Below, piece after piece: positions 1 through 64,000 of a DNA stretch of 64,000 nt (position 1 is the stretch's first letter; every line of letters starts with the position of its first letter). The stretch lies in assembly GCF_030064675.1 (NCBI RefSeq), contig NZ_CP116413.1:3690001-3754000 (forward strand), read 5' to 3'. This DNA comes from Crossiella sp. CA-258035 (GTDB lineage Bacteria > Actinomycetota > Actinomycetes > Mycobacteriales > Pseudonocardiaceae). The notes beneath the pieces were generated by a model. The model saw only the letters and a program-made list of their open reading frames with translations. It searched no databases and was not told where the DNA came from. The position numbers were made by a program, and so were the translations under genes.

Positions 1-2
1 CC

Positions 3-1079
3 TTGGCCGCGGCGTGGCGGGCCAAACGCACCGACCTGCTGCAGCACGGTGTGCGTCCGGATCGCACGTCCAGCCTGCCGGTCTCGATCGAGCTGTCCTG
101 GGATCGCCTCAGTCCTGAGGGGAAGACCGCGCTGTCGCTGGCTGCGCTGTTGCCCGATGGCTGGCCCCGCGGCCGCTCCACCCTGTACCTGCCGGACACG
201 TTGGCTGCGGGTGTGCTCGAACTCAGCGGCCAGGCGCTGCTGCACGATGACGAGCACCGTCAACGCTGCCTGACGCCACTCCGTCAGCACATCCTCACCC
301 ACCACCCGCCTGCCCCTGCACAACTGCGACCGCTGGTAGGGCCTGTCCGCGCACTCACCCGGCGCGCCGCCCAAATCGGCAAAGCGGACGGGGCCGCGGC
401 GGCAGCGGACACGGTCCCGGAGTTCACCAACCTCGTCGAGATCCTGCACACAGCCCTGCCCCACCTTCCCGAGGTCTCCGCGGCGGTGCCCGACCTGCTG
501 GTATTCCAGCGATTCACCGGGCTGGGCGACCACCAGCTCGGAGTGCAGGCGCTGTCTCACACCGTCGCACCGCCTATCCGCGGGGCGCTCCTCCGTGCCC
601 TCGCCTTGCTGTACTTCCGCCGCGGGGACAACGGCACGTCTCGGGAGCTATTCGACCAGGCATTGCCGCTGTTCCGGAGGGTCGGGGATGTGCTGGGTGA
701 AGCCCACTGCCTGCTCAACCTCGGCAACGTTGAGTTTTGCGAGTTCGACAGCGAGCGGGCGCGGGAGTTGTTCAACCAGGCGTTGCCGCTGTACCGGCGG
801 ATCGCGGATGTGCTGGGTGAGGCCAATTGCCTGCGCCGCCTCGGCGAAGTCGAGTTTCGCGAGTCTGACAACGAGCGGGCGCGGGAGCTGTTCGACCAAG
901 CTTTGCCGCTATACCAGCGAATTCAGGACCGGTACTCGCAAGCCGTCACCCACGCGCATCTGGTCCGAGTCCTGGACGGGGCCAGCCACATCGAGCACCG
1001 CAACGCGATGGAACGACTCGCTACAGAGCTGAACCTGCCGGGTTTCCACGAGAGACTTCGGCGCCTGGCTGGTCTCTGA
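3..1079 (+). CDS. NB-ARC/winged-helix TPR protein, C-terminal part (5' end outside window)
   Basis: The reading frame is open from the first bases, so this is the end of a longer protein. Residues about 20-100 (motif SIELSWDRLSPEGKTAL and then a small hydrophobic domain) look like the winged helix that follows the NB-ARC ATPase in AfsR/SARP-like and STAND proteins. Residues about 195-335 are tetratricopeptide repeats of 40 residues with the signature ARELFDQALPLYRR...DVLGEA. STAND proteins use such repeats as sensor or scaffold surfaces. The NTPase part is not visible, so the exact subfamily (regulator or defence-type STAND) is open. It has no obvious link to the sugar genes downstream. Confidence 0.7.
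   Translation: MAAAWRAKRTDLLQHGVRPDRTSSLPVSIELSWDRLSPEGKTALSLAALLPDGWPRGRSTLYLPDTLAAGVLELSGQALLHDDEHRQRCLTPLRQHILTHHPPAPAQLRPLVGPVRALTRRAAQIGKADGAAAAADTVPEFTNLVEILHTALPHLPEVSAAVPDLLVFQRFTGLGDHQLGVQALSHTVAPPIRGALLRALALLYFRRGDNGTSRELFDQALPLFRRVGDVLGEAHCLLNLGNVEFCEFDSERARELFNQALPLYRRIADVLGEANCLRRLGEVEFRESDNERARELFDQALPLYQRIQDRYSQAVTHAHLVRVLDGASHIEHRNAMERLATELNLPGFHERLRRLAGL
642..920 (+). repeat. Tandem 120-bp repeat encoding TPR units
   Basis: Units start at 642, 762 and 882 (the last one partial), each beginning CGGGAGYTRTTCRACCA. The conservation is at nucleotide level and extends over most of the 120 bp, which points to recent duplication rather than old TPR divergence. Period 120 bp equals 40 residues, so gain or loss of units keeps the frame. 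Confidence 0.75.
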
Positions 1080-1114
1080 CAGGTCTCGCCCACCACCTAT
1101 CGCTGAAGCTCGGC

Positions 1115-1633
1115 ATGACAGCTCCCATGCTCTGGGTGCGACTGCGCACACGGTGTGCAGGAGCGCAGATTCGGGGCGGTGGGTCAGCCTCGGCGGCCTG
1201 GCCGACCCCGAACTACCTCGCCGGGGCGGATCGGTTCGACGAGGAGATCAGGGTGGGTGAGGAGTCTGTCGGGCTGTACCGGACGTTGTCGGCGGACGAT
1301 CTCGTGCACCGCACCGCCGCTGTACTGATCCACCTGGGCCAGGCCATCGCCATGAAGGCGGAGACGAATCCCAAGTCGGCTGACTACGCGACGCAGGCGT
1401 TGGACATCATTCGCCCGCTCGCGGCGCGTAACGACAAGTACAAGCCGCAGCTGAGTGAGTGGATTCTGTACCCCGCCATCGACTTCCTGGTGAGCACCGG
1501 CCAGAAGCCCAGGGCGATCCAGCTCGCACAGGAGGCGGTCGACATCTTCACCGCGCTGAACCAGTCCGATCCCCACACCTACGGTCCGAGGTTGGCCTTG
1601 GCGAAGCAACGGCTGGCGCAACTCCAGCAGTAG
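1115..1633 (+). CDS. TPR-fold protein, probably a remnant
   Basis: 172 residues. From about residue 35 the protein has TPR-like helices (EEIRVGEESVGLYRTLSADD..., later AIQLAQEAVDIFTALNQSDP), typical of the C-terminal part of large actinobacterial TPR proteins. The first 35 residues are low-complexity and unlike TPR, and there is no convincing ribosome binding site before the ATG. It follows the larger TPR gene on the same strand. It may therefore be the broken-off tail of a TPR gene rather than an intact gene. No function can be assigned. The 228 bp that follow, up to the histidine kinase end, show no recognisable gene. Confidence 0.4.
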   Translation: MTAPMLWVRLRTRCAGAQIRGGGSASAAWPTPNYLAGADRFDEEIRVGEESVGLYRTLSADDLVHRTAAVLIHLGQAIAMKAETNPKSADYATQALDIIRPLAARNDKYKPQLSEWILYPAIDFLVSTGQKPRAIQLAQEAVDIFTALNQSDPHTYGPRLALAKQRLAQLQQ

Positions 1634-1861
1634 CGCTGCCGACACGGAGGCGAGCCGGACGGCGATCTCGCCGCCCTGGCTCACCTCCTGGGGCGGGCTG
1701 CATGCGGTCGAGGGTCACCCGCACGGCGAGTAGCTCGGCCAGAAGTTCCAGTCCGAAGTGGACACTGAACGGAGGCTGCGCCCGCGCGGTGCTGCCCACC
1801 GTGCCCAGATCGCCTCGTCGACGAGCGGACCGGGCTGCAGGACCTGGGCTGAGCAGCCTGC

Positions 1862-3184
1862 TCAGGACGTGGTGACGCGCCCGGCTGCCCGTAGCCGGAG
1901 GCACACCGCGAGGCCGCCTCCGGGGGCTGGGGCCAGCGACACGCTGCCCGCGTCATCGGCCACCAGTTGGCGGACGATGGCCAGGCCGAGGCCGGAGCCG
2001 CCGCGGCCGGTGTGGCCCTGGCCGCGCCAGAACCGGTCGAAGGCGCGCTGTCGTTCCTGTTCGGACAGTCCCGGTCCCTGGTCGAGGATCTCGATGGTGA
2101 CCCGGTCGTCCTGGGCACTGGCGCGCAGGGTGATCACACCCTCGGGTGGGGAGACCTCGACGGCGTTGGACAGCACGTTGTCCAGCACCTGTTCCAGGTG
2201 GCCGGGGCTGGACAGCACGTGCAGGTCCTCCTTCGGCAGTTCGGCGGACAGGCGCACCCGTCGTTCGGCCGCCACCGGGGACCACAGTTCGAGCCGGTCG
2301 GCCACGACCTCGGCCAGTGCCACGGGTTCGGGGGTGGTGACCGTGCCCTCGGCCCGGGCCAGCGCGAGCAGACCGTTGACCAGCCTGCTCATCCGCACCA
2401 CCTCGGCGGTGGCGGTGTCCACGTCCTCGCGGGTGAGCTCGTCGGTGACCTCCTCGCCGATGTTGTCCAGGGACAGCCGCAGCGCGGTCAGTGGGGTGCG
2501 GAGCTGGTGGGAGGCGTCGGCGACGAAGGCGCGCTGGGCGTCGACCAGGGTGCCCAGGCGCTGGGCGCCGGAGTTGAGGGTGCGGGCCAGGGCGCGGGTT
2601 TCCGGTGGACCCGTCTCGGTGGAGCGGGCGGTGAGGTCGCCGTCGCTGAAGCGGGCGGCCATCGCGGTCAGCTCGCGCAGCGGGCGGGTCAGCCTGCGGG
2701 CGAAGAGCACCCCGGCCGCGGCGGCCACGATCAGCACGCCGATGGCGAGTGCGGCGCGGAAACCCCAGATCTGCCACAGCCGCCGGTTGAGGGGCTCCTC
2801 CGGGTAGCTGAAGCGCACCGCGCCCGCGACCGTCCCATCTGGACGGTGGGCTGGGACGGTGAGGACCAGGGCGTCGGCGTCGAGCACGGGGGAGTGGGTC
2901 CAGCGGGTGGTGCCGGCGCCGCGGGCTTCCGGCGAGTCGGCGGGCAGCAGTTCGATCCGGCCGGGGGTCTGCTGCTGGTAGGCGCGCACCAGTCGGTCCA
3001 GTGCCTGCCGGGAGGGTTCGTCCGAGCTGGCCATCAGCAGGGCCACGGTGTCGGCCTCGCGGCGGACGGACAGCTCCAGGTCGCCCTCCAACTGGTCGGT
3101 CAGGGTGAAGGCGACCGGGACGGTGAAGGCGGCGAGGGCCACCGCGACCAGCAGCACGTAGCTGGCCACCAGCTGGCGGATCAT
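1862..3184 (-). CDS. Two-component sensor histidine kinase
   Basis: 440 residues, membrane sensor that autophosphorylates and passes phosphate to the neighbouring response regulator. Two membrane segments (about 5-27 and 140-162) flank an extracytoplasmic sensor of about 110 residues, followed by HAMP. The DHp helix holds the phospho-accepting His226 in ASHQLRTPL. The ATPase has the N box (NVLSN, about 336-340), G1 (DQGPGL, 368-373) and G2 (GSGLGLAI, 396-403). The start is the ATG at 3184, which overlaps the TGA of the regulator (ATGA); the open frame upstream of it is only the regulator read out of frame. The signal sensed is unknown. Confidence 0.92.
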   Translation of the reverse strand: MIRQLVASYVLLVAVALAAFTVPVAFTLTDQLEGDLELSVRREADTVALLMASSDEPSRQALDRLVRAYQQQTPGRIELLPADSPEARGAGTTRWTHSPVLDADALVLTVPAHRPDGTVAGAVRFSYPEEPLNRRLWQIWGFRAALAIGVLIVAAAAGVLFARRLTRPLRELTAMAARFSDGDLTARSTETGPPETRALARTLNSGAQRLGTLVDAQRAFVADASHQLRTPLTALRLSLDNIGEEVTDELTREDVDTATAEVVRMSRLVNGLLALARAEGTVTTPEPVALAEVVADRLELWSPVAAERRVRLSAELPKEDLHVLSSPGHLEQVLDNVLSNAVEVSPPEGVITLRASAQDDRVTIEILDQGPGLSEQERQRAFDRFWRGQGHTGRGGSGLGLAIVRQLVADDAGSVSLAPAPGGGLAVCLRLRAAGRVTTS

Positions 3185-3846
3185 GGGGTGACCACCAGCC
3201 GGAAGCCGACGCCGCGCACGGTCTCGATGGTGAAGGCGCCGGGGAACTTCCGGCGCAGCGAGCCGATGTGCACGTCCAGGGTCTTGGTGGGGCCGAACCA
3301 GTTGGCGTCCCACACCGCTTCCATGATCTGTTCCCTGGTGAACACCGCGCCCGGCTCCTCGGTGAGGAAGGCCAGCAGGTCGAACTCCTTGGGCGTCAGC
3401 AGCACCTCGGCTTCGTCCATGAAGGACCGTCGGCCGCGGCGGTCGAGGCTGAGCCGCCCGTAGCGGTCCGGGTGCGCCGCTGCCGGTTGCTCGGCGGGAC
3501 GGACCCGGCGCAGCACGGCGCGCATCCGGGCGATCACCTCGCGCACGCCGAAGGGTTTGGTGACGTAGTCGTCCGCGCCGATCTCCAGGCCGACCACCCG
3601 GTCCACCTCGTCGCTGCGCGCGCTGATCACGATGATCGGCACGTCGCCGCGGGCCCGCAGCTCCCGGCAGACGTCCAGCCCGTCGGTGTCCGGCAGGCCG
3701 AGGTCGAGCAGCACCAGCTCCGCCTCGGCCGCGGCCAGCGCGGCCGCGCCGGTGCGCACCCAGTCGACCTCGAAGCCGTAGCGGCGCAGGCCGCGGCGCA
3801 GCGACTCGGCGATCGGTTCGTCGTCCTCAACCAGCAGCACTCGCAC
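3181..3846 (-). CDS. OmpR/PhoB-family response regulator
   Basis: 221 residues from a GTG start. The receiver domain has the acidic pair Asp8-Asp9, the phosphorylation site Asp48 (VLLDLGLPD), Ser75 and Lys97 (VTKPF). The C-terminal winged helix (motif TPKEFDLLAFLTEEPG... and HIGSLRRKF) is the DNA-binding OmpR type. The GTG at 3846 is chosen because it begins the canonical receiver sequence RVLLVEDDEP; the longer frame upstream has no family resemblance. It is the first gene of the pair and translationally coupled to the kinase. It lies divergent from the GH127 gene, so control of that gene is possible but not shown. Confidence 0.92.
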   Translation of the reverse strand: MRVLLVEDDEPIAESLRRGLRRYGFEVDWVRTGAAALAAAEAELVLLDLGLPDTDGLDVCRELRARGDVPIIVISARSDEVDRVVGLEIGADDYVTKPFGVREVIARMRAVLRRVRPAEQPAAAHPDRYGRLSLDRRGRRSFMDEAEVLLTPKEFDLLAFLTEEPGAVFTREQIMEAVWDANWFGPTKTLDVHIGSLRRKFPGAFTIETVRGVGFRLVVTP

Positions 3847-3908
3847 GCGCGCATCGTCGCACGCCGGGCGCGTGAACGCGGGCCGGCTCTCGGCGTGGCA
3901 GGGCCGGA

Positions 3909-3938
3909 ATTCGACGGGAATTCGACCACGCATTCGAC
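3909..3938. promoter_or_regulatory. Triple ATTCGAC repeat upstream of the GH127 gene
   Basis: ATTCGAC occurs at 3909-3915, 3920-3926 and 3932-3938, spaced 11 and 12 bp, about one helical turn. The core TTCGA is shared with the ATTCGATTCGAAT operators near 38432, 48748 and 56494. Probably a binding site for a LacI-family regulator of the pectin/arabinan genes (inference). Confidence 0.5.
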
Positions 3939-4005
3939 ATTCATTGTCCGCGATATGTGGTTTCCCTTAATCTCCAATGCATTCCCCCTTTGAGTGGAGT
4001 GGCTC

Positions 4006-6663
4006 ATGAGTCCCGTTGACCGCCGGTCATTCCTGCGTGCCTCCGCACTGGCCGCCGCGAGCCCGGTGCTGCTGCCCCCGGCCGCGGCCGCCGCGCCCGC
4101 GCTGCCTGTCGCGTGGCGGGTGCGGCCGTTCGCGCTCAAGGACGTCGCGCTGGGGGAGGGGATCTTCGCGGCCAAGCGGCGACTGGTGCTGGACTACGGC
4201 CGTGGCTACGACCTCGATCGGCTGCTCCAGGTCTTCCGCGCCAACGCCGGGCTGGACACCCGTGGCGCGGTGGCCCCGGCGGTTGGGAGGGCCTGGACGG
4301 GGAGGCCAACGGCAACCTGCGCGGGCACTACACCGGGCACTTCCTCAGCATGCTCAGCCAGGCCTACGGCAGCACCGGAGAGGCGGTCTACGCGGCGAAG
4401 ATCGCCGAGGTGCTCGGCGCGCTGACCGAGGTTCGCGCGACGCTGCGGCGGGATCCGGCGGTGCTCAGCGTGCCGGGCCGGTTCGGCCGGGCCATGGAGA
4501 ACGTCCGCGGTTCGCACCAGTACCTAGAGCTCCCGGCCACCGTGCTCGGCGGCGCGGCCGCGATCACGCTCTCGGCCTGGGTGCGGCTGACCCATGAGTC
4601 CAACTGGGCCAGGGTCTTCGACTTCGGCAACGGCACCGACCGCTACCTCTACCTGGCCGCGCGCAACGCCGACGGGGTGCCGCGCTTCGCCATCACCTCC
4701 AGCGGCGCGGGTGGCGAGCAGGCGGTCAACGGCACCGCGCCACTGCCGTTGAACCAGTGGAGCCACCTGGCCGTCACCGTCGACGGCGGCACGGCGACCT
4801 TGTACGTCAACGGGATCGCGGTGGGCCGGAACACCGGCCTGACCCTCAACCCCGCGGTGCTCGGTCCGCTGCGGAACAACTGGCTCGGCCGGTCGCAGTA
4901 CCCGGATCCGGTGCTGGCGGCCGCTTTCGACGAGGTCAACATCTACTCGCGGGCGCTCACCGCGGCCGAGATCGGGCGCCTGCACCAGGTCCGGGCCGAG
5001 CCACCCCGGGTTCCTCGCCGCCTACCCGGAAACGCAGTTCATCACGCTGGAGTCGATGACCCGGGGCGACTACTCCGTGGTGTGGGCGCCCTACTACACC
5101 GCGCACAAGATCATGCAAGGTCTGCTCGACGCGCACCGGGAGACCGGCGACCGCCGCGCGCTGGACCTGGCCGAGGGCATGGCGGACTGGATGCACTCCC
5201 GGCTGTCCAAGCTGCCGGCCAGCACCCTGCAGCGGATGTGGGGCATCTTCTCCAGTGGTGAGTTCGGCGGCCTGGTGGAGTCGATCGTCGACCTGCACGC
5301 GATCACCGGCCGGGCCGAGCACCTGGCGCTGGCCAAGCTGTTCGACCTGAACCGCCTGATCGACTCCTGCGCGGCGGGCACCGACATCCTGGACGGGCTG
5401 CACGCCAACCAGCACATCCCGATCCTCACCGGGCTGCTCCGGCTCCACGACAGCACCGGGGAAGCGCGCTACCTGGCCGCGGCGAAGAACTTCTGGGGCA
5501 TGGTGGTGCCGACGCGGCTGTACAGCATCGGTGGCACCAGCACCGCGGAGTTCTGGCGCGTGCCCGGCGTGATCGCGGGCACGCTCAGCGGCAGCACCGC
5601 CGAGACCTGCTGCGCCTACAACCTGCTCAAGCTCAGCCGGATGCTGTTCTGCCACCAGCAGGATCCACGTTATATGGACTACTACGAGCGAGCGCTCTAC
5701 AACCAGGTGCTCGGGTCCAAACAGGACAGAGCGGATGCAGAAAAACCGTTGGTGACCTACTTCATCGGCCTGCTGCCCGGCCAGGTCCGCGACTACACGC
5801 CGAAGGCGGGCACCACCTGCTGCGAGGGCACCGGGCTGGAAAGCGCCACCAAGTACCAGGACACGGTGTACCTCGCCAACCCCGGGAACACCGTCCTGTA
5901 CGTCAACCTCTACAGCGCGTCCACGCTCACCTGGGCGGCCAAGGGCATCACCGTCACCCAGCGCACCGGCTACCCGGCCGAGCAGGGCTCGACGCTCACC
6001 ATCAGCGGCAGCGGAAAGTTCGACCTGTGGTTGCGGGTGCCAGCGTGGGCCACGGACGGGTTCCGGGTCACGGTCAACAACCGGGCGGTGCGGCAGAACC
6101 CGGTGCCCGGCACGTACTTCTCGGTGTCCCGGTCCTGGACCCACGGCGACACCGTCCGGGTGGAGATCCCGTTCCGGCTGCGGGTCGAGCGGGCACTGGA
6201 CGACCCCGCGGTGCAGACCCTGTTCTACGGACCGGTCAACCTGGTGGCCAGGGACGCGCGGCAGAGCTGGCTGCGGTTCGGGCTCTACCGCAACTGCGGC
6301 CTCTCCGGCGACCTGCTGCCCAGCCTCACCCCGGTGGCGGGCAAGGCGCTGCACTTCCGGCTGGACGGGGTGGAGCTCGCGCCGTTCTTCGAGGGCACCG
6401 AGGATCCGGCGCACGTGTACTTCCGGCGGGCCGAACCGGAGGTCGTCTTCGGCGGCACCGGCTCCGGCATCGCCAACCCGGTCCGGCCCGACGGCCGCAC
6501 GCTGCTGGACGAGGTCTGGGCGGCCGCGCCTTTCGCGGACAAGGGAAAGCTGGTCCAGCACGTGCGCGCCACCGCGGAGAGCTGGCGCGCCGCCAGGCTG
6601 CTCACCGCGGCCGCGGCGAAGAAGGTGGTGGACACGGCCGCGGCGGCCACTTACGCGAGGTAG
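4006..6663 (+). pseudogene. Secreted GH127 beta-L-arabinofuranosidase with LamG insert, two frameshifts
   Basis: Starts at ATG 4006 behind GGAG, with a Tat signal (DRRSFLR, alanine-rich to about residue 30). The GH127 N-terminus runs in this frame to about 4278. One G seems missing in CCCCGG, after which the conserved GGWEGLDGEANGNLRGHYTGHF continues one frame away. A LamG/concanavalin-like domain follows (about 4490-4990). Near 5010 the frame shifts back to HPGFLAAYPETQF and the catalytic barrel runs to 6663. Both cysteine motifs of GH127 are intact: AETCCAYN (about 5600) and TTCCEGTG (about 5815). From memory of homologues, a linker of roughly 35 residues before HPGFLAAY is also missing. 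Either a decaying gene or assembly error; if restored it would remove terminal beta-L-arabinofuranose from plant glycans. Confidence 0.85.
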
Positions 6664-6680
6664 CGCGGCCCTGACCGGGA

Positions 6681-6714
6681 GGGGTGGTGGCCGGCCGCGA
6701 GCGGCCACCACCCC
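6681..6714. terminator. Bidirectional hairpin terminator
   Basis: Perfect 13-bp inverted repeat, GGGGTGGTGGCCG at 6681-6693 and its complement at 6702-6714, with an 8-base loop. It lies between the ends of the convergent GH127 and GH6 genes. Confidence 0.75.
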
Positions 6715-6726
6715 AACCCCCTCTTC

Positions 6727-8100
6727 TCAGGCGGGCACCGCGGGATGGGCGTTGCGGACCAGCATGGTGAACTGCTCGTGGAACCAGTGTCCGGCCAGCG
6801 GGGAGTCCGGCAAGGCCCCGGTCTTGTGGCCGCCCGCGTTCGGCGGGACGAACTCCGGGTCGCACATGGGGTCCGGCTTCTTGCCCTCCGGGTTTTGGAT
6901 GTACTTGCTCGCGCCGTCGGACTCGCCCGGCGGCTTGATCCAGACCAGCGCGTCCAGGTGCGGGTGGCCCTGGGGCTTCGCCTGCGGGGGCTGGCCCAGG
7001 CCGGTGGCGCTGACGTTGCACCACAGGCCGCGGTGCGCTCGTCTGTCTACTTTGGACTCCGCGACATAGGTGTCCAGGTCGGTGCTGGCGCTGGGGCCGC
7101 TCGGGCGGTTCGGGCCGCCCCAGCCGTTGCGGCCGGTGTCCACCAGCATGCCGATGCCCTCGGGCCAGCCCTGGGCGCGGAAGGCGGTGTGCAGGGCCGC
7201 GGTGAAGTCGGCCTCGTCGAAGTTCGGGTTCCACTCGAAGTACTTCGACGAGCGCACCGGCTGGCCCCCGACGGGCAGGCCCGGATCGGGCAGGTGCGGC
7301 TCGGCCAGCGGGGTGTAGTTCGACACGTTGGTCACGAATCCGTCCACACTGGACAGTCCGGCGGCGGTGCCGCGGATGGTGTCGGTGTAGAGCGCCACGG
7401 TGTCGCGCAGGTTGGTGTCCCAGCCGAGCCAGCCGGCGTGCGCGATGTCCAGGTAGTTGTAGACGTTGGGGATCGCGTGCAGCTTGTTCACCGCGTAGCG
7501 GACCGCGTCCACGTAGATGCCGCTGGCCTTGGCCTGCGCGCACTCCGGGTCGGCCTGGTTGGTGGCCAGGTTGGGCAGGCCGTCCGGCTCGATCACCGCG
7601 ACGATCCGGATGCCGGCGTACTTCGGGTTGCGGAAGGTGCGGGCGATGACGTCGATGTACTCGCGCTGGTACCGGGCCAGTCCGGCCGCGGTCAGCGGCA
7701 GCTCGCCGCTGGAGGCCAGCGCGGCGCAGTCCCGGCCGGGCAGGTCGTAGATCACGAACGTGGCGGTGATCGGCTTGCCCGGTTTCTTCTGCGCCAGCGC
7801 GGCGTCCAGGTGGCCCTTGAGGCTGCGACGGTCACCGTTGGGCTTGCCGCCGTAGATGGCCGCGATCCGGTCCAGCCACACCGCGGTCGGATAGGTCTTG
7901 ACGGTGGCCATCTTGGCCCTGAGCGCGGGGTCGGCGGTCCTGGCGATCGAGGAGTCCACCAGTGCCGCGTAGTCCGGGTTGCGGTAGCTGGTGGCGCCCG
8001 CGAACGGGTTGTCGGCATGCGGCGGGGCCGGGCTGGCCTCAGCCGCGACCGGAGCGGTCACGGCCAGGGCCGCGGCCAGTGCCATGGCTAGTTTTCGCAA
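6727..8100 (-). CDS. Secreted GH6 cellulase (no binding module)
   Basis: 457 residues with a Sec signal peptide (MRKLAMALAAALAVTAPVAAEA). GH6 enzymes cleave beta-1,4-glucan with inversion, mostly releasing cellobiose. The hallmarks are YDLPGRDCAAL (the Asp is the usual catalytic acid), VIEPDGLPNL, ARNGWGGPNRP-type loop (DTGRNGWGGPNRP) and WIKPPGESDG with the conserved Asp. No CBM is present, unlike the paralogue at 9363. The start is TTG at 8100 with GGAG about 10 bases upstream; an in-frame ATG at 8085 is an alternative. A CebR-type box stands 37 bp upstream. Confidence 0.93.
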   Translation of the reverse strand: MRKLAMALAAALAVTAPVAAEASPAPPHADNPFAGATSYRNPDYAALVDSSIARTADPALRAKMATVKTYPTAVWLDRIAAIYGGKPNGDRRSLKGHLDAALAQKKPGKPITATFVIYDLPGRDCAALASSGELPLTAAGLARYQREYIDVIARTFRNPKYAGIRIVAVIEPDGLPNLATNQADPECAQAKASGIYVDAVRYAVNKLHAIPNVYNYLDIAHAGWLGWDTNLRDTVALYTDTIRGTAAGLSSVDGFVTNVSNYTPLAEPHLPDPGLPVGGQPVRSSKYFEWNPNFDEADFTAALHTAFRAQGWPEGIGMLVDTGRNGWGGPNRPSGPSASTDLDTYVAESKVDRRAHRGLWCNVSATGLGQPPQAKPQGHPHLDALVWIKPPGESDGASKYIQNPEGKKPDPMCDPEFVPPNAGGHKTGALPDSPLAGHWFHEQFTMLVRNAHPAVPA

Positions 8101-8136
8101 CGGGATGCTCCAGGAGTGGCAGGGGTACGGCTAGTC

Positions 8137-8150
8137 TGGGAGCGCTTCCA
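8137..8150. promoter_or_regulatory. CebR-type operator, one-mismatch variant
   Basis: TGGGAGCGCTTCCA, 13 of 14 bases matching the palindrome TGGGAGCGCTCCCA known as the cellulose-regulator CebR box. It sits between the divergent GH6 and GH5 genes and could repress both. Confidence 0.8.
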
Positions 8151-8245
8151 GTTCCAGCCGACTGTAACGGCGTCTGCCGCCGGATGTGAATGCCGGGTAA
8201 CGAGAATCCGGGGCGGCAGACCCGATCGGACTAGTGAGGTGGACT

Positions 8246-9238
8246 ATGCGATTGAGAAGATTCCTGGTGGGCGGCGTGCTGTTGAGCCTGCTCGCCAGCC
8301 TGTTCCTGGCCGGGTCGGCCCACGCGGCCACCGGCTTCACCGTGCGCGACGGCAGGCTCCACGACGCCAATGGTGTGGAGTTCGTGCTGCGCGGGGTGAA
8401 CCACGCGCACACCTGGTACCCGCAGCGGTTCAGCTCGCTCGCGCACATCTCCGCGCTCGGCGCCAACTCGGCGCGGGTGGTGCTCAGCAGCGGCGACCGC
8501 TGGACCCGCAACGACTCCGCCGACGTGACCAGGGTGGTCGCGGAGTGCAGGCGGCAGAGGCTGGTGTGCGTGCTGGAGGTGCACGACACCACCGGCTACG
8601 GCGAGCAGTCCGGCGCGGTCACCCTGGACCGGGCCGCCGACTACTGGCTCGGCATCCGCGATGCGCTGCGCGGCCAGGAGTCCTTCGTCATCATCAACAT
8701 CGGCAACGAGCCGCACGGCAACAACGGCTACCAGCGCTGGAGCGCGGACACCCGGGGCGCGATCGCCAAGCTGCGCGGGGCAGGGCTGCGGCACACGATC
8801 ATGGTGGACGCGCCGAACTGGGGCCAGGACTGGTCCTTCACCATGCGGGACGGCGCGGGCGCGGTCTTCGCCGCGGACCCGTTGCGCAACACCGTGTTCA
8901 GCGTGCACATGTACGGGGTGTACAACACCGCGGCCAAGGTCTCGGACTACCTGGGCCGGTTCCTGGCCGCCCGGCTGCCGATCGTGGTGGGGGAGTTCGG
9001 CCACTTCCACTCCGACGGCGACCCGGACGAGAACGCGATCCTCGCCTACAGCCAGGCCAACCGGATCGGCTACCTGGGCTGGTCCTGGAGCGGCAACAGC
9101 GCTGACGTGGGCTATCTGGACATGGCCACCGCCTTCGATCCGGCCCAGCTGACCAGTTGGGGACAGCGGATCTTCCACGGTCCCAACGGGATCAGGCAGA
9201 CCGCGAAACGGGCCACGGTGTTCGGCAGAGCGGCCTGA
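8246..9238 (+). CDS. Secreted GH5 glycoside hydrolase, beta-mannanase type
   Basis: 330 residues with a signal peptide (MRLRRFLVGGVLLSLLASLFLAGSAHA). The (beta/alpha)8 GH5 barrel shows LRGVNHAHTWY, the acid/base Glu in NIGNEPHG and the nucleophile Glu in VVGEFGHFH. The sequence style (VLRGVNHAHTWYPQR, GWSWSGN) resembles the bacterial beta-mannanases of subfamily 8, which cut mannan or glucomannan. There is no carbohydrate-binding module. The start is the ATG at 8246 behind GAGGTGG. It shares the intergenic CebR-type box with GH6, so hemicellulose and cellulose cutting would be induced together. Confidence 0.9.
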   Translation: MRLRRFLVGGVLLSLLASLFLAGSAHAATGFTVRDGRLHDANGVEFVLRGVNHAHTWYPQRFSSLAHISALGANSARVVLSSGDRWTRNDSADVTRVVAECRRQRLVCVLEVHDTTGYGEQSGAVTLDRAADYWLGIRDALRGQESFVIINIGNEPHGNNGYQRWSADTRGAIAKLRGAGLRHTIMVDAPNWGQDWSFTMRDGAGAVFAADPLRNTVFSVHMYGVYNTAAKVSDYLGRFLAARLPIVVGEFGHFHSDGDPDENAILAYSQANRIGYLGWSWSGNSADVGYLDMATAFDPAQLTSWGQRIFHGPNGIRQTAKRATVFGRAA

Positions 9239-9302
9239 GTGCCGGGGGAGCCGCCAGGGTGAATGTCTGTACACACGTTGGCACCCGGGTTAGTATCCGA
9301 AA

Positions 9303-9318
9303 CTGGGAGCGCTCCCAG
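9303..9318. promoter_or_regulatory. CebR operator before the CBM2-GH6 gene
   Basis: Perfect palindrome CTGGGAGCGCTCCCAG, 45 bp before the ATG at 9363. Confidence 0.92.
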
Positions 9319-9362
9319 AAATCGCCCCCTGTGATCGCTCAGCGACGAGCGGAGGAACCGCA

Positions 9363-11093
9363 ATGAGGTTCAAACCCCTGTTGACGAACTTACGAACGGG
9401 CCGCGGTCTACGCGGCACGGCCGCGGGTCTGGCGGCGGTGCTGACCGCCACGACCTTCGGCACAGTGCTCGCCGCCCCCTCGGCCAGCGCCGCGCCCGCC
9501 TGCCGGGTCGACTACAGCGTGAACGACTGGGGCAGTGGCTTCACCGCCCGAGTCAAGATCAACAACCTGGGTGACGCGATCTCCAGCTGGACGCTGGGCT
9601 TCGCCTTCCCCGGCAACCAGAGGCTTTCCCAGGGCTGGAGCGCCAACTGGTCCCAGGCCACCGACAGCCCGAACGTGACCGCGACGGGCAACGGGTCTCT
9701 GGGCACCGGAGCCTCGGTGGAGATCGGCTTCAACGCCACCTACTCCGGCAGCAACCCGGCCCCGGCCAGCTTCACGCTCAACGGCAACGCCTGCACCGGC
9801 AAGCCGACCGAGCCGCCGCCGGGCGGGAGCCGGGAGAACAACCCCTACAACGGCGCCGACATGTACGTGAACCCGGACTGGGCGGCCAAGGTGCGCGCCG
9901 AGCCCGGTGGCAGCCGCATCGCGAACCAGCCAACCGGCGTGTGGCTGGACCGCATCGCGGCGATCAACGGCACCGCCGCCGCCAGGGGCCTGGTCGGCCA
10001 CCTCGACGAGGCGGTGCGGCAGGACGCGGCCAACGGGGCGAAGCCACTGGTGGTCCAGCTGGTGATCTACAACCTGCCCGGCCGGGACTGCTCGGCGCTG
10101 GCCTCCAACGGCGAGCTCAAGGCCGATGAGATCGGGCGCTACCGCACCGAGTACATCGACCCGATCGCCGCGATCCTGGCCAGGCCGGCCTACGCCAAGC
10201 TGCGTGTCGCGACGGTGATCGAGGTCGACTCGCTGCCGAACCTGATCACCAACGTCAGCGGCAGGCCGACCGCGGTCCCGCAGTGCGACGTCATGAAGGC
10301 CAACGGCAACTACGTCAACGGCGTCGGCTACGCGCTGAACAAGCTCGGCGACGTGCCCAACGTGTACAACTACATCGACGCGGGGCACCACGGCTGGCTC
10401 GGCTGGGACGACAACCTCAACCCGACCGTGCAGCTGATGTGCCAGGCGGCCAACGCCTCCGGCGCCACCCCGGCCGACGTGTCCGGCTTCATCGTCAACA
10501 CCGCCAACTTCAGCGCGCTGCACGAACCGTTCTTCAAGGCCGACACCGTGGTCGGTGGCAGGCCGCTGCGGGAGAGCACGAAGTGGGTGGACTGGAACCG
10601 CTACGTCGACGAGCTCGGCTACGCCCAGGACTTCCGCGCCAGGGCCGCCGCGGCCTGCTTCGGCCAGGACGTCGGCATGCTCATCGACACCGCGCGCAAC
10701 GGCTGGGGCGGACCCAACCGCCCGACCGCGGCGAGCACCTCGACCGACCCGAACACCTTCGTCAACCAGTCCCGCGTGGACCGGCGCATCCACCTCGGCA
10801 ACTGGTGCAACCAGTCCGGCGCCGGCCTCGGCGAGCGGCCGAAGGCCAACCCCGGTCCGGCCGGTATCGACGCCTACGTGTGGATGAAGCCGCCCGGCGA
10901 GTCCGACGGCTCCAGCAAGTACATCCAGAACAACGAGGGCAAGGGTTTCGACCGGATGTGCGACCCGACCTACACCGGCAACCCCCGCAACGGCAACAAC
11001 ATGTCCGGCGCACTGGGCAACGCGCCGCTGTCGGGGCACTGGTTCCCCGCTCAGCTGCAGGAGCTCATGCGCAACGCCTACCCGGCGCTCTGA
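9363..11093 (+). CDS. Secreted cellobiohydrolase/endoglucanase, CBM2-GH6
   Basis: 576 residues. A signal peptide ends about residue 43 (APSASA). CBM2 spans about 45-145 with its usual Cys pair (APACRVDY and GNACTG) and the surface Trp residues that stack on cellulose. A short PPPGG linker leads to the GH6 catalytic domain (about 157-576) with YNLPGRDCSAL, VIEVDSLPNL, DTARNGWGGPNRP and WMKPPGESDG. EVDSLPNL replaces the EPDGLPNL of the other GH6 here; this VDSLP variant is common among the exo-acting bacterial GH6. The RBS GCGGAGG precedes ATG 9363. It is controlled by a perfect CebR box and ends at a strong hairpin. Confidence 0.94.
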   Translation: MRFKPLLTNLRTGRGLRGTAAGLAAVLTATTFGTVLAAPSASAAPACRVDYSVNDWGSGFTARVKINNLGDAISSWTLGFAFPGNQRLSQGWSANWSQATDSPNVTATGNGSLGTGASVEIGFNATYSGSNPAPASFTLNGNACTGKPTEPPPGGSRENNPYNGADMYVNPDWAAKVRAEPGGSRIANQPTGVWLDRIAAINGTAAARGLVGHLDEAVRQDAANGAKPLVVQLVIYNLPGRDCSALASNGELKADEIGRYRTEYIDPIAAILARPAYAKLRVATVIEVDSLPNLITNVSGRPTAVPQCDVMKANGNYVNGVGYALNKLGDVPNVYNYIDAGHHGWLGWDDNLNPTVQLMCQAANASGATPADVSGFIVNTANFSALHEPFFKADTVVGGRPLRESTKWVDWNRYVDELGYAQDFRARAAAACFGQDVGMLIDTARNGWGGPNRPTAASTSTDPNTFVNQSRVDRRIHLGNWCNQSGAGLGERPKANPGPAGIDAYVWMKPPGESDGSSKYIQNNEGKGFDRMCDPTYTGNPRNGNNMSGALGNAPLSGHWFPAQLQELMRNAYPAL

Positions 11094-11100
11094 CCGCCTG

Positions 11101-11144
11101 AGCGGAATGCCGCCCCCGCAGTGTCGCGGGGGCGGCATTCCGCT
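11101..11144. terminator. Strong bidirectional terminator hairpin
   Basis: Perfect 19-bp inverted repeat, 11101-11119 and 11126-11144 (arm AGCGGAATGCCGCCCCCGC), with a 6-base loop. It lies between the convergent GH6 and the Tat-secreted protein genes. Confidence 0.9.
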
Positions 11145-11147
11145 GTC

Positions 11148-12143
11148 CTAGGTGGCCAGCACGGTCACCGCGAACTGGACCGCGTTGGGCCGCAGGTCCA
11201 CGTCCTCATCGGACTTCCCGGCCAGCACCATCGCGCCACCGGCCCGGTACCCGGGCAGGGTGCCGGGCACGGCGAGCAGGGGCACCGCGAACGAGCGTTC
11301 CTCGCCCGGCCGCAGGCCCTTGGGCACGGTGATGCCCAGTACCTCGGGGACGGTGGGATCGGTGTTCTGGTAGATGAACTTCGCTTCCGGCGGCAGCTGC
11401 CCGGACCGGTCGACGTTGACGTAGAACGGGGTGCGCACGGTGACCAGCGCGTCCGCGGTAGTGGGGTTCGGTCCGGCGTTGCCCGCGCGGACGGTGACCA
11501 GCCGGCCCTTGCCCCTGGTCAGCGCGCAGAACTCGTAGCTGACGTACAGGTTGACCTGGTTGCCCGCCCGCCCCGTGCGCGCGGGGCCGTTGCTGGCGCC
11601 GGGGGTCTTGATCTGGAAGTCCGTCGCGTCGCCCAGCAGGCAGGGCGGCTCATCCCTGGCCGGGCGCACCGGGGAGACCAGCAGCTGGCCGTGACCGAGC
11701 AGGCTCGGGCCACCGTCGACCCGGACGATCGGGATGGACACGTCGTGCCTGCCCGGCTTGAGCCCGGCCGGGAGCACTACCTCTAGGATCTCCGGCACGT
11801 TCGGCCGCTCGTCCCGCAGCAGCATCTTCGCGCCGGGTGGCAGCTGGCCCGCGCGGTTGATGTTGACGAAGTAGGGGGTGACGAACTTCAGGCTGAGCGG
11901 GTCCTTGGTCGGCTGGCTGCTGTGGTTGTCCACGAACAGCTTCAGCGTGCCCCGGGGTGTCCGCGCGATGCCGTTGGCCAGGCCGGTCTCGGCCCCGACG
12001 ACCGGACTGAAACCCGCGCACTGGGCGATGGCCGGTCTGGCCTCGGCGGCGGGCGCGGAGGCGGGCAGCCCTACCACCATCCCGGCCACGCCGACCCCAC
12101 CGACCTGGATGAACTGCCGTCGTGACACTGGTTCCGCAGGCAT
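11148..12143 (-). CDS. Tat-exported protein with two tandem homologous domains, unknown function
   Basis: 331 residues. The ATG at 12143 starts a clean Tat signal (SRRQFIQVGGVGVAGMVV). The mature protein holds two related halves, about 60-150 and 205-305, each with the pattern TPYFVN(I/V)(N/D)R(A/S)GQLPP.AK...P.VPE(I/V)L...(L/V)P.GL(K/R)PG. Each half looks like an all-beta, Ig-like module. I do not recognise a named family. The gene lies between the CBM2-GH6 and GH1 genes but has no CebR box of its own that I can see. A role at the cell surface is likely from the signal only. Confidence 0.75.
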   Translation of the reverse strand: MPAEPVSRRQFIQVGGVGVAGMVVGLPASAPAAEARPAIAQCAGFSPVVGAETGLANGIARTPRGTLKLFVDNHSSQPTKDPLSLKFVTPYFVNINRAGQLPPGAKMLLRDERPNVPEILEVVLPAGLKPGRHDVSIPIVRVDGGPSLLGHGQLLVSPVRPARDEPPCLLGDATDFQIKTPGASNGPARTGRAGNQVNLYVSYEFCALTRGKGRLVTVRAGNAGPNPTTADALVTVRTPFYVNVDRSGQLPPEAKFIYQNTDPTVPEVLGITVPKGLRPGEERSFAVPLLAVPGTLPGYRAGGAMVLAGKSDEDVDLRPNAVQFAVTVLAT

Positions 12144-12278
12144 GACCGACTCCGCTCGCTGGTGGACTCCCCGCAGCCACCATGCGATCGGCGCACGACA
12201 ACCGCCAGCCCACCGGCGTCCCATTCACCCGCTGGTGACGTCGGTGCGGCTGGCGGTCGGGTCAGTTACCTAGAGCAA

Positions 12279-13679
12279 TCACAGTTGTTCGGCGATCAGC
12301 CCGTTCTGCCTGATCACCTGCGAGTAGAAGTGCGCGCTGCGCTTCGGGGTGCGCACCTGGGTCTGGTAGTCCACGTGCACCAGGCCGAACCGCTTGGCAT
12401 AGCCCTCGGCCCACTCGAAGTTGTCCAGCAGCGACCAGCTGAAGTACCCGCGCAGGTCGGCCCCCGCCTGGATGGCCTCGTGCGCCGCGCGCAGGTGACC
12501 GTCCAAATAGGACACTCGGTCGGTGTCCTCGATCTGGCCGTCGCCGTTGGGCTTGTCCGGCCAGGCCGAGCCGTTCTCGGTGATGTAGAGCGGCAGCGGC
12601 GGGTACTCGGTGTGCAGCCGGGTGAGCACCTCGGTGAGCCCGGAGGCCTGGATCTCCCAGTTCATGTCGGTGCGCGGCAGGCCCCTGCTGGGGAAGCGCA
12701 CGTGCTCGGCGCCGATCCAGGTGGTGGGGCCGTCGGCGGGCTCGGTCGAGGCGCCGGAGACGTGCAGGCTGCTGTAGTAGTTGACGCCCAACAGGTCCAG
12801 CGGCGCGCCGATCAGGTCCAGGTCGCCGTCCTGGATGTGGCTGGACAACCCGAACGGTTCCAGGTCGGCGAGCACGTCCTCGGGGTACTCACCGCGCAGC
12901 ACCGGGTCGAGGAAGATCCGGTTCTGCAGTCCGTCGACCCGGCGGACCGCCTCCAGGTCCGCCTCGGAACCGGGATCGGCCGGGTGCACCGGGTACAGGT
13001 TGAGCGTGATCCCGGCCTGGGCCTGGGGAGCCGCGTCCCTGATCGCCCGCACACCGAGGCCGTGCGCCAGGTGCAGGTGGTGCACGGCGGCCACGGTGGC
13101 GTGCGGGTCGGTGCGGCCGGGGGCGTGCCTGCCCGAGGCGTAGCCGACGAAGGAGGAGCAGTAGGGCTCGTTGAGCGTGGTCCAGAACGGCACCCGGTCG
13201 CCGAGCGCGCCGACCACGGTCTGGGCGTACTCGCCGAAGCGGTAGGCGGTGTCCCGGTTCGCCCAGCCGCCGCGCTCCTCCAGCGCCTGCGGCAGGTCCC
13301 AGTGGTAGAGGGTGACCCACGGGGTGATCTGCCTGGCCAGCAGCTCGTCCACCAGGCGCTGGTAGAAGTCCAGGCCCGCCGGGTTGACCGGGCCGCCGTC
13401 CGGGCGGATCCGGGGCCAGGCGGTGGAGAACCGGTAGGCGCGCAGGCCGAGGTCGGCCATCAGCGCGACGTCCTCGCGCATCCGTCGGTAGTGGTCGGTG
13501 GCCGGTTCGCCGGTGTCGCCGTTGTGCACCTTGCCGGGGGTACGGCAGAAGGCGTCCCAGATCGAGTCGGTTCGACCGTCCACAGTGGTCGATCCCTCGA
13601 TCTGGAAGGCCGCGGTGGCCGCGCCCCACAGGAATCCCGGCGGGAACGCCAGCTCGACGGCGTGGTCAGATACGTGCAC
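12279..13679 (-). CDS. bglC: GH1 beta-glucosidase, cytoplasmic
   Basis: 466 residues, no signal peptide, so it acts on cellobiose and cello-oligosaccharides already imported. GH1 hallmarks: FPPGFLWGAATAAFQIEGS near the N-terminus, acid/base Glu in TLNEPYCS, nucleophile Glu in YITENGSAW, and the SLLDNFEWAEGY loop that binds sugar. It is the last gene of the cebEFG operon, starting 3 bp after the cebG stop. This is the same order as cebEFG-bglC in Streptomyces, where BglC frees glucose and so also ends induction. Control would come from the CebR box at 16784. Confidence 0.94.
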   Translation of the reverse strand: MHVSDHAVELAFPPGFLWGAATAAFQIEGSTTVDGRTDSIWDAFCRTPGKVHNGDTGEPATDHYRRMREDVALMADLGLRAYRFSTAWPRIRPDGGPVNPAGLDFYQRLVDELLARQITPWVTLYHWDLPQALEERGGWANRDTAYRFGEYAQTVVGALGDRVPFWTTLNEPYCSSFVGYASGRHAPGRTDPHATVAAVHHLHLAHGLGVRAIRDAAPQAQAGITLNLYPVHPADPGSEADLEAVRRVDGLQNRIFLDPVLRGEYPEDVLADLEPFGLSSHIQDGDLDLIGAPLDLLGVNYYSSLHVSGASTEPADGPTTWIGAEHVRFPSRGLPRTDMNWEIQASGLTEVLTRLHTEYPPLPLYITENGSAWPDKPNGDGQIEDTDRVSYLDGHLRAAHEAIQAGADLRGYFSWSLLDNFEWAEGYAKRFGLVHVDYQTQVRTPKRSAHFYSQVIRQNGLIAEQL

Positions 13680-13682
13680 TCG

Positions 13683-14504
13683 TCATCCCTTCACGGCGCC
13701 CTGCATGATGCCGGCGACGATCTGTCGGCCGAGCAGGACGAAGATCAGCAGGACCGGGACCGTCGCCATGGTCGTGCCGGCCAGCACGAGCGAGTAGTCG
13801 ATGTAGAAGCCGCTCTGGAGCTTCTCCAGGGCCACCTGGATCGTGGGGTTGCCCGCGTCGAGGGCGACCAACGGCCACAGGAAGTCGTTCCAGGAGGTCA
13901 TGAAGGTGAACATGCCGAGGAAGGCCGCGGCCGGCCGGACCGCGGGCAGGCACACGTGCCAGAAGGTGCGGATCAGGCTGCACCCGTCCATCCGGGCGGC
14001 CTCGATCAGCTCGAAGGGCACCGCCTCCGAGATGTACTGGCGCATCCAGAACACCCCGAGCGCGGTGACCAGGTTCGGCACGATCACCGCCTCCAGGCTG
14101 TTGGCCCAGCCGAACTCGGCCATCAGCATGTACAGCGGCACGATGCCCAGCTGGGTGGGCACGGCCAGGGTGGCCACCACCGCGACGAAGAGCACCCCCC
14201 GGCCGCGGAAGCGCAGCTTGGCGAAGGCGAAACCGGCCAGTGTGGACAGCAGCACGGTGGACACCGTCACCGTGCCGGCCACGATCATGCTGTTGCCCAG
14301 GGCCTTCCAGAACGGCACCGAGTCGAACACCTTGGCCGCGTTGGCGAAGAAGTTGCCACCGGGCAGCAGCGGCGGCACCCGCTGGGAGACGGTGGCGCTG
14401 TCCCTGCTGGCCACCACGAAGGACCAGTAGAACGGGAAGGCCGAGCCGAGCACGAAGGCCAGCAACAGTCCGTACACCGTGGCATTGGGCTTGCCGACGC
14501 TCAT
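13683..14504 (-). CDS. cebG: Cellobiose/cello-oligosaccharide ABC transporter permease CebG
   Basis: 273 residues, six predicted membrane segments, MalG type. The EAA loop that contacts the ATPase is ELIEAARMDGCSLIRTFWHVCLP (about 165-187). The ATG at 14504 overlaps the TGA of cebF (ATGA). No ATPase gene is in the operon; Streptomyces Ceb transporters use the shared ATPase MsiK encoded elsewhere. Confidence 0.92.
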   Translation of the reverse strand: MSVGKPNATVYGLLLAFVLGSAFPFYWSFVVASRDSATVSQRVPPLLPGGNFFANAAKVFDSVPFWKALGNSMIVAGTVTVSTVLLSTLAGFAFAKLRFRGRGVLFVAVVATLAVPTQLGIVPLYMLMAEFGWANSLEAVIVPNLVTALGVFWMRQYISEAVPFELIEAARMDGCSLIRTFWHVCLPAVRPAAAFLGMFTFMTSWNDFLWPLVALDAGNPTIQVALEKLQSGFYIDYSLVLAGTTMATVPVLLIFVLLGRQIVAGIMQGAVKG

Positions 14505-15481
14505 CGCCCCACCCCCGCCAGCCGCCGGGTGAGCAGGAAGTTGATGCCGGCGAAGATGATGATCACCAGGAACAGCACCCAGGCGATCGCCGAGGCGTAG
14601 CCGAAGTTCTGGTTCTCGAAGGCGGACTGGTACAGGTAGAGGGTGATGGTCTGGAACTGGTTGGAGGAGCCGCCGTTGTTGGAGCCGGGCCTGGTGTCGA
14701 ACAGCTTGGGCTCGGTGAAGATCTGCAGCCCGCCGATGGTCGAGGTGATCACCATGAAGATCAGCGTCGGGCGCAGCAGCGGCAGGGTGATGCTGAAGAA
14801 CCGGCGCACCGCACCGGCCCCGTCGACCACCGCGGCCTCGTAGACGTCCTTGGGGATGGCCTGCATCGCGGCCAGCACGATCAGCGCGTTGTAGCCGGTC
14901 CAGCGCCAGTTCACCATGAAGGCGATGGCCAGGTGGCTGGCGAAGCGGTTGGCCTGCCAGTCGATCCGGTCCAGGCCGAACACTTCCAGCAGGGTGTTGA
15001 CCAGGCCGAAGTCGCGGCCGAACAGGTTGGCGAAGATGATGCCGATGGCCACCAGGCTGGCCGCGTAGGGCAGCAGCACGCCGACCCGCCAGCCGGTGGC
15101 CGGGCGGACCCTGGTGTTGAGCAGCGCGGCCAGCAGCACCGCGATCACCAGCTGCGGTCCGCTGGAGAGCAGGAAGATGCTGATCGTGTTGGTCAGCGTG
15201 GTCCAGAACTGCTCGTCGGCGAGCAGGGTGGTGAAGTTGTCCAGCCCGACGAAGGTCGGCTCCGCGCCGCCCAGCTCCCAGTCGAAGAGGGCCACATAAG
15301 CGGTGTAGAGCAACGGGAACAGGCCGGTCAGGCCGAAGATCAGGAAGAACGGCGCGATGTAGAGGTAGGGCGAGAACCGGAGGTCCCACTCGCCGAGCCG
15401 GTCGCGAATGGGACGCCGTGACCGCGGCGGAACGGGAGCACCGCGGTCACGGCGGGTCTGCGGGTGGAGGTCCAGACTCAC
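14501..15481 (-). CDS. cebF: Cellobiose/cello-oligosaccharide ABC transporter permease CebF
   Basis: 326 residues, MalF-type permease with about six membrane segments and an EAA loop (DVYEAAVVDGAGAVRRFFSITLP). A cytoplasmic N-terminus of about 45 residues precedes the first segment (YLYIAPFFLIFGLTGLFPLLY). The start is the GTG at 15481 that overlaps the cebE stop (GTGA), which makes translational coupling likely; the longer open frame upstream is cebE read out of frame. Confidence 0.9.
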   Translation of the reverse strand: MSLDLHPQTRRDRGAPVPPRSRRPIRDRLGEWDLRFSPYLYIAPFFLIFGLTGLFPLLYTAYVALFDWELGGAEPTFVGLDNFTTLLADEQFWTTLTNTISIFLLSSGPQLVIAVLLAALLNTRVRPATGWRVGVLLPYAASLVAIGIIFANLFGRDFGLVNTLLEVFGLDRIDWQANRFASHLAIAFMVNWRWTGYNALIVLAAMQAIPKDVYEAAVVDGAGAVRRFFSITLPLLRPTLIFMVITSTIGGLQIFTEPKLFDTRPGSNNGGSSNQFQTITLYLYQSAFENQNFGYASAIAWVLFLVIIIFAGINFLLTRRLAGVGR

Positions 15482-16755
15482 TTGGCCAGCTTCTTCGCAC
15501 CGTCGACGAGTTGCTGCCAGCCCTCCGCCGAGGAGGCGCCCTGCTCGACCTTCTGCAGCGCGGCGAGCCCGACGACGTCCTGGAGCTCGCCGTCGGCCGG
15601 GCCCTTGTACTGGGCCTTGGTCACCTTGCGGGCCTGCGCGGCGTACAACGCGCCTGCCTTGACGTCGAAGTACTTGTTGTGGCTGTTCAACAGCTGCTCG
15701 CTGCTCAGCGCCTCGACCTGGCTGGGGAAGGGACCCTTGGCGGCGAAGGCCTTCAGCTGCTGCGCGGGCGCGGACAGCCAGGCGGCCAGCTCCGCGGCCT
15801 CCTTCGGGTGCTTGCTCTGCTTGGGCACGGTCAGGAAGGAGCCGCCCCAGTTGCCGCCGCCCTCGGGGAAGGCGTCGGTGACCGCCCACTTGCCCTGGTT
15901 CTCCGGGCCGGCGTGCTGTTCGACCACGCCGAGCATCCAGGACGGGCAGGTCTTGGTGGCGAAGGCGCCGGTGCGGAAGGCGCTGTTCCACTCGGGACCG
16001 AAGGCGGTCAGCTTGGCGGACTGGCCCTTGGCCACCGCGGCGGTGAGCTTGTCCCAGTTGGCCTTGATGGCCGGGTTGGACTCGATGATCAGCTTGTCCT
16101 CGGTGTTGTAGTAACCCTGGGGCAGCTGGTTCTGCATGGCGTTGAAGATCTGCGCGGCCGAGTCGAACCAGGCCTTGCCCTTGACCTTCTCCGCGAACTT
16201 CTCGCCGGCGGCGAAGAAGCTGTCCCAGGTGGCGAACAGCGGCTTGACCCCCTCAGGATCGCTGGGCAGCCCGGCCTCGGCGAAGAGGTCCTTGCGGTAG
16301 CACATGGCCAGCGGGCCGATGTCGGTGCCGTAGCCGATCAGGCGGCCGTCCTTGGTGGTGACCGCCTCGGACTTCCAGGGCAGCCAGCGTTCCGGGGTGA
16401 CGTCGGCCGGGCCGATCTCGCGCAGGTTGGCGAACTTGTCCGCGCGTTCCATCACCTTGGCGCGGTGGCCCTCCTCCACCGCCTCGACATCGGCCAGGCC
16501 GGAGCCCGCGCCGAGCTTGGTGTAGAGGTTCTGGTGGTGCGGCGCGGACTGCCCGGTCTTGCGGTGGGTGATGCGGATGTTCGGGTGCGCCGCCTCGTAC
16601 TCCTTGAGCAGGTCCTCGTACCCGAACTCGGTGAAGGTGGCGATGGTGAGCTCCAGCTTGCCGTCCGAGCCGGCGCCGGAACCGCAGGCGGTCAGCGCGG
16701 CAACCGCCGAGACCGCGAGCCCGAGTGCGAGTGAGCGAGGTAAGAGATGGCGCAC
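15478..16755 (-). CDS. cebE: Cellobiose/cello-oligosaccharide binding lipoprotein CebE
   Basis: 425 residues, family 1 extracellular solute-binding protein anchored by a lipobox (LTAC, Cys about residue 24). The fold is seen in the start LELTIATFTEFGYEDLLKEYEAAHPNI and repeated Trp-containing stretches (AWFDSAAQIFNAM, GGGNWGGSFLTVPKQSKHP). The start is GTG 16755 after GAAAGG. It is the first gene of cebE-cebF-cebG-bglC, with a perfect CebR box 29 bp upstream. It captures cello-oligosaccharides released by the GH6, GH48 and AA10 enzymes of this window. Confidence 0.93.
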   Translation of the reverse strand: MRHLLPRSLALGLAVSAVAALTACGSGAGSDGKLELTIATFTEFGYEDLLKEYEAAHPNIRITHRKTGQSAPHHQNLYTKLGAGSGLADVEAVEEGHRAKVMERADKFANLREIGPADVTPERWLPWKSEAVTTKDGRLIGYGTDIGPLAMCYRKDLFAEAGLPSDPEGVKPLFATWDSFFAAGEKFAEKVKGKAWFDSAAQIFNAMQNQLPQGYYNTEDKLIIESNPAIKANWDKLTAAVAKGQSAKLTAFGPEWNSAFRTGAFATKTCPSWMLGVVEQHAGPENQGKWAVTDAFPEGGGNWGGSFLTVPKQSKHPKEAAELAAWLSAPAQQLKAFAAKGPFPSQVEALSSEQLLNSHNKYFDVKAGALYAAQARKVTKAQYKGPADGELQDVVGLAALQKVEQGASSAEGWQQLVDGAKKLAK

Positions 16756-16783
16756 GTCAACCCTTTCGCCGTTCTGGACCGTG

Positions 16784-16799
16784 CTGGGAGCGCTCCCAG
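16784..16799. promoter_or_regulatory. CebR operator before cebE
   Basis: Perfect palindrome CTGGGAGCGCTCCCAG, 29 bp upstream of the GTG start of cebE. Confidence 0.95.
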
Positions 16800-16876
16800 A
16801 AATCGAGTTGAGTGTTGCCCCGAGATGTCCGGGGTGTCAAGGGGATCAAGGAAAAGGCTGCCGAAGGGTTGTCAGA

Positions 16877-16914
16877 ACGGGCGCGAACTGGAATCGCTCC
16901 CAGTTCGCGCCCGT
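16877..16914 (-). terminator. Terminator of the GH48 gene, with a CebR-like loop
   Basis: Perfect 15-bp inverted repeat ACGGGCGCGAACTGG (16877-16891) and its complement (16900-16914), 8-base loop, just after the GH48 stop codon at 16919. The loop and inner stem read TGGAATCGCTCCCA (16889-16902), 12 of 14 bases of the CebR box. Confidence 0.8.
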
Positions 16915-16918
16915 CCGA

Positions 16919-19852
16919 TCAGCCGCCGAACAGCTCGCTGTGCGCGGCGAAGGCGGTGGCGATCTCCGCCTGCGACCAGAACCGGTGGATGGTCAGGGTC
17001 GGCGCAGGCCCGCCGTCCAGGTAGGCCTGGACCTTGGGCCAGTCGGGGTCGTTCTTGTAGAAGGAGCGGATGGACAGGAAGGTGGAGTTGGCGTCGATGC
17101 GGTCGCCGTTGGCCATCGTGCCGGTCCAGCCCGGCGGGATGTAGAGCCCGTCACCGTTGGCGGTGGTGAGCTTGTCGTCGAAGCGGCTGTAGTCGGCGCG
17201 GGTCTCCGGGACCGCGATGCCCTTGCCGTCCTGGTGCGCCAGCAGCGCGTCGAGCAGGCGCTCGCCGGTGGTGCGCGCCGCGGTGTTGCCCGAGGCCGCC
17301 GCGTAGTAGAGCAGCGTCTTGGACAGCGCGGCCGCCACGCCGACGTCCTGGCTGTGGTTGAGCACCTTGACCGTCAGCCCCGGGTTGCCGGTGGGGGTGC
17401 CGGTCCAGTCGTCGGGTTTGCCGGTCCACTCCAGGTCCGAAGGCACCTTGAAGGAGCCGTTGCCCGCGGTGGTGTTGGCGATGGCCCACGGAACCCACTT
17501 GTCCAGGATCGCCTTGGCGCGGGCGTCCTTGGTCACGTGGTAGAGCTGGGCGATGCGTTCCACGCCCCAGACCTGGAAACCGAACCACCGGTTGCTCGGC
17601 GGGTCGTGCCACACCGGCTGGAAGTCGTACGCCATGCCGTGGAACTTCGCCGACCCGGCCGGCGGCGGCTGGTAGGAGCCGCCCCAGCTGTTGCTGGCGC
17701 CACCGGCGATGCCGCCGTTGGATGCCTGCAACCACTGCAGGAACTCCAACTGCCGGTCGTAGCTGGTGTCCCAGTCCTGCTGCCCGGTGGCCGACTTCGG
17801 CTTGAGCGCCGGGTCGTTGGCCAGCGCCCAGGCCGCCAGCGGGTTCTGGTAGCCCTGGTGCGGTGCGCTGGAACCGATCCGCCAGGACCAGCCCGCCGAG
17901 GTGTCGGTCGCGCCGCCCCAGGAGTAGTACCAGCCCATCAGGTAGTGCGCGCTGTTCTTGCCGGTGCCCGCCGGACAGCTGGCCGGTCCGACGCAGTTGC
18001 CGATCTTCTTGAAGTACTTGTCGAACATGGCGTAGCGCAGGTAGTCGCCCATCTTGGCCGCCTTGGCCAGGATCGGCGCCACCTCAGCGCCCTTGCCCTG
18101 CGCCTCGGCCCAGGTCTTGGCCCAGTAGGCCACCTGCACCGCGCGCGCGTCGGCATCCGGCGCGTTGGTGTAGCGCCACTGCTTGGCGTAGTTGGCGTCC
18201 TTGGTGAACAGGTCCAGGAACCCGTTGCGGCCGCCGTGTTTGAACGTGTCGCAGGAGGGGTGGGTCACGGTCTCCCAGACCGACTCCTGCTCACCGCGCT
18301 GGAAGGTGTTGACGTAGGCGGGCGCGTTGTTGGTGCCGTCCCCGCAGTGCCCGTAGCCGTAGGTGTTGTCCACGTCGAGCAGCCAGTGCATGCCGTAGAT
18401 GTCGTTGTTGCCATAGGCCGAGCGCAGCTCGGTGGCCAGCGGGTCCTGGCCGACCGCGACGCCGGGGTCCAGCTGCGAGGGGTAGCCCCTGGGGTGCGGG
18501 TGCTCCGGGGCGTAGGTGGCCGGTTTGGCCGGGTTGTAGAAGGAGTTGGTCGGCTGGTCCTTGCTGCCGGGGATGATGAACTTCTCCAACGACTCCCAGG
18601 CCTTGGCCAGCGGCGCCCAGTCCTTGGTCACCCGGCCGTAGCTGGCCTCCAGCCACAGGTAGTAGCTGAACGCCTCCGAGGTGGTCTGGTGCCCGTGGTC
18701 GGGCGCCTCCACCACCAGGGTCTCCACCGAGTGGTAGGGCACCAGCAGCTCGCCGAACCGGCGGAAGTAGCCTGCCGCCGGGTCCTTGATCTTGTTGTAC
18801 TGGGCCAGGAAGGCCGCCGCGTAGCTGGAGGTGTCCTTGCCCAGCTCCTTGGCGGTGATGGTGGCCGCGGTGTGGCCCGCCGCGGACACGGTGAACCTGG
18901 CCTCGCCCAGCGCGCCGCCGTTGTCGGCCGCGGCGATGGTGAGCTGCTGCGCGGTGTTGTAGTTCTGCGGGGTGAACCGCAGGGTGGCCGGGGTCGCGGT
19001 CAGGTCGGCGCTGCCGGTGCGGGTCACCGTCGCGGTGACCTCACCGGCGGGCGCGGAGGCCAGCTTGACCCCGACCTTGACCGAGTCGCCCTGGCGCACG
19101 CTGACCGCGCCTGGGGTGGCCAGCACCGCGGGCGCGCCGAGCACGCGCACCGCGACCGGGTTGGAGACGGTGGTGGCGCCCTTGTCGTCGGTGGCGCGGG
19201 CGGTCACCGAGTACTCGCCGGCGGTGGCCCCGGTCCAGTTGACCCGCCACGGCGCCGCGGTGGCGGTGCCGACGGGGGTGGTGCCGGCGAAGAACTCGAC
19301 CTTGCTGACCGTGCCGTCGGTGTCGGCGGCCTCGGCGGCCAGCGCGATGCTGGCCGGTGCGGTGAAGGTGCTGCCGTCGGCTGGGCTGGTCAGCGCGACC
19401 GAGGGGGCCCGGTTCGCGCCGGTGCAGCGGACGCCGTTGACCGCGAAGTCGGTCGGCGGCCGGTTCGCCGCGCCCTTCTCGGCGTTGAAGTTGACCTGGG
19501 TGCTGCCGCCGGCGGGCAGTACCCGGGCCCAGTCCGGGTTGGCCACGGTGACCGCGGCGCCCTGCTGGGTGAACACGCCGTTCCAGCCGTTGCTGACCTT
19601 CTGGCCGTCGGCGAAGGTCCAGGTGAGCTTCCAGCCGTTGAGGGCCTCGCCCTCGTTGCGGATGGTGGCGGCGGCGCTGAAGCCGGTGCTCCACTCGTTG
19701 GTCACCTGGTACACCACGGTGCAGGCGACCGAGGGGGCGGCCGCGGCGGGCAGCGCGCCCAGCGGGAGCGTCACCGCCCCGGCCAGCGCGGTGGCGAGTG
19801 CGGCGGGCAGTGGCCCGGCTCGCCATCGCCGGGATAGCGCACGGGATCTCAT
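16919..19852 (-). CDS. Secreted processive exocellulase, CBM2 - two Ig-like - GH48
   Basis: 977 residues. Signal peptide to about 39; CBM2 about 40-145 (SVACTVVYQVTNEWSTGF...); an Ig-like module about 148-237 (RAPSVALTSPADGSTF...); a second beta-sandwich about 240-338; GH48 about 345-977. GH48 motifs include EAFSYYLWLEASYG, where the Glu in TTSEAFSYY is the usual acid, and the DNTYGYGH and GMAYDFQPVWHDPPSN stretches. GH48 enzymes release cellobiose from the chain reducing end and act together with GH6, which works from the other end. The ATG 19852 follows GGAGGAGG; upstream frame is non-coding. A CebR box lies 43 bp upstream, shared with cebR. Confidence 0.95.
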   Translation of the reverse strand: MRSRALSRRWRAGPLPAALATALAGAVTLPLGALPAAAAPSVACTVVYQVTNEWSTGFSAAATIRNEGEALNGWKLTWTFADGQKVSNGWNGVFTQQGAAVTVANPDWARVLPAGGSTQVNFNAEKGAANRPPTDFAVNGVRCTGANRAPSVALTSPADGSTFTAPASIALAAEAADTDGTVSKVEFFAGTTPVGTATAAPWRVNWTGATAGEYSVTARATDDKGATTVSNPVAVRVLGAPAVLATPGAVSVRQGDSVKVGVKLASAPAGEVTATVTRTGSADLTATPATLRFTPQNYNTAQQLTIAAADNGGALGEARFTVSAAGHTAATITAKELGKDTSSYAAAFLAQYNKIKDPAAGYFRRFGELLVPYHSVETLVVEAPDHGHQTTSEAFSYYLWLEASYGRVTKDWAPLAKAWESLEKFIIPGSKDQPTNSFYNPAKPATYAPEHPHPRGYPSQLDPGVAVGQDPLATELRSAYGNNDIYGMHWLLDVDNTYGYGHCGDGTNNAPAYVNTFQRGEQESVWETVTHPSCDTFKHGGRNGFLDLFTKDANYAKQWRYTNAPDADARAVQVAYWAKTWAEAQGKGAEVAPILAKAAKMGDYLRYAMFDKYFKKIGNCVGPASCPAGTGKNSAHYLMGWYYSWGGATDTSAGWSWRIGSSAPHQGYQNPLAAWALANDPALKPKSATGQQDWDTSYDRQLEFLQWLQASNGGIAGGASNSWGGSYQPPPAGSAKFHGMAYDFQPVWHDPPSNRWFGFQVWGVERIAQLYHVTKDARAKAILDKWVPWAIANTTAGNGSFKVPSDLEWTGKPDDWTGTPTGNPGLTVKVLNHSQDVGVAAALSKTLLYYAAASGNTAARTTGERLLDALLAHQDGKGIAVPETRADYSRFDDKLTTANGDGLYIPPGWTGTMANGDRIDANSTFLSIRSFYKNDPDWPKVQAYLDGGPAPTLTIHRFWSQAEIATAFAAHSELFGG

Positions 19853-19895
19853 GCAGGGTCCTCCTCCGGACACACAGGGGTGAGGGCGGTGGATT

Positions 19896-19911
19896 CTGGG
19901 AGCGCTCCCAG
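19896..19911. promoter_or_regulatory. CebR operator between GH48 and cebR
   Basis: Perfect CTGGGAGCGCTCCCAG in the divergent promoter region; could serve repression of GH48 and autoregulation of cebR. Confidence 0.93.
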
Positions 19912-20046
19912 AACGGGACTGTAACCGCGCCGAAACCCGCTGTGAACCCTCGGCCGCGCACCGGCGGGGACCATCGGCGACATTGCACCCGTTCGGTCCC
20001 GCCCGCGCCGCCGGGCGGGCTAAGCTGATCATCGGAGGTGGTGGGT

Positions 20047-21072
20047 GTGACCCGTGGTGCCACGCGGCCGACGCTGGAAGACGTCGCCGCCTACGCCGGT
20101 GTGTCCCGGTCGACCGCCTCGCGGGCGCTCAACGAGGACGCCTACGTCAGTTCCCGGGCCAGGGAGAAGGTCCTCGACGCCGCGCGCGAGCTGGGCTACT
20201 CGCCCAACCAGGCGGCGCGCTCGCTGGTCACCAGGCGCACCAACGCGATCGCGCTGGTGCTCTCCGAGCCGGAGACCAAGGTCCTGGAGGACCCGTACTT
20301 CGCCGAGATCGTCCGCGGCGCGTTCCGGCAGCTGTCCGAGGTGGGCAGCCAGATGCTGATGATGCTGGTGGACAGCCGCGAGGACGTGCCGGGCACGGTG
20401 CGCTTCCTGGAGGGCGGGCACGTCGACGGCGCGCTGGTCTTCGCCGCGCACCGGGGCGATCCGCTGCCCACCGCGCTGCGACTGCTCCGGCTGCCGATGG
20501 TCTTCGGCGGCGGCAGTCCCGGCGGCGCCATCCGCGGCCTGCACATGGTCGACTTCGACAACGTGGGCGGCGCGAAGCTGGCGGTGGAACACCTGCTCTC
20601 GTTGGGGCGCAAACGGATCGGCACCATCACCGGACCGCTGGACCAGCGCTCCGCGGTGGACCGGCTGGCCGGCTGGCGGACCACCGCGGGGCTGGACGAC
20701 CGCGCCGCGGCCCGGCTGTGCGAGGAAGGCGACTTCAGCACCGAGAGCGGCGAGCGGGCGGTGGCCAGGCTGCTGGCGCGCAACCCGAAGCTGGACGCGG
20801 TCTTCGCCGCCAACGACCCCATGGCCGCGGGCGCCCTGCGCGCGCTGCACGCCGCCGGACGGCGGGTGCCGGAGGACGTGGCCGTGGTGGGCTTCGACGA
20901 CCACCGGGGGCTGGCCGAAGCGACCAACCCGCCGCTGACCACGGTGCACCAGGACCCGCGCGAGCAGGTCCGGCAGATGGTGCTCACCCTGCAACGGCTG
21001 ATCGAGGGGGAGGACCTGCCGCCACGCAGGCAGGTGCTGCCGGTCGGCCTGGTCCGCCGGGCCTCGGCTTAG
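20047..21072 (+). CDS. cebR: LacI-family repressor of cellulose genes (CebR)
   Basis: 341 residues. The N-terminal helix-turn-helix and hinge (TLEDVAAYAGVSRSTASRALN ... YSPNQAARSLVTRRTN) are LacI type, and the rest is a periplasmic-binding-protein-like sensor domain. In Streptomyces, CebR represses cellulase and cebEFG genes and is released by cellobiose or cellotriose. Its place next to GH48 and amid seven CebR-type boxes supports the assignment. The GTG at 20047 is chosen for its 7-base spacing from GGAGGT; an in-frame GTG at 20038 overlaps that RBS. Confidence 0.9.
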   Translation: MTRGATRPTLEDVAAYAGVSRSTASRALNEDAYVSSRAREKVLDAARELGYSPNQAARSLVTRRTNAIALVLSEPETKVLEDPYFAEIVRGAFRQLSEVGSQMLMMLVDSREDVPGTVRFLEGGHVDGALVFAAHRGDPLPTALRLLRLPMVFGGGSPGGAIRGLHMVDFDNVGGAKLAVEHLLSLGRKRIGTITGPLDQRSAVDRLAGWRTTAGLDDRAAARLCEEGDFSTESGERAVARLLARNPKLDAVFAANDPMAAGALRALHAAGRRVPEDVAVVGFDDHRGLAEATNPPLTTVHQDPREQVRQMVLTLQRLIEGEDLPPRRQVLPVGLVRRASA

Positions 21073-21103
21073 CAGCAAGCTGGTGCCGCGTTGACTCACC
21101 GGT

Positions 21104-21203
21104 GTGTTGGCCGTTGTCGTACCGGGTGTTGGCCGTTGCGGACGGTGTGTTGGCCGGATGGCGTACCAGTTCGGCCAAGAGTGTGTACGACAACGGCCAA
21201 CAC
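21104..21203. repeat. 100-bp hairpin element, copy 1
   Basis: Bounded by perfect 19-bp inverted repeats, GTGTTGGCCGTTGTCGTAC (21104-21122) and its complement (21185-21203). Inside are further copies of GTGTTGGCC (21126, 21147) and an inner inverted repeat TTGGCCG/CGGCCAA (21150, 21172). It fills the gap between convergent cebR and the lipoprotein gene. A second copy at 49959-50058 is about 89% identical by eye and exactly the same length. Confidence 0.9.
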
Positions 21204-21208
21204 GGCGC

Positions 21209-21760
21209 TCAGTGTTCGTGCGCGGGCGGCTGGGCGAAGACGCAGTTGTCCACGTCGGCCGGGATCTGGCGGACCTTGTCGTCGGCGTAGGCGCAGCGCA
21301 GGTAGTAGAGGTCCAGCTGGTAGACGCCGAGGAAGCCTGACGTGACCGCGAAACCGTTGCCGAAGGCCAGGGTCGGGCCGTCGCCGAGGGTGCCCTTGGT
21401 CATCGCGTCCCGCCAGGTGCGCTGGAACTCGATCTGCTTGCCAGGGGCGAACAACAGCAGGCCGACCTTGGGGTAGGACGGTGGCACCGCGCAGGTGGAC
21501 CACTCCGCGATGTAGGGCTCGTACAGCTCGCGCAGCTCGGCGCCGACCAGCCTGTCCAGCTCCTCGGGTGTGCCCGCCCTGGCGTCGGTGCAGCCCGAGG
21601 TCTTCTCGCTGACCAGGTCCACCAGTCCACGCATCGTGGTGACCGGGGGGCCGAGTGCGCCCGCGCCCCGATCAGCAAGGGGTGCAACGGGTTCCGCGGC
21701 GCAACCGGCGAGCGAGACCAGGGTCAGCGTGAGGGCCGCGGCGATTCTGGGCAGGGTCAT
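21209..21760 (-). CDS. Lipoprotein of unknown function under a CebR-type box
   Basis: 183 residues with a lipobox (LVSLAGCAAE), so membrane-anchored on the outside. The ATG at 21760 follows AGGAGG. The mature part is about 165 residues with four further Cys (SGC, STC, LRC, DNC), suggesting two disulfides, and a conserved-looking block FAPGKQIEFQRTWRDAMTKG. I recognise no named domain. It is divergent from the CBM2 LPMO and has its own CebR-type box 13 bp upstream of the start, so it is probably made during growth on cellulose. A role at the surface in cellulose binding or oligosaccharide handling is speculation. Confidence 0.85.
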   Translation of the reverse strand: MTLPRIAAALTLTLVSLAGCAAEPVAPLADRGAGALGPPVTTMRGLVDLVSEKTSGCTDARAGTPEELDRLVGAELRELYEPYIAEWSTCAVPPSYPKVGLLLFAPGKQIEFQRTWRDAMTKGTLGDGPTLAFGNGFAVTSGFLGVYQLDLYYLRCAYADDKVRQIPADVDNCVFAQPPAHEH

Positions 21761-21772
21761 GACGCCTCCTGT

Positions 21773-21788
21773 CTGGGAGCGTTCCCAG
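21773..21788. promoter_or_regulatory. CebR-type operator before the lipoprotein gene
   Basis: CTGGGAGCGTTCCCAG, one change from the perfect box, close to the start codon at 21760. Confidence 0.85.
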
Positions 21789-21839
21789 CACCGTAGCCAA
21801 ACTTTTGCCTGGTTGAAAAGGAGATGTGCTACCCCGAAT

Positions 21840-21855
21840 CTGGAAGCGCTCCCAG
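21840..21855. promoter_or_regulatory. CebR-type operator before the CBM2 LPMO gene
   Basis: CTGGAAGCGCTCCCAG, one change from the perfect box, 24 bp before ATG 21880. It is separate from the box at 21773, so the divergent promoters are each covered. Confidence 0.85.
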
Positions 21856-21879
21856 ATTCCCTGCCACAAGGAACTGACC

Positions 21880-22953
21880 ATGACACTGCGAAGCAGGCTC
21901 GCGGCGTTGGCGGCAGTGGTCGTCGCGCTGTGTTCGATGGTCCTCGTCCTACTGGATCAACGCCCGGCTCAGGCGCACGGCGCCATGATGCAGCCGGGCA
22001 GCCGGACTTTCTTCTGCTGGAAGGACGGACTCAGTTCCACCGGTGAGATCAAGCCGAAGAACCCGGCCTGCGCCGCCGCGGTGGCGCAGAGCGGCACCAA
22101 CCCGCTGTACAACTGGTTCAGCGTGCTGCGCTCCGACGGCGAGGGCCGCACCCGCGGCTTCGTGCCGGACGGCCAGCTGTGCAGCGGCGGCAACAGCACC
22201 TTCTCCGGCTGGAACCAGGCCAGGAACGACTGGCCGCTGACCCACCTGACCGCCGGCGCGAACATGCGCTGGTCCTACAACGCCTGGGCTGCCCACCCCG
22301 GCTGGTTCTACCTCTACGTCACCAAGGACAGCTGGAGCCCGACCCGGCCACTGACCTGGAACGACATCGAGGAGCAGCCGTTCCTGACCGTCGACCACCC
22401 ACCGCTGACCGGTTCGGTCGGCACGGTCGAGGGCCACTACGGCTGGCACGGCAGGCTGCCGCAGGGCAAGAGCGGCAAGCACATCATCTACTCGGTGTGG
22501 AAGCGCTCGGACAGCAAGGAGACCTTCTACGGCTGCTCCGACGTGGTCTTCGACGGCGGCAACGGCGAGGTCACCGGCATCGGCGGCGAGCCGGGCCCCG
22601 GCCCGACCGGCACCACCAGCCCGACCAGCACCACCGCGGGCCCGCCCGGAGCCTGCACCGCCGAGTACGCGGTCACCAACAGCTGGGCCGGTGGCGCCCA
22701 GGTGACGGTGACCGTGCGCAACCCCGGCAGCACGCCGGTGCGGGGCTGGACCGTGCGCTGGACCGCCCAGGCGGGTCAGCGGATATCCAGCCTGTGGGAC
22801 GCCACGCACTCCGTCACGGACTCCGCGGTGACGGTGAAGAACGCGTCCTGGAACGCGAGTGTGCCCGCGGGCGGGCAGGCGGCGTTCTCGTTCAACGTGG
22901 AGTCGACCGGTGACCACAAACCGGCGAGTCCACTCACCTGCGCCAGTCCCTGA
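21880..22953 (+). CDS. Secreted lytic polysaccharide monooxygenase, AA10-CBM2
   Basis: 357 residues. The signal peptide ends AQA|HGAMMQPGSR, leaving the N-terminal His that, with a second His (ANMRWSYNAWAAHPG), forms the copper histidine brace. AA10 spans about 37-230. A Thr/Pro/Gly linker follows and then CBM2 about 262-357 (ACTAEYAVTNSWAGG ... LTCASP). AA10 enzymes oxidatively break crystalline cellulose or chitin; CBM2 plus a CebR box favours cellulose. The ATG at 21880 follows AAGGAA. Upstream codons in the longer frame lie within the CebR box and are not coding. Confidence 0.94.
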   Translation: MTLRSRLAALAAVVVALCSMVLVLLDQRPAQAHGAMMQPGSRTFFCWKDGLSSTGEIKPKNPACAAAVAQSGTNPLYNWFSVLRSDGEGRTRGFVPDGQLCSGGNSTFSGWNQARNDWPLTHLTAGANMRWSYNAWAAHPGWFYLYVTKDSWSPTRPLTWNDIEEQPFLTVDHPPLTGSVGTVEGHYGWHGRLPQGKSGKHIIYSVWKRSDSKETFYGCSDVVFDGGNGEVTGIGGEPGPGPTGTTSPTSTTAGPPGACTAEYAVTNSWAGGAQVTVTVRNPGSTPVRGWTVRWTAQAGQRISSLWDATHSVTDSAVTVKNASWNASVPAGGQAAFSFNVESTGDHKPASPLTCASP

Positions 22954-22961
22954 TGGCGCCC

Positions 22962-23005
22962 CCGCGGCGCGGGTCCCTTTCCTCCACCCGGGACCCGCGC
23001 CGCGG
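22962..23005. terminator. Bidirectional terminator hairpin
   Basis: Perfect 16-bp inverted repeat, CCGCGGCGCGGGTCCC at 22962-22977 and its complement at 22990-23005, between the convergent LPMO and LacI genes. Confidence 0.88.
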
Positions 23006-23011
23006 CTTGGG

Positions 23012-24022
23012 TCAGCTCGCGGGCGGCGCGGTGCTGCGGCGGACGATCAGCGTGGTGGCCAGCTCGACCCTGCGGTGCTCCGGTTCGGTGCCGCGGGCCA
23101 GTGACACCGCCAGGCGGGTGGCCGCGGCGGCCATGTCCTGCAACGGCTGGCGGACCGTGGTCAGCGGCGGGCCGACCCACTCCGCCACCGGCAGGTCGTC
23201 GAAGCCGACCACGCTCAGGTCCTCCGGGATGCGCAGGCCCGCGGTGCGCGCGGCCTCGTAGACGCCCAGCGCCTGCAGGTCGCTGCCGGCGAAGACCGCG
23301 GTGGGCCGGCGGGGCAGCTCGAGCAGCGCCTCGAACTGGGCGCGGCCGGACTCGACGTGGAAGTCGCCGTAGCGCACCAGCTCCGGGTCCACCACCAGCC
23401 CGGCGGTCTCCAGCGCGGCGCGGTAGCCGTCCACCCTGGCCCGGCTGCACAGCACCCGTTCCGGGCCGCCGATCACCGCGATGCGCTCGTGGCCCAGCTC
23501 GATCAGGTGCCGGGTGGCGGTCAGGCCGCCGTTCCAGTTGGTCGCGCCGATCGAGGGGGTGTGCACGCCCGGCTCGCCGATCGGGTCCACCACCACGACC
23601 GGGATGTCCCTGGCCCGCAGCTTGGCCAGCTGGGCGGCGCTGAGGTCGGAGAACACCGCGACCACGGCCAGCGGCTTGCGGGTGATCACGCCGTCCACCC
23701 AGCGCTGGCCGGGGGTCAGCCTGCCCTGGGACTCCGAGAGCACCAGCGCGAGACCCTGCTCGGCGGCCACCTGCTCGGCGCCGCGGATGATCTCCAGCGC
23801 CCAGGCGCTCTCCAGCTCGTGGAACATCAGCTCCACCAGGGTCGAGCGGCGGGACCGCTCATCGCCCCTGCGCTGGTAGCCGTGCTGCCGGATGATCGAC
23901 TCCACCCGCTCGCGGGTTTCCGCCGCGACATCGGGTCTGCCGTTCATCACCTTCGAAACTGTCGGGATCGAGACGCCTGCCTCGGCGGCGATGTCCGCGA
24001 TGGTGACCTTGCCCGGTGCCAT
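23012..24022 (-). CDS. LacI-family regulator, probably of xylan genes
   Basis: 336 residues. The HTH (VTIADIAAEAGVSIPTVSKVMNGRPDVA) and sensor domain are LacI type, with the C-terminal core RIPEDLSVVGFDDLPVAEWVGPPLTTVRQP. It is divergent from the GH10 xylanase and next to a BxlEFG-like transporter. This resembles the xylo-oligosaccharide regulators (BxlR/XlnR type) of streptomycetes. Its targets are probably the GAAAGTATCG-type motifs before GH10 and GH3 (inference). ATG at 24022. Confidence 0.88.
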   Translation of the reverse strand: MAPGKVTIADIAAEAGVSIPTVSKVMNGRPDVAAETRERVESIIRQHGYQRRGDERSRRSTLVELMFHELESAWALEIIRGAEQVAAEQGLALVLSESQGRLTPGQRWVDGVITRKPLAVVAVFSDLSAAQLAKLRARDIPVVVVDPIGEPGVHTPSIGATNWNGGLTATRHLIELGHERIAVIGGPERVLCSRARVDGYRAALETAGLVVDPELVRYGDFHVESGRAQFEALLELPRRPTAVFAGSDLQALGVYEAARTAGLRIPEDLSVVGFDDLPVAEWVGPPLTTVRQPLQDMAAAATRLAVSLARGTEPEHRRVELATTLIVRRSTAPPAS

Positions 24023-24093
24023 GGCCGGAGTCTACGACAACCGGGTTGCCCCAACGGGCCTATTGCCGGAGCGACACGAACGCGCCTAGCTTC

Positions 24094-24127
24094 GAAAGTG
24101 TCGGTTTTCATATAGAAAGTATCGACA
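24094..24127. promoter_or_regulatory. Direct-repeat operator before the GH10 xylanase
   Basis: GAAAGTGTCG (24094-24103) and GAAAGTATCG (24115-24124), 21 bp apart, two helical turns. The second copy, extended to 24127, matches 11 of 13 bases of the complement of 28262-28274 before the GH3 beta-xylosidase. Confidence 0.6.
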
Positions 24128-24142
24128 AGCCCTGGAGCGACA

Positions 24143-25147
24143 ATGAAGTTGCGCAGACAACTGCTGGTGCTGGGCCTGCTGGTGGCCGGTGTGGGCGCGG
24201 GCGCGCTACCCGCCTCGGCCGCGGGGCCCCTGCACGGCATCACCAACCGCTGGGTCGGCAGCGCGGTGGCCGCGGGGCCACTGGCCGGCGAGCAGGACTA
24301 CCGCGGGACCCTGACCCGCGAGTTCGACAGCGTGACGCCGGAGAACGAGATGAAGTGGGCGGTCACCGAGCCCAACCGCGGCCAGTACAACTGGGGCGGC
24401 GCGGACGCGATCGTCAACTACGCCCAGCAGAACGGCAAGACCGTGCGCGGGCACACCCTGGTGTGGCACAGCCAGTACCCGAACTGGCTGAACAACCTCT
24501 CCGCCAACGACCTGCGGGCCGCGGTGGAGCAGCGCATCCGCACCACGATGAGCAGGTACAAGGGCAAGATCCGGGCCTGGGACGTGGTCAACGAGGTGTT
24601 CGAGGAGGACGGCAGGCGCCGCAACTCGATCTTCCAGACCAGGCTGGGCGACAACTGGATCGCGGATGCCTTCCGGCTGGCCCGCCAGATCGACCCCTCG
24701 GCCAAGCTCTACATCAACGACTACAACACCGAGGGCAACAGCGCCAAGGCCAACGCGATGTACGCGCTGGTGCGCCAGCTCAAGCAGCAGGGCGTGCCGA
24801 TCGACGGCGTGGGCATCCAGGCACACCTGGCCACCCAGTACGGCTTCCCCGGCGGCTACCAGGACAACCTGCGGCGGCTGGCCGCGCTCGGCCTGGACGT
24901 GGCCATCACCGAGGCCGACGTGCGCATCCAGCTGCCCAGTGACGGCGGCAAACTGGCCGCCCAGGCGAACTACTACAAGCAGCTGTGGGACGGCTGCCAC
25001 GCGGTGAGCCGCTGCGTGGAGTTCACCACCTGGGGCTTCACCGACCGGCACTCCTGGGTGCCGGGCACCTTCCCCGGCACCGGGGACGCCTGCCTGTTCG
25101 ACCGCTCCCTGCAACCAAAACCGGCTTACCGCGCGATCAACCCCTGA
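24143..25147 (+). CDS. Secreted GH10 endo-beta-1,4-xylanase
   Basis: 334 residues with signal peptide MKLRRQLLVLGLLVAGVGAGALPASA. GH10 landmarks: DSVTPENEMKW, RGHTLVWHSQ, acid/base Glu in WDVVNEVFEEDG, and nucleophile Glu in AITEADVRI (most family members read ITELD here). It ends soon after the barrel (PAYRAINP), so there is no CBM. It cuts the xylan main chain to xylo-oligosaccharides, which the adjacent ABC transporter and GH3 would take up and finish. Confidence 0.95.
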   Translation: MKLRRQLLVLGLLVAGVGAGALPASAAGPLHGITNRWVGSAVAAGPLAGEQDYRGTLTREFDSVTPENEMKWAVTEPNRGQYNWGGADAIVNYAQQNGKTVRGHTLVWHSQYPNWLNNLSANDLRAAVEQRIRTTMSRYKGKIRAWDVVNEVFEEDGRRRNSIFQTRLGDNWIADAFRLARQIDPSAKLYINDYNTEGNSAKANAMYALVRQLKQQGVPIDGVGIQAHLATQYGFPGGYQDNLRRLAALGLDVAITEADVRIQLPSDGGKLAAQANYYKQLWDGCHAVSRCVEFTTWGFTDRHSWVPGTFPGTGDACLFDRSLQPKPAYRAINP

Positions 25148-25156
25148 CCCGGCGCG

Positions 25157-25195
25157 GGCCGGCCTCACTTGCCGAACCCGGCGGTGAGGCCGGCC
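25157..25195. terminator. Hairpin between GH10 and the transporter operon, overlapping the bxlG end
   Basis: 12-bp perfect inverted repeat GGCCGGCCTCAC (25157-25168) and its complement (25184-25195). The right part lies inside the last codons of the convergent permease gene, whose stop is at 25165. Confidence 0.65.
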
Positions 25196-25983
25196 AGCAG
25201 GAACCGCCGCCCGATCAGGTAGACCACGAAGATCGGCAGCACGGACAGCGTCACCGCGGCCAGCAGGCCGGGCACGTTCACCCCGAACTGGCCCTGGAAG
25301 TTCCACAGTCCCAGGGTGAGCACCCGGTTCTCCGCGGACTGGGTGAGCACCAGCGGGAACAGGAAACCGTTCCAGGCGCTGAGCGCGGTGTAGATGGCCA
25401 CGGTGACGATGGCCGGTTTGGCCAGTGGCAGCACCAGGTCGAACAGCGTGCGCAGCGGCCCGGCCCCGTCGATGGCCTGCGCCTCGTACAGCTCGCGCGG
25501 CACATCGCGCAGGCTGGTGGTCAGCACCAGGGTGGCCACCGGCAGCGCGAAGGCCGCGGTGGGCAGGATGACCCCGGTGAGGCTGTCGTAGAGGTGCAGC
25601 CGGGTGATCAGCAGGTAGACCGGGATGATGGTGGCCTGCGCCGGAATCGCCAGCCCGGCCAGCAGCAGGCTGAACCCGCGCCGCACCCACGGGCTGGTGC
25701 TCCTGGTGGCCGCGTAGGCCGCTGGCACGGCCAGCAGCAGCACGATGAGCACGGTGGCCCCGGTGACCACCACGTTGTTGAGCAGGTACCGGCCGAACCC
25801 GCCCTCCAGCACGGTGAGGTAGTTCGCCAGGGTCGGGTTCGCCGGCGGGGCAAGGGGATGGCCGCCGAGGTAGTCGGCCCGCCCGCGCAGGCTCGCGGCC
25901 AGCATGTAGTACAGCGGCAGCAGCACCACCAGCAGCCAGAGTCCGGCGAAGGCGCCGCCGATCCGGTTCGGCGTGATCCTCAT
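25165..25983 (-). CDS. bxlG: Xylo-oligosaccharide ABC transporter permease, MalG type
   Basis: 272 residues with six membrane segments and the EAA loop ELYEAQAIDGAGPLRTLFDLVLP. The ATG at 25983 overlaps the TGA of the upstream permease (ATGA). It is the last gene of a three-gene transporter operon; no ATPase is encoded here, as in Streptomyces sugar transporters that share MsiK. Substrate is inferred from the xylanase and xylosidase neighbours. Confidence 0.88.
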   Translation of the reverse strand: MRITPNRIGGAFAGLWLLVVLLPLYYMLAASLRGRADYLGGHPLAPPANPTLANYLTVLEGGFGRYLLNNVVVTGATVLIVLLLAVPAAYAATRSTSPWVRRGFSLLLAGLAIPAQATIIPVYLLITRLHLYDSLTGVILPTAAFALPVATLVLTTSLRDVPRELYEAQAIDGAGPLRTLFDLVLPLAKPAIVTVAIYTALSAWNGFLFPLVLTQSAENRVLTLGLWNFQGQFGVNVPGLLAAVTLSVLPIFVVYLIGRRFLLAGLTAGFGK

Positions 25984-26831
25984 ACGCCCTCCTGTTGACT
26001 GGACATGGCGCGGAAACCGGTGGCCCGCAACACGATCAGCGACAGCGCCGCGCCCAGCACCATGAGCAGCACGCCGATGGTGCTGGCGTAGCCCAGCTCG
26101 AAGCCGGTGAACCCGGTGATGTACATGTGCAGCGGCAGGATCCGGGTCGCGGTGCCCGGTCCGCCGCCGGTGAGGATCAGCACGGTGTCGAAGGTGGTCA
26201 GCGAGCCGACCAGCATCAGCACCGAGGAGCTGATCACGGTGTGCCGCAGCTGGGGCAGCGTGATGTGCCGGAAGCGGGCCAGCCGCCCGGCCCCGTCCAG
26301 CACCGCGGCCTCGTACAGCGCGGGCGGCACCGCCCGCGCCGCGCCCTGGTAGAGCAGGGTGTGGAAGGGCACGTACTGCCAGGTGATCACCAGCACCACG
26401 GTGTAGAGCGCCAGCTGCGGGTCGCCCAGCGGGGCCAGCACCCCGGCGGTGAGGCCGAAGTTGGGGTCCAGCAACGCCTGCCACAGCAGGGCGATCGCGG
26501 CGGTGGAGAGCAGCAGCGGCAGGAAGAACAGCGCGCTGAGCACCGCCCGGCCGCGCTGCCTGCCCGCCGCCCACACCCCGGTCAGCAGCGCCAGCGGGGT
26601 CTGCACCAGCCAGGACAGCACCATGATCAGCAGGGTCCGGCCGAGCGCGGCGTGCGCCTGGTCATCGGCGTAGAGCCGGGCCCAGTTGTCCGCGCCGGTG
26701 ACCCGCGGCGCGCCCAGGCCGTCCCATGCGGTGAAGCTCAGGCCGAAGACCAGGACCATCGGCAGCACCGCGAACAGGGTGAAGAAGGCCAGTGCGGGCA
26801 GGGCGTAGAGAGCCGACGGCCGCTGGGTCAT
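25980..26831 (-). CDS. bxlF: Xylo-oligosaccharide ABC transporter permease, MalF type
   Basis: 283 residues, six membrane segments, EAA loop ALYEAAVLDGAGRLARFRHITLP. The ATG at 26831 overlaps the stop of the binding protein gene (ATGA). The short N-terminus (ALYALPALAFFTLFAVLPMVLVFGLSF) goes directly into the first membrane segment. Confidence 0.88.
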   Translation of the reverse strand: MTQRPSALYALPALAFFTLFAVLPMVLVFGLSFTAWDGLGAPRVTGADNWARLYADDQAHAALGRTLLIMVLSWLVQTPLALLTGVWAAGRQRGRAVLSALFFLPLLLSTAAIALLWQALLDPNFGLTAGVLAPLGDPQLALYTVVLVITWQYVPFHTLLYQGAARAVPPALYEAAVLDGAGRLARFRHITLPQLRHTVISSSVLMLVGSLTTFDTVLILTGGGPGTATRILPLHMYITGFTGFELGYASTIGVLLMVLGAALSLIVLRATGFRAMSSQQEGV

Positions 26832-28117
26832 CCGCGGCTGGCCAGCGCGTCGACGAACTGCTGCGGGGAGAGCTTGCCCAGGAAGAACTCCTGGAGCTGG
26901 GTGAGCAGGAAGGTGGCCTGCTCGGCTGGCAGGTCCTGGTCCCAGGACAGCTGGAAGTGCGGGGCGGCGCGCACCTGCTCGTAGAGCCAGCTGGTGTAGG
27001 CGGCGTTGGGGGCCTTGGCCAGCTTGTCCGCCAGCCCGCTCACCGCGGGCACGTCGCCGGCGTCGATGAGCGCCTGCACGTAGCCCGGGTCGTGCAGCTG
27101 GGTGGCCACGAACTTCTTGGCCTGGTCCACTGTGGACAATCCGGCGGACACCGAGTAGAAGTTGGCCGGGTTGCCGACCAGGTTGCGCGGGTCGCCCTTG
27201 CCGCCGGGCACCGCGGGGAAGGGGACCCAGCCCAGCGCCTCCCGCTTGACGAACTCCGGGCTCTGGCCGAGCTGGTTGACGTACTCCCAGGAGCCCATCA
27301 GGTGCATCGCGGCCTTGCCCTGGGCCAGGATGGTGGAGGCGCCGCCGAGGTCGTAGCCCACCCCGGCGAAGTCCCGGCCGAAGCCGCCGCGGTCGATGAG
27401 CTCCTTGAGCCGGGTCATCGACTCCAGCACCGCGGGGTGCCGCCAGCCCTCGGGTTTTCCCTTCACCGCGCGGAAGACCTCGGTGCCGCCGATCCGGTCG
27501 AGCAGGTACTCCGCCCACATCAGCTCGGTCCAGGCCTGCGAGCCGGCCAGCGCGATCGGCTGCACGTTCCTGGCCTTGAAGGTCTCCACCAGTGCCAGCA
27601 GTTCCTCCCAGGTGCCCGGCGGCCGCGCGCCCGCGGCGGCGAAGACCTCCTTGTTGTAGAACAGGACCACCGGCTGCATGCCGCGCATCGGCAGCCCGTA
27701 GAGCTTGCCGTCCAGGCGGGCCGCGTCCAGCACGTTCGGCAGGAACGCCTCGCCGAGGCCGGGGTTCTCGGCCAGCAGCGGGGTCAGGTCGGCGACCTTG
27801 CCCGCGTCGACGTACTCCTTGAGGTTGCCGCCGCCCCAGTTGAAGAAGGCCGAGGGCGGGTTCGGCGAGCCGAGGGCGACCCGCAGCTTCTGCTTGTACG
27901 GGTCGTTGGCGAAGGTCTCCAGCTTGGCGGTGCCGCCCGCGCGGTTGAAGCGGTCCACCGACTGCTGTTCGATCGGGTTGAGCACGTTGTCCTGCAAGGC
28001 CCACACCGTGACCCCCGCCTGGCCCGCCGGGCCGGAGGTGCCGCAGGCGGCCAGCGCGCCCGCGGCCAGGGCGAGCGCGCAGAGGCGGAGAAAGCGCGGT
28101 CGGGAACGCCGTAACAT
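26828..28117 (-). CDS. bxlE: Xylo-oligosaccharide-binding lipoprotein
   Basis: 429 residues, lipobox LAACGTSG with Cys about residue 25. Family 1 solute-binding fold (VTVWALQDNVLNPIEQQSVDRFNR..., later GKAAMHLMGSWEYVNQLG). It is first in the bxlEFG-like operon; the ATG at 28117 follows AAAGGTGG. A perfect palindrome at 28127-28146 sits right upstream and overlaps the RBS region, so a bound repressor could block expression. The sugar bound is inferred from context. Confidence 0.88.
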   Translation of the reverse strand: MLRRSRPRFLRLCALALAAGALAACGTSGPAGQAGVTVWALQDNVLNPIEQQSVDRFNRAGGTAKLETFANDPYKQKLRVALGSPNPPSAFFNWGGGNLKEYVDAGKVADLTPLLAENPGLGEAFLPNVLDAARLDGKLYGLPMRGMQPVVLFYNKEVFAAAGARPPGTWEELLALVETFKARNVQPIALAGSQAWTELMWAEYLLDRIGGTEVFRAVKGKPEGWRHPAVLESMTRLKELIDRGGFGRDFAGVGYDLGGASTILAQGKAAMHLMGSWEYVNQLGQSPEFVKREALGWVPFPAVPGGKGDPRNLVGNPANFYSVSAGLSTVDQAKKFVATQLHDPGYVQALIDAGDVPAVSGLADKLAKAPNAAYTSWLYEQVRAAPHFQLSWDQDLPAEQATFLLTQLQEFFLGKLSPQQFVDALASRG

Positions 28118-28126
28118 GGAGCCACC

Positions 28127-28146
28127 TTTCCGAAATGTTTCGGAAA
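28127..28146. promoter_or_regulatory. Palindromic operator before bxlE
   Basis: TTTCCGAAATGTTTCGGAAA, 9-bp arms around TG, 10 bp upstream of the bxlE start. A LacI-family regulator site by form; followed by GGAAATATCG, which resembles the GAAAGTATCG motif of GH10. Confidence 0.75.
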
Positions 28147-28261
28147 TATCGCGAGTGCGGCCGACCCTATGGACGCTGCTCTGTTGGTGTCAAGAGCGGC
28201 TTTAGTCCAAACAGAGTCCCGTTTTGGCAGCTAGTTTGCGGCGGGTTGTGTTTCGCAGTCT

Positions 28262-28274
28262 TATCGATACTATC
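28262..28274. promoter_or_regulatory. Xylan-regulator motif before the GH3 gene
   Basis: TATCGATACTATC; its complement GATAGTATCGATA matches the GH10 motif GAAAGTATCGACA at 11 of 13 positions. It ends 6 bp before the ATG at 28281. Confidence 0.55.
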
Positions 28275-28280
28275 GGCGTC

Positions 28281-30608
28281 ATGGATCGCGTCTGGGGGAT
28301 CCCAGGGCGTCCGGTGCAGGAGCGGGTGGCCACGCTGCTCACCGAGATGACCCTGGCGGAGAAGCTGGCCCAGCTCGTCGGCGTGTGGGTGGGGGTGTCC
28401 GAGGTGGCGGCCGAGGTCGCCCCGGCCCAGCACGAGTTCGCCGAGTCCCTTCCTCCGTGGGACGAGCTGACCAAGTCCGGGCTGGGCCAGCTCACCCGCG
28501 TCTTCGGCACCGCCCCGGTCGATCCGGCGCACGCGGCCAGGGCGCTGGCCCAGACCCAGCGCCGCCTGGTCGAGAACACCCGGCTGGGCATCCCGGCGAT
28601 GGCGCACGAGGAGTGCCTCTCCGGCTTCACCGCCTGGCGGGCCACCGTGTTCCCGGCACCACTGGCCTGGGCCGCCGCCTTCGACCCCGGCACGGTGCGG
28701 TGGATGGCCGAGGCGGTGGGCCGATCACTGGCCGAGGTCGGCGTGCACCAGGGCCTGGCCCCGGTGCTGGACGTGCTGCGCGATCCGCGCTGGGGCCGGT
28801 CCGAGGAGACGCTGGGGGAGGACCCGTACCTGGTCGGCGTGCTCGGCGCGGCCTACACCGGCGGCCTGGAGTCGGCCGGGATCGTGGCCACGCTCAAGCA
28901 CTTCGCCGGGTACTCCGCCTCCCGCGCCGGCCGCAACCACGCCCCGGTGGGCATGGGGCCGCGCGAGTTCGCCGACGTGGTGCTGCCGCCGTTCGAGCTG
29001 GCCCTGCGCGAGGGCGGGGCGCGTTCGGTGATGCACTCCTACGCTGAGGTCGACGGCGTGCCGCCAGCGGCCGATCCGGCGCTGCTGACCGGGCTGTTGC
29101 GGGAGACCTGGGGCTTCCAGGGTGTGGTGGTGGCCGACTACTTCGGCGTCTCCTTCCTGGAGACCGCGCACGGTGTGGCCGGTTCCCCCGGTGAGGCGGC
29201 GGCGCTCGCGCTGGCCGCGGGGGTGGACGTGGAGCTGCCGAGCGTGCGCTGCTACGGCGAGCCGCTGGCCGAGCTGGTGCGTGCGGGTGTGGTGCCGGAG
29301 GAGCTGGTGGACCGCGCGGTGACCAGGGTGCTGCGGCAGAAGTGCGAGCTGGGCCTGCTGGACGAGGACTGGGACCCGGAGCCGCCCGCGCTGCGCCAGG
29401 ACCGGCCGGTGGACCTGGACCCGCCGGAGCTGCGCACGCTGGCCCGCACCCTGGCCGAGCGCTCGATCGTGTTGCTGGCCAACGACTCCGGCCTGCTGCC
29501 GCTGCGCGAGCCCGGTCATCTCGCGGTGGTCGGGCCGTGCGCGGAGGAGGTGCTCTCGCTGCTGGGCTGCTACTCCTTCCCCAGCCACGTCGGCACCCAG
29601 CACCCCGAGGTCCCGCTGGGCATCGAGGCGCCCACCCTGCTGGACGCGCTGCGCGCCGAGTTCCCGGACACCGAGATCCGTTGCGCCCCAGGCTGTGCGG
29701 TCACCGGCGAGGACCGCTCCGGCATCCCGGCCGCGGCCGCGCTCGCCGATGCCGCCGAGGTGTGCGTGCTGGCCCTCGGCGACCGCTCCGGCCTGTTCGG
29801 CCGCGGCACCTCCGGCGAGGGCTGCGACGCCGCCGACCTGGCCCTGCCCGGGGTGCAGGCCGAACTGCTGGCCGCGGTGCTGGACACCGGGACGCCGGTG
29901 GTGCTGGTCCTGCTGGCCGGCCGCCCCTACGCCCTCGGCGGGGACGCCGAACGGGCCGCGGCCGTGGTGCAGGCGTTCTTCCCCGGACAGGAAGGCGCGG
30001 GCGCGGTCGCGGGCGTGCTCAGCGGCCGGGTGAACCCCTCGGGCAAGCTGCCCGCGCAGGTCCCGCACGGCCCCGGCGGGCAGCCCGCGACCTACCTGCA
30101 CCCGCCGCTCGGCGGCCCGGGGTCGGTCAGCTCGGTGGACCCGGCCCCGCGGTTCCCGTTCGGCCACGGCCTGTCCTACACCAGCTTCGAGTACCTGGAC
30201 GGCCACGCGCAGCCTGAACTGCCCAGCGACGGGGAGATCGAGGTGTCCTGCCTGGTGCGCAACACCGGCGACCGGCCCGGCGCGGAGGTCGTCCAGCTGT
30301 ACCTGCACGACCCGGTGGCCTCGGTGACCCGGCCGGTGCGTCAGCTGGCCGGGTTCGCCCGGGTGCACCTGGACCCCGGGGAGTCGGTGCGGGTCCGCTT
30401 CCGGCTGCACGCCGACCGGACCTCCTTCACCGGCCGTGACGGCCGCCGGGTGGTCGAACCCGGCGAGCTGCGCCTGCTGCTGGGCTCCTCCAGCACCGAC
30501 ATCCGGTGGCAGGCCACGGTCGAAGTCACCGGGGCAGCGCGCCATCCCGGCCCGGACCGGGTGCTGATGACCCCGGTGGTCCTCGACCCGGCGGAGGCCG
30601 CCGGCTGA
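28281..30608 (+). CDS. bxlA: GH3 beta-xylosidase, cytoplasmic
   Basis: 775 residues without a signal peptide. The GH3 barrel has LKHFAGYSASRAGRNHAPVG and the nucleophile Asp in GVVVADYFGVSFLETAHGV, a form typical of actinobacterial beta-xylosidases. The second (alpha/beta) domain begins about residue 400 (RSIVLLANDSGLLPL). A fibronectin III-like domain closes the protein (PRFPFGHGLSYTSFEY ... ELRLLLGSSS). No RBS is visible before ATG 28281, so a leaderless or near-leaderless transcript is possible. It would hydrolyse imported xylobiose. Its last 83 bp overlap the SGNH gene on the other strand. Confidence 0.92.
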   Translation: MDRVWGIPGRPVQERVATLLTEMTLAEKLAQLVGVWVGVSEVAAEVAPAQHEFAESLPPWDELTKSGLGQLTRVFGTAPVDPAHAARALAQTQRRLVENTRLGIPAMAHEECLSGFTAWRATVFPAPLAWAAAFDPGTVRWMAEAVGRSLAEVGVHQGLAPVLDVLRDPRWGRSEETLGEDPYLVGVLGAAYTGGLESAGIVATLKHFAGYSASRAGRNHAPVGMGPREFADVVLPPFELALREGGARSVMHSYAEVDGVPPAADPALLTGLLRETWGFQGVVVADYFGVSFLETAHGVAGSPGEAAALALAAGVDVELPSVRCYGEPLAELVRAGVVPEELVDRAVTRVLRQKCELGLLDEDWDPEPPALRQDRPVDLDPPELRTLARTLAERSIVLLANDSGLLPLREPGHLAVVGPCAEEVLSLLGCYSFPSHVGTQHPEVPLGIEAPTLLDALRAEFPDTEIRCAPGCAVTGEDRSGIPAAAALADAAEVCVLALGDRSGLFGRGTSGEGCDAADLALPGVQAELLAAVLDTGTPVVLVLLAGRPYALGGDAERAAAVVQAFFPGQEGAGAVAGVLSGRVNPSGKLPAQVPHGPGGQPATYLHPPLGGPGSVSSVDPAPRFPFGHGLSYTSFEYLDGHAQPELPSDGEIEVSCLVRNTGDRPGAEVVQLYLHDPVASVTRPVRQLAGFARVHLDPGESVRVRFRLHADRTSFTGRDGRRVVEPGELRLLLGSSSTDIRWQATVEVTGAARHPGPDRVLMTPVVLDPAEAAG

Positions 30609-31299
30609 GGGCCTCGGTCACGGCAGGCAGCCAGCGGTCGGCCATCTTGCGGAACCCGGTGTCGTTGGGGTGCACCCCGTCGATGGTGTCGGTGGCTGCG
30701 TCGAAGCCGGTCCACTGGTCCACCACGGTGATCGGCGAGCGCGCGGTGGACCGCTGCGCCGCCCAGCCCGGGATCGCGCGGTTGAGCGCCAGCACCCGCC
30801 GTGCGCAGGGGTCGCAGCCGATCGCCCGCATCGGGATGATCTGCGCGAGCAGGATCCGCACCTCCGGGTTGCGCGCCCGGAGCTGCCCGACCAGCTTCGC
30901 GTACGCGGCCAGCACCGCCTCGGTCCCGGCCCCGTGCCACAGGTCGTTGGTGCCCAGGTGCATCAGCACGATGTGCGGTCTGGCCACGGCCAGCCAGGAC
31001 GGCAGCAGGTCCTCCCGCGCGATCCTGGTGGCCTGGTAGCCGCTGTACCCCGCGTGGTCGCGGTCGTAGGTCAGCGGGCAGGCGCCGCCGGTCCTGGGGC
31101 CCACGAAGTCGAGGTCGGTGTGCCCGGCCGCCCGGAGCTGGTGCCAGAGGACGGCGCGCCAGCAGCCAGGAGCACCGGTGATCGAGTCGCCCAGCGGCAT
31201 GATCCGGACCTGGGCCGGTGGCAGCACCCAGGCCAGGGCGATCACCAGGCTGAGCGCGAGGAGGACCACCGGAGCCCGGCCAACCCGGCCAGCCGACAT
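30526..31299 (-). CDS. SGNH hydrolase, CE3-like acetylxylan esterase candidate
   Basis: 257 residues. An N-terminal hydrophobic segment (VVLLALSLVIALAWVL) is a signal or anchor. SGNH blocks: I (MPLGDSITGAPGCWR, catalytic Ser), III (HLGTNDLWHG, Gly/Asn) and V (DTIDGVHPNDTGF, Asp and His). The GDSITGAPGCWR form resembles carbohydrate esterase family 3, which deacetylates xylan; the xylan context agrees. It is convergent with GH3 and overlaps it by 83 bp, and the overlapped part is a Pro/Gly-rich tail after the catalytic domain. Confidence 0.8.
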   Translation of the reverse strand: MSAGRVGRAPVVLLALSLVIALAWVLPPAQVRIMPLGDSITGAPGCWRAVLWHQLRAAGHTDLDFVGPRTGGACPLTYDRDHAGYSGYQATRIAREDLLPSWLAVARPHIVLMHLGTNDLWHGAGTEAVLAAYAKLVGQLRARNPEVRILLAQIIPMRAIGCDPCARRVLALNRAIPGWAAQRSTARSPITVVDQWTGFDAATDTIDGVHPNDTGFRKMADRWLPAVTEALSRRPPPGRGPPGSSAPGPGRDGALPR

Positions 31300-31363
31300 C
31301 GGGACTCCCTGTCACGCCTGAAGGTCGGGTCTGTCCATCCTCAGGTACCCGCTGGTGGACAAA

Positions 31364-31558
31364 TCACTCGCGCACCGTGATCGCCGCGGCCGGGCACACC
31401 GCGGCGGCCTCGCGGATCGTCTCGTGCAGCGCCGCGGGCGGCTGTTCCGCCAGCAGCACGACGATGCCGTCCTCCTCGCGCTGGTCGAACACCTCCGGCG
31501 CGAGCAGCACGCAGGTGCCCGCGCCGCAGCACCGGTCCTGGTCCACGGTGATCTTCAT
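31364..31558 (-). CDS. Single-cluster (3Fe-4S type) ferredoxin
   Basis: 64 residues. Three cluster cysteines, Cys10 or 11, Cys16 and Cys55 (DRCCGAGTC ... VCP), with Ala/Gly where a fourth would be, as in the P450-partner ferredoxins of actinomycetes. The ATG at 31558 overlaps the TGA of the TetR gene (ATGA). It probably passes electrons to the P450 of the same operon. Confidence 0.92.
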   Translation of the reverse strand: MKITVDQDRCCGAGTCVLLAPEVFDQREEDGIVVLLAEQPPAALHETIREAAAVCPAAAITVRE

Positions 31559-32202
31559 GGTTCCTCCTTCGTGACCGGGGCCAGCCACAGTCCGACCAGC
31601 GCGTCGATCAGGCCGGTGCCGGCGTCCTGCCAGCTGGACCTGGGGGTGTGGGTGTGCTCGGCGAGGGCGAGCTCGCGTTCGGCCATCATGTGCACCATCA
31701 GGTGGCGGAGCATGCCGCCGCGTTCGTCCCTGACCTCGCCGGGCAGGTCGGGCAGGCTGCGGTGCAGTCCGTCGACGATCCGGTGGAGGCTGGGGGAGGT
31801 CAGCGCCTCCTCCTCCATGATCGGGCGCAGCGACGGGTCGGTCATCACCTGCGCGGCGAAGCGGGCGAACCAGGTCGGGCTGCCCAGCGAGGCCAGGTGG
31901 TCGGTGAGCGGGCGGACCAGGCAGGTGATCCAGTCCCGGACCTCCCTGCTGCCGGCGACCTCGGCGACCATCGGGTCGCGCCGCCGCTCCATCGCGGTGG
32001 CGTGCCTGCGGATGACCGCCCGCACCAGGTCGGCCTTGGTGCCGAAGTGGTAGCCGACCACGGTGTTGTTGCCCTGCCCGGCGGCCTCGGCGACCTGCCG
32101 GTTGGACACCGCGAACACGCCGTGCTCGGCGAAGAGCCGTTCCGCGGCGGTGAGGATCTGTTCCCTGGTGGCTTGGGCCCGCGCCGCCCTGCTGGTGGTC
32201 AT
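31555..32202 (-). CDS. TetR-family regulator
   Basis: 215 residues. N-terminal HTH (TREQILTAAERLFAEHGVFAVSNRQVAEAAGQGNNTVVGYHFGTKADLVRAVI) is TetR type; the rest is a helical ligand domain. It lies between P450 and ferredoxin with ATGA overlaps on both sides, so it is made only when the P450 mRNA is translated, a feedback arrangement. ATG at 32202; an upstream in-frame ATG at 32211 is possible. Its likely operator is the palindrome at 33438-33457 before the P450 gene. Confidence 0.92.
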   Translation of the reverse strand: MTTSRAARAQATREQILTAAERLFAEHGVFAVSNRQVAEAAGQGNNTVVGYHFGTKADLVRAVIRRHATAMERRRDPMVAEVAGSREVRDWITCLVRPLTDHLASLGSPTWFARFAAQVMTDPSLRPIMEEEALTSPSLHRIVDGLHRSLPDLPGEVRDERGGMLRHLMVHMMAERELALAEHTHTPRSSWQDAGTGLIDALVGLWLAPVTKEEP

Positions 32203-33410
32203 GGCCCCCATCGAACCGGAAGCTCCCGCAGCCCGCCCACCGCGAGTCCCTCGACCTTGCGCAGTTCGGCCACCGGCACGGCCAGCTCCAGGGCAGGCAG
32301 CCTGCGCAGCAGCACCTCCAGGGTCACCTGCAGCTCGGTGCGGGCCAGCGGCTGGCCGAGGCAGGCGTGCGCGCCCGCGCCGAAGGCCAGGTGCGGGTTG
32401 GGGCTGCGGCCCAGGTCCAGCTCGGCGGCGGCGGTGAAGGCGCGCTCGTCCCGGTTGGCCGCGGCCATGCTGCACACCGCGGTGGTGCCGCTGGGCAGGG
32501 TGGTCCCGGCGATCTCGATGTCCTCGGTGAGGTAGCGCGCCATGCCGAAGCCCGCGTTGGCGTCCAGCCGCAGCGTCTCCTCCACCGCGGTGCGCACCAG
32601 CGAAGGCTCGGCCAGCAGCCGTTCCCAGTGCCGCCGGTCGGCCAGCAGCATCGCGGTCATCTTGGTGATCATGTTGGCGGTGGTCTCGTGCCCGGCGATC
32701 AGCAGGCCCATGCCGGTGGCGATCAGCGCCGGGTCGGACATCGGCTCGCCGTCCGGGCCGGTCTCCGCGATGAGGGCGCTGAGCAGGTCCTCACCGGGCT
32801 CGGCGCGCTTGGCCGCGATGTGCCCGGCCATGTACCGGGCGAACTCCGCCTGCGCCAGGTCCATCTCGGCCTGGGTGTAGCGGGTCATGCTCAGCAGCGC
32901 GTCCGACCAGTGCGCGAAGCGGTCCCGGTCGGCATCCGGCACGCCGAGCAGGTCGCAGATCACCCACACCGGCAGCGGAAAGCCCAGCGCCGCCTTGAGA
33001 TCCGCGGGCGAGCCCTTGGCCACCATGTCGTCCACCAGCTGCTCGGCCATCGCCTCGATGGCGGGCCGCAGCGCGTTCATCCGCTTGGCGGTGAACCACT
33101 TGCCGATCATCCGCCGCCAGCGCAGGTGCCCTTCGCCGTGCTGGGGGAGCACAGTGGACATCTCGTTGTTGAACAGTCCGCCGGACTCGGTGTCGGCGAC
33201 GCGGGCCGCGTTGTCCGCCGCGGTCGGCCTGGTGAACCGGGGGTCGGCCAGCACGCTCTTGACGTCCTCGTAGCGGGTGATCAGCGTGGCCTCGTCCCCG
33301 CTGGCCAGCTGCACCTTGGCCACTGGGCAGCGCTCCTGGTAGCTGGCCCACTCGGCGGGTGGCTCCAGGGCGGCGTCGGACTCGAACGGGAAGCGGGGCA
33401 GCTGGGTCAT
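32199..33410 (-). CDS. Cytochrome P450
   Basis: 403 residues. I-helix AGHETTANM (proton-delivery Glu-Thr-Thr), ExxR in EETLRLDAN, and heme-binding loop FGAGAHACLGQPLARTEL with the Cys ligand. The size and style fit bacterial class I P450s such as CYP105/107, which need a ferredoxin; one is encoded two genes downstream. ATG 33410 is chosen over a longer frame that overlaps the operator. Substrate unknown; a tailoring step on the product of the adenylation operon upstream is a hypothesis. Confidence 0.93.
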   Translation of the reverse strand: MTQLPRFPFESDAALEPPAEWASYQERCPVAKVQLASGDEATLITRYEDVKSVLADPRFTRPTAADNAARVADTESGGLFNNEMSTVLPQHGEGHLRWRRMIGKWFTAKRMNALRPAIEAMAEQLVDDMVAKGSPADLKAALGFPLPVWVICDLLGVPDADRDRFAHWSDALLSMTRYTQAEMDLAQAEFARYMAGHIAAKRAEPGEDLLSALIAETGPDGEPMSDPALIATGMGLLIAGHETTANMITKMTAMLLADRRHWERLLAEPSLVRTAVEETLRLDANAGFGMARYLTEDIEIAGTTLPSGTTAVCSMAAANRDERAFTAAAELDLGRSPNPHLAFGAGAHACLGQPLARTELQVTLEVLLRRLPALELAVPVAELRKVEGLAVGGLRELPVRWGP

Positions 33411-33437
33411 GTCGCCAGCATGGCCCCGGACTGGAAG

Positions 33438-33462
33438 TAAGTCAATCAACTGACTTAAGTTG
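33438..33462. promoter_or_regulatory. Overlapping palindromes before the P450 operon, likely TetR operator
   Basis: TAAGTCA-N6-TGACTTA (33438-33457) with a second inverted repeat CAACT-N6-AGTTG (33447-33451, 33458-33462). It lies 28 bp before the P450 start and overlaps the last codons and stop (33442) of the anti-sigma gene. Confidence 0.7.
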
Positions 33463-33816
33463 GCGGTGGGGGCGCGGGGTCGCAAGCCAGGTGGCCAGCA
33501 GCGCCCCGGCGAGCACTGCGGTCACGACCCCGGCGGTGGTGCCGAACCTGGCCCACCGGGCCTTGCGTGCCGCGCGGACCAGCCCGGCGTGCAGGGCTTC
33601 CGGGGGCGCGGGACCCGCCGGGTCGAGCAGCTCGGCCGCCTGCTCCCTGGCCACCGTGGCGAGCAGGCCGGGCAGCCCGGCGAACCCGGCGACCGCGCGG
33701 GCGCACGGGCGGCAGGCATGCAGGTGTCCTTCGTAGTCCCGGCGCTCGGTGTGTGACAGCGCGCCCAGCAGATAGGCGGCGTCCCACTCCCGGTACGGGT
33801 CGGCTGGTGGCGTCAC
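33442..33816 (-). CDS. Zinc-finger (zf-HC2) anti-sigma factor
   Basis: 124 residues. Cytoplasmic N-terminus with the H-x3-C-x2-C zinc motif (HLHACRPCARAV) of the ZAS family, then one membrane segment (FGTTAGVVTAVLAGALLATWLA) near the C-terminus and almost no outer domain. The GTG start at 33816 overlaps the sigma factor stop (GTGA). It would hold the ECF sigma factor at the membrane until a signal releases it; the very short outside part suggests that a partner membrane protein supplies the signal. Confidence 0.9.
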   Translation of the reverse strand: MTPPADPYREWDAAYLLGALSHTERRDYEGHLHACRPCARAVAGFAGLPGLLATVAREQAAELLDPAGPAPPEALHAGLVRAARKARWARFGTTAGVVTAVLAGALLATWLATPRPHRQLKSVD

Positions 33817-34322
33817 CGGCTGGTCAGCCCCTTCTCCCGGAGGGCGCGGCGCAACGCGCGCAGGCCGTAGTGCAGGCGGGAGCGCACGGTGCCCTGCGGC
33901 ACCGCCAGGTCCACCGCCAGCTCGGCCACCGAGTGCCCGAGGTAGAACGCGCGGATGATGACCGTGCGGTGCTCGGTGGTCAGCTGGGTCAGCACCTCGG
34001 TGATCACCCAGGCGTCCAGCACCGAGTCGGTCTGGTCGGGGCGCGCCGGGTCGGGCACCCTGGCCGCGCCCACCTCCCGCCGCGAGTGCGCGCTGCGGCG
34101 TTCGTCGACGACCACGTTGCGCGCCACCCGGAACAGCCAGGCCCGCGCCGCCGACTCGCCCTGGTCCAGCACCGCCGGGCTGCGCCACAGCCGCAGCAGG
34201 CTCTCCTGGACCACGTCCTGGGAGAGCTGTTCGTCGCCGGTCAGCCGCAGCGCGAAGCGCCGCAGCGCGGGCGCGTGGCGGTCGTGCACCAGGCGGAGCA
34301 GCTCCGCCGCCGTGGTGGCCAC
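33813..34322 (-). CDS. ECF RNA polymerase sigma factor
   Basis: 169 residues. Region 2 (RFALRLTGDEQLSQDVVQESLLRLWRSP) and region 4 (LTTEHRTVIIRAFYLGHSVAELAVDLAVPQGTVRSRLHYGLRALRRAL) are clear, with no C-terminal extension. The chosen GTG 34322 lies one base after the stop of the membrane protein gene; the longer frame to 34370 overlaps that gene and lacks family sequence. It is third in a four-gene coupled operon, so it may drive its own operon and others. Confidence 0.9.
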   Translation of the reverse strand: MATTAAELLRLVHDRHAPALRRFALRLTGDEQLSQDVVQESLLRLWRSPAVLDQGESAARAWLFRVARNVVVDERRSAHSRREVGAARVPDPARPDQTDSVLDAWVITEVLTQLTTEHRTVIIRAFYLGHSVAELAVDLAVPQGTVRSRLHYGLRALRRALREKGLTSR

Positions 34323-34323
34323 C

Positions 34324-35592
34324 TCAGGAGTCCCAGATCGCGCCGTAGGCCGGAATCCCTTGTGCCTCAAGGGACTCGACCACGTGCCAGGTGGTCTTCC
34401 GGTTGGAGATGCAGATGACGGCCTCCGCGCCGGACTCCCGGTGCGCGCGCAGCGCCAGCTCGACCAGGTCGGGCTTGCCGTCGCGGTCGGTGTCCCAGAT
34501 GACCGCCTCCGGCTGCACGGACTCGATCTCGGCCACCAGCGCCTCGCCGTAGGTGCGCACCGGGTTCCTGGTCGACCACACCAGGCGGGCCGGGGTGTCC
34601 CCGGCGAGCAGGTGCGGCAGGCACGGCCCGATGCCGCTGCCGGTGGCCACCCACACCACGCCGCGGAAGAGCCGGTCGATGTTGCCCACGCCCGCGGTCG
34701 GGATGCCCTTGACCCACAGGTGCGTGGGTTTGTCGTCCACCAGCCCGCCGGTCCAGTCGCCGGCGCGGGAGATGGTGAGCCGGAAACCGGAGCGGCCGGG
34801 CGCGGGCACGTTGGCGAAGGAATGCCACTCCAGCAACGGGTTCCGGCTCACCGCGGTGGAGGACCCGGCGAACGGGGTGACGCCGTGGTCGAAGGCCACC
34901 AGGGCCACGTGCCGGGACGGCGTGCTGATCCGCACCGGCACCCGGCGCAGCCGCAGCCAGGGCAGCGCCACGCTGGTCACCACCACCAGCAGGGCCCAGA
35001 ACGGCGCGGAGCCGAGGAATACCCGGCCCTGCGCCTGCGCCAGCGCGGCGGCGTGCGCGGTGAAGAGCACCAGCAGCGCCCAGCCGCCGAAGCGGTGGCA
35101 GCGCTCGAACAGGTCGTGCCGGGCCGCGCGCAGCTTCGGCAGCGCGAACACCACCATGGCGACCAGCAGCACCGCGATGGCCCAGGTGCTCACCAGCAGC
35201 GCTGGGGGGCCGCCGCGGGCGGTGATCACCCAGGCCAGCACCGCGAACCAGGCCGTGCCACCGATCGCGGCGCCGACGTGCAGGCCGCCGAAGTGGTAGA
35301 CCTTGCCCAGCGTCCACCGCACCCGCAGCGGCCAGTGCTTCGGCGCGCTGGTGGCCAGCCGGAACAGCAGGTTGATCACGTGCTGCTGGCGGATCAGCAC
35401 GGCCAGCAGCAGGTTGCCGAGCACCAGCCACAGCAGCACGTCCAGGTCGGCACGCCAGTCGGTGGCCAGTGCCAGCACCAGGTTGGCCAGCAGCACCGCG
35501 GCCAGCAGCCGGTTGTGGTGGGTGAAGGGCCTGCGCCGCAGCCGGGCGCGCCAGCCCGCAGGGGCGGGGGCCAGGACCGGGGCGGCGCTCAC
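34324..35592 (-). CDS. Multi-pass membrane protein with FAD/NAD(P)-reductase-like domain
   Basis: 422 residues. About six membrane segments between residues 28 and 215, with paired His-containing stretches (FGGLHVG, ERCHRFGGW, FTAHA) that could bind heme. The C-terminal half is reductase-like: a beta-barrel (about 220-300) and a nucleotide motif GVVWVATGSGIGPCLPHLL, as in ferredoxin-NADP reductase folds. It resembles TmpA-type membrane flavoproteins known from fungi, and the A-domain next door recalls their partner or fused domains. This is from memory of the family and not proven. GTG 35592 overlaps the A-domain stop (GTGA). Confidence 0.75.
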   Translation of the reverse strand: MSAAPVLAPAPAGWRARLRRRPFTHHNRLLAAVLLANLVLALATDWRADLDVLLWLVLGNLLLAVLIRQQHVINLLFRLATSAPKHWPLRVRWTLGKVYHFGGLHVGAAIGGTAWFAVLAWVITARGGPPALLVSTWAIAVLLVAMVVFALPKLRAARHDLFERCHRFGGWALLVLFTAHAAALAQAQGRVFLGSAPFWALLVVVTSVALPWLRLRRVPVRISTPSRHVALVAFDHGVTPFAGSSTAVSRNPLLEWHSFANVPAPGRSGFRLTISRAGDWTGGLVDDKPTHLWVKGIPTAGVGNIDRLFRGVVWVATGSGIGPCLPHLLAGDTPARLVWSTRNPVRTYGEALVAEIESVQPEAVIWDTDRDGKPDLVELALRAHRESGAEAVICISNRKTTWHVVESLEAQGIPAYGAIWDS

Positions 35593-37118
35593 GCGACGGT
35601 CTCCGCCCGCTGGCCGGTCAGCCGGGTCAGCAGCGCCCGCCGGTCCACCTTGCCGCGCTCGGTCAGCGGCAGCCGGTCCACCGGCACGATCAGCGCGGGC
35701 ACGCAGTAGTAGGGCAGCTGGGCGGCCACCGAGTGGCGGACCGCCTCGGGCACGGCGGTTGCCGGGCTGACGAACCCGACCAGCCCGCCCTCGTAGAGCA
35801 CCGTGCTGGCCCGCCGGCAGCCGGGCGCGCGTTCCAGCGCCGCGGTGACCGCGTCCAGTTCGACCCGGAAACCCTTGACCTTCACCTGGTCGTCGGTGCG
35901 CCCGTGGTGTTCCAGCTGGCCGTCGGTGGTCCAGCGGACCAGGTCGCGGGTGCGGAACATCAGGCCGCCGCCCAGGAACGGGTCCGGGCGGTAGCGCTGC
36001 GCGGTGAGGTCGGCGTCGCCGAGGTAGCCGCCGGTGACGCAGGCGCCACCGGCCCACATCTCGCCGACCTCGCCGATCCGGCACGGGTTGAGCGCCTCGT
36101 CGAGCACGTAGACGGTGGTGTTGGGCACCGGGCGGCCGATGGTCAGCCTGCCGGTGGCCGGGTCGTAGCGCTGCACGGTGTTGACGATGGTGACCTCGGT
36201 GGGGCCGCAGGCGTTGTGGAAGACCGCGGTGCGCGACCAGGCGCGGGCCAGCGCGGGCGGGCAGCGCTCACCGGCCACCGCGACCACCCGCACCCGCGGG
36301 CAGTCCCTGGGGTCCACAGTGGACAGCACCCCGGGGGTGGCGATCAGCGCGGTCGCGGTGCGGGCCGCCGCGGTCGGGTCGTCGCCGCGCACCAGCACGC
36401 AGCCGCCGTTGGCCAGCGTGCCCAGCACCTCCCACACGGCCATGTCGAAGGCGATGTTGAGCAGCTGCGGCACCCGGTCGCCGGGGCCGATGCCGAGCGA
36501 ACCCGGTGCGGTGAGCAGGACGTTGCACAGGTTGGCGTGCGTGACCCTGACCCCGTTGGGCCTGCCGGTGGTGCCCGAGGTGAAGATCACCACCGCGGTC
36601 TCGCCGCACCGGGCGGGCAGTGCCGCGGTGGCGCTCGGGTGGTCGTCGATCGTGATCACCGTGCCGAGGCCCGCGGGCACGAGTCCCTGGTGTGCCGTGG
36701 TGGTCAGCACGACCTCGATGTCCGCCACCGCGGCGATGTGCCGCAGGTGCGGCGGCGGGGTGAGCCGGATGTCCTGCGGCACATAGGCCGCACCGGCTTT
36801 GAGCACCGCGAGCATGCCCACCACCATGGCCACCGACCTGGTCAGGAACAGCCCGACGTGCGCGCCGGGGCGCACCCCGTGCTCGATGAGCAGCCGGGCC
36901 AGCGCGGTGGCCCTGCGGTCCAGCTCGGCGTAGGTCACCGACTCGCCGAGGTGCTCCACGGCGGGGGCCTCCGGGCAGGCCGCGGCCCGCGCCTGGACCG
37001 CGAGGTGGACGTGGGTGAACGGGACTGGTGTGCGTGGCCCCCATCCGAAGCGGTCGAAGAGCACGCGCTCGTGCGGGGGCAGGCCGCGCAGGGCAGGGGA
37101 TTCGACGATCGGGGTCAC
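35589..37118 (-). CDS. Stand-alone NRPS-type adenylation domain protein
   Basis: 509 residues, ANL superfamily: activates a carboxylate as acyl-AMP. Core motifs: A3 FTSGTTGRPNGV (about 179-190; the usual Lys of PKG is Asn188), A4 FDMAVWE (Asp225 kept, which suggests an amino-acid substrate), A5 NACGPTE (302-308), A7 RTRDL (389-393, Gly replaced by Arg), A8 GRTDDQVKVKGFRVELD, A10 GKVDRR with the catalytic Lys. The chain ends just after A10, so there is no carrier or reductase domain. GTG start at 37118. First gene of the operon with the membrane reductase, sigma and anti-sigma genes. Confidence 0.88.
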   Translation of the reverse strand: MTPIVESPALRGLPPHERVLFDRFGWGPRTPVPFTHVHLAVQARAAACPEAPAVEHLGESVTYAELDRRATALARLLIEHGVRPGAHVGLFLTRSVAMVVGMLAVLKAGAAYVPQDIRLTPPPHLRHIAAVADIEVVLTTTAHQGLVPAGLGTVITIDDHPSATAALPARCGETAVVIFTSGTTGRPNGVRVTHANLCNVLLTAPGSLGIGPGDRVPQLLNIAFDMAVWEVLGTLANGGCVLVRGDDPTAAARTATALIATPGVLSTVDPRDCPRVRVVAVAGERCPPALARAWSRTAVFHNACGPTEVTIVNTVQRYDPATGRLTIGRPVPNTTVYVLDEALNPCRIGEVGEMWAGGACVTGGYLGDADLTAQRYRPDPFLGGGLMFRTRDLVRWTTDGQLEHHGRTDDQVKVKGFRVELDAVTAALERAPGCRRASTVLYEGGLVGFVSPATAVPEAVRHSVAAQLPYYCVPALIVPVDRLPLTERGKVDRRALLTRLTGQRAETVA

Positions 37119-37231
37119 TCCCGGATCCTTTCGCCAGGCCGGTGGTCACCCCGTCTGAACGAGACAGGTCGGGTGAATGTTCAACTAAATATCCGGAAAA
37201 CGTTGCCGGGCTTGGAAGTTGCCCGGTCGTG

Positions 37232-37262
37232 GTCGAACGCGGCGTCGAACGCGCGTCGAACG
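37232..37262. promoter_or_regulatory. Triple GTCGAACG repeat
   Basis: Copies at 37232-37239, 37244-37251 and 37255-37262, spaced 12 and 11 bp. It lies in the 173-bp gap between the end of the LacI gene and the start of the A-domain operon. The core GTCGAA is the complement of the TTCGAC repeated at 3909-3938 with the same spacing. Confidence 0.5.
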
Positions 37263-37291
37263 GCAGAGTCCACAATGGACTCCGTGGTGGC

Positions 37292-38302
37292 TCAGGAACC
37301 GGGGCGGCGGCGGTGCGCGCTGGCCCGTTCGGTCAGCCGCGGTGGCAGCAGGGTCAGCGCGGGCGGCCGGACCCCGGCGAGCCGGGCGGCGAGCAGGTCC
37401 ACGGCCCTGGCGCCCAGCTCCTCGGCGGGCAGGTGCACCGAGGTCAGCCGCGGCGAGGCCCGCTCGGCCAGCTCATCGGGGCAGATGGCCACCACGGACA
37501 CCTCGGCCGGCACGTCGCGGCCGAGCTCACGCAGGCTGGTCAGCACCGAGGGCAGCGCGCCCTCGTTGTGCACCACCAGCGCGGTCAGCCGGGGCTGCTC
37601 CTGCAACAGGGCCGCCACCGTGCGCCGCACCGAGGGCAGCTGCTCGTCGGTCGCCCTGGTCAGCACCGAGACGCCGCGGCGGATCGCGGCCGCGGTGAAG
37701 CCGGCCATGGTGCGGTGCGCGTAACCGGCGTCGCGGTGGTAGACCAGCTGGGGCGAGCCGAGCAGGGCCACGCTGTGGTGCCCGAGGTCGGCCAGGTGGT
37801 CCAGGCACAGCGCGCCCGCCGCGGTGAAGTCCAGGTCCACACAGGTCAGTCCGGTGGGGTCGACCGGGAAGCCGATCAGCACCGAGGGGCGGTCCATCGC
37901 GCGCAGCACCGGCGCCCTGGCATCGCGCAGCTCCACGTCCATCACCACCAGGCCGTCCACGCCGCTGCGCTGCACCGCCTGGCGCAGGCCCTCCGCGCCG
38001 GTGTCCGCGGTGAGCAGCAGCACGTCGTTGCCGTGCCGGTGCGCGGCGGTGGTCACCGCGCTGACGAAGCGCATCAGCACCGGCAGGTGGGTGCCCGCGC
38101 GCAGCGGCGCGACCAGGCCCAGCACCCCGGTCCGGCGCGCCGCGCCGCGTGGCGCCTGCTGGGTGAGGTAGCCGAGGGCGCGGGCACTCTCCTCGACCTT
38201 GGCCCTGGTGGCCGGGCTGATCGCGCGCTTGCCGGAGAGCACGTAGGAGACCGTGCTCGGGGCGACGCCGGCCCGCCGAGCCACGTCCGCGATGGTGGCC
38301 AA
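37292..38302 (-). CDS. LacI-family regulator, pectin-locus candidate
   Basis: 336 residues. HTH ATIADVARRAGVAPSTVSYVLSGKRAISPATRAKVEESARALGY, then a sensor domain ending PPRLTERAS. The TTG at 38302 is preferred because AGGAGGG lies just upstream and the HTH begins at the next residue; the frame extends to 38398 without family sequence. It is divergent from the PL1 pectate lyase, and a TTCGA-rich operator lies between them. It is closely similar over its full length to the LacI protein at 62715, so the two are paralogues. Confidence 0.85.
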   Translation of the reverse strand: MATIADVARRAGVAPSTVSYVLSGKRAISPATRAKVEESARALGYLTQQAPRGAARRTGVLGLVAPLRAGTHLPVLMRFVSAVTTAAHRHGNDVLLLTADTGAEGLRQAVQRSGVDGLVVMDVELRDARAPVLRAMDRPSVLIGFPVDPTGLTCVDLDFTAAGALCLDHLADLGHHSVALLGSPQLVYHRDAGYAHRTMAGFTAAAIRRGVSVLTRATDEQLPSVRRTVAALLQEQPRLTALVVHNEGALPSVLTSLRELGRDVPAEVSVVAICPDELAERASPRLTSVHLPAEELGARAVDLLAARLAGVRPPALTLLPPRLTERASAHRRRPGS

Positions 38303-38420
38303 CCCGCCCTCCTCGTCACCGCCGTTGGTGCTTCGGGACGGTACGGCCGGGCCGGGGGTCCGGCTAGGGCCAACCGTCTTGCGAAGGCCCTCCGGCAAGA
38401 CGGTTTCCAGCCGGTCGGAG

Positions 38421-38457
38421 CCATTTCGACAATTCGATTCGAAGGCAATCGAAATGG
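38421..38457. promoter_or_regulatory. Nested operator between the LacI and PL1 genes
   Basis: CCATTTCGA (38421-38429) and its complement (38449-38457) enclose ATTCGATTCGAA (38432-38443). The inner motif equals the first 12 bases of the 13-mer found before the beta-helix gene (48748) and, reversed, before the SnoaL-like gene (56494). The whole divergent gap (38303-38633, 331 bp) holds only this site and the promoter at 38496. Confidence 0.75.
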
Positions 38458-38495
38458 GTCATGTACGTGATGAGAGAATTCGGCGAATCGGCATG

Positions 38496-38524
38496 TTGAC
38501 AGCGGGTAAATGCCTCATTACGCT
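38496..38524 (+). promoter_or_regulatory. Sigma-70-like promoter of the PL1 gene
   Basis: TTGACA (38496-38501), 17-bp spacer, TACGCT (38519-38524), about 110 bp before the ATG. It lies 38 bp downstream of the nested operator. Confidence 0.5.
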
Positions 38525-38633
38525 GCCGGTTGCAGCATTTGTTGTCATTATCATTTACCGCCGCTGATTCTCATTTTCCGCAGTGGCTGCTGTCTTTTTC
38601 CCGGTGGTGGCCACCGTTCACGAGAGGAAGCAG

Positions 38634-39593
38634 ATGTCCCGGACATCCTCACCGAGCCGGCGGGCTCCCTGGTCTGCCGCGCTGGTCGTCGCGCTGGCCG
38701 TCACCGGCCTGGCGGCCGCCGCGCCTGCCGCCTCAGCCGCGCCGTTCGACCTGGCGGGCTGGGCCACCCAGGGCGGCGGCACCACCGGCGGTGGCGGCGC
38801 CACCCCGGTCACCGTCAGCACCGCGGCCGCCTTCACCGCCGCGGTCAAGGCCAGCGGTCCCGCGGTGGTCCGCATCACCGGCACCATCGCGCTCTCCGGC
38901 ATGGCCGCGGTCAGCTCGGACAAGACCATCATCGGGGTCGGCTCCGGCGCCGCGATCATCGGGCACGGGCTCAACATCTCCAGGTCCAGCAATGTGATCG
39001 TGCGCAACCTGAACTTCCGGAACTGGGCCGACGACGCGATCAACGTGCAGTACTCCACCCGGGTGTGGATCGACCACAACAGCTTCGCCAGCGGCAAGGA
39101 CGGCGCGGTCGACGTCAAGCGCGCCTCCGACCTGGTCACCGTGTCCTGGAACAGGTTCTCCAGCCACGACAAGACGATGCTGCTCGGGCACAGCGACGAC
39201 AACGGCGGCGAGGACCGGGGCAAGCTCCGGGTGACCTACCACCACAACTCCTTCGAGGGCACCGGTCAGCGGCACCCCAGGGTGCGCTTCGGCAATCCGG
39301 TGCACGTCTACAACAACTACTACGGCGGCGTCACCAGTTACGGCGTGGCGTCCACCAAGGAAGGTGGCGTGCTGGTCGAAGGCAATTTCTTCGAGAACAC
39401 CAAGGACCCGTTCCACCTGGGTGAGGGCAGTTCTCCCGCGGGCACGCTGGTGGCCCGGAACAACCATTTTGTCAGCTCCGGCTCCGGGCAGACCGGCGGC
39501 AGTGTGAAGAGCATTCCCTATTCCTATCAGCTGGACCGCGCCAGTGACGTGAAGACGATCGTCCGGAACGGGGCAGGCCCAGGGCGCATCTGA
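38634..39593 (+). CDS. Secreted PL1 pectate lyase
   Basis: 319 residues, signal peptide to about residue 36 (PAASA). Right-handed beta-helix of the pectate lyase C family: NVIVRNLNFRNW, VWIDHNSF, DGAVDVKRASDLVTVSWNRF (calcium Asp residues) and RHPRVRFGNPVHVYNNYY, whose Arg is the usual catalytic base. It cleaves polygalacturonate by beta-elimination. The ATG at 38634 follows GAGAGGAAG. It may be transcribed with the PL10-like gene, though a hairpin separates them. Confidence 0.93.
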   Translation: MSRTSSPSRRAPWSAALVVALAVTGLAAAAPAASAAPFDLAGWATQGGGTTGGGGATPVTVSTAAAFTAAVKASGPAVVRITGTIALSGMAAVSSDKTIIGVGSGAAIIGHGLNISRSSNVIVRNLNFRNWADDAINVQYSTRVWIDHNSFASGKDGAVDVKRASDLVTVSWNRFSSHDKTMLLGHSDDNGGEDRGKLRVTYHHNSFEGTGQRHPRVRFGNPVHVYNNYYGGVTSYGVASTKEGGVLVEGNFFENTKDPFHLGEGSSPAGTLVARNNHFVSSGSGQTGGSVKSIPYSYQLDRASDVKTIVRNGAGPGRI

Positions 39594-39605
39594 GCGCCTG
39601 CCCGT

Positions 39606-39650
39606 GCGCTCCGGGGCCGGCGCGGCCGTCGCCCGCCGTCCCCGGAGCGC
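39606..39650 (+). terminator. Hairpin between the PL1 and PL10-like genes
   Basis: 11-bp inverted repeat GCGCTCCGGGG (39606-39616) and its complement (39640-39650). No U-tract follows, so it may attenuate rather than stop transcription. Confidence 0.55.
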
Positions 39651-39686
39651 CACCGCGCCCATCGCCGAGAACTCACCGGAGGAGCC

Positions 39687-41432
39687 ATGAGCACACCCCT
39701 GAGCCGCCGCGCCTTCGCCAGGCTCGCCCTCGCCCCGGCCGCCCTCACCCTGCTCGGCGGCGGCGCGGCACACGCGGCCGCCGCCCCGGACCGGGGCGCG
39801 GTGCTGCGCGCGATGGGCCGGGCCGCGGTCTTCCTGGACCGCCACGTCTCCTACCGCGGCGGTTACCTGTGGAGCTACCTGCCCGACCTGTCCGCCTCCT
39901 GGGGTGAACTGGAGGCGCGGCGGAGCATGTGCTGGGTGCAACCGCCCGGCACGCCCTCGGTCGGGCACAGCCTGCTCGACGCCTACCACGCCACCGGCGC
40001 GGAGGAGTTCTACCGCGCCGCCGAGCGCACCGGGCTGGCGCTGGTGGCCGCGCAGCTGCCGATCGGCGGCTGGAACTACGTGCACGACTTCGCCGGGACC
40101 GGCGCGCTGCGCCGCTGGTACGAGACCGTCGGCGGGAACGGCTGGCGGCTGGAGGAGTTCCAGCACCACTACGGCAACGCCACCTTCGACGACGCGGGCA
40201 CCTCGGCCGCCGCGCAGCTGATCCTGCGGCTGTACCTGGAACGCCGCGACCCCCGGTTCAAGGCGGCGCTGGCGCGGGCGATCCGGTTCGTGCTCGCCGC
40301 GCAGTTCCGCGGCGGCGTGGCCGACGGCGGCTGGCCACAGCGGTTCCCCGCCTTCGCGGGCTCGGTCTCCCGCACGCACTGGCCTGCCGAACGGCCGCCA
40401 TGGCTGCCCGCTGACGTGCGGCACGGCATGGAGGACGGCGAGTACACCCAGCACGTCACCTTCAACGACGACGTGCTCGGCGAGAACATCAAGTTCCTGC
40501 TGCTGTGCGCCAGCACGCTGCACCGGCCGGACCTCCTGGCACCGGTGCACCGCGCGATGCGCTGCCTGCAACGGATGCAGCAGCCCGGACCGCAGGCAGG
40601 CTGGGCCCTGCAACACCTGTCCAGGCCCGTCGGCGGCCGTCCGGCCGGGGCACCGGCAGGCGCGCGGTCCTACGAGCCGAGGGCGCTGGCCACGCACACC
40701 ACGCAGACCAACATCCGCCAGCTGTTCCACTACTTCCGGCTCACCGGCGACCGCTCCTACCTGACCAGGGTGCCCGAGGCGATCGACTGGCTGAGCAGCT
40801 GCCCGCTCACCGAGCAACAGCTGGCGGAGAACCCGCTGCTGGCCAAGCGCACGCACCCGACGTTCGTGGAGCTGGGCACCAACCGGGCGCTGTTCGTGCA
40901 CCGCTTCGGCAGCAACATCCGCAACGGCGCCTACTACACCGACCACGACCACCGGAACACCCTCGGCCACTACTCCGCGGGCCGGGCCATCGACCTGGAC
41001 GGCCTGCGGCGCACCTACGCGGAGCTGGCCTCGTTGAGCGACAAGGAGATCGCCGAGCTGCGCGCCCGCTCCCCGCTGACCCCCGGCCCGCCGATCCCGG
41101 TGCCCCGGCACTTCTCCGTGCGCGAGCTGGAGCTGACCGACCTGTTCCGGGACGCCAAGCCCACTCTGCCCACGGTGCCCGACGCCGACGCCGAGACCCT
41201 GGTGCGCGACCTCGGCAACAAGGACCACTGGCTCACCCCGGCCGAGGCGGTCACCAACCCGTTCCGGGGGCGACCGCCCGCGGAACCGTTCCACGGCAAG
41301 GACTTCATGAGCACCCACGTCGGCGACCGCTACGACACCTCGCCCTTCCCGCCAGCCGAACGGCCACTGGTGATCAGCACCGGCGCCTACGTGGCCAACA
41401 TGGCCAAGCTGATCGCCTGGGCGGATCGATGA
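39687..41432 (+). CDS. Tat-exported pectate lyase, PL10-like
   Basis: 581 residues, Tat signal (LSRRAFARLALAPAAL). An all-helical toroid is suggested by repeated patterns SLLDAYHATG, RLYLERRDPRF and LFHYFRLTGDRSYL. The block DGGWPQRFPAFAG ... YTQHVTFNDDVLGENIKFLL matches the pectate lyase PL10 fold (GGWPQ and HITFND motifs). The protein is longer than a bare PL10 domain (about 320 residues), with an extra C-terminal part of unknown role. RBS GGAGGAG before ATG 39687; its stop overlaps the next start (ATGA). Likely acts on polygalacturonate outside the cell. Confidence 0.8.
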   Translation: MSTPLSRRAFARLALAPAALTLLGGGAAHAAAAPDRGAVLRAMGRAAVFLDRHVSYRGGYLWSYLPDLSASWGELEARRSMCWVQPPGTPSVGHSLLDAYHATGAEEFYRAAERTGLALVAAQLPIGGWNYVHDFAGTGALRRWYETVGGNGWRLEEFQHHYGNATFDDAGTSAAAQLILRLYLERRDPRFKAALARAIRFVLAAQFRGGVADGGWPQRFPAFAGSVSRTHWPAERPPWLPADVRHGMEDGEYTQHVTFNDDVLGENIKFLLLCASTLHRPDLLAPVHRAMRCLQRMQQPGPQAGWALQHLSRPVGGRPAGAPAGARSYEPRALATHTTQTNIRQLFHYFRLTGDRSYLTRVPEAIDWLSSCPLTEQQLAENPLLAKRTHPTFVELGTNRALFVHRFGSNIRNGAYYTDHDHRNTLGHYSAGRAIDLDGLRRTYAELASLSDKEIAELRARSPLTPGPPIPVPRHFSVRELELTDLFRDAKPTLPTVPDADAETLVRDLGNKDHWLTPAEAVTNPFRGRPPAEPFHGKDFMSTHVGDRYDTSPFPPAERPLVISTGAYVANMAKLIAWADR

Positions 41433-43504
41433 GGAAAGCGGTGCGGCTGCTCCTGCTGCTGGTGGTCACCGCGCTCGCCCTGACCGCGCCGGTCCCCGCC
41501 CAGGCCGGGCCGGGCACCGCCCACGGTCGGTCGGTGATCGGCCTGCACAGCGGGTGGAGCTTCCACCGCGGCGAGGCGCCGGGCGCGGCCGAGCCCGGCT
41601 TCGACGACTCCGGCTGGGACCGGGTCACCGTGCCGCACAGCTGGAACGGGCGGGACGGCCAGGACGGCGGCAACGACTACTACCGCGGCCCCGGCTGGTA
41701 CCGGCGCAGCCTGCCCGCGCCTGCCGGCGGCCGGGTGTGGTTGCAGTTCGACGGGGCCAACACCACCACCACGGTATGGGTCAACGGCCGCCTGCTCGGC
41801 GAGCACAAGGGCGGCTACGCGCGGTTCCGCTTCGACGCCACCGAGGCGTTGCGCCCCGGCCGGTCCAACGTGCTCGCGGTCCGGGTGAGCAATGCCCCGG
41901 ACCCGGACGTGGCACCGCTGAGCGGCGACTTCACCATGCACGGCGGGCTCTACCGGGAGGTCAGTCTGGTGCTGACCGACGCGGTGCACCTGGACCTGCT
42001 CGACCACGGCGGCCCCGGCCTCTACCTCCGGCAGCAGCGGGTGACGCCGGAGTCGGCGACCGTGGCGGCGAGCACCAAGCTGGTCAACGACAGCCGGTCC
42101 ACCACCAGGGTGCGGCTGCGCGCCACGGTCACCGGCGCGTTCGGCGAAGTGGTGGCACGCGAGCAGTCCAGCGTGCGCGCGGTCGGCGGCGGTCAGGCGG
42201 TGGAACTGGCGCTGCCGCTCACCATCGCCCGCCCGAGGCTGTGGCAGGGCCGCGCGGACCCGTTCCGCTACCAGGCCACCGTGGAGGTGGTGGACATTGG
42301 CGGCCGGGTGCTGGATCGGGTCAGCCAGCCGCTGGGCCTGCGCACCGCCGAGGTCTCCGCCACCGACGGCTTCGCCCTCAACGGCGAGCGACTGCCGGTG
42401 CAGGGGGTGAACCTGCACCAGGACCGGCCCGATGTGGGCTGGGCGGTCACCCCGGCGCAGCACGCCGAGGACTTCCGGATCATGCGCGAGATGGGCGTCA
42501 ACGCCATCCGCACCGCGCACTACCAGCACGGCGAGACCGTCTACGAGCTGGCCGACCGGCACGGTTTCCTGGTGTGGACGGAAATTCCGCTGATCAACCT
42601 CACCACCGACAGCCCGGCCTTCCGGGCCAACATCGAGACCCAGCTGCGGGAGATGATCCGGCAGAACTTCAACCACCCCTCGGTGGTGTGGTGGGGCCTG
42701 GGCAACGAGCTGTGGCACGACTCCCCGGCGAACAACGCCCTGCTGGACCGGCTGGCCCAGGTGGTGCGCGCGGAGGACCCCTCGCGGCCCTCGGCGTACG
42801 CGAGCTGTTGCGTCTCCGACCGGGCCGGGATCACCAAGCACACCAACGGGATCGGCTACAACAAGTACTTCGGCTGGTACACCGGGACCTTCGCCGAGCT
42901 GGGGCCGTGGGCAGACCAGCTGCGCGCCGCCGACCCGGCCCGGCCGCTCGCGCTCAGCGAGTACGGCGCGGGAGCCAGCGCCTTCCAGCACCAGGAGAAC
43001 CCACCGAACCCGGCACCCGCCTCGCGCTGGCACCCCGAGCAGTACCAGTCCGCCTACCACGAGGCCTACTGGAACCAGCTCAGACAGCGGCGCTGGCTGT
43101 GGGGCTCGTTCGTGTGGGCCATGTTCGACTTCGCCTCCGACAGCCGCGACGAGGGCGACACCCCCGGCCGCAACGACAAGGGCCTGGTGACCTACGACCG
43201 GGGCATCCGCAAGGACGCCTTCTACTGGTACCAGGCGAACTGGACGGACACCCCGGTGGTGCACCTCAACAGCAAGCGGTGGACCAGCCGGACCGCGGCG
43301 CGCACCACGGTCCGGGCCTACACCAACGCCGAGACGCTCACCCTGCGGGTCAACGGCAAGCAGGTCGGCGAACCGGTCAGCGGTGCGAGCCGGGTCGCCG
43401 AGTGGCCGGAGGTGCTGTTGCGGCCGGGCCCGAACACCGTGCAGGTCTCCGGGCTCAAGAACGGCCGCCCACACACCGACACCGCGGTCTGGACGCTGCG
43501 GTGA
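41429..43504 (+). CDS. Secreted GH2 glycosidase, beta-galactosidase type
   Basis: 691 residues with signal peptide MRKAVRLLLLLVVTALALTAPVPAQA. Jelly-roll sugar-binding domain (WDRVTVPHSWNGRD ... GLYREVSL), immunoglobulin-like domain, TIM barrel with acid/base Glu in WWGLGNELWHD and nucleophile Glu in ALSEYGAGAS, and a C-terminal beta domain (LRVNGKQVG). ATG 41429 overlaps the stop of the PL10-like gene. With pectate lyases it may trim galactan side chains of pectin; GH2 also includes glucuronidases and arabinosidases, so the sugar is not certain. Confidence 0.87.
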   Translation: MRKAVRLLLLLVVTALALTAPVPAQAGPGTAHGRSVIGLHSGWSFHRGEAPGAAEPGFDDSGWDRVTVPHSWNGRDGQDGGNDYYRGPGWYRRSLPAPAGGRVWLQFDGANTTTTVWVNGRLLGEHKGGYARFRFDATEALRPGRSNVLAVRVSNAPDPDVAPLSGDFTMHGGLYREVSLVLTDAVHLDLLDHGGPGLYLRQQRVTPESATVAASTKLVNDSRSTTRVRLRATVTGAFGEVVAREQSSVRAVGGGQAVELALPLTIARPRLWQGRADPFRYQATVEVVDIGGRVLDRVSQPLGLRTAEVSATDGFALNGERLPVQGVNLHQDRPDVGWAVTPAQHAEDFRIMREMGVNAIRTAHYQHGETVYELADRHGFLVWTEIPLINLTTDSPAFRANIETQLREMIRQNFNHPSVVWWGLGNELWHDSPANNALLDRLAQVVRAEDPSRPSAYASCCVSDRAGITKHTNGIGYNKYFGWYTGTFAELGPWADQLRAADPARPLALSEYGAGASAFQHQENPPNPAPASRWHPEQYQSAYHEAYWNQLRQRRWLWGSFVWAMFDFASDSRDEGDTPGRNDKGLVTYDRGIRKDAFYWYQANWTDTPVVHLNSKRWTSRTAARTTVRAYTNAETLTLRVNGKQVGEPVSGASRVAEWPEVLLRPGPNTVQVSGLKNGRPHTDTAVWTLR

Positions 43505-43505
43505 C

Positions 43506-45866
43506 TCAGCTCCGCGCGCGCCCGAAGACCTCCGCCTCGGCCATGTTCAGCTCCTGCGGCCGGTCGGTGGCCAGCCACACGCGCACGTAGCGCCCGCGCG
43601 CGGGCAGGCTGACCTCGGTCGGCCTGCCCGCCTGCGCCAGCTCGTGGCGGCTGGTCACCCCCGGCGCGCGCAGTGCCTCGGCGAGGGTGTCCGGGAAGGG
43701 CTGCGCGGAGACCAGCACGTGGTAGTCGGCCAGGCGTTCGGTGCAGCAGTCCACCCGGTTGTGCACCCGGACCGACTCGATGTCGGCCACCACGCCCAGG
43801 TCGACCTGCCACCACGGTCGCGGCTCGGCGCCGGAGGTGGTGGAGAAGCTGACCAGGTCGCCGTCCACGGACTTCGCGGCGGCGTAGTCGGCCGAGTAAT
43901 CCGAGATCTGGCTGGCCGGCTTGCCTGCCGAGAGGTTGCGCAGCGGTGGCAGGCCGAGGAACTCGTCGTGCCGGGCGCGCACCCGGTCCAGGAAGACGTC
44001 CAGCACGCCGTCGCCGATCCGCACCACGCCCTCGACCCGGTTCTCCCCGGGCACCGAGCGGATCCGGTTCGCCTTGGCGGACAGGGCATCCATCCGCTCC
44101 CGCGCCGCGGCGGCGGCCCGCCGGTCGCCCGCGCCGATCGCGTCCAGCGTGTCGAGGCCCGCGCCCATGGCCCCGGCCCACAGCTCGGTGGCGGCCAGCC
44201 AGTTCGCCGCGTCGTCCAGGAACGCCCGGTCCGCGACGGTGGCCCTGATCACCGAGGGGGCCGCGGTGATCCGCCGGACGTGCTGGCGCAGCGCGCTCGC
44301 CGCGCCGGGCGCGCCCGCCCAGAACGCGTCCACCCTGGCCTGGAGTGCGGGGGCCTGGGGCTGCCACGGGCGTGGGCCGAAGGTCGGGGCGAGGTGGTTG
44401 AGGTCGAAGAAGTCCAGCAGCGCCCTGACCCCCGCCCGGTCGCCGCCCGCGAGATGCGCCGCGGCCGCCCGCCAGCTGCGGTCGCGGTCGTAGCCGCGGT
44501 CGTGCCAGGAGAAGTCGGCCATGGTGAACACCGCGACCTTGCTCGCGGCGGCCTGGTTCATCGGGTTGGCCACGATGCCGGCCAGGTGGCCGGACAGGCC
44601 GGGCTCGCGGTGGTCGTAGGGCGCGAGCAGCAGCCGCCCCGCGGCCTGGCCGAAGTCGTTGACCGGGTAGTTGTCCCAGGCGAAGACCTTGCGGCCGAAC
44701 AGTTCCGAGGCGCGGCGGGCCTGGTCCACGGTGATGCTGGGCGGCACCACGTCGGTGCCGGTCCACATCACCAGCACCGCGGGGTCCAGGGTCGAGCGGA
44801 GCACCTGCTTGTACTCGGTGTCGGTGAGGTCGCCGTACTCGGTCGGCACCATCTGCAACGGGTGCGTGCCGGGGTGGGCGGCCAGGAAACCGCGCTGGAG
44901 GTCGTTGAGCAGCCCGACCTGGGTCACTCCCGCGGCGTGGCGGCCCGGTTCGCCGTAGGCCGTCCGGTCGGCCGCGCAGTTCCACCGGGTGTAGCTGATG
45001 TCGTCCAGCGGGACGGAGAAGGCGCGCACGCCGAGGTCGTACATGGCTTGCAGCTTCGTGGTGAGCGCGGCGCGGTCCTCGGCGCTGGAGTAGCAGATCG
45101 AGGTGCCGGGGGAGAGCGCGTAGGTGAACCGGACGTGCTGGGCCGCGGCCGCCTTGACCAGCTCGCCCAGCTGGGCCAGCCGGTCGGCGGGGTAGGGCTC
45201 GCGCCAGCGGTCGCGGTGGTACGGGTCGTCCTTGGGCGCGTAGATGTAGGTGTTGGCCTTGACCTGGCCGTAGAAGGCGAGCTGGTCGAGGCGTTCCCGG
45301 TGCGTCCACGGCGAACCGTAGAAGCCCTCGATGGTGCCGCGCAGGGCCATCGCGGGGAAGTCGCTGACCGCGGCCCCCGCGATGCGCGGGCGGTGCCGGT
45401 CGCCGGTGAACAGCTGCCGCAGGGTCTGCACGGCGTAGTACTGGCCCGCCGCATCCACCCCGCCGAGCGCGACCGAACCGCGCCGCGCGGTGATGGTGAG
45501 CGCGCTGCCCTCCGCATGGCGGGGGACCGGGGTCGAGCCGAGGGCGGCGGCGACATCGGGCCGGTCGGCCGGTCCCAGGTGGAAGGTCAGCGGCGCACGC
45601 CCCGCGGTGTCGATGTGCCGGACGCCGTGCTCGCGCAGGGTCCGCTCCAGCAGGGCGCGGGCGGCCGGGTCGGTGCGCTCGTCCACCACCAGCCGTACCC
45701 GGCTGCCCACCGGGACGTCCGGCCCGCTGCGCTGGATGTGTTGCGGCGCGGGCGAAACCTGGGGGAGCGGGGCGGCCTCCACCGCGGCCTGGGCCGGGGC
45801 GGCGAGCATGCCCAGTGGCAGCGCGGCGGCGAGCAGGACGGACACCGTTCGGCCGAGCAGCTGCAT
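43506..45866 (-). CDS. Secreted GH84 beta-N-acetylglucosaminidase with F5/8C domain
   Basis: 786 residues, signal peptide ending AAPAQAA. GH20b-like N-terminal domain (about 38-155), GH84 barrel beginning MALRGTIEGFYGSPWTHRERL with the catalytic Asp pair in SVPLDDIS (substrate-assisted hydrolysis), a helical region and a C-terminal discoidin/CBM32-like domain (SADYAAAKSVDGDLVSF ... YVRVWLA). It removes O-GlcNAc or terminal GlcNAc from glycans. Its stop is one base away from that of GH2 on the opposite strand. The divergent gap to the second LPMO carries a CebR box closer to the LPMO. Confidence 0.92.
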   Translation of the reverse strand: MQLLGRTVSVLLAAALPLGMLAAPAQAAVEAAPLPQVSPAPQHIQRSGPDVPVGSRVRLVVDERTDPAARALLERTLREHGVRHIDTAGRAPLTFHLGPADRPDVAAALGSTPVPRHAEGSALTITARRGSVALGGVDAAGQYYAVQTLRQLFTGDRHRPRIAGAAVSDFPAMALRGTIEGFYGSPWTHRERLDQLAFYGQVKANTYIYAPKDDPYHRDRWREPYPADRLAQLGELVKAAAAQHVRFTYALSPGTSICYSSAEDRAALTTKLQAMYDLGVRAFSVPLDDISYTRWNCAADRTAYGEPGRHAAGVTQVGLLNDLQRGFLAAHPGTHPLQMVPTEYGDLTDTEYKQVLRSTLDPAVLVMWTGTDVVPPSITVDQARRASELFGRKVFAWDNYPVNDFGQAAGRLLLAPYDHREPGLSGHLAGIVANPMNQAAASKVAVFTMADFSWHDRGYDRDRSWRAAAAHLAGGDRAGVRALLDFFDLNHLAPTFGPRPWQPQAPALQARVDAFWAGAPGAASALRQHVRRITAAPSVIRATVADRAFLDDAANWLAATELWAGAMGAGLDTLDAIGAGDRRAAAAARERMDALSAKANRIRSVPGENRVEGVVRIGDGVLDVFLDRVRARHDEFLGLPPLRNLSAGKPASQISDYSADYAAAKSVDGDLVSFSTTSGAEPRPWWQVDLGVVADIESVRVHNRVDCCTERLADYHVLVSAQPFPDTLAEALRAPGVTSRHELAQAGRPTEVSLPARGRYVRVWLATDRPQELNMAEAEVFGRARS

Positions 45867-46003
45867 GCGATCTCCAGAGAAGTGCGGGCGGCGATGTGCT
45901 CCAGTATGGCCCGTGGCCGGGGCTTTTCCGGTGCTACCAACGTTTGGGCGCGGTGGTCCGGTCTATGGGTTCCCAAGACGTGCCGGACTGGCTACCCTCC
46001 GAA

Positions 46004-46019
46004 CTGGGAGCGCTCCCAG
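46004..46019. promoter_or_regulatory. CebR operator before the second LPMO
   Basis: Perfect CTGGGAGCGCTCCCAG, 36 bp before ATG 46056 and 138 bp from the divergent GH84 start; about 25 kb from cebR, so the regulon is split in the window. Confidence 0.92.
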
Positions 46020-46055
46020 AAAACCTGATGCTCGATCCTCAAGGAGGAGGACAGC

Positions 46056-46724
46056 ATGGCGCAGAACAGATCCGCCCGACCCCTGCTCGCCAGAGCGCTC
46101 GTGGTGCTGAGCGCGGTCGGCGCGCTGCTAGCCGGGGCTCTGACCGGCGTCGCCCAGGCGCACGGCTCGGCCACCGACCCGCCCTCGCGCAACTACGGCT
46201 GCTGGCAGCGCTGGGGCAGCGACTTCCAGAACCCGGCCATGGCCACCCGCGATCCCATGTGCTGGCAGGCCTGGCGGGCCAACCCCAACGCGATGTGGAA
46301 CTGGAACGGCCTGTACCGGGAGAACCTCAAGGGCAACCACCGCGGCAACATCCCGAACGGGCAGCTGTGCAGCGGCGGGCACGCCGAGGGCGGCCGGTAC
46401 AACTCGATGGACACCGTCGGCGCGTGGCAGACGGTGAACAAGCCACGGCGGTTCACCCTGACCATCACCGACCAGGCCCGCCACGGCGCGGACTACCTGC
46501 AGGTGTACATCACCAAGCAGGGCTTCAACCCCGCGACCCAGGCACTGGGCTGGGACAACCTGGAACAGGTCGCCCAGACCGGCCGCATCGCACCCAACGG
46601 CACCTACCAGGTCAACGTTGACGCGGGCAGCCGGACCGGACGGCACATCGTCTACACCATCTGGCAGGCCAGCCACCTGGACCAGTCCTACTACTTCTGC
46701 AGCGACGTCAACTTCACCGGCTGA
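46056..46724 (+). CDS. Secreted lytic polysaccharide monooxygenase, single-domain AA10
   Basis: 222 residues. Signal peptide cut at VAQA|HGSATDPPSRNYGCW gives the N-terminal copper His; the second brace His is in TDQARHGADYLQVY. No CBM. The sequence pattern NYGCWQRWGSDFQNPAM and NGQLCSGGH resembles the AA10 group active on cellulose, and the perfect CebR box supports this over chitin. RBS AAGGAGGAGG before ATG 46056. Confidence 0.93.
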   Translation: MAQNRSARPLLARALVVLSAVGALLAGALTGVAQAHGSATDPPSRNYGCWQRWGSDFQNPAMATRDPMCWQAWRANPNAMWNWNGLYRENLKGNHRGNIPNGQLCSGGHAEGGRYNSMDTVGAWQTVNKPRRFTLTITDQARHGADYLQVYITKQGFNPATQALGWDNLEQVAQTGRIAPNGTYQVNVDAGSRTGRHIVYTIWQASHLDQSYYFCSDVNFTG

Positions 46725-46743
46725 GCCGGGGGTGGCGCGCACG

Positions 46744-47505
46744 ATGCGGGAAGTCGCTGACCGACTCGTGCGCGCCTGCCCCTCGGCCGGGGAACCATGG
46801 CTGGTGGCCGATGACGGCTGGGTTCGGGTGCACGCCGGGCGGACCGCGCTGGCGGAGTACGTGCTCGGCCCGGCCGAGCCGTACCTGCACCCGTTGCGCA
46901 CCACCGCGGGCGAGCTGGTCACCGGACCCGGCGGCCTGCGCTTCACCGCGGCCGAGGTCTCCGGCGAGAACGCCTGGGGCGGCCGCACCCCGCCCGTCAG
47001 CGGCACGATGCGGCACGTGCGCTGGGCGCGGGTCCGCTGCCACGACGGCAGGGCCGAGCTGCGGCACTGGCTGGACTGGCGGACCCGGTCGGGGCAGTGC
47101 TGGCTGGCCGAGGACCGCGCCATCGAGGTGGACCAGGTGGACCCCGCCGACGGTTCCTGGCTGCTCACCTGGAAAACCCGGCTGCACAACACGAGCGGAC
47201 GCCGACTCCGGTGGGGCGGACCGCGCTGCCCCGGCCCCCGCTCCTTCGCTGCCGCCTGCACTGCGGAAAGCGCCAGCGGCATCCGCGCGCCGTGGCGGGC
47301 TTTCACCGGTGCGCACGAGGAAAGCGGGCGGCGCTCCAGTGTGATCTTCGTCGAGCACCCCCGCAATCGCCGGGGGCCGCTGCTGATCGAGCCGGAGGCC
47401 CGGCTCGACCTGACCCACCACCTGGTCATCGCGGACGGGCACTGGGATCCGGCGCGCATCGAGCGCTACCTGACCCGGCGGGTGGTTCCCCGCTGGACGG
47501 CCTAG
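46744..47505 (+). CDS. Reduced DUF6807 (PmoA family) paralogue
   Basis: 253 residues, cytoplasmic. It aligns by eye with the DUF6807 protein at 51223: LAEYVLGPAEPYLHPLRTTAGELVT / FTAAEVSGENAWGG here, against FEYVFRP...PKPYLHPVRTLAGDVVT / MTATDVSGQNFWGG there. The stretch HDHRWHKG between those blocks in the full family member is absent, as are parts of the middle. Function of the family is unknown; it accompanies sugar oxidoreductases. ATG 46744 is used; GTG 46732 is an alternative. The end shares four bases (CTAG) with the convergent propeller gene. Confidence 0.7.
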   Translation: MREVADRLVRACPSAGEPWLVADDGWVRVHAGRTALAEYVLGPAEPYLHPLRTTAGELVTGPGGLRFTAAEVSGENAWGGRTPPVSGTMRHVRWARVRCHDGRAELRHWLDWRTRSGQCWLAEDRAIEVDQVDPADGSWLLTWKTRLHNTSGRRLRWGGPRCPGPRSFAAACTAESASGIRAPWRAFTGAHEESGRRSSVIFVEHPRNRRGPLLIEPEARLDLTHHLVIADGHWDPARIERYLTRRVVPRWTA

Positions 47506-48560
47506 GTGGCGCGCTGGCCGCCGCGCAGCTCCACTGTGGACTGTGGCCGCCAGTCCACTTCGGACGGTGCGTCGCGGTCGGCGGTGAGCTTGCCGTCCAC
47601 CACCGCCAGCGAGGCCAGTTGCAGGCAGGAGGCCTGGCCGAACCGGCAGGAGTAGAGGATGTGCGCCCGCTCGCCCTGGGTGAGCACCGAGCCGTGGTGA
47701 CCGGGAGCGTTGTCTCCCAGGCGGATTCCCGGTTGGGCCAGCAGCGGTTCGGACTGCGGGAACCAGGTCCGCAGGTCGTTGGAGCGGTACACCGGCAGGC
47801 CGCGGTCGCCGCTGGTGATCATCCAGTAGTACCCGACGAAGCGGAACACGCTGGGCGCGCCCTGGCCCGGCGGGCACACCGACCGGCTGACCGGAAGCCA
47901 GGTGCTCAGGTCGGTGGAGTCGGCCGCGTGCACGCTGCCGTCGGGCACCGTGTACCACATGCGCCAGGTCTGGCCGTCGGGCAGTGGCCAGACCGCCGCG
48001 TCCGCGCAGCCTTCACCGGAGAGCTCCAGCTCGCGGTCGAAACGCCAGTTCAGCAGGTCCTGCGAGGTGTAGTGCAGGATGTGGCCGCGGGTGGCGCGGG
48101 CGGCCCGGGTGCCGGCCACGTGGCTGACGTAGAGGTGGTAGGTCCCGCCGTGCCAGATCACCTCCGGCGCCCAGAAGCTGTTGCGTCCGGAGTGGACGGT
48201 GTCCAGGCCCTTGGGCGCGCCGCGGTACTCCCAGCTGCGGCCGCCGGTCGAGCTGGTGGCGATGCCGATGGTGGCCCCGCGCGGCGAGGTGGCCGCGGAG
48301 TAGAGCACGCACCACTCGCCGGCCGCGCGGTGGTAGACGACCACCGGATCGGTTGCGCCACCGTGGATCGGGTCGCGGAACAGCGGCGCGTCCGCCTGCG
48401 CGATCGCGGGCACGGTGGTCGCGCCAGGCTCGCTCAGGGCCAGCAGACTGCTGCCCGCGCCGTTGAAGTAGCGCAACCCTTGCCAGGAACGGGTGTCCAG
48501 GCCGGTCAGGGGAGCGCTGGTGCCCCGGAGGTTCAACACGGGGCGGCTGGTCCAGGACAC
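47502..48560 (-). CDS. GH43-like five-bladed beta-propeller protein, cytoplasmic
   Basis: 352 residues, no signal peptide. Repeated beta-blade patterns: GGATDPVVVYHRAAGEWCVLYSA, SFWAPEVIWHGGTYHLYVSHV, GCADAAVWPLPDGQTWRMWYTV, SVFRFVGYYWMITSG. The Asp in TDP and Glu in APEV are placed like the base and acid of GH43/GH32-type propellers. Which sugar is not clear; an arabinosidase or xylosidase-like role on imported oligosaccharides is plausible. GTG 48560 is chosen for GGAGG about 7 bases upstream. A perfect palindromic operator lies 37 bp upstream. Confidence 0.75.
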   Translation of the reverse strand: MSWTSRPVLNLRGTSAPLTGLDTRSWQGLRYFNGAGSSLLALSEPGATTVPAIAQADAPLFRDPIHGGATDPVVVYHRAAGEWCVLYSAATSPRGATIGIATSSTGGRSWEYRGAPKGLDTVHSGRNSFWAPEVIWHGGTYHLYVSHVAGTRAARATRGHILHYTSQDLLNWRFDRELELSGEGCADAAVWPLPDGQTWRMWYTVPDGSVHAADSTDLSTWLPVSRSVCPPGQGAPSVFRFVGYYWMITSGDRGLPVYRSNDLRTWFPQSEPLLAQPGIRLGDNAPGHHGSVLTQGERAHILYSCRFGQASCLQLASLAVVDGKLTADRDAPSEVDWRPQSTVELRGGQRAT

Positions 48561-48596
48561 GACTGACCTCCGGCAGGGTGCTGGCTGTGCACCACT

Positions 48597-48610
48597 TGTT
48601 AACGTTAACA
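48597..48610. promoter_or_regulatory. LacI-type palindromic operator before the propeller gene
   Basis: TGTTAACGTTAACA, a perfect 14-bp palindrome with central CG. Its A/T-rich arms stand out from the surrounding GC-rich DNA. Different from the CebR box, so another regulator. Confidence 0.75.
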
Positions 48611-48735
48611 TTGGTCTGCTGCCCGGTCAACACCCTGGCCCGCGCGGTCGCGAACGGTTCGGTCGAACCTTGTGCCGGATCGCCGTTTTCCCTTAGCTTG
48701 CAAGGAGATCCCGGTTCCGGCCGGTCCCCGAACGC

Positions 48736-48760
48736 ATTCGACGACGAATTCGATTCGAAT
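48736..48760. promoter_or_regulatory. TTCGA-rich operator before the beta-helix gene
   Basis: ATTCGAC (48736-48742) followed by ATTCGATTCGAAT (48748-48760), 10 bp before ATG 48771. The same 13-mer, in reverse, is before the SnoaL-like gene. Confidence 0.75.
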
Positions 48761-48770
48761 CCGAGGCCAG

Positions 48771-49949
48771 ATGAGCTACCAGACCAAAAATTGGCGCGTC
48801 CGAACGATTCTGGCCACCGCCGCGATCGCGACGCTGACCGCGGGCTCGACAGCCGAACCACCGCGCGCGGCGGCCGAACCCAGCCCGAGCGTGCTCGCCT
48901 GCGGCGACCGCACGTTCAACGCGGAAGCCGTCCTCAACGGCAGCACCTGGACCGCCCGCAACGGCGGCCGGACCCTGTACACCGGCGGCGACATGCGGGC
49001 CGCCGCGCAGGCCGCGATCAACAGCCTCAGCGCGGGCCGCACCGCCAAGCAGTGGGTGCTGGTGAGGGGTTCGGGCACGGTGAGCGCGGGCGCGCGGATC
49101 AGCCTGCCCAGCTTCACCGGCCTCGACGTCTGCGGCACCATCAACGTCACCGGCTCCGGCTCCGGTGACCAGGCCCCGATCTACTCCCGCGGCACCCGCG
49201 ACATCGAGGTGCGCTACCTGAAGGTGACCGGCCGCCCGCTGTACGGGATCTTCCTGCGCAACGTGCAGAACGTGGTGCTCGGCCAGATCGACATGCGCCT
49301 GTCCAGTGGGCTCGGCGTGCGCATCGACAACCGGGGCGACACCAGCGTGCGCAGCCGCAACATCCGGCTGGACAACGTGTTCGTCTCCGGCGCGGGCAGC
49401 CACGCGGTGGAGACCTACGGCGTGGACGGCCTCACCATCGGCACCGTGACCGCGCGCGACGTCGGCGAATCCGGGTTGCTGCTCAACGACACCATCAACG
49501 CCACGGTGTCCACTGTGGACGCGGAGAACGCGGGAACGGGCACCGGTTACGCGGCCTTCCGGGTGGCCAACCGCAACGGCCGGATCGGCAACGGCTATCC
49601 CACCAACATCCGGGTCGGCACGGTGCGCGCCCGCAGCGGCGGCCGGGGCGTCTTCTGCGTCTCGGAAAGCGGCGGCCTGGTCATCGACCGCCTCGACCTG
49701 GCCAACACCGGCAACAACGCGATCCTGGTGGAGAACTGCCACAACGTGAACCTGGCCGCGGTCGGCGGCACCGTCTCCGGCGGCGGCGAGATCCGGCTGG
49801 CCGCCCGCACCCAGTTCGCGAACAACTCCGACATCACCGTACAAAACCTGCGCGTGACCAACTCCGCCGTCCGCGAAAGCCCCTGCGGCGCCAACACCAC
49901 CTTCCGCAACATCACCCTCAACAACAGCACCATGAACGTCTGCACCTAA
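48771..49949 (+). CDS. Secreted right-handed beta-helix protein, pectin-lyase-like fold
   Basis: 392 residues with a signal region (RTILATAAIATLTAGSTAEPPRAAAEP). The whole mature part is rung-like repeats (DIEVRYLKVTGRPLYGIFLRNVQNVVLGQIDM, NIRLDNVFVSGAGSHAVETYG, NATVSTVDAENAGTGTGY), the fold of pectate lyases and polygalacturonases. I see no certain PL1 or GH28 active-site motif, so enzyme class is open. ATG 48771 sits immediately after the shared pectin-type operator, so co-regulation with PL1 is likely. The upstream GTG frame lies in the operator. Confidence 0.82.
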   Translation: MSYQTKNWRVRTILATAAIATLTAGSTAEPPRAAAEPSPSVLACGDRTFNAEAVLNGSTWTARNGGRTLYTGGDMRAAAQAAINSLSAGRTAKQWVLVRGSGTVSAGARISLPSFTGLDVCGTINVTGSGSGDQAPIYSRGTRDIEVRYLKVTGRPLYGIFLRNVQNVVLGQIDMRLSSGLGVRIDNRGDTSVRSRNIRLDNVFVSGAGSHAVETYGVDGLTIGTVTARDVGESGLLLNDTINATVSTVDAENAGTGTGYAAFRVANRNGRIGNGYPTNIRVGTVRARSGGRGVFCVSESGGLVIDRLDLANTGNNAILVENCHNVNLAAVGGTVSGGGEIRLAARTQFANNSDITVQNLRVTNSAVRESPCGANTTFRNITLNNSTMNVCT

Positions 49950-49958
49950 CCCACCGCC

Positions 49959-50058
49959 GTGTTGGCCGTTGTCGTACGGTGTGTTGGCCGTTGTTGACGG
50001 TGTCTTGGCCGGAATGTGTACCAGTTCGGCCAACACCGTGTACGACAACGGCCAACAC
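49959..50058. repeat. 100-bp hairpin element, copy 2
   Basis: Same 19-bp terminal inverted repeats as copy 1 (49959-49977 and 50040-50058), length again exactly 100 bp. Direct repeat GTGTTGGCCGTTG at 49981 and inner TTGGCCG/CGGCCAA arms are kept. It fills the gap between the convergent beta-helix and VOC genes. Confidence 0.9.
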
Positions 50059-50086
50059 GCCTGCGAGGTTGGGGCCGGGCGGGCGG

Positions 50087-50458
50087 TTAGGCGCGTTCGG
50101 ACTTGCTGCGGAGGACGCAGAACTCGTTGCCCTCGGGGTCGGCGAGTACGGCCCAGCCGGTGCCGTCGGACTGCCGGTGGTCGGCGACGAAGGTGGCGCC
50201 GATCGCCAGCAGCCGGGCCACCTCCGCATCCCGCGTGGTCTCCGGGCGCAGGCACAGGTGGATGCGGTTCTTGGTCTGCTTGGGCTCTGGCACCTGGTTG
50301 AAGTACAGCACCGGGCCCTCGGCCAGCATGACCTGGGTCTCCGGCTCGCCCGGCTTGTCCTCCGGATGCAGTGGACGGCCGGTCACCTTGCTCCAGAACC
50401 GGGCCAGCTCATAGGCATCCGCACAGTCGATCGCCACGTTCTGCACCACCGAAACCAT
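50087..50458 (-). CDS. VOC-superfamily (glyoxalase-like) protein
   Basis: 123 residues. Pattern VVQNVAIDCADAYELARFWSKVTGRPL, then a C-terminal DHRQSDGTGWAVLADPEGNEFCVLR, is the common actinobacterial glyoxalase/bleomycin-resistance-like family. Role is unknown; it may not belong to the sugar operon, as 33 bp separate it from the cupin gene. ATG 50458. Confidence 0.88.
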   Translation of the reverse strand: MVSVVQNVAIDCADAYELARFWSKVTGRPLHPEDKPGEPETQVMLAEGPVLYFNQVPEPKQTKNRIHLCLRPETTRDAEVARLLAIGATFVADHRQSDGTGWAVLADPEGNEFCVLRSKSERA

Positions 50459-50491
50459 GCCCGTCAGCTTCCCTGACGCGCTGGGCAACCG

Positions 50492-51223
50492 CTAGTCGTG
50501 CGGGGAGACCCCGTCGGCCGGGAGGTGCACGTCGAGCCTGCCGCACATGCCGAACCGCTGGCTGTCGACCGGTGGCAGCGTGCGGATGTCGGCCTCCGCG
50601 AGGTGGCCGATGTCCCCGGCCCGCAGCCTGGCCAGCTGCTCGCCGGTGCGTTCGGCCGCGGCCAGCGCGCCGTCCCGCCAGCGCTGCTCCCAGTCGGCCA
50701 GCCGGTCCTGCTTCAGCCGGAGGGCGGCCCGGTAGAACTTGTCCAGGGCCGCGTGGTCGCCGGACTCGATCCGCTGGCGCAGCACCAGGAAACCTTCGAT
50801 CGCCAGGTCCCGCCGCCGCCGGGCCGCGGCCTCGTCGCTGGCGTAGGCGTGGGCGGGGTCGGCCAGCGCGGCGGCCCTGGCGTAGGCATCGGGGTTGGCG
50901 AGGGTGGGGGCGGGGAAGGTGAACACCGCGTCGCCGGCCTCGGGCAGGCCGGCGTTCTGCATGACTACCACGATCCGCAGGTCCGCGTCGTTGACCAGGC
51001 GGTGGATCGTGCCGGGGGTGAACCAGGTGACCGTCCCGGCGCGCAGGGGCAGCTCGGCGAACCCGCGCCGGGTCAGGGTCTGCACCCGGCCCTCGCCGCC
51101 GACCACGACGTAGCACTCCGAACAGGTCAGGTGCACGTGCGGGGAGCCGCCGCACACGCCGTCCGCGGTCGGCCAGTCGTAGACGCGCAACCCGGAGATG
51201 CCGGTCGCGCCGGGGAACGGCAT
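50492..51223 (-). CDS. Cupin-domain protein of a sugar-catabolic operon
   Basis: 243 residues from ATG 51223 (GTGs at 51226 and 51229 also fit). Cupin metal site HVH...E (GSPHVHLTCSECYVVVGGEG) and a later His in WFTPGTIHRLVND. A helical C-terminal part of about 120 residues follows (LAIEGFLVLRQRIESGDHAALDKFYRAAL...). It overlaps the DUF6807 stop (TGATG) and is the last gene of the six-gene operon. Perhaps a sugar isomerase or sensor; not recognised beyond cupin. Confidence 0.8.
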   Translation of the reverse strand: MPFPGATGISGLRVYDWPTADGVCGGSPHVHLTCSECYVVVGGEGRVQTLTRRGFAELPLRAGTVTWFTPGTIHRLVNDADLRIVVVMQNAGLPEAGDAVFTFPAPTLANPDAYARAAALADPAHAYASDEAAARRRRDLAIEGFLVLRQRIESGDHAALDKFYRAALRLKQDRLADWEQRWRDGALAAAERTGEQLARLRAGDIGHLAEADIRTLPPVDSQRFGMCGRLDVHLPADGVSPHD

Positions 51224-52113
51224 CACCACGGGTGTCCCTCCACATAGGACTCCAGCCGGTCCCGGTCCCAGGCGCCGTCGGCCACGACCACCCGGTAGCG
51301 CAAGCTCAGCGTGGCCCCAGGGGCCAGCTCCACCGGGTCGAAGAAGGCGAAGGAGGGGTTGACCGCGGGGAACGGGGTGTTGCGCACGAACCAGTGGGTG
51401 GCCTTGTTGTCCGGGTGGTCCAGGAACAGCAGCGTCGAGCAGCGGTCCACCTCGTCGTGGCGGCCGACGTAGGCCAGCCAGCGCGCGGAGCGCCCCATCA
51501 TCTCCGGACCGCCGCCGCCGTCCGCGGCGATGACCTCCCCGTCGGTGAAGGCCCTGGGGCCGCGCCAGAACAGCCCGGTGTACCCGGCCATCGCCCGGCC
51601 CTGGGTGGTCGGACTGCCCAGCACCAGCCGCTCGCCCCGGATGTTGGTCAGCGTGGTGGCCACCTCCAGCGTCCAGGACGCGTCCGCGGCGTCGAGCACC
51701 GCCAGCTCGCGCACCTCGTCCACCCAGTGCTCGCCTGCCTCGGTGTGCCAGGACAGCCGCTCGGTGAACCCGATCCGCTCCGGGCCGCGCTCGGTGACGA
51801 TGAGCTGCTCGTGCCGCATGGCGCCGACGTTGGGCAGGGCCACGTAGTCCTGGCCGTGCACGTAGGTGACGCCGCCCCAGAAGTTCTGCCCGGAGACATC
51901 CGTCGCGGTCATCGCGATGCCCTTGTGCCAGCGGTGGTCGTGCGGCCGGTAGGCGGTCACCACGTCACCGGCCAGGGTGCGCACCGGGTGCAGGTACGGC
52001 TTCGGGCCCTCGAACGGCGGCATGGACGGGCGGAAGACGTACTCGAAGAGCTCGACCTCGCCCGCGCTGACCGCGAGCCGGTCCTCGGCCAGCCGGGTGA
52101 TCGCCAGTGTCAT
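51223..52113 (-). CDS. DUF6807 (PmoA family) protein
   Basis: 296 residues from ATG 52113, which overlaps the oxidoreductase stop (ATGA); ATG 52119 is an alternative. Conserved blocks PKPYLHPVRTLAGDVVT, HDHRWHKGIAMTATDVSGQNFWGG and THWFVRNTPFPAVNPSFAFF. The His-rich HDHRWHKG is probably a binding or active site. The family is often beside Gfo/Idh/MocA oxidoreductases in sugar operons, as here, but its reaction is not established to my knowledge; the name PmoA is historical. Confidence 0.88.
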   Translation of the reverse strand: MTLAITRLAEDRLAVSAGEVELFEYVFRPSMPPFEGPKPYLHPVRTLAGDVVTAYRPHDHRWHKGIAMTATDVSGQNFWGGVTYVHGQDYVALPNVGAMRHEQLIVTERGPERIGFTERLSWHTEAGEHWVDEVRELAVLDAADASWTLEVATTLTNIRGERLVLGSPTTQGRAMAGYTGLFWRGPRAFTDGEVIAADGGGGPEMMGRSARWLAYVGRHDEVDRCSTLLFLDHPDNKATHWFVRNTPFPAVNPSFAFFDPVELAPGATLSLRYRVVVADGAWDRDRLESYVEGHPW

Positions 52114-53192
52114 CGCCATGGCGCGCCGACCCCTTCCATGGTGGTGTAGAACGGGTTGTCCGGACCGATCTCGCCGCGGCGCACGGGCGCCCCGGTGAAG
52201 GCCGAGGCGTACAGCGCCGCGACGAACTCCATGGTGTGCCTGGACTCGGCCAGCGTGACCGGCGGCGGCTCACCCCGGTCCAGCGCGTCGTGGAAGGCCT
52301 CGATCTGGCAGCCGTGACCGCTGGCCACCGCGGAGCGCTCCCGCTGCCAGCGCGGCAGGACCTCCTCGTGGCCGGGGGCCGGGGTCACCGTCCAGTCCGC
52401 GTCGGTGTAGCCGTAGAGGTGCTTGACCTCCACCGTGGCGCGCTCGTAGTCGAAGCGCAGCGCCGAGGTCTGCCTCGGCGAGACCACCGAGTTGACCACG
52501 GTGGCCACCGCGCCACTCGCGAAGCTGACCAGCGCCAGCGAGACGTCCTCGGTCTGCACGTCGCGGGCCTGCCGGGCGGCCAGCGCGCGGACCTCCTGCC
52601 ACGGGCCCAGCACGGAGAGCAGCAGGTCGAACTGGTGGATGCCGTGGCCCATGGTGGGCCCGCCGCCCTCGGTGTCCCAGGAACCCCGCCAGGGCACCGC
52701 GAAGTAGGCGTCGTCGCGGTACCACAGCGTGTCGCAGGTGGCCACCAGCGGCTTGCCCAGCTCACCGGCCGCGGTCATCCGCCGCAGCCGCACCGCGGCC
52801 GGGCCGAACCGGTGCTGGAACACCGTGGCCACGTGCGCGCTCGACGCGGCCTCGCCCGCGATCAGCGCGTCCATCTCGGCGAGGGAGAGCGCGGGCGGTT
52901 TCTCCACCAGCACGGTGACCCCGGCGGCCAGGGCCTCCAGCGCCAGCGGGGTGTGGTGCTGGGGCGGGGTGCACAGGTGCAGCACGTCCACCGCCTCCTC
53001 GGCCAGCAGCCTGCCCAGGCTGTCGTAGCTGCGCGGCGCGCCCCACTGGGTGGCGAACTCGCGGGCGCGGGCGGCGTCCACGTCGGCCACCGCGACCAGG
53101 GTGGCCCGGTCCCCGGCGGCGCGCAGGGCGGCGGCGTGCGCGGCCGCGATCCCGCCGGTGCCCGCGATCGCGGTGCGGTGCGGGCGGCTCAT
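52110..53192 (-). CDS. Gfo/Idh/MocA-family sugar oxidoreductase
   Basis: 360 residues. N-terminal Rossmann fold (TAIAGTGGIAAAHAAALRA) binding NAD(P), the EKPPALS motif whose Lys is typical of the family, and C-terminal beta-sheet domain with GHGIHQFDLLLSVLG (catalytic His candidate). It oxidises or reduces an imported sugar or cyclitol. ATG 53192 overlaps the stop of the binding-protein gene (ATGA). Confidence 0.9.
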   Translation of the reverse strand: MSRPHRTAIAGTGGIAAAHAAALRAAGDRATLVAVADVDAARAREFATQWGAPRSYDSLGRLLAEEAVDVLHLCTPPQHHTPLALEALAAGVTVLVEKPPALSLAEMDALIAGEAASSAHVATVFQHRFGPAAVRLRRMTAAGELGKPLVATCDTLWYRDDAYFAVPWRGSWDTEGGGPTMGHGIHQFDLLLSVLGPWQEVRALAARQARDVQTEDVSLALVSFASGAVATVVNSVVSPRQTSALRFDYERATVEVKHLYGYTDADWTVTPAPGHEEVLPRWQRERSAVASGHGCQIEAFHDALDRGEPPPVTLAESRHTMEFVAALYASAFTGAPVRRGEIGPDNPFYTTMEGVGAPWR

Positions 53193-54499
53193 CTGGCCGC
53201 GTCCACTTCGGACTGGAGCTCGGTGATGAACGCGGTCGCGGTCTGCTCGGGGGTGGCCCGGCCGAAGAGCACGTTCTCGGTGTGCCGCTTGAGGATCGCG
53301 TCCAGCGTGCTGGCCCCGTTGGGGGTGATCCGCGGCGGGTCGCTGACCGGCAGCTTGTCCAGGTACTCCGCGGCGGCCCGGTCGGTCTCGGTCAGCTTGT
53401 CCGTGATCACCGCGCGGATCCGCTGGTTGGCGGGCACCCCGCGTTCGGTGAGCAGCACCTTCGCCGCCTCCTCGTCGTTTGCCAGGAAGTTGACGAACGC
53501 GGCCGCCTCGGCCGGGTGCTTCGAGCGGGCGGAGACCGACCAGAACATGGACGGCTTGTAGTAGGCGGCCGGGGCCTTCAGTCCTGCCTCGCCGGGCAGC
53601 CGGAGCAGCTTGAGCTTGGCGCCGCTGGCCGCGCTCAGCGCGGTCAGCTGGGTGTTCCACCAGGCGCCGAAGGCCGCGGTGCGGGTCGCGGTCGCGGACT
53701 GGGGCAGCCCGGCGGAGGCCTTCTCCACGGTGACCGGCGGCGGCGGCGCGATCCCGGTGCGGGCCATGTCGAGCAGGTAGGCCCAGTACCCGGTGAGCAC
53801 CTTCGGCGGGATGACCACGTTGCCCTTGTCGTCGAAGAGCGCCGCGCCGGCCTGGCGGGCCCAGATGGTCAGGCCGCCGCCGTCGTTGAAGCCCCAGGAC
53901 TGCACGCCCCATGCCTTGCCGCCGGTGGCCTTGGACACCTGCTCGCCGGCCGCGCGCAGGTCCGCCCAGGTCCACTTGGTGTCATCGGGCAGCGGCACGC
54001 CGTGCTGGGCCAGCATGTCGGTGTTGACCACGAAGCTGTACGCGCTGAGCCCGATGGGGAGTCCGTACTGCTTGCCCTGGATCGCGCCGGTGGCCAGCGC
54101 CTTGGCGTCGAAACCCTCGGTGCTCAGGTGCTTCCCGGCCTCGTTGAGGTCCAGCAGCGCGCCGCGCTCGGCGTAGGAGGACAGGTACAGCTCGTCCATC
54201 TGGATGATGTCGGGCGAGTCGTTGGCGGCCATGGTGGTGGCCAGGCTGTCCCAGTAGCCGTTCCACTCCTTGAACTCCCCGCGCACGGTGATGTTCGGGT
54301 GCTTGCGCTGGAACTGCTCGATCACCTGCTGGGTGCGCTTGTGCCGGTCGTCCGCGCCCCACCAGGTGAAGCGCAGGGTCACCGGATCCTTGGACAGCTC
54401 CTGGCCCGCGCCGGCGCCGCCGGAGCAGGCCACCAGCAGGGTTGCGGTCAGCAACAGCAGCACCGCCCTGGTGGCGCGGCTCTTGGTCCTGATGGGCAT
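53189..54499 (-). CDS. ABC transporter sugar-binding lipoprotein
   Basis: 436 residues, lipobox LLVACSGG. Family 1 binding protein: VTLRFTWWGADDRHKRTQQVIEQFQRKHPNITV, SPDIIQMDELYLSSYAERGALLDL. Third gene of the operon, after two permeases; RBS AAAGGA before ATG 54499. Ligand unknown, likely a modified hexose or uronate-type sugar handled by the oxidoreductase and DUF6807 proteins. Confidence 0.9.
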   Translation of the reverse strand: MPIRTKSRATRAVLLLLTATLLVACSGGAGAGQELSKDPVTLRFTWWGADDRHKRTQQVIEQFQRKHPNITVRGEFKEWNGYWDSLATTMAANDSPDIIQMDELYLSSYAERGALLDLNEAGKHLSTEGFDAKALATGAIQGKQYGLPIGLSAYSFVVNTDMLAQHGVPLPDDTKWTWADLRAAGEQVSKATGGKAWGVQSWGFNDGGGLTIWARQAGAALFDDKGNVVIPPKVLTGYWAYLLDMARTGIAPPPPVTVEKASAGLPQSATATRTAAFGAWWNTQLTALSAASGAKLKLLRLPGEAGLKAPAAYYKPSMFWSVSARSKHPAEAAAFVNFLANDEEAAKVLLTERGVPANQRIRAVITDKLTETDRAAAEYLDKLPVSDPPRITPNGASTLDAILKRHTENVLFGRATPEQTATAFITELQSEVDAAR

Positions 54500-54519
54500 G
54501 GCGGATAGGTCCTTTCCGG

Positions 54520-55362
54520 CTACTTGCCGCCGGTCGTGGCGATGCCGCGGACGAGGTAGCGCTGTCCGAGCAGGAAGGCCAGGAAGATCGGCAGCAGGGA
54601 CACCACGTTCATCGCGAACAGCGAGCCCCATGAGGTCGAGACGGTGGCGTCGATGAACGTGCGCAGGGCGACCGGCACGGTGTACATCTCCGGGTCCGTC
54701 AGGTAGATCAGCTGGCTGAAGAAGTCGTTCCAGGTCCAGATGAAGGTGAAGATCGTGGTGGTGGCCAGCGCGGGGGTCATCAGCGGCAGCATGATCCGCA
54801 GGAAGATGCGGGGGTGGCCGCAGCCGTCGATGCGCGCCGCCTCGTCCAGCTCCCGCGGCAGCCCCCTGATGAACTGCACCATCAGGAAGACGAAGAAGGC
54901 GTCCGTGGCAAGGAGCTTGGGCACCACCAGCGGCAGGAACGTGTTCACCCAGCCCAGCTGCGAGAACAGGATGTACTGCGGCACGATGATCACGTGGATG
55001 GGCAGCATGATCGTGCCGAGCATGAGGCCGAACCACCACCGCTTGCCGCTGAACTCCAAGCGGGCGAAGGCGTAGGCGGCCATCGAGCAGGACACCAGGT
55101 TGCCGATCACGCAGCCCAGCACCACGATCGCGGAGTTGATCAGGTAGTGCCCGAACGGGGAGGCCAGCGCGCCCCAGCCGGCCACGTAGTTGTCGGTGCG
55201 CAGGGTGTCCAGCACCAGGCCGGGGCTGCGGAAGATCTCGTCGTCCGGCCGCAGTGAGCTGACCACCATCCACAGCACCGGGTACAGCATCACGAACCCG
55301 AGCAGCAGCAGGCCGATGTGCTTGGCCGGCGCGGAGATCCGTCGCCTGAGGTCAGTCGTCAT
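54520..55362 (-). CDS. ABC transporter permease, MalG type
   Basis: 280 residues, six membrane segments, EAA loop ELDEAARIDGCGHPRIFLRIMLP. ATG 55362 overlaps the upstream permease by 11 bp. Confidence 0.9.
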   Translation of the reverse strand: MTTDLRRRISAPAKHIGLLLLGFVMLYPVLWMVVSSLRPDDEIFRSPGLVLDTLRTDNYVAGWGALASPFGHYLINSAIVVLGCVIGNLVSCSMAAYAFARLEFSGKRWWFGLMLGTIMLPIHVIIVPQYILFSQLGWVNTFLPLVVPKLLATDAFFVFLMVQFIRGLPRELDEAARIDGCGHPRIFLRIMLPLMTPALATTTIFTFIWTWNDFFSQLIYLTDPEMYTVPVALRTFIDATVSTSWGSLFAMNVVSLLPIFLAFLLGQRYLVRGIATTGGK

Positions 55363-56272
55363 AGAACACCCAGTACTTCGCGGCCCAGAAGTTGACGAAG
55401 GTGAACGCGGCGATGATCAGCAGCAGGAACCAGGCCAGCGCCGAGGCGTAGCCCATGTCGAACCGGCTGAAACCCTGCTGGTACAGGTAGAGCGTGTAGA
55501 ACATGGTCGAGTCCGACGGACCGCCGGTGCCCCCGGAGACCACGAACGCCTGGGTGAAGGACTGGAAGGCGTGGATGATCTGCAGCACCAGGTTGAAGAA
55601 GACGATGGGGGACAGCAGCGGGAAGGTGATGTGCCGGAACCGCGACCACCTGCCCACCCCGTCGATGGCGGCGGCCTCGTAGTACATGGCCGGGATCTGC
55701 CGCAGCCCGGCCAGGAAGATGATCATCGGTGCGCCGAAGGTCCACACGTTGAGCACGATGAGGGTGGACAGTGCGGTGTCCGGGTCGGAGATCCAGCCCT
55801 TGCCCTGCACGCCGAAGAGCGCGAGCACCCGGTTGACCAGGCCGTCGGCGCCGAAGATCTGCGTCCACAGCACCGCGATCGCCACGCTGGAGCCCAGCAG
55901 CGAGGGCAGGTAGAACGCCGAGCGGTAGAACGCGAGCCCGCGCATCCCCCGGTCCAGCAGCATGGCCACCCCCAGTGCGAAGGCCAGCTGCAACGGCACC
56001 GAGACCAGCACGTAGGTGAGGGTCACCCGCAGCGCGTTGTGCAGCCGCTCGTCGGTGAGGATGCGCGCGAAGTTGTCCAGGCCGATGAACCTCGGCGGCT
56101 GGATCAGGTTGTACTTGGTGAAACCGAGGCCGAAGGAGGCCAGCACCGGCCCGACCGTGATCACGGCCAGGCCGAGGAACCAGGGCGCCAGGAACCAGAA
56201 CGCGGCCTTGTTGTCCCGCTTGCGGGCGGGGCCGCCGTGGCGCAACCGGCGCAGCTCGTCGAGGGCACTCAC
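55352..56272 (-). CDS. ABC transporter permease, MalF type
   Basis: 306 residues, six membrane segments (first WFLAPWFLGLAVITVGPVLASFGLGF), EAA loop MYYEAAAIDGVGRWSRFRHITFP. GTG 56272 after GAGGAGGG. First gene of the operon; the palindrome at 56310 lies 38 bp upstream. Confidence 0.9.
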   Translation of the reverse strand: MSALDELRRLRHGGPARKRDNKAAFWFLAPWFLGLAVITVGPVLASFGLGFTKYNLIQPPRFIGLDNFARILTDERLHNALRVTLTYVLVSVPLQLAFALGVAMLLDRGMRGLAFYRSAFYLPSLLGSSVAIAVLWTQIFGADGLVNRVLALFGVQGKGWISDPDTALSTLIVLNVWTFGAPMIIFLAGLRQIPAMYYEAAAIDGVGRWSRFRHITFPLLSPIVFFNLVLQIIHAFQSFTQAFVVSGGTGGPSDSTMFYTLYLYQQGFSRFDMGYASALAWFLLLIIAAFTFVNFWAAKYWVFYDD

Positions 56273-56309
56273 GGCCTGGGAACCCTCCTCACCGCTCTGT
56301 GGATCAGGT

Positions 56310-56327
56310 CTGGAAAACGCTTTCCAG
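56310..56327. promoter_or_regulatory. LacI-type operator of the transporter operon
   Basis: CTGGAAAACGCTTTCCAG, near-perfect 18-bp palindrome with a central CG and one mismatched pair. Distinct from the CebR box and from the TTCGA operators; the matching regulator is not obvious in the window. Confidence 0.75.
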
Positions 56328-56488
56328 AGTTGCACCGGGCTACTGGAGGAGTCAAGACAGTCCGCCTCGGGGAGTCGGGATCGCGTGGTTTTTTGGTGCT
56401 GTCGCGCAGGTTCAGCCGTCCGTTGATGGTCAGGTATGTCGCGGGTCCGGCGATCATGGCCGCTGGTCTCCCGGTCTGGCAACGAATG

Positions 56489-56506
56489 GTCGAATTCGAA
56501 TCGAAT
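56489..56506. promoter_or_regulatory. TTCGA-rich operator before the SnoaL-like gene
   Basis: GTCGAATTCGAATCGAAT; the last 13 bases (56494-56506) are the exact reverse complement of 48748-48760. Confidence 0.7.
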
Positions 56507-56651
56507 CGGCGGGTATCCGCGCGGTGACGTCTCCGGCGCGCAGCGTCAATTGGTGATCTCCTTGCCCTGCGCTGTCTTCGCCCTGTCCGGGCGCTACCTC
56601 GCAGCTCCGAGAGTGGTGTCAATCCCACTGACGGGCGAAGAGGAGAGCACG

Positions 56652-57179
56652 ATGAGTGTCAACAACGGGGTCCGGATCGTCGCGGCGGCCGCCGCCCTGC
56701 TCGCCATCACGGCGGTGCCCGCCACCGCGGCGACCAGCGCTGCCGCGGCACCGCCGGTCGCCGCGACCGGACTGAGTGTCGACCTGGGCCTGCACCTGGG
56801 CGGCAAGCCGAGCCAGCAACAGATCGCCGCGCTGTTCCAGCAGTGGAACGCGGCGCTGGCCACCGGTCAGCCGACCGTGGTGGCCGACCTGTACACCCCG
56901 GGCGCGGTGCTGCTGCCCACCCTGTCCAACGAGGTGCGCACCAGCAGGGCCGCCATCCTGGACTACTTCAAGTCCTTCCTGGCCAAGGGACCCAGCGGGC
57001 GGATCCTCAGCTCCACGGTCACCGTGCTGGACCGCGACACCGCGATGAACAACGGCACCTACCTGTTCACCTTCAAGGACGGCTCCACCGCGCAGGCCCG
57101 GTTCACCTACGTCTACGAGAAGGTCGGCGGCCGCTGGCTGATCGCCGCGCACCACTCCTCGGCCATGCCGGAGAAGTAA
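56652..57179 (+). CDS. Secreted SnoaL-like (SgcJ/EcaC family) protein
   Basis: 175 residues with a signal peptide (RIVAAAAALLAITAVPATAATSAAAA). The cone-shaped NTF2-like fold is seen in QQQIAALFQQWNAALATGQPTVVADLYTPGAVLLPTLSNEVRTSRAAILDYFKSFL and FTYVYEKVGGRWLIAAHHSS. Family members are varied in function. Its promoter carries a pectin-type operator and it stands alone ahead of a strong terminator, so it may be a secreted accessory protein of sugar use (inference). ATG 56652 follows GAAGAGGAG. Confidence 0.85.
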   Translation: MSVNNGVRIVAAAAALLAITAVPATAATSAAAAPPVAATGLSVDLGLHLGGKPSQQQIAALFQQWNAALATGQPTVVADLYTPGAVLLPTLSNEVRTSRAAILDYFKSFLAKGPSGRILSSTVTVLDRDTAMNNGTYLFTFKDGSTAQARFTYVYEKVGGRWLIAAHHSSAMPEK

Positions 57180-57213
57180 CCGTTCGACGGCCATCGTCGA
57201 ATATCGTCGAATC

Positions 57214-57246
57214 GCGGATTCGGCCGGGACGTCCGGCCGAATCCGC
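57214..57246 (+). terminator. Terminator of the SnoaL-like gene
   Basis: 14-bp perfect inverted repeat GCGGATTCGGCCGG (57214-57227) and its complement (57233-57246) with loop GACGT. Confidence 0.85.
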
Positions 57247-57325
57247 TCGATCAGGTAGCAAAGTTTCCGGAAAGTCGTGGCCAGTGCGGTGTTGACGTGG
57301 TCGCGGGGTGGCCGTAGCTTTCGCG

Positions 57326-57346
57326 GTCGAAGCGCTTCGATTCGAT
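57326..57346. promoter_or_regulatory. Operator of the transporter-GH31 operon
   Basis: The perfect palindrome TCGAAGCGCTTCGA (57327-57340) runs into TTCGATTCGAT (57336-57346), combining a CebR-like AGCGCT centre with the TTCGATTCGA motif. It is 31 bp before ATG 57377. GTCGAAT also occurs at 57196 and 57206. Confidence 0.7.
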
Positions 57347-57376
57347 GCTGAGTCACCGTTTTCCTGGAGGACATCG

Positions 57377-58660
57377 ATGTTCCGGCGAGTGCGGATCGTG
57401 GCGCTGAGCGCCTTGCTGTTGGTGGCCGCCGGCTGTGGTGGCTCCGGGGACTCGGATGCGAACACCCTGGAGGTCTGGCACTACGAGGCGCCCAACAGCG
57501 CCATGGGCATCGCCTGGCAGCAGGCGATCAAGGAGTTCGAGGCCAGTCATCCCGGGGTGCAGGTCCGCTTCCAGGAGAAGGGTTTCGAGCAGATCCAGAA
57601 GACCGCGCCGATGGTGCTCAACTCCCGTGAGGCGCCGGATGTGCTGGAGTACAACAAGGGCAACGCCACCACGGGCCTGCTCTCCCGGCAGGGCCTGCTG
57701 ACCGACCTCAGCGAGGAAGCCGGGAAACGCGGCTGGGACAAGCTGCTCGCCCCCGGCCTGCAGACCACCGCGAAGTACGACGAGCGCGGCGTGATGGGCT
57801 CCGGCAAGTGGTTCGGCGTGCCGAACTACGCCGAGTACGTCACCGTCTACTACAACCAGGACGCCTTCCGGCAGCGCGGGATCGCGGTGCCGACCACCCT
57901 GGCCGAACTCACCGCGGCGATGGACACCTTCGTCGCCGCGGGGGTGACCCCGCTGGCGGTGGGCGGCGCGGAGTACCCGGCCCAGCACATCCTCTACCAG
58001 CTCGCGCTGAGCAAGGCCGACCGCGGCTGGGTGGACCGCTTCCAGCGCTACACCGGCCCGGTCGACTTCCACGACGCCGCCTGGAGCCACGCCGCGGAGA
58101 CCTTCGCCGAGTGGGTGCGCAAGGGATACCTCAAGGGCACCGCGGCCGGGGTCAAGGCCGAGGACATGGGCGCGGCCTTCACCCGCGGCGAGCACCCGAT
58201 CATGATCTCCGGCAGCTGGTGGCACGGCAGGCTGGCCAAGGAGATCACCGGCTTCCAGTGGAGCACCTTCCGCTGGCCCGGCAACAAGCTCAGCGCCGGC
58301 TCGGCAGGCAACCACTGGGTGGTGCCGCAGGGCTCGAAGAACAAGCAGTTGGCCTACGACTTCATCGACATCACCATGCGCAAGGGCATCCAGAACAAGC
58401 TCGCCGAGTCGGGCGCCATCGCGGTGGCCGCCGACCCCGCGCCTGCCACCGACGCGCGCACCAAGGTGCTCAACGAGGACTTCGCCGCGCTGGTGCAGGG
58501 AGACGGGCTCGCCTTCTACCCCGACTGGCCCGCGCCCGGCTACTACGACGCCATGGTCTCCGGCACCCAGAAGCTGATCACCGGGGCCGCGCCGCCGCAC
58601 CAGGTGCTGACCGAGCTGGCCAAGCCGTACCAGGAAAACCTGGCCACGGTCGGCAGATGA
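57377..58660 (+). CDS. ABC transporter oligosaccharide-binding lipoprotein
   Basis: 427 residues, lipobox LLVAAGCGGS. Family 1 fold (LEVWHYEAPNSAMGIAWQQAIKEFEASHPGVQV; IMISGSWWHGRLAKEI). First gene of the operon leading into GH31; RBS CTGGAGG before ATG 57377. The ligand is probably an alpha-xylosylated oligosaccharide, inferred from the GH31. Confidence 0.9.
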   Translation: MFRRVRIVALSALLLVAAGCGGSGDSDANTLEVWHYEAPNSAMGIAWQQAIKEFEASHPGVQVRFQEKGFEQIQKTAPMVLNSREAPDVLEYNKGNATTGLLSRQGLLTDLSEEAGKRGWDKLLAPGLQTTAKYDERGVMGSGKWFGVPNYAEYVTVYYNQDAFRQRGIAVPTTLAELTAAMDTFVAAGVTPLAVGGAEYPAQHILYQLALSKADRGWVDRFQRYTGPVDFHDAAWSHAAETFAEWVRKGYLKGTAAGVKAEDMGAAFTRGEHPIMISGSWWHGRLAKEITGFQWSTFRWPGNKLSAGSAGNHWVVPQGSKNKQLAYDFIDITMRKGIQNKLAESGAIAVAADPAPATDARTKVLNEDFAALVQGDGLAFYPDWPAPGYYDAMVSGTQKLITGAAPPHQVLTELAKPYQENLATVGR

Positions 58661-59550
58661 GGACCCGCGCCTACTGGCTCTACCTGATCCCCGGCGCCCT
58701 GCTGTTCCTGGCGGTGATCCTGGTGCCGCTGGTGATGAACCTGGGCCTGAGCCTCACCCGCTGGTCGGGCGTCGGCGATCCACAGTGGACCGGACTCGAC
58801 AACTACCAGAGGTTGTTCGCCGACAGCACGTTCTGGGCCTCCTTCCGGCACAACATCGGCCTGGTGCTGGCCATGGCGGTGCTGCCCACCCTGCTCGGCC
58901 TGGTGCTGGCGGCCACCCTGTTCGACATCGTGGGCAAGCGGTTCGGCCCGCGCACCGCGAGCGTCATCCGCGCCTGCCTCTACCTGCCGCAGGTGCTGCC
59001 GATCGCGGTGGCCGGCATCGTCTGGAGCTGGATCCTGGCCTCGGAGAACGGCGCGCTCAACGAGGTCCTGGCCGGCCTCGGCCTGGGCGGGCTGGCCCAG
59101 GACTGGCTGGGCAACCCGGATCTGGCGCTCTACAGCGTGATGGGCGTGCTGGTGTGGGTGCAGCTGGGCTATCCGGTGGTGATCTTCATGTCCGGGTTGC
59201 AGCGGGTGGATCCCGCGCTGTACGAGGCCGCCGACCTCGACGGCGCGTCCTGGTGGCGGCGGTTCTGGCACATCACCGTGCCGCACATCCGGCCGGAGAG
59301 CTACGTGGTCCTGTTGACCTGCACCATCGCCGCGCTCAAGGTCTTCGGCCCGATCTACGTGCTCACCAGGGGCGGCCCCGGCGGGGCGACCACGGTGCCC
59401 GCCTACTTCAGCTTCCAGAACTTCTTCGAGCGCACCCAGGTCGGCTACGGCGCGGCCATCGCCACCGTGCTGCTGGTGCTCATCCTGGCGCTGACCGCGG
59501 TCTTCGTCCGGGTGCAGCACCGTGGCGAGCGGGTGGGGGCGAGCGCATGA
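58657..59550 (+). CDS. ABC transporter permease, MalF type
   Basis: 297 residues, six membrane segments, EAA loop ALYEAADLDGASWWRRFWHITVP. ATGA overlap with the binding-protein stop. Confidence 0.91.
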   Translation: MRTRAYWLYLIPGALLFLAVILVPLVMNLGLSLTRWSGVGDPQWTGLDNYQRLFADSTFWASFRHNIGLVLAMAVLPTLLGLVLAATLFDIVGKRFGPRTASVIRACLYLPQVLPIAVAGIVWSWILASENGALNEVLAGLGLGGLAQDWLGNPDLALYSVMGVLVWVQLGYPVVIFMSGLQRVDPALYEAADLDGASWWRRFWHITVPHIRPESYVVLLTCTIAALKVFGPIYVLTRGGPGGATTVPAYFSFQNFFERTQVGYGAAIATVLLVLILALTAVFVRVQHRGERVGASA

Positions 59551-60380
59551 CCCGGCGCAGGATCGGCTGGCCCGCCACCGCGGTGCTGCTCTCCCTGCTC
59601 GTGCTGGCGGTGGCCATGCTGGCGCCGTTCGTGATCGTGGCGCTCAACGCGGTCAAGACGCCCGCGGAGTACGCCGCCGACGGCCCGCTGAGCCTGCCTG
59701 ACGGGCTGCACCTGGCCGGGATCATCGACTTCTGGCAGCGGGTGGACTTCGGCGGCAAGCTGCTCAACAGCTTCCTGATCAGCGGCGCGGTCGCGGTGCT
59801 GGCCGTGCTGGTCTCGGTGTGCAACGCCTACGCGCTGGGCATCGGCCGGGTGCGCGGGCGGGTGTGGATCGTGGTGCTGTTCCTGATCGCCAACACCATG
59901 CCGCAGGAGGCGCTGGTCTACCCGCTGTACTACCTGTTCAAGGAAGTCGGCCTGTACGACACCCAGCTCGGCGTGATCATCGTCTTCACCGTGGTCCAGG
60001 CGGCCTTCGGCACCTACCTGCTGTCCTCGATCCTCGGGGAGTTCCCGCGGGAGATCCTGGAGGCGGCCCGGATCGACGGCGCGAACTCCTGGCAGGTGCT
60101 GATCAGGGTGGTGGTGCCGGTCAGCAGGCCGACGCTGGGCGTGCTGTTCGTGTTCTTCTTCATCTGGACCTGGAACGAGTTCTTCCTGCCGCTGGTGCTG
60201 CTGGTGTCCAACGAGACCCAGACCGTGCCGGTGGCACTCGGTGTGCTGCAAGGGCAACGCATGATGGACGCGACCACCACCAGCGCCTCCGCGCTGCTGG
60301 GCCTCATCCCGGCGGTGGCGTTCTTCCTCATCTTCCAACGGACCCTGACCAGGGGACTGACCGCGGGAATGGGCCGATGA
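59547..60380 (+). CDS. ABC transporter permease, MalG type
   Basis: 277 residues, six membrane segments, EAA loop EILEAARIDGANSWQVLIRVVVP. ATGA overlaps at both ends, with the other permease and with GH31. No ATPase gene in the operon. Confidence 0.91.
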   Translation: MTRRRIGWPATAVLLSLLVLAVAMLAPFVIVALNAVKTPAEYAADGPLSLPDGLHLAGIIDFWQRVDFGGKLLNSFLISGAVAVLAVLVSVCNAYALGIGRVRGRVWIVVLFLIANTMPQEALVYPLYYLFKEVGLYDTQLGVIIVFTVVQAAFGTYLLSSILGEFPREILEAARIDGANSWQVLIRVVVPVSRPTLGVLFVFFFIWTWNEFFLPLVLLVSNETQTVPVALGVLQGQRMMDATTTSASALLGLIPAVAFFLIFQRTLTRGLTAGMGR

Positions 60381-62731
60381 AGTTCAGCGACGGCTACTGG
60401 CTGCTGCGCGAGGGCGTGCGCGCCGAGCACCCGGTGCAGGCCCACGACGTGACGCCGGGACCCGGCTCGCTCACCGTGCACGCGCCCACCAGGCGGGTGC
60501 GCCACCGCGGCGACCTGTTGAAGGGCCCGGTGGTCACCGTCGGCCTGACCGCGCCGATGCCGGGGGTCATCGGCGTCACCATCACCCACTTCGCCGGGGA
60601 GCAGCCCAGGAAGCCCAGGTTCGAGCTGGCCGTGGCCGAGCGCTCGGCCGGCACGGACGACTGGGACTCGGTGTCCATTGTGGACGATGAGGCGGTGCTC
60701 AGCTCCGGCGAGCTGTCGGTGCGGGTGGCCCGCGGCAGGCCGTGGTCGCTGGACTTCATCGCCGACGGCAGGGTGCTGACCTCCAGCGGCGACAACGGCA
60801 TGGGGTTCATGACCACCGGCGACGGCGGGCACCACGTGCGCGAGCAGCTGCGGCTGGCGGTGGGCGAGCTGGTCTACGGGCTGGGGGAGCGGTTCGGGCC
60901 GCTGGTGAAGAACGGCCAGGTGGTCGACATCTGGAACGCCGACGGCGGCACCGCCAGCGAGCAGGCCTACAAGAACATGCCGTTCTACCTGAGCAGCGCG
61001 GGCTACGGCGTGCTGGTCGACCACCCGGGGCTGGTCTCCTTCGAGGTGGGCTCGGAGGCGGTGTCCAAGGTGCAGTTCAGCGTCGAAGGCCAGTCGCTGC
61101 GCTACTTCCTCATCCACGGTCCTGCGCCCAAGGACGTGCTGCGCCGCTACACCGCGCTGACCGGGCGGCCCGCGCTGCCACCGGCCTGGTCCTTCGGGCT
61201 GTGGCTGTCCACCTCCTTCACCACCTCCTACGACGAGCAGACCGTCACCGGTTTCCTGGACGGCATGCGCGAGCGGGACATCCCGCTGAGCGTGGTGCAC
61301 TTCGACTGCTTCTGGATGCGCGAGCTGCACTGGTGCGACTTCCAGTGGGACCCGCGCACCTTCCCCGATCCCGAGGGCATGCTGGCCAGGCTCAAGGCCC
61401 GCGGGCTCAAGGTGTGCGTGTGGATCAACCCCTACATCGCCCAGCGCTCGGCGCTCTTCGCCGAGGGCCAGGCCAAGGGCTACCTGCTGCGCAGGCCCAA
61501 CGGCGATGTCTGGCAGTGGGACCTGTGGCAGCCGGGCATGGCGCTGGTGGACTTCACCAACCCGGCCGCCCGCCGCTGGTACGCCGAGAAGCTGGGCGCG
61601 CTGCTGGACCAGGGCGTGGACTGCTTCAAGACCGACTTCGGCGAACGGGTGCCCACCGACGTGGTCTACTACGACCGCGCCGACCCCGAGCGGATGCACA
61701 ACTACTACACCTACCTCTACAACCGCACCGTCTTCGACCTGCTGCGCGAACGGCGCGGCGAGGGCGAGGCGGTGGTCTTCGCCCGCTCGGCAACCGTTGG
61801 CTGCCAACAGTTCCCGGTGCACTGGGGCGGGGACTGCGAGTCCACCTTCGAGGCGATGGCGGAGAGCCTGCGCGGCGGGCTGTCCCTCGGCCTGTCCGGC
61901 TTCGGCTTCTGGAGCCACGACATCGGCGGCTTCGAGGGCACCCCGGACCCGGCGCTGTTCAAGCGCTGGATCGCCTTCGGCCTGCTGTCCTCGCACAGCC
62001 GCCTGCACGGCAGCTCCTCCTACCGGGTGCCCTGGCTCTTCGACGAGGAGTCCACCCCGGTGCTGCGGTTCTTCACCCGGCTCAAGGCCCGGCTGATGCC
62101 GTACCTGTTCGCCGCGGCGGTGCAGGCGCACACCGAGGGCGTGCCGGTGCTGCGGGCGATGGCGCTGGAGTTCCCCGAGGACCCGGCCTGCGCGCACCTG
62201 GAGCGGCAGTACCTGCTCGGCGAGGACCTGTTGGTGGCACCGGTGTTCAGCGCCGATGGCGAGGTCTCCTACTACCTGCCCGAGGGCACCTGGACCGATG
62301 TGCTGACCGGCGAGGCGGTGCCGGGCGGGCGGTGGCTGCGGCGGCGCTACGACTTCCAGTCCCTGCCGCTGCTGGCCAGGCCCGGCTCGGTGATCCCGTT
62401 CGGCGCGGTGGATGACCGGCCGGACTACGACTACGCCGAGGGCGTGACCCTGCACGTGCACCAGCTCGCCGACGGGACGCGGGTACGCACCAGGGTGCCG
62501 GAGGTCTCCGGCGCGACCGCGGTGGTCTTCGACACCGCGCGGATGGGGCGCACGGTCATGGTGCAGGCCGACCGGGAGGTCACCGGCTGGCGGGTGCTGC
62601 TGGTCGGAATCGGCTCGGTGCGCTCGGTCGACGGCGGGCGGAGCTCCGCGCACCCGCACGGCACGCTCATCGAGGCGGACAGCTCGGTGGTCACGGTGGT
62701 CCAGGGGAGCGACGATGATCAAGATCACTGA
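60377..62731 (+). CDS. yicI: GH31 alpha-xylosidase, cytoplasmic (YicI-like)
   Basis: 784 residues, no signal peptide. N-terminal beta domain (to about 280), TIM barrel with nucleophile Asp in CFKTDFGERVPTDVVYY and acid/base Asp in HWGGDCESTFEAM, then C-terminal beta domains. KTDFGE and the CFWM loop (VVHFDCFWMRELHWCDFQW) match the YicI-type alpha-xylosidases, which remove alpha-1,6-xylose from isoprimeverose and xyloglucan oligosaccharides. It overlaps the permease (ATGA) and the LacI gene (17 bp). Together with the secreted GH3 downstream this suggests xyloglucan use. Confidence 0.92.
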   Translation: MKFSDGYWLLREGVRAEHPVQAHDVTPGPGSLTVHAPTRRVRHRGDLLKGPVVTVGLTAPMPGVIGVTITHFAGEQPRKPRFELAVAERSAGTDDWDSVSIVDDEAVLSSGELSVRVARGRPWSLDFIADGRVLTSSGDNGMGFMTTGDGGHHVREQLRLAVGELVYGLGERFGPLVKNGQVVDIWNADGGTASEQAYKNMPFYLSSAGYGVLVDHPGLVSFEVGSEAVSKVQFSVEGQSLRYFLIHGPAPKDVLRRYTALTGRPALPPAWSFGLWLSTSFTTSYDEQTVTGFLDGMRERDIPLSVVHFDCFWMRELHWCDFQWDPRTFPDPEGMLARLKARGLKVCVWINPYIAQRSALFAEGQAKGYLLRRPNGDVWQWDLWQPGMALVDFTNPAARRWYAEKLGALLDQGVDCFKTDFGERVPTDVVYYDRADPERMHNYYTYLYNRTVFDLLRERRGEGEAVVFARSATVGCQQFPVHWGGDCESTFEAMAESLRGGLSLGLSGFGFWSHDIGGFEGTPDPALFKRWIAFGLLSSHSRLHGSSSYRVPWLFDEESTPVLRFFTRLKARLMPYLFAAAVQAHTEGVPVLRAMALEFPEDPACAHLERQYLLGEDLLVAPVFSADGEVSYYLPEGTWTDVLTGEAVPGGRWLRRRYDFQSLPLLARPGSVIPFGAVDDRPDYDYAEGVTLHVHQLADGTRVRTRVPEVSGATAVVFDTARMGRTVMVQADREVTGWRVLLVGIGSVRSVDGGRSSAHPHGTLIEADSSVVTVVQGSDDDQDH

Positions 62732-63722
62732 CGTGGCCCGGCACGCCGGGGTGTCGCCGAGCACGGTGTCCTACGTGCTCAGCGGCAAGCGGTCGATCTC
62801 GGAGGAGACCGCGCGCCGGGTGGAGGAGAGCATCCGGGTGCTGGGCTACCGCCCGCACGCCGGGGCCAGGTCGCTGGCCAGCAGCCGGGCCAAGGTCTTC
62901 GCGCTGGTGATCCCGTTGCGCAGCGGGGTGCACGTGCCGGTGATGATGCGCTTCGTGGCCGCGGTGGCCACCGCCGCCCGGCGGCACGACCACGACGTGC
63001 TGCTGCTGACCCAGGAGGAGGGCGCGGAGGGACTGCGCCGGGTCGCCCGCTCCGCGCTGGCGGACGCTTTTGTGCTGATGGACGTGCAGCTGCACGACGA
63101 GCGGCTGCCGGTGCTGCGGGAGCTGGACCGGCCCGCGGTGCTCATCGGCCTGCCCGCGGAGGACTACGGCTTCACCTGTGTGGACCTGGACTTCGCCGCG
63201 GCGGGGGAGCGCTGCGTGCGGCACCTGGCCGCGCTGGGGCACCGGGAGGTCGTGCTGATCGGCTCTCCGCCGGAGGTCTACGCCAGGGAGACCGGCTTCG
63301 CCGCCAGGGTCCGGGACGGCCTGCAGCGGACCGCCCGCCACCTGGGCGTGCGCACCACGGTCTACCCCTGCGCGGCCGACCCCGAGGCAGCCCGCGCACT
63401 GGCCAGGGCGGTGCTGCGGGAACGGCCGGAGGCCACCTCGCTGGTGGTGCACAACGAGTTCGTGCTGGAGGCGCTGCTGGCCGAGCTGGGCCGGGCCGGC
63501 GTGCTGGTGCCCAGGGACCTCTCGGTGCTGGCGCTGTGCCCCGACGAGCAGGCCGAGCGCGCCGCCGTCCCGCTCACCTCGGTCGCCATACCCGCCGAGG
63601 AGCTGGGCGAGCGGGCCGTGGAGCTGCTGGTGGCCAAGCTGGACGGCCACGAACCACCCAGGACCGCGCTGCTGCCGCCCCGGCTGACCGAGCGGGCCAG
63701 CACCGCGTCCCCGCGCGCCTGA
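62715..63722 (+). CDS. LacI-family regulator of the GH31 operon
   Basis: 335 residues. HTH IKITDVARHAGVSPSTVSYVLSGKRSISEETARRVEESIRVLGY, sensor domain with FALVIPLRSGVHVPVMMRFVAAVATAARRHDHDVLLL, ending PPRLTERAS. Full-length paralogue of the LacI protein at 37292. Starts inside the last 17 bp of GH31, so it is co-translated and would autoregulate through the operator at 57326. Confidence 0.9.
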   Translation: MIKITDVARHAGVSPSTVSYVLSGKRSISEETARRVEESIRVLGYRPHAGARSLASSRAKVFALVIPLRSGVHVPVMMRFVAAVATAARRHDHDVLLLTQEEGAEGLRRVARSALADAFVLMDVQLHDERLPVLRELDRPAVLIGLPAEDYGFTCVDLDFAAAGERCVRHLAALGHREVVLIGSPPEVYARETGFAARVRDGLQRTARHLGVRTTVYPCAADPEAARALARAVLRERPEATSLVVHNEFVLEALLAELGRAGVLVPRDLSVLALCPDEQAERAAVPLTSVAIPAEELGERAVELLVAKLDGHEPPRTALLPPRLTERASTASPRA

Positions 63723-63749
63723 AACCCTGCCAGAACAAGGAGAACCAGC

Positions 63750-64000
63750 GTGGCTGCCCTGTCCCCAACGAGGAGAGGCCGCACCGGCCGCGGACTTGCC
63801 GCGCTGCTCGCGGTGCTGGCCTGCGCCAGTGTGCTCGCCCCTGCCGCCCAGGCCGAGCCGGACCACCGGTTCCGCGATCCCCGGCTGCCCTTGCCGACCA
63901 GGGTCGATGACCTGCTGCGGCGGCTGACCCTGCCGGAGAAGGTCTCCCTGCTGCACCAGTACCAACCGGCCATCCCGCGGCTGGGCGTGCGCTCGTTCAA
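63750..64000 (+). CDS. Secreted GH3 glycosidase, N-terminal part (3' end outside window)
   Basis: GTG 63750 after AAGGAG (63737-63742) begins a signal peptide (GLAALLAVLACASVLAPAAQA) followed by FRDPRLPLPTRVDDLLRRLTLPEKVSLLHQYQPAIPRLGVRSF, the start of a GH3 barrel. 83 codons are visible. It is 27 bp after the LacI stop and probably in the same operon. Likely an extracellular beta-glucosidase or beta-xylosidase; the catalytic residues are outside the window. Confidence 0.85.
   Translation, partial: MAALSPTRRGRTGRGLAALLAVLACASVLAPAAQAEPDHRFRDPRLPLPTRVDDLLRRLTLPEKVSLLHQYQPAIPRLGVRSF

Follow-up and report, generated by a model that had tools for sequence, protein, structure and literature searches.

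In bacteria, a stand-alone amino-acid adenylation protein (A) and a membrane flavoprotein (MEM) form a conserved unit, which in Crossiella sp. CA-258035 is joined in one operon to an ECF sigma factor and its anti-sigma factor. We give roughly even chances that this operon is the bacterial counterpart of the fungal TmpB/TmpL (ChNPS12) system, split into separate genes and provided with its own ECF switch, and our best reading is that one actinomycete clade placed the pathway of an alanine-type metabolite under a self-amplifying ECF switch. TmpB and TmpL have been assigned roles in sporulation, redox balance and, for two fungal pathogens, infection in the sections cited here (PMC4804170, PMC2766074, PMC2823734); both halves of a fungal protein tied to spore formation and redox balance would be found in a soil actinomycete as separate genes. 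With two or three genes, a single ECF promoter to turn them on and an already assayed adenylation domain whose pocket is identical, the bacterial version makes TmpB/TmpL chemistry testable in laboratory strains of Streptomyces, and the locus offers a clear case of a metabolic cassette acquiring an ECF sigma factor.

Organization of the operon

The four genes abut on the minus strand between positions 33442 and 37118 of the 64,000-nucleotide stretch of DNA analysed here (the window). They encode A (35589-37118, minus strand, 509 aa), MEM (34324-35592, minus strand, 422 aa), the sigma factor (33813-34322, minus strand, 169 aa) and the anti-sigma factor (33442-33816, minus strand, 124 aa). The coupled operon proposed in the initial annotation is borne out down to its junctions: a GTGA overlap between A and MEM, the TGA of MEM separated by one base from the GTG of the sigma gene, and a further GTGA overlap between the sigma and anti-sigma genes. 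A predicted ECF-type promoter, TGAAC-N17-CGTT, is situated at 37158-37183 of the same strand, about 40 nt upstream of the start codon of A, and an Rfam search of the window gave no matches.

Co-location elsewhere had been suggested as a check on the significance of the operon, and the genes were indeed found together in other genera; the arrangement is therefore not due to chance. Nor does the operon appear as a fragment of a larger known cluster, as had also been considered: in a comparison made by gene neighbourhood alone, the outer genes are mostly different between the compared stretches, so that no common larger cluster shows. Genes of the window itself were likewise rejected as members. 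LacI and pectate-lyase-type neighbours occur in just two Crossiella loci out of 80, which separates the operon from the carbohydrate genes of the window. Regarding the P450-TetR-ferredoxin genes (31364-33410), the P450 has a match in a Crossiella locus (L060, 96%) and a distant match in L109 (40%), and TetR and ferredoxin are matched in L060 alone, among the same 80 loci.

Conservation of the A-MEM unit

Conservation was counted in the best 80 of 407 MEM relatives, which cover four bacterial phyla. A lies directly upstream of MEM in all 80 loci, an enoyl-CoA hydratase (ECH) gene is added in 76, usually after MEM, and in nine A and MEM are a single protein of about 1000 aa, a fusion seen in some Bacteroidota (a structure model of the fused protein was of low confidence, mean pLDDT 49.9, and was not used). 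An adjacent ECH gene is missing from the operon of the window, and likewise in Kribbella; the Crossiella genome contains 18 other crotonase-like matches. Residues E114 and E134 of ECH are invariant in the 14 aligned sequences, and we take them to be the catalytic glutamate positions (cf. rat E144/E164). In a class-wide draw of 394 genomes, MEM was present in eight, not counting that of the window, and in every case as A-MEM-ECH. A phylum search by alignment yielded 3 of 396 genomes, including the window's own, at a low sensitivity since only four candidates were scored per genome. Other Crossiella genomes (L036, L037) carry a second A-MEM copy, whose surroundings, according to Pfam for L036, encode a regulator of the MarR type, an aldehyde dehydrogenase, another AMP-binding enzyme and an ECH.

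The membrane flavoprotein

MEM has no match in Pfam or NCBIfam (thresholds E 1 and 0.01), and gains here both neighbours and a fold. Its structure model is confident (mean pLDDT 91.9) and consists of six helices followed by a reductase-type domain; the helix list reads as six long hydrophobic helices and GSGIGP occupies positions 318-323, in agreement with the initial description. Each position of this motif is conserved in at least 97% of 81 rows. Structure comparison of the model assigned it the NADPH-oxidase fold (8qt6, E 4.5e-12, TM 0.64/0.67, 431 columns). With the NADPH oxidases SpNOX, NOX2 and DUOX, MEM shares the whole-chain fold and the FAD/NAD(P)H domain, whereas it differs from them in the outer haem histidine pair, at an identity of about 15%. 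H105 and H166, invariant in 81 of 81 rows, are candidate ligands of the inner haem; a weak profile match (E 0.019) pairs H166 with the TM5 THH histidine of DUOX1. As for the outer pair that completes the two-haem, four-TM-histidine pattern of NOX, it is not conserved: H180 appears in 40 of 81 rows, and no position of TM3 (108-124) is histidine in more than one. Electron transfer across the membrane cannot consequently be assumed, and a conventional NADPH oxidase is ruled out by the missing outer pair. MEM is probably an NAD(P)H/FAD-dependent, one-haem flavocytochrome. The exact string RLHFD, printed as the FAD motif of TmpL, is absent from MEM, and HVALVAFD may be its counterpart.

The adenylation protein and its substrate

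A scores above the cutoff of the NCBIfam amino-acid adenylation model. As had been noted, it has no carrier domain: a Pfam search of A itself gave an AMP-binding domain and a weak C-terminal domain match, and the carrier domain of modular NRPSs was absent. The pocket code reads DMWIAAAIVK (numbering stretch checked against 1AMU), and the pattern DMW[IV][AI]A[ASCG]I[VI]K is kept in 79 of the 80 rows covering the pocket, window included. The A10 lysine is present (K490); on the other hand, the A3 motif is PNG, vs. KG in LgrA domains, with Asn replacing the A3 lysine in 80 of 80 rows.

The same code is carried by Sare0718 of Salinispora arenicola CNS-205, also a stand-alone A domain, which adenylates L-Ala in vitro with consumption of ATP; Val had been predicted by the code server, and Phe, Tyr and Trp gave no signal comparable to L-Ala in the results cited (PMC3360062). 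The assay panel comprised the 20 proteinogenic amino acids only, and its authors state that the substrate in vivo may differ (PMC3360062). Both proteins were compared by pocket and neighbours. Next to Sare0718 lie sare0716, an enoyl-CoA hydratase gene, and sare0717, which is annotated as hypothetical and presumably encodes MEM; unlike in Crossiella, a phosphopantetheinyl transferase gene (sare0719) adjoins, and no sigma pair is among the neighbours named in that account.

An alanine-activating enzyme beside a membrane protein could also serve envelope aminoacylation, with the activated alanine delivered to a membrane or lipid partner in a loosely Dlt-like manner. The in vitro substrate of Sare0718 and the distant likeness of A to DltA (164 bits vs. 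a cutoff of 476) are in its favour; nonetheless, MEM has the fold of an NADPH oxidase, not of an acyltransferase, A itself contains no carrier domain, and the hydratase is left unexplained, making this reading improbable. We consider it still more doubtful that A and MEM act in a pathway of aromatic (hydroxycinnamate-like) acids together with CoA-ligase and hydratase chemistry. The surroundings of the second copy in L036 evoke such a pathway, as does afeA, a 4-coumarate-ligase-like gene described as adjoining tmpA in fungi, but the pocket Asp and Lys are kept, as expected for an alpha-amino acid, and the substrate profile of Sare0718 points away from aromatic residues. Moreover, the genes scanned in the window include no such neighbours, and a second A-like gene is found in only a few of the compared loci.

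The ECF sigma factor, its anti-sigma factor and the promoter

The sigma factor contains regions 2 and 4 and is SigL-like (194.1 bits against NF007227, below the curated cutoff of 202). With the adjacent HxxxCxxC anti-sigma factor it makes up an ECF/zinc-associated anti-sigma pair, as annotated, although the match of the latter to the zinc-finger family falls just under the cutoff (20.4 vs. 22.2); HxxxCxxC is present in 25 of 26 relatives. The mycobacterial SigL-RslA pair likewise combines a SigL-like sigma factor with a membrane anti-sigma factor bearing HxxxCxxC, but drives a different operon.

Among the best 80 of the 407 MEM relatives, a sigma gene was found in 28 loci and none was detected in 52, at least 2.5 kb after MEM being examined in 48 of the latter. 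The ECF-type promoter tracks the sigma gene: all 27 sigma-bearing loci compared have TGAAC-N17-CGTT upstream of A, and none of the 51 others does (L064 and L115, in which the A gene is cut, were left out). All sigma-bearing rows fall within one 33-row actinomycete clade (SH-aLRT 99), whose four sigma-less members are also without the promoter. A stricter form, TGAAC-N12-TGTCTCGTT, is matched exactly once in the 9.17-Mb genome, and ten times at up to two mismatches, vs. four for a reversed-pattern control. The one-mismatch match (L141) falls where a reading frame begins that we interpret as a flavin oxidoreductase, and looks like chance.

The anti-sigma factor of the window has one hydrophobic stretch (about 95-113) and then a tail of 11 residues, so its description as having almost no outer domain is accurate. 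It had been suggested that MEM could sense the signal for the sigma pathway, which this short tail and the presence of all genes in one string under one promoter would suit. The wider comparison speaks against it: sigma genes were not detected at 52 of the 80 MEM loci, nine loci have MEM fused to A, and the outer tail ranges from 0 to 127 residues among relatives in which MEM is kept. The sensing part is then cytosolic or not conserved, the primary partner of MEM is A, and a sensor role is very unlikely.

Comparison with TmpB/TmpL and a proposed pathway

The initial annotation knew the combination of an A domain and a membrane reductase only from fungi. The architecture is indeed that of TmpB/TmpL, but its confinement to fungi does not hold, as it extends to at least four bacterial phyla. 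TmpB is described as composed of an A domain and a ferric-reductase-like domain, and it affects sporulation in Aspergillus; in Aspergilli a gene for an enoyl-CoA hydratase is located in its vicinity. Like the bacterial proteins, TmpB/TmpL combine an A domain free of carrier or condensation domains with a six-TM FAD/NAD(P) domain bearing GSGIGP; the pocket residues Asp, Trp, Ile and Lys are common to both, and 13 of 80 bacterial pockets also have Cys where TmpB has it, at the position of PheA A322. Crossiella differs in its two overlapping genes (vs. one protein, as in the nine fused relatives), its ECF pair and the lack of an adjacent hydratase. The likeness is drawn from architecture, one motif, published pocket residues and gene neighbourhood. 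The TmpL authors described its orthologues as restricted to filamentous fungi, and Bushley and Turgeon (2010) included stand-alone A domains of the bacteria Hahella and Salinispora in the ChNPS12 group. Separate pieces of the system have been published; in a search of open-access papers, neither the bacterial A-MEM-ECH unit nor its sigma pair was found described.

As a split TmpB system, the operon would work as follows. A would form alanyl-AMP, or the corresponding adenylate of a close alpha-amino acid, and might hand the aminoacyl group to a thiol such as CoA, a step suggested by the lack of a carrier in A and the use of CoA thioesters by the hydratase family. MEM could then carry out a redox step on the aminoacyl species or on a lipid-soluble partner, at the inner face of the membrane, and a hydratase (in Crossiella, perhaps one of the 18 crotonase-like matches) could hydrate or isomerise it. 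A small amino-acid-derived metabolite is a plausible product. The sigma factor would transcribe its own operon in positive feedback, held by the anti-sigma factor until oxidation of the cytosolic zinc/thiol site, or another form of release, sets it free. Against this scheme, it would be unusual chemistry for a carrier-less, stand-alone A domain to work with a CoA-type hydratase; Asn in place of the A3 lysine, the lack of an adjacent hydratase in Crossiella and Kribbella, and distant MEM relatives with no A directly beside them also count against it. A bolder version, to which we grant a low probability, sees A-MEM-hydratase as an ancient bacterial-fungal pathway for a redox-modified alanine-type signal, made autoinducing in filamentous actinomycetes by a redox-gated ECF factor with a single-operon regulon.

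Alternatively, the operon might be a device for redox homeostasis, in which MEM, as an NAD(P)H-dependent oxidoreductase, sets the intracellular redox state, a role proposed for fungal TmpL; A would have a regulatory or minor part, and the ECF pair would tune the amount made. Redox defects reported for TmpL mutants of two fungi, the fold of MEM, and an anti-sigma factor of the HxxxCxxC type of RslA, which loses zinc on oxidation (PMC2877774), would fit. However, A. nidulans tmpB mutants are reported not to be sensitive to H2O2 or menadione, the hydratase is given no role, and the constant presence of A, with its near-invariant pocket and catalytic lysine, implies real amino-acid chemistry; we deem this device unlikely, and favour the split TmpB system.

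Distant and plasmid-borne relatives

Relatives of MEM also occur on plasmids, in five records from Pantoea, Calothrix and Fischerella (29-49% identity); the two plasmid loci examined contain no relatives of A, ECH or sigma. Ten of 20 longer stretches of the family (L039-L048, whose MEM is more distant, at 32-55% identity) have no A directly adjacent; in one of them, L043, a distant A relative lies about 2 kb from MEM. This MEM-only branch is comparable to fungal TmpA.

Operon Architecture and Conservation

Four genes follow one another on the minus strand of the window: a stand-alone amino-acid adenylation protein (A, 509 aa; 35589-37118), a six-TM flavoprotein with a GSGIGP motif (MEM, 422 aa; 34324-35592), an ECF sigma factor (169 aa; 33813-34322) and an HxxxCxxC anti-sigma (124 aa; 33442-33816). 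The coupled junctions described for 33442-37118 in the initial annotation are borne out by gene coordinates and sequence, with GTGA overlaps at A/MEM and sigma/anti-sigma and a one-base gap between MEM and sigma; Pfam and NCBIfam domain searches likewise agree with its reading of A as an adenylation protein lacking a carrier domain. A palindrome at 33438-33460 (TAAGTCAGTTGATTGACTTA on the minus strand), at the junction of the anti-sigma and a P450 gene, resembles an operator, perhaps for a nearby TetR regulator.

The A-MEM unit is real and widely conserved. A MEM relative is present in 46 of the 297 genomes of the window's family (the window's own counted), and the four genes, whose joint occurrence elsewhere had been proposed as a check, do keep together: in all 30 family loci compared (the best of 52 places listed, L002 being the window) A adjoins MEM and a sigma gene lies within the stretch, and the anti-sigma was found in 28, the remaining two stretches ending at that point. 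Among 20 longer family stretches (four being places already among the family loci), A adjoins MEM in ten; in the other ten no A adjoins, and MEM is 32-55% identical. Two divergent MEM relatives (L046 and L047, 32-33% identity) have a degenerate GSGIGP and no A gene. Outlying genes in the longer stretches are mostly unlike between genera.

Scanning named genomes with a MEM alignment gave 407 relatives, of which the best 80 were kept, a set that favours close matches, the closest being two Crossiella strains (95 and 97% identity). Within these best 80 of 407, A lies directly upstream of MEM at every locus (gap between matches of at most 309 bases), an enoyl-CoA hydratase (ECH) gene lies downstream in 76 (gap at most 419), and sigma was found in 28; at least 2.5 kb of sequence 3' of MEM was covered in 48 of the 52 sigma-less loci. 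The loci come from Actinomycetota (Streptomyces, Nonomuraea, Rhodococcus and others), Chloroflexota, Bacteroidota (Aquimarina and others) and Pseudomonadota (Aliikangiella, Enterovibrio). A class-wide draw found MEM in 8 of 394 genomes (the window's own not counted), A-MEM-ECH in 8/8, and no sigma in the short stretches around these loci. In the literature searches made, no description of A-MEM(-ECH) as a bacterial unit was found.

The hydratase of the relatives is of the short-chain enoyl-CoA hydratase type, and both catalytic-position glutamates are kept in all 14 sequences aligned (of 76). ECH is absent from four of the 80 loci (Crossiella L060 and L061, Kribbella L088 and L090), and in the window's Crossiella sigma stands directly 3' of MEM. 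That genome holds 18 crotonase-like matches, the best just 42% identical, so another gene may possibly stand in for ECH.

Other Crossiella genomes (L036, L037) carry a second A-MEM pair (A 56-57%, MEM 61-63% identity); near it, as scanned in L036, lie a MarR regulator, an aldehyde dehydrogenase, a second AMP-binding enzyme and an enoyl-CoA hydratase, a neighbourhood reminiscent of a hydroxycinnamate pathway. All 12 Bacteroidota loci among the 80 (L094, L102, L110, L113, L118, L120, L128, L130, L135, L137, L138 and L139) have a fourth gene after ECH, of one protein family; the sole member scanned (L102:8105-8833) is a DUF6733 protein with a signal-like N-terminal start.

Probable Relation to Fungal Proteins and Predicted Substrate

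At 9 of the best 80 of 407 loci, Bacteroidota only, A and MEM share a single stop-free frame encoding 1001-1019 residues. As described in print, the fungal proteins TmpB, of 989 aa, and TmpL, of 1025 aa, have the same architecture, an AMP-binding domain, six TM and an FAD/NAD(P) domain; TmpL shares GSGIGP with MEM, and the conserved neighbours of the TmpB gene include an enoyl-CoA hydratase gene. Passages of Bushley and Turgeon place Hahella and Salinispora stand-alone A domains within the fungal NPS12 group and leave the neighbouring genes undiscussed there, and the TmpL authors, in the part compared, restrict TmpL to filamentous fungi. By published description of the fungal side, the bacterial unit is built like TmpB/NPS12 and probably belongs to the same group.

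The pocket prediction proposed in the initial annotation gave DMWIAAAIVK for the window's A (by-eye alignment to gramicidin synthetase 1, numbering stretch checked), identical in all ten residues to Sare0718, a stand-alone A domain of Salinispora arenicola. In the relevant passages of its paper (PMC3360062), Sare0718 adenylates L-alanine, of 20 amino acids tried (Km 0.116 mM, kcat 12.6 per min), whereas a prediction server gave Val for its code; it lies outside all ten NRPS clusters of its genome, beside an enoyl-CoA hydratase, a hypothetical protein and a phosphopantetheinyl transferase. For TmpB, its authors note that the Asp, Trp, Ile and Lys of PheA are shared, with Cys replacing A322. The pattern DMW[IV][AI]A[ASCG]I[VI]K fits 79 of the 80 rows covering the pocket (81 rows, i.e., window plus 80 loci, L115 being cut), 31 of them with the exact window code; the single exception has L at the second position. 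Catalytic lysine K490 is conserved in 81/81 rows, and the A3 lysine position is Asn in 80/80, where LgrA differs; this Asn is a mark of the family.

Fold and Candidate Haem Histidines of the Membrane Protein

Searches of Pfam and NCBIfam gave no match for the window's MEM, and only 2 of 43 aligned MEM sequences match the ferric-reductase family (best E 8e-6). The structure model of MEM (pLDDT 91.9) has an NADPH-oxidase fold, the best structural match being SpNOX 8qt6 (E 4.5e-12, TM 0.64/0.67). A weak sequence link is a DUOX1 profile match (E 0.019), in which H166 aligns with the first His of the TM5 THH; the NOX2 piece at this region is, alone, below significance. H100, H105, H159 and H166 are invariant (81/81 rows); H105 opens the TM3 helix and H166 lies near the TM5 start, positions from which we infer their pairing as candidate inner-haem ligands. 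Outer position 180 is H in 40/81 rows, and at TM3 positions 108-124 H occurs at any one position in at most 1/81. Since the inner histidines are invariant and the outer pair is not kept, MEM likely has one predicted inner haem, and a complete trans-membrane electron wire appears unlikely.

Sigma Factor, Anti-Sigma and Promoter

TGAAC-N17-CGTT occurs upstream of A in 27/27 sigma-bearing loci (24 with TGTCTCGTT) and in 0/51 loci without sigma, L064 and L115 being left out because A is cut. The motif was discovered and counted on the same sigma-bearing loci, the sigma-less ones serving as independent control; single-base shuffles yield it at 0.0007 per sequence. It ends 34-44 bases before the aligned A start (57 in L086), and the 9.17-Mb genome contains the stricter TGAAC-N12-TGTCTCGTT exactly once, ahead of the window's A gene. 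In a quick MEM tree, the 29 sigma-bearing rows all fall within one 33-row clade (SH-aLRT 99), whose sigma-less members (L084, L088, L090, L096) also lack the promoter; sigma presence needs four changes on this tree, consistent with a single gain and three losses.

By hydropathy estimate, the outer tail of the anti-sigma spans 0-9 residues in Lentzea, 11-12 in Crossiella, 23 in Kibdelosporangium, 38-40 in Amycolatopsis, 50 in Rhodococcus and 116-127 in Saccharothrix and Nonomuraea, with irregular readings in L061 and L065. As tails vary from 0 to 127 residues, a large outer sensor is dispensable. The window's sigma is SigL-like, scoring below the NCBIfam cutoff; RslA, the anti-sigma of SigL, is reported to lose zinc and affinity upon oxidation. 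A cytosolic thiol signal is plausible.

In L061 (Crossiella sp. S99.2, about 7738-8060) the anti-sigma is unlike its relatives past about residue 68 and has no clear TM helix, which we read as a putative frameshift or sequencing error. In L076 (Rhodococcus rhodnii), sigma/anti-sigma pairs at 3296-3954 and 8019-8710 flank one A-MEM-ECH cassette. Finally, GTTCGAC repeats lie upstream of the window's promoter (37236-37262) and TTCGAC repeats are also present ahead of the cassette at several loci in Lentzea and Saccharothrix, perhaps as a second operator.
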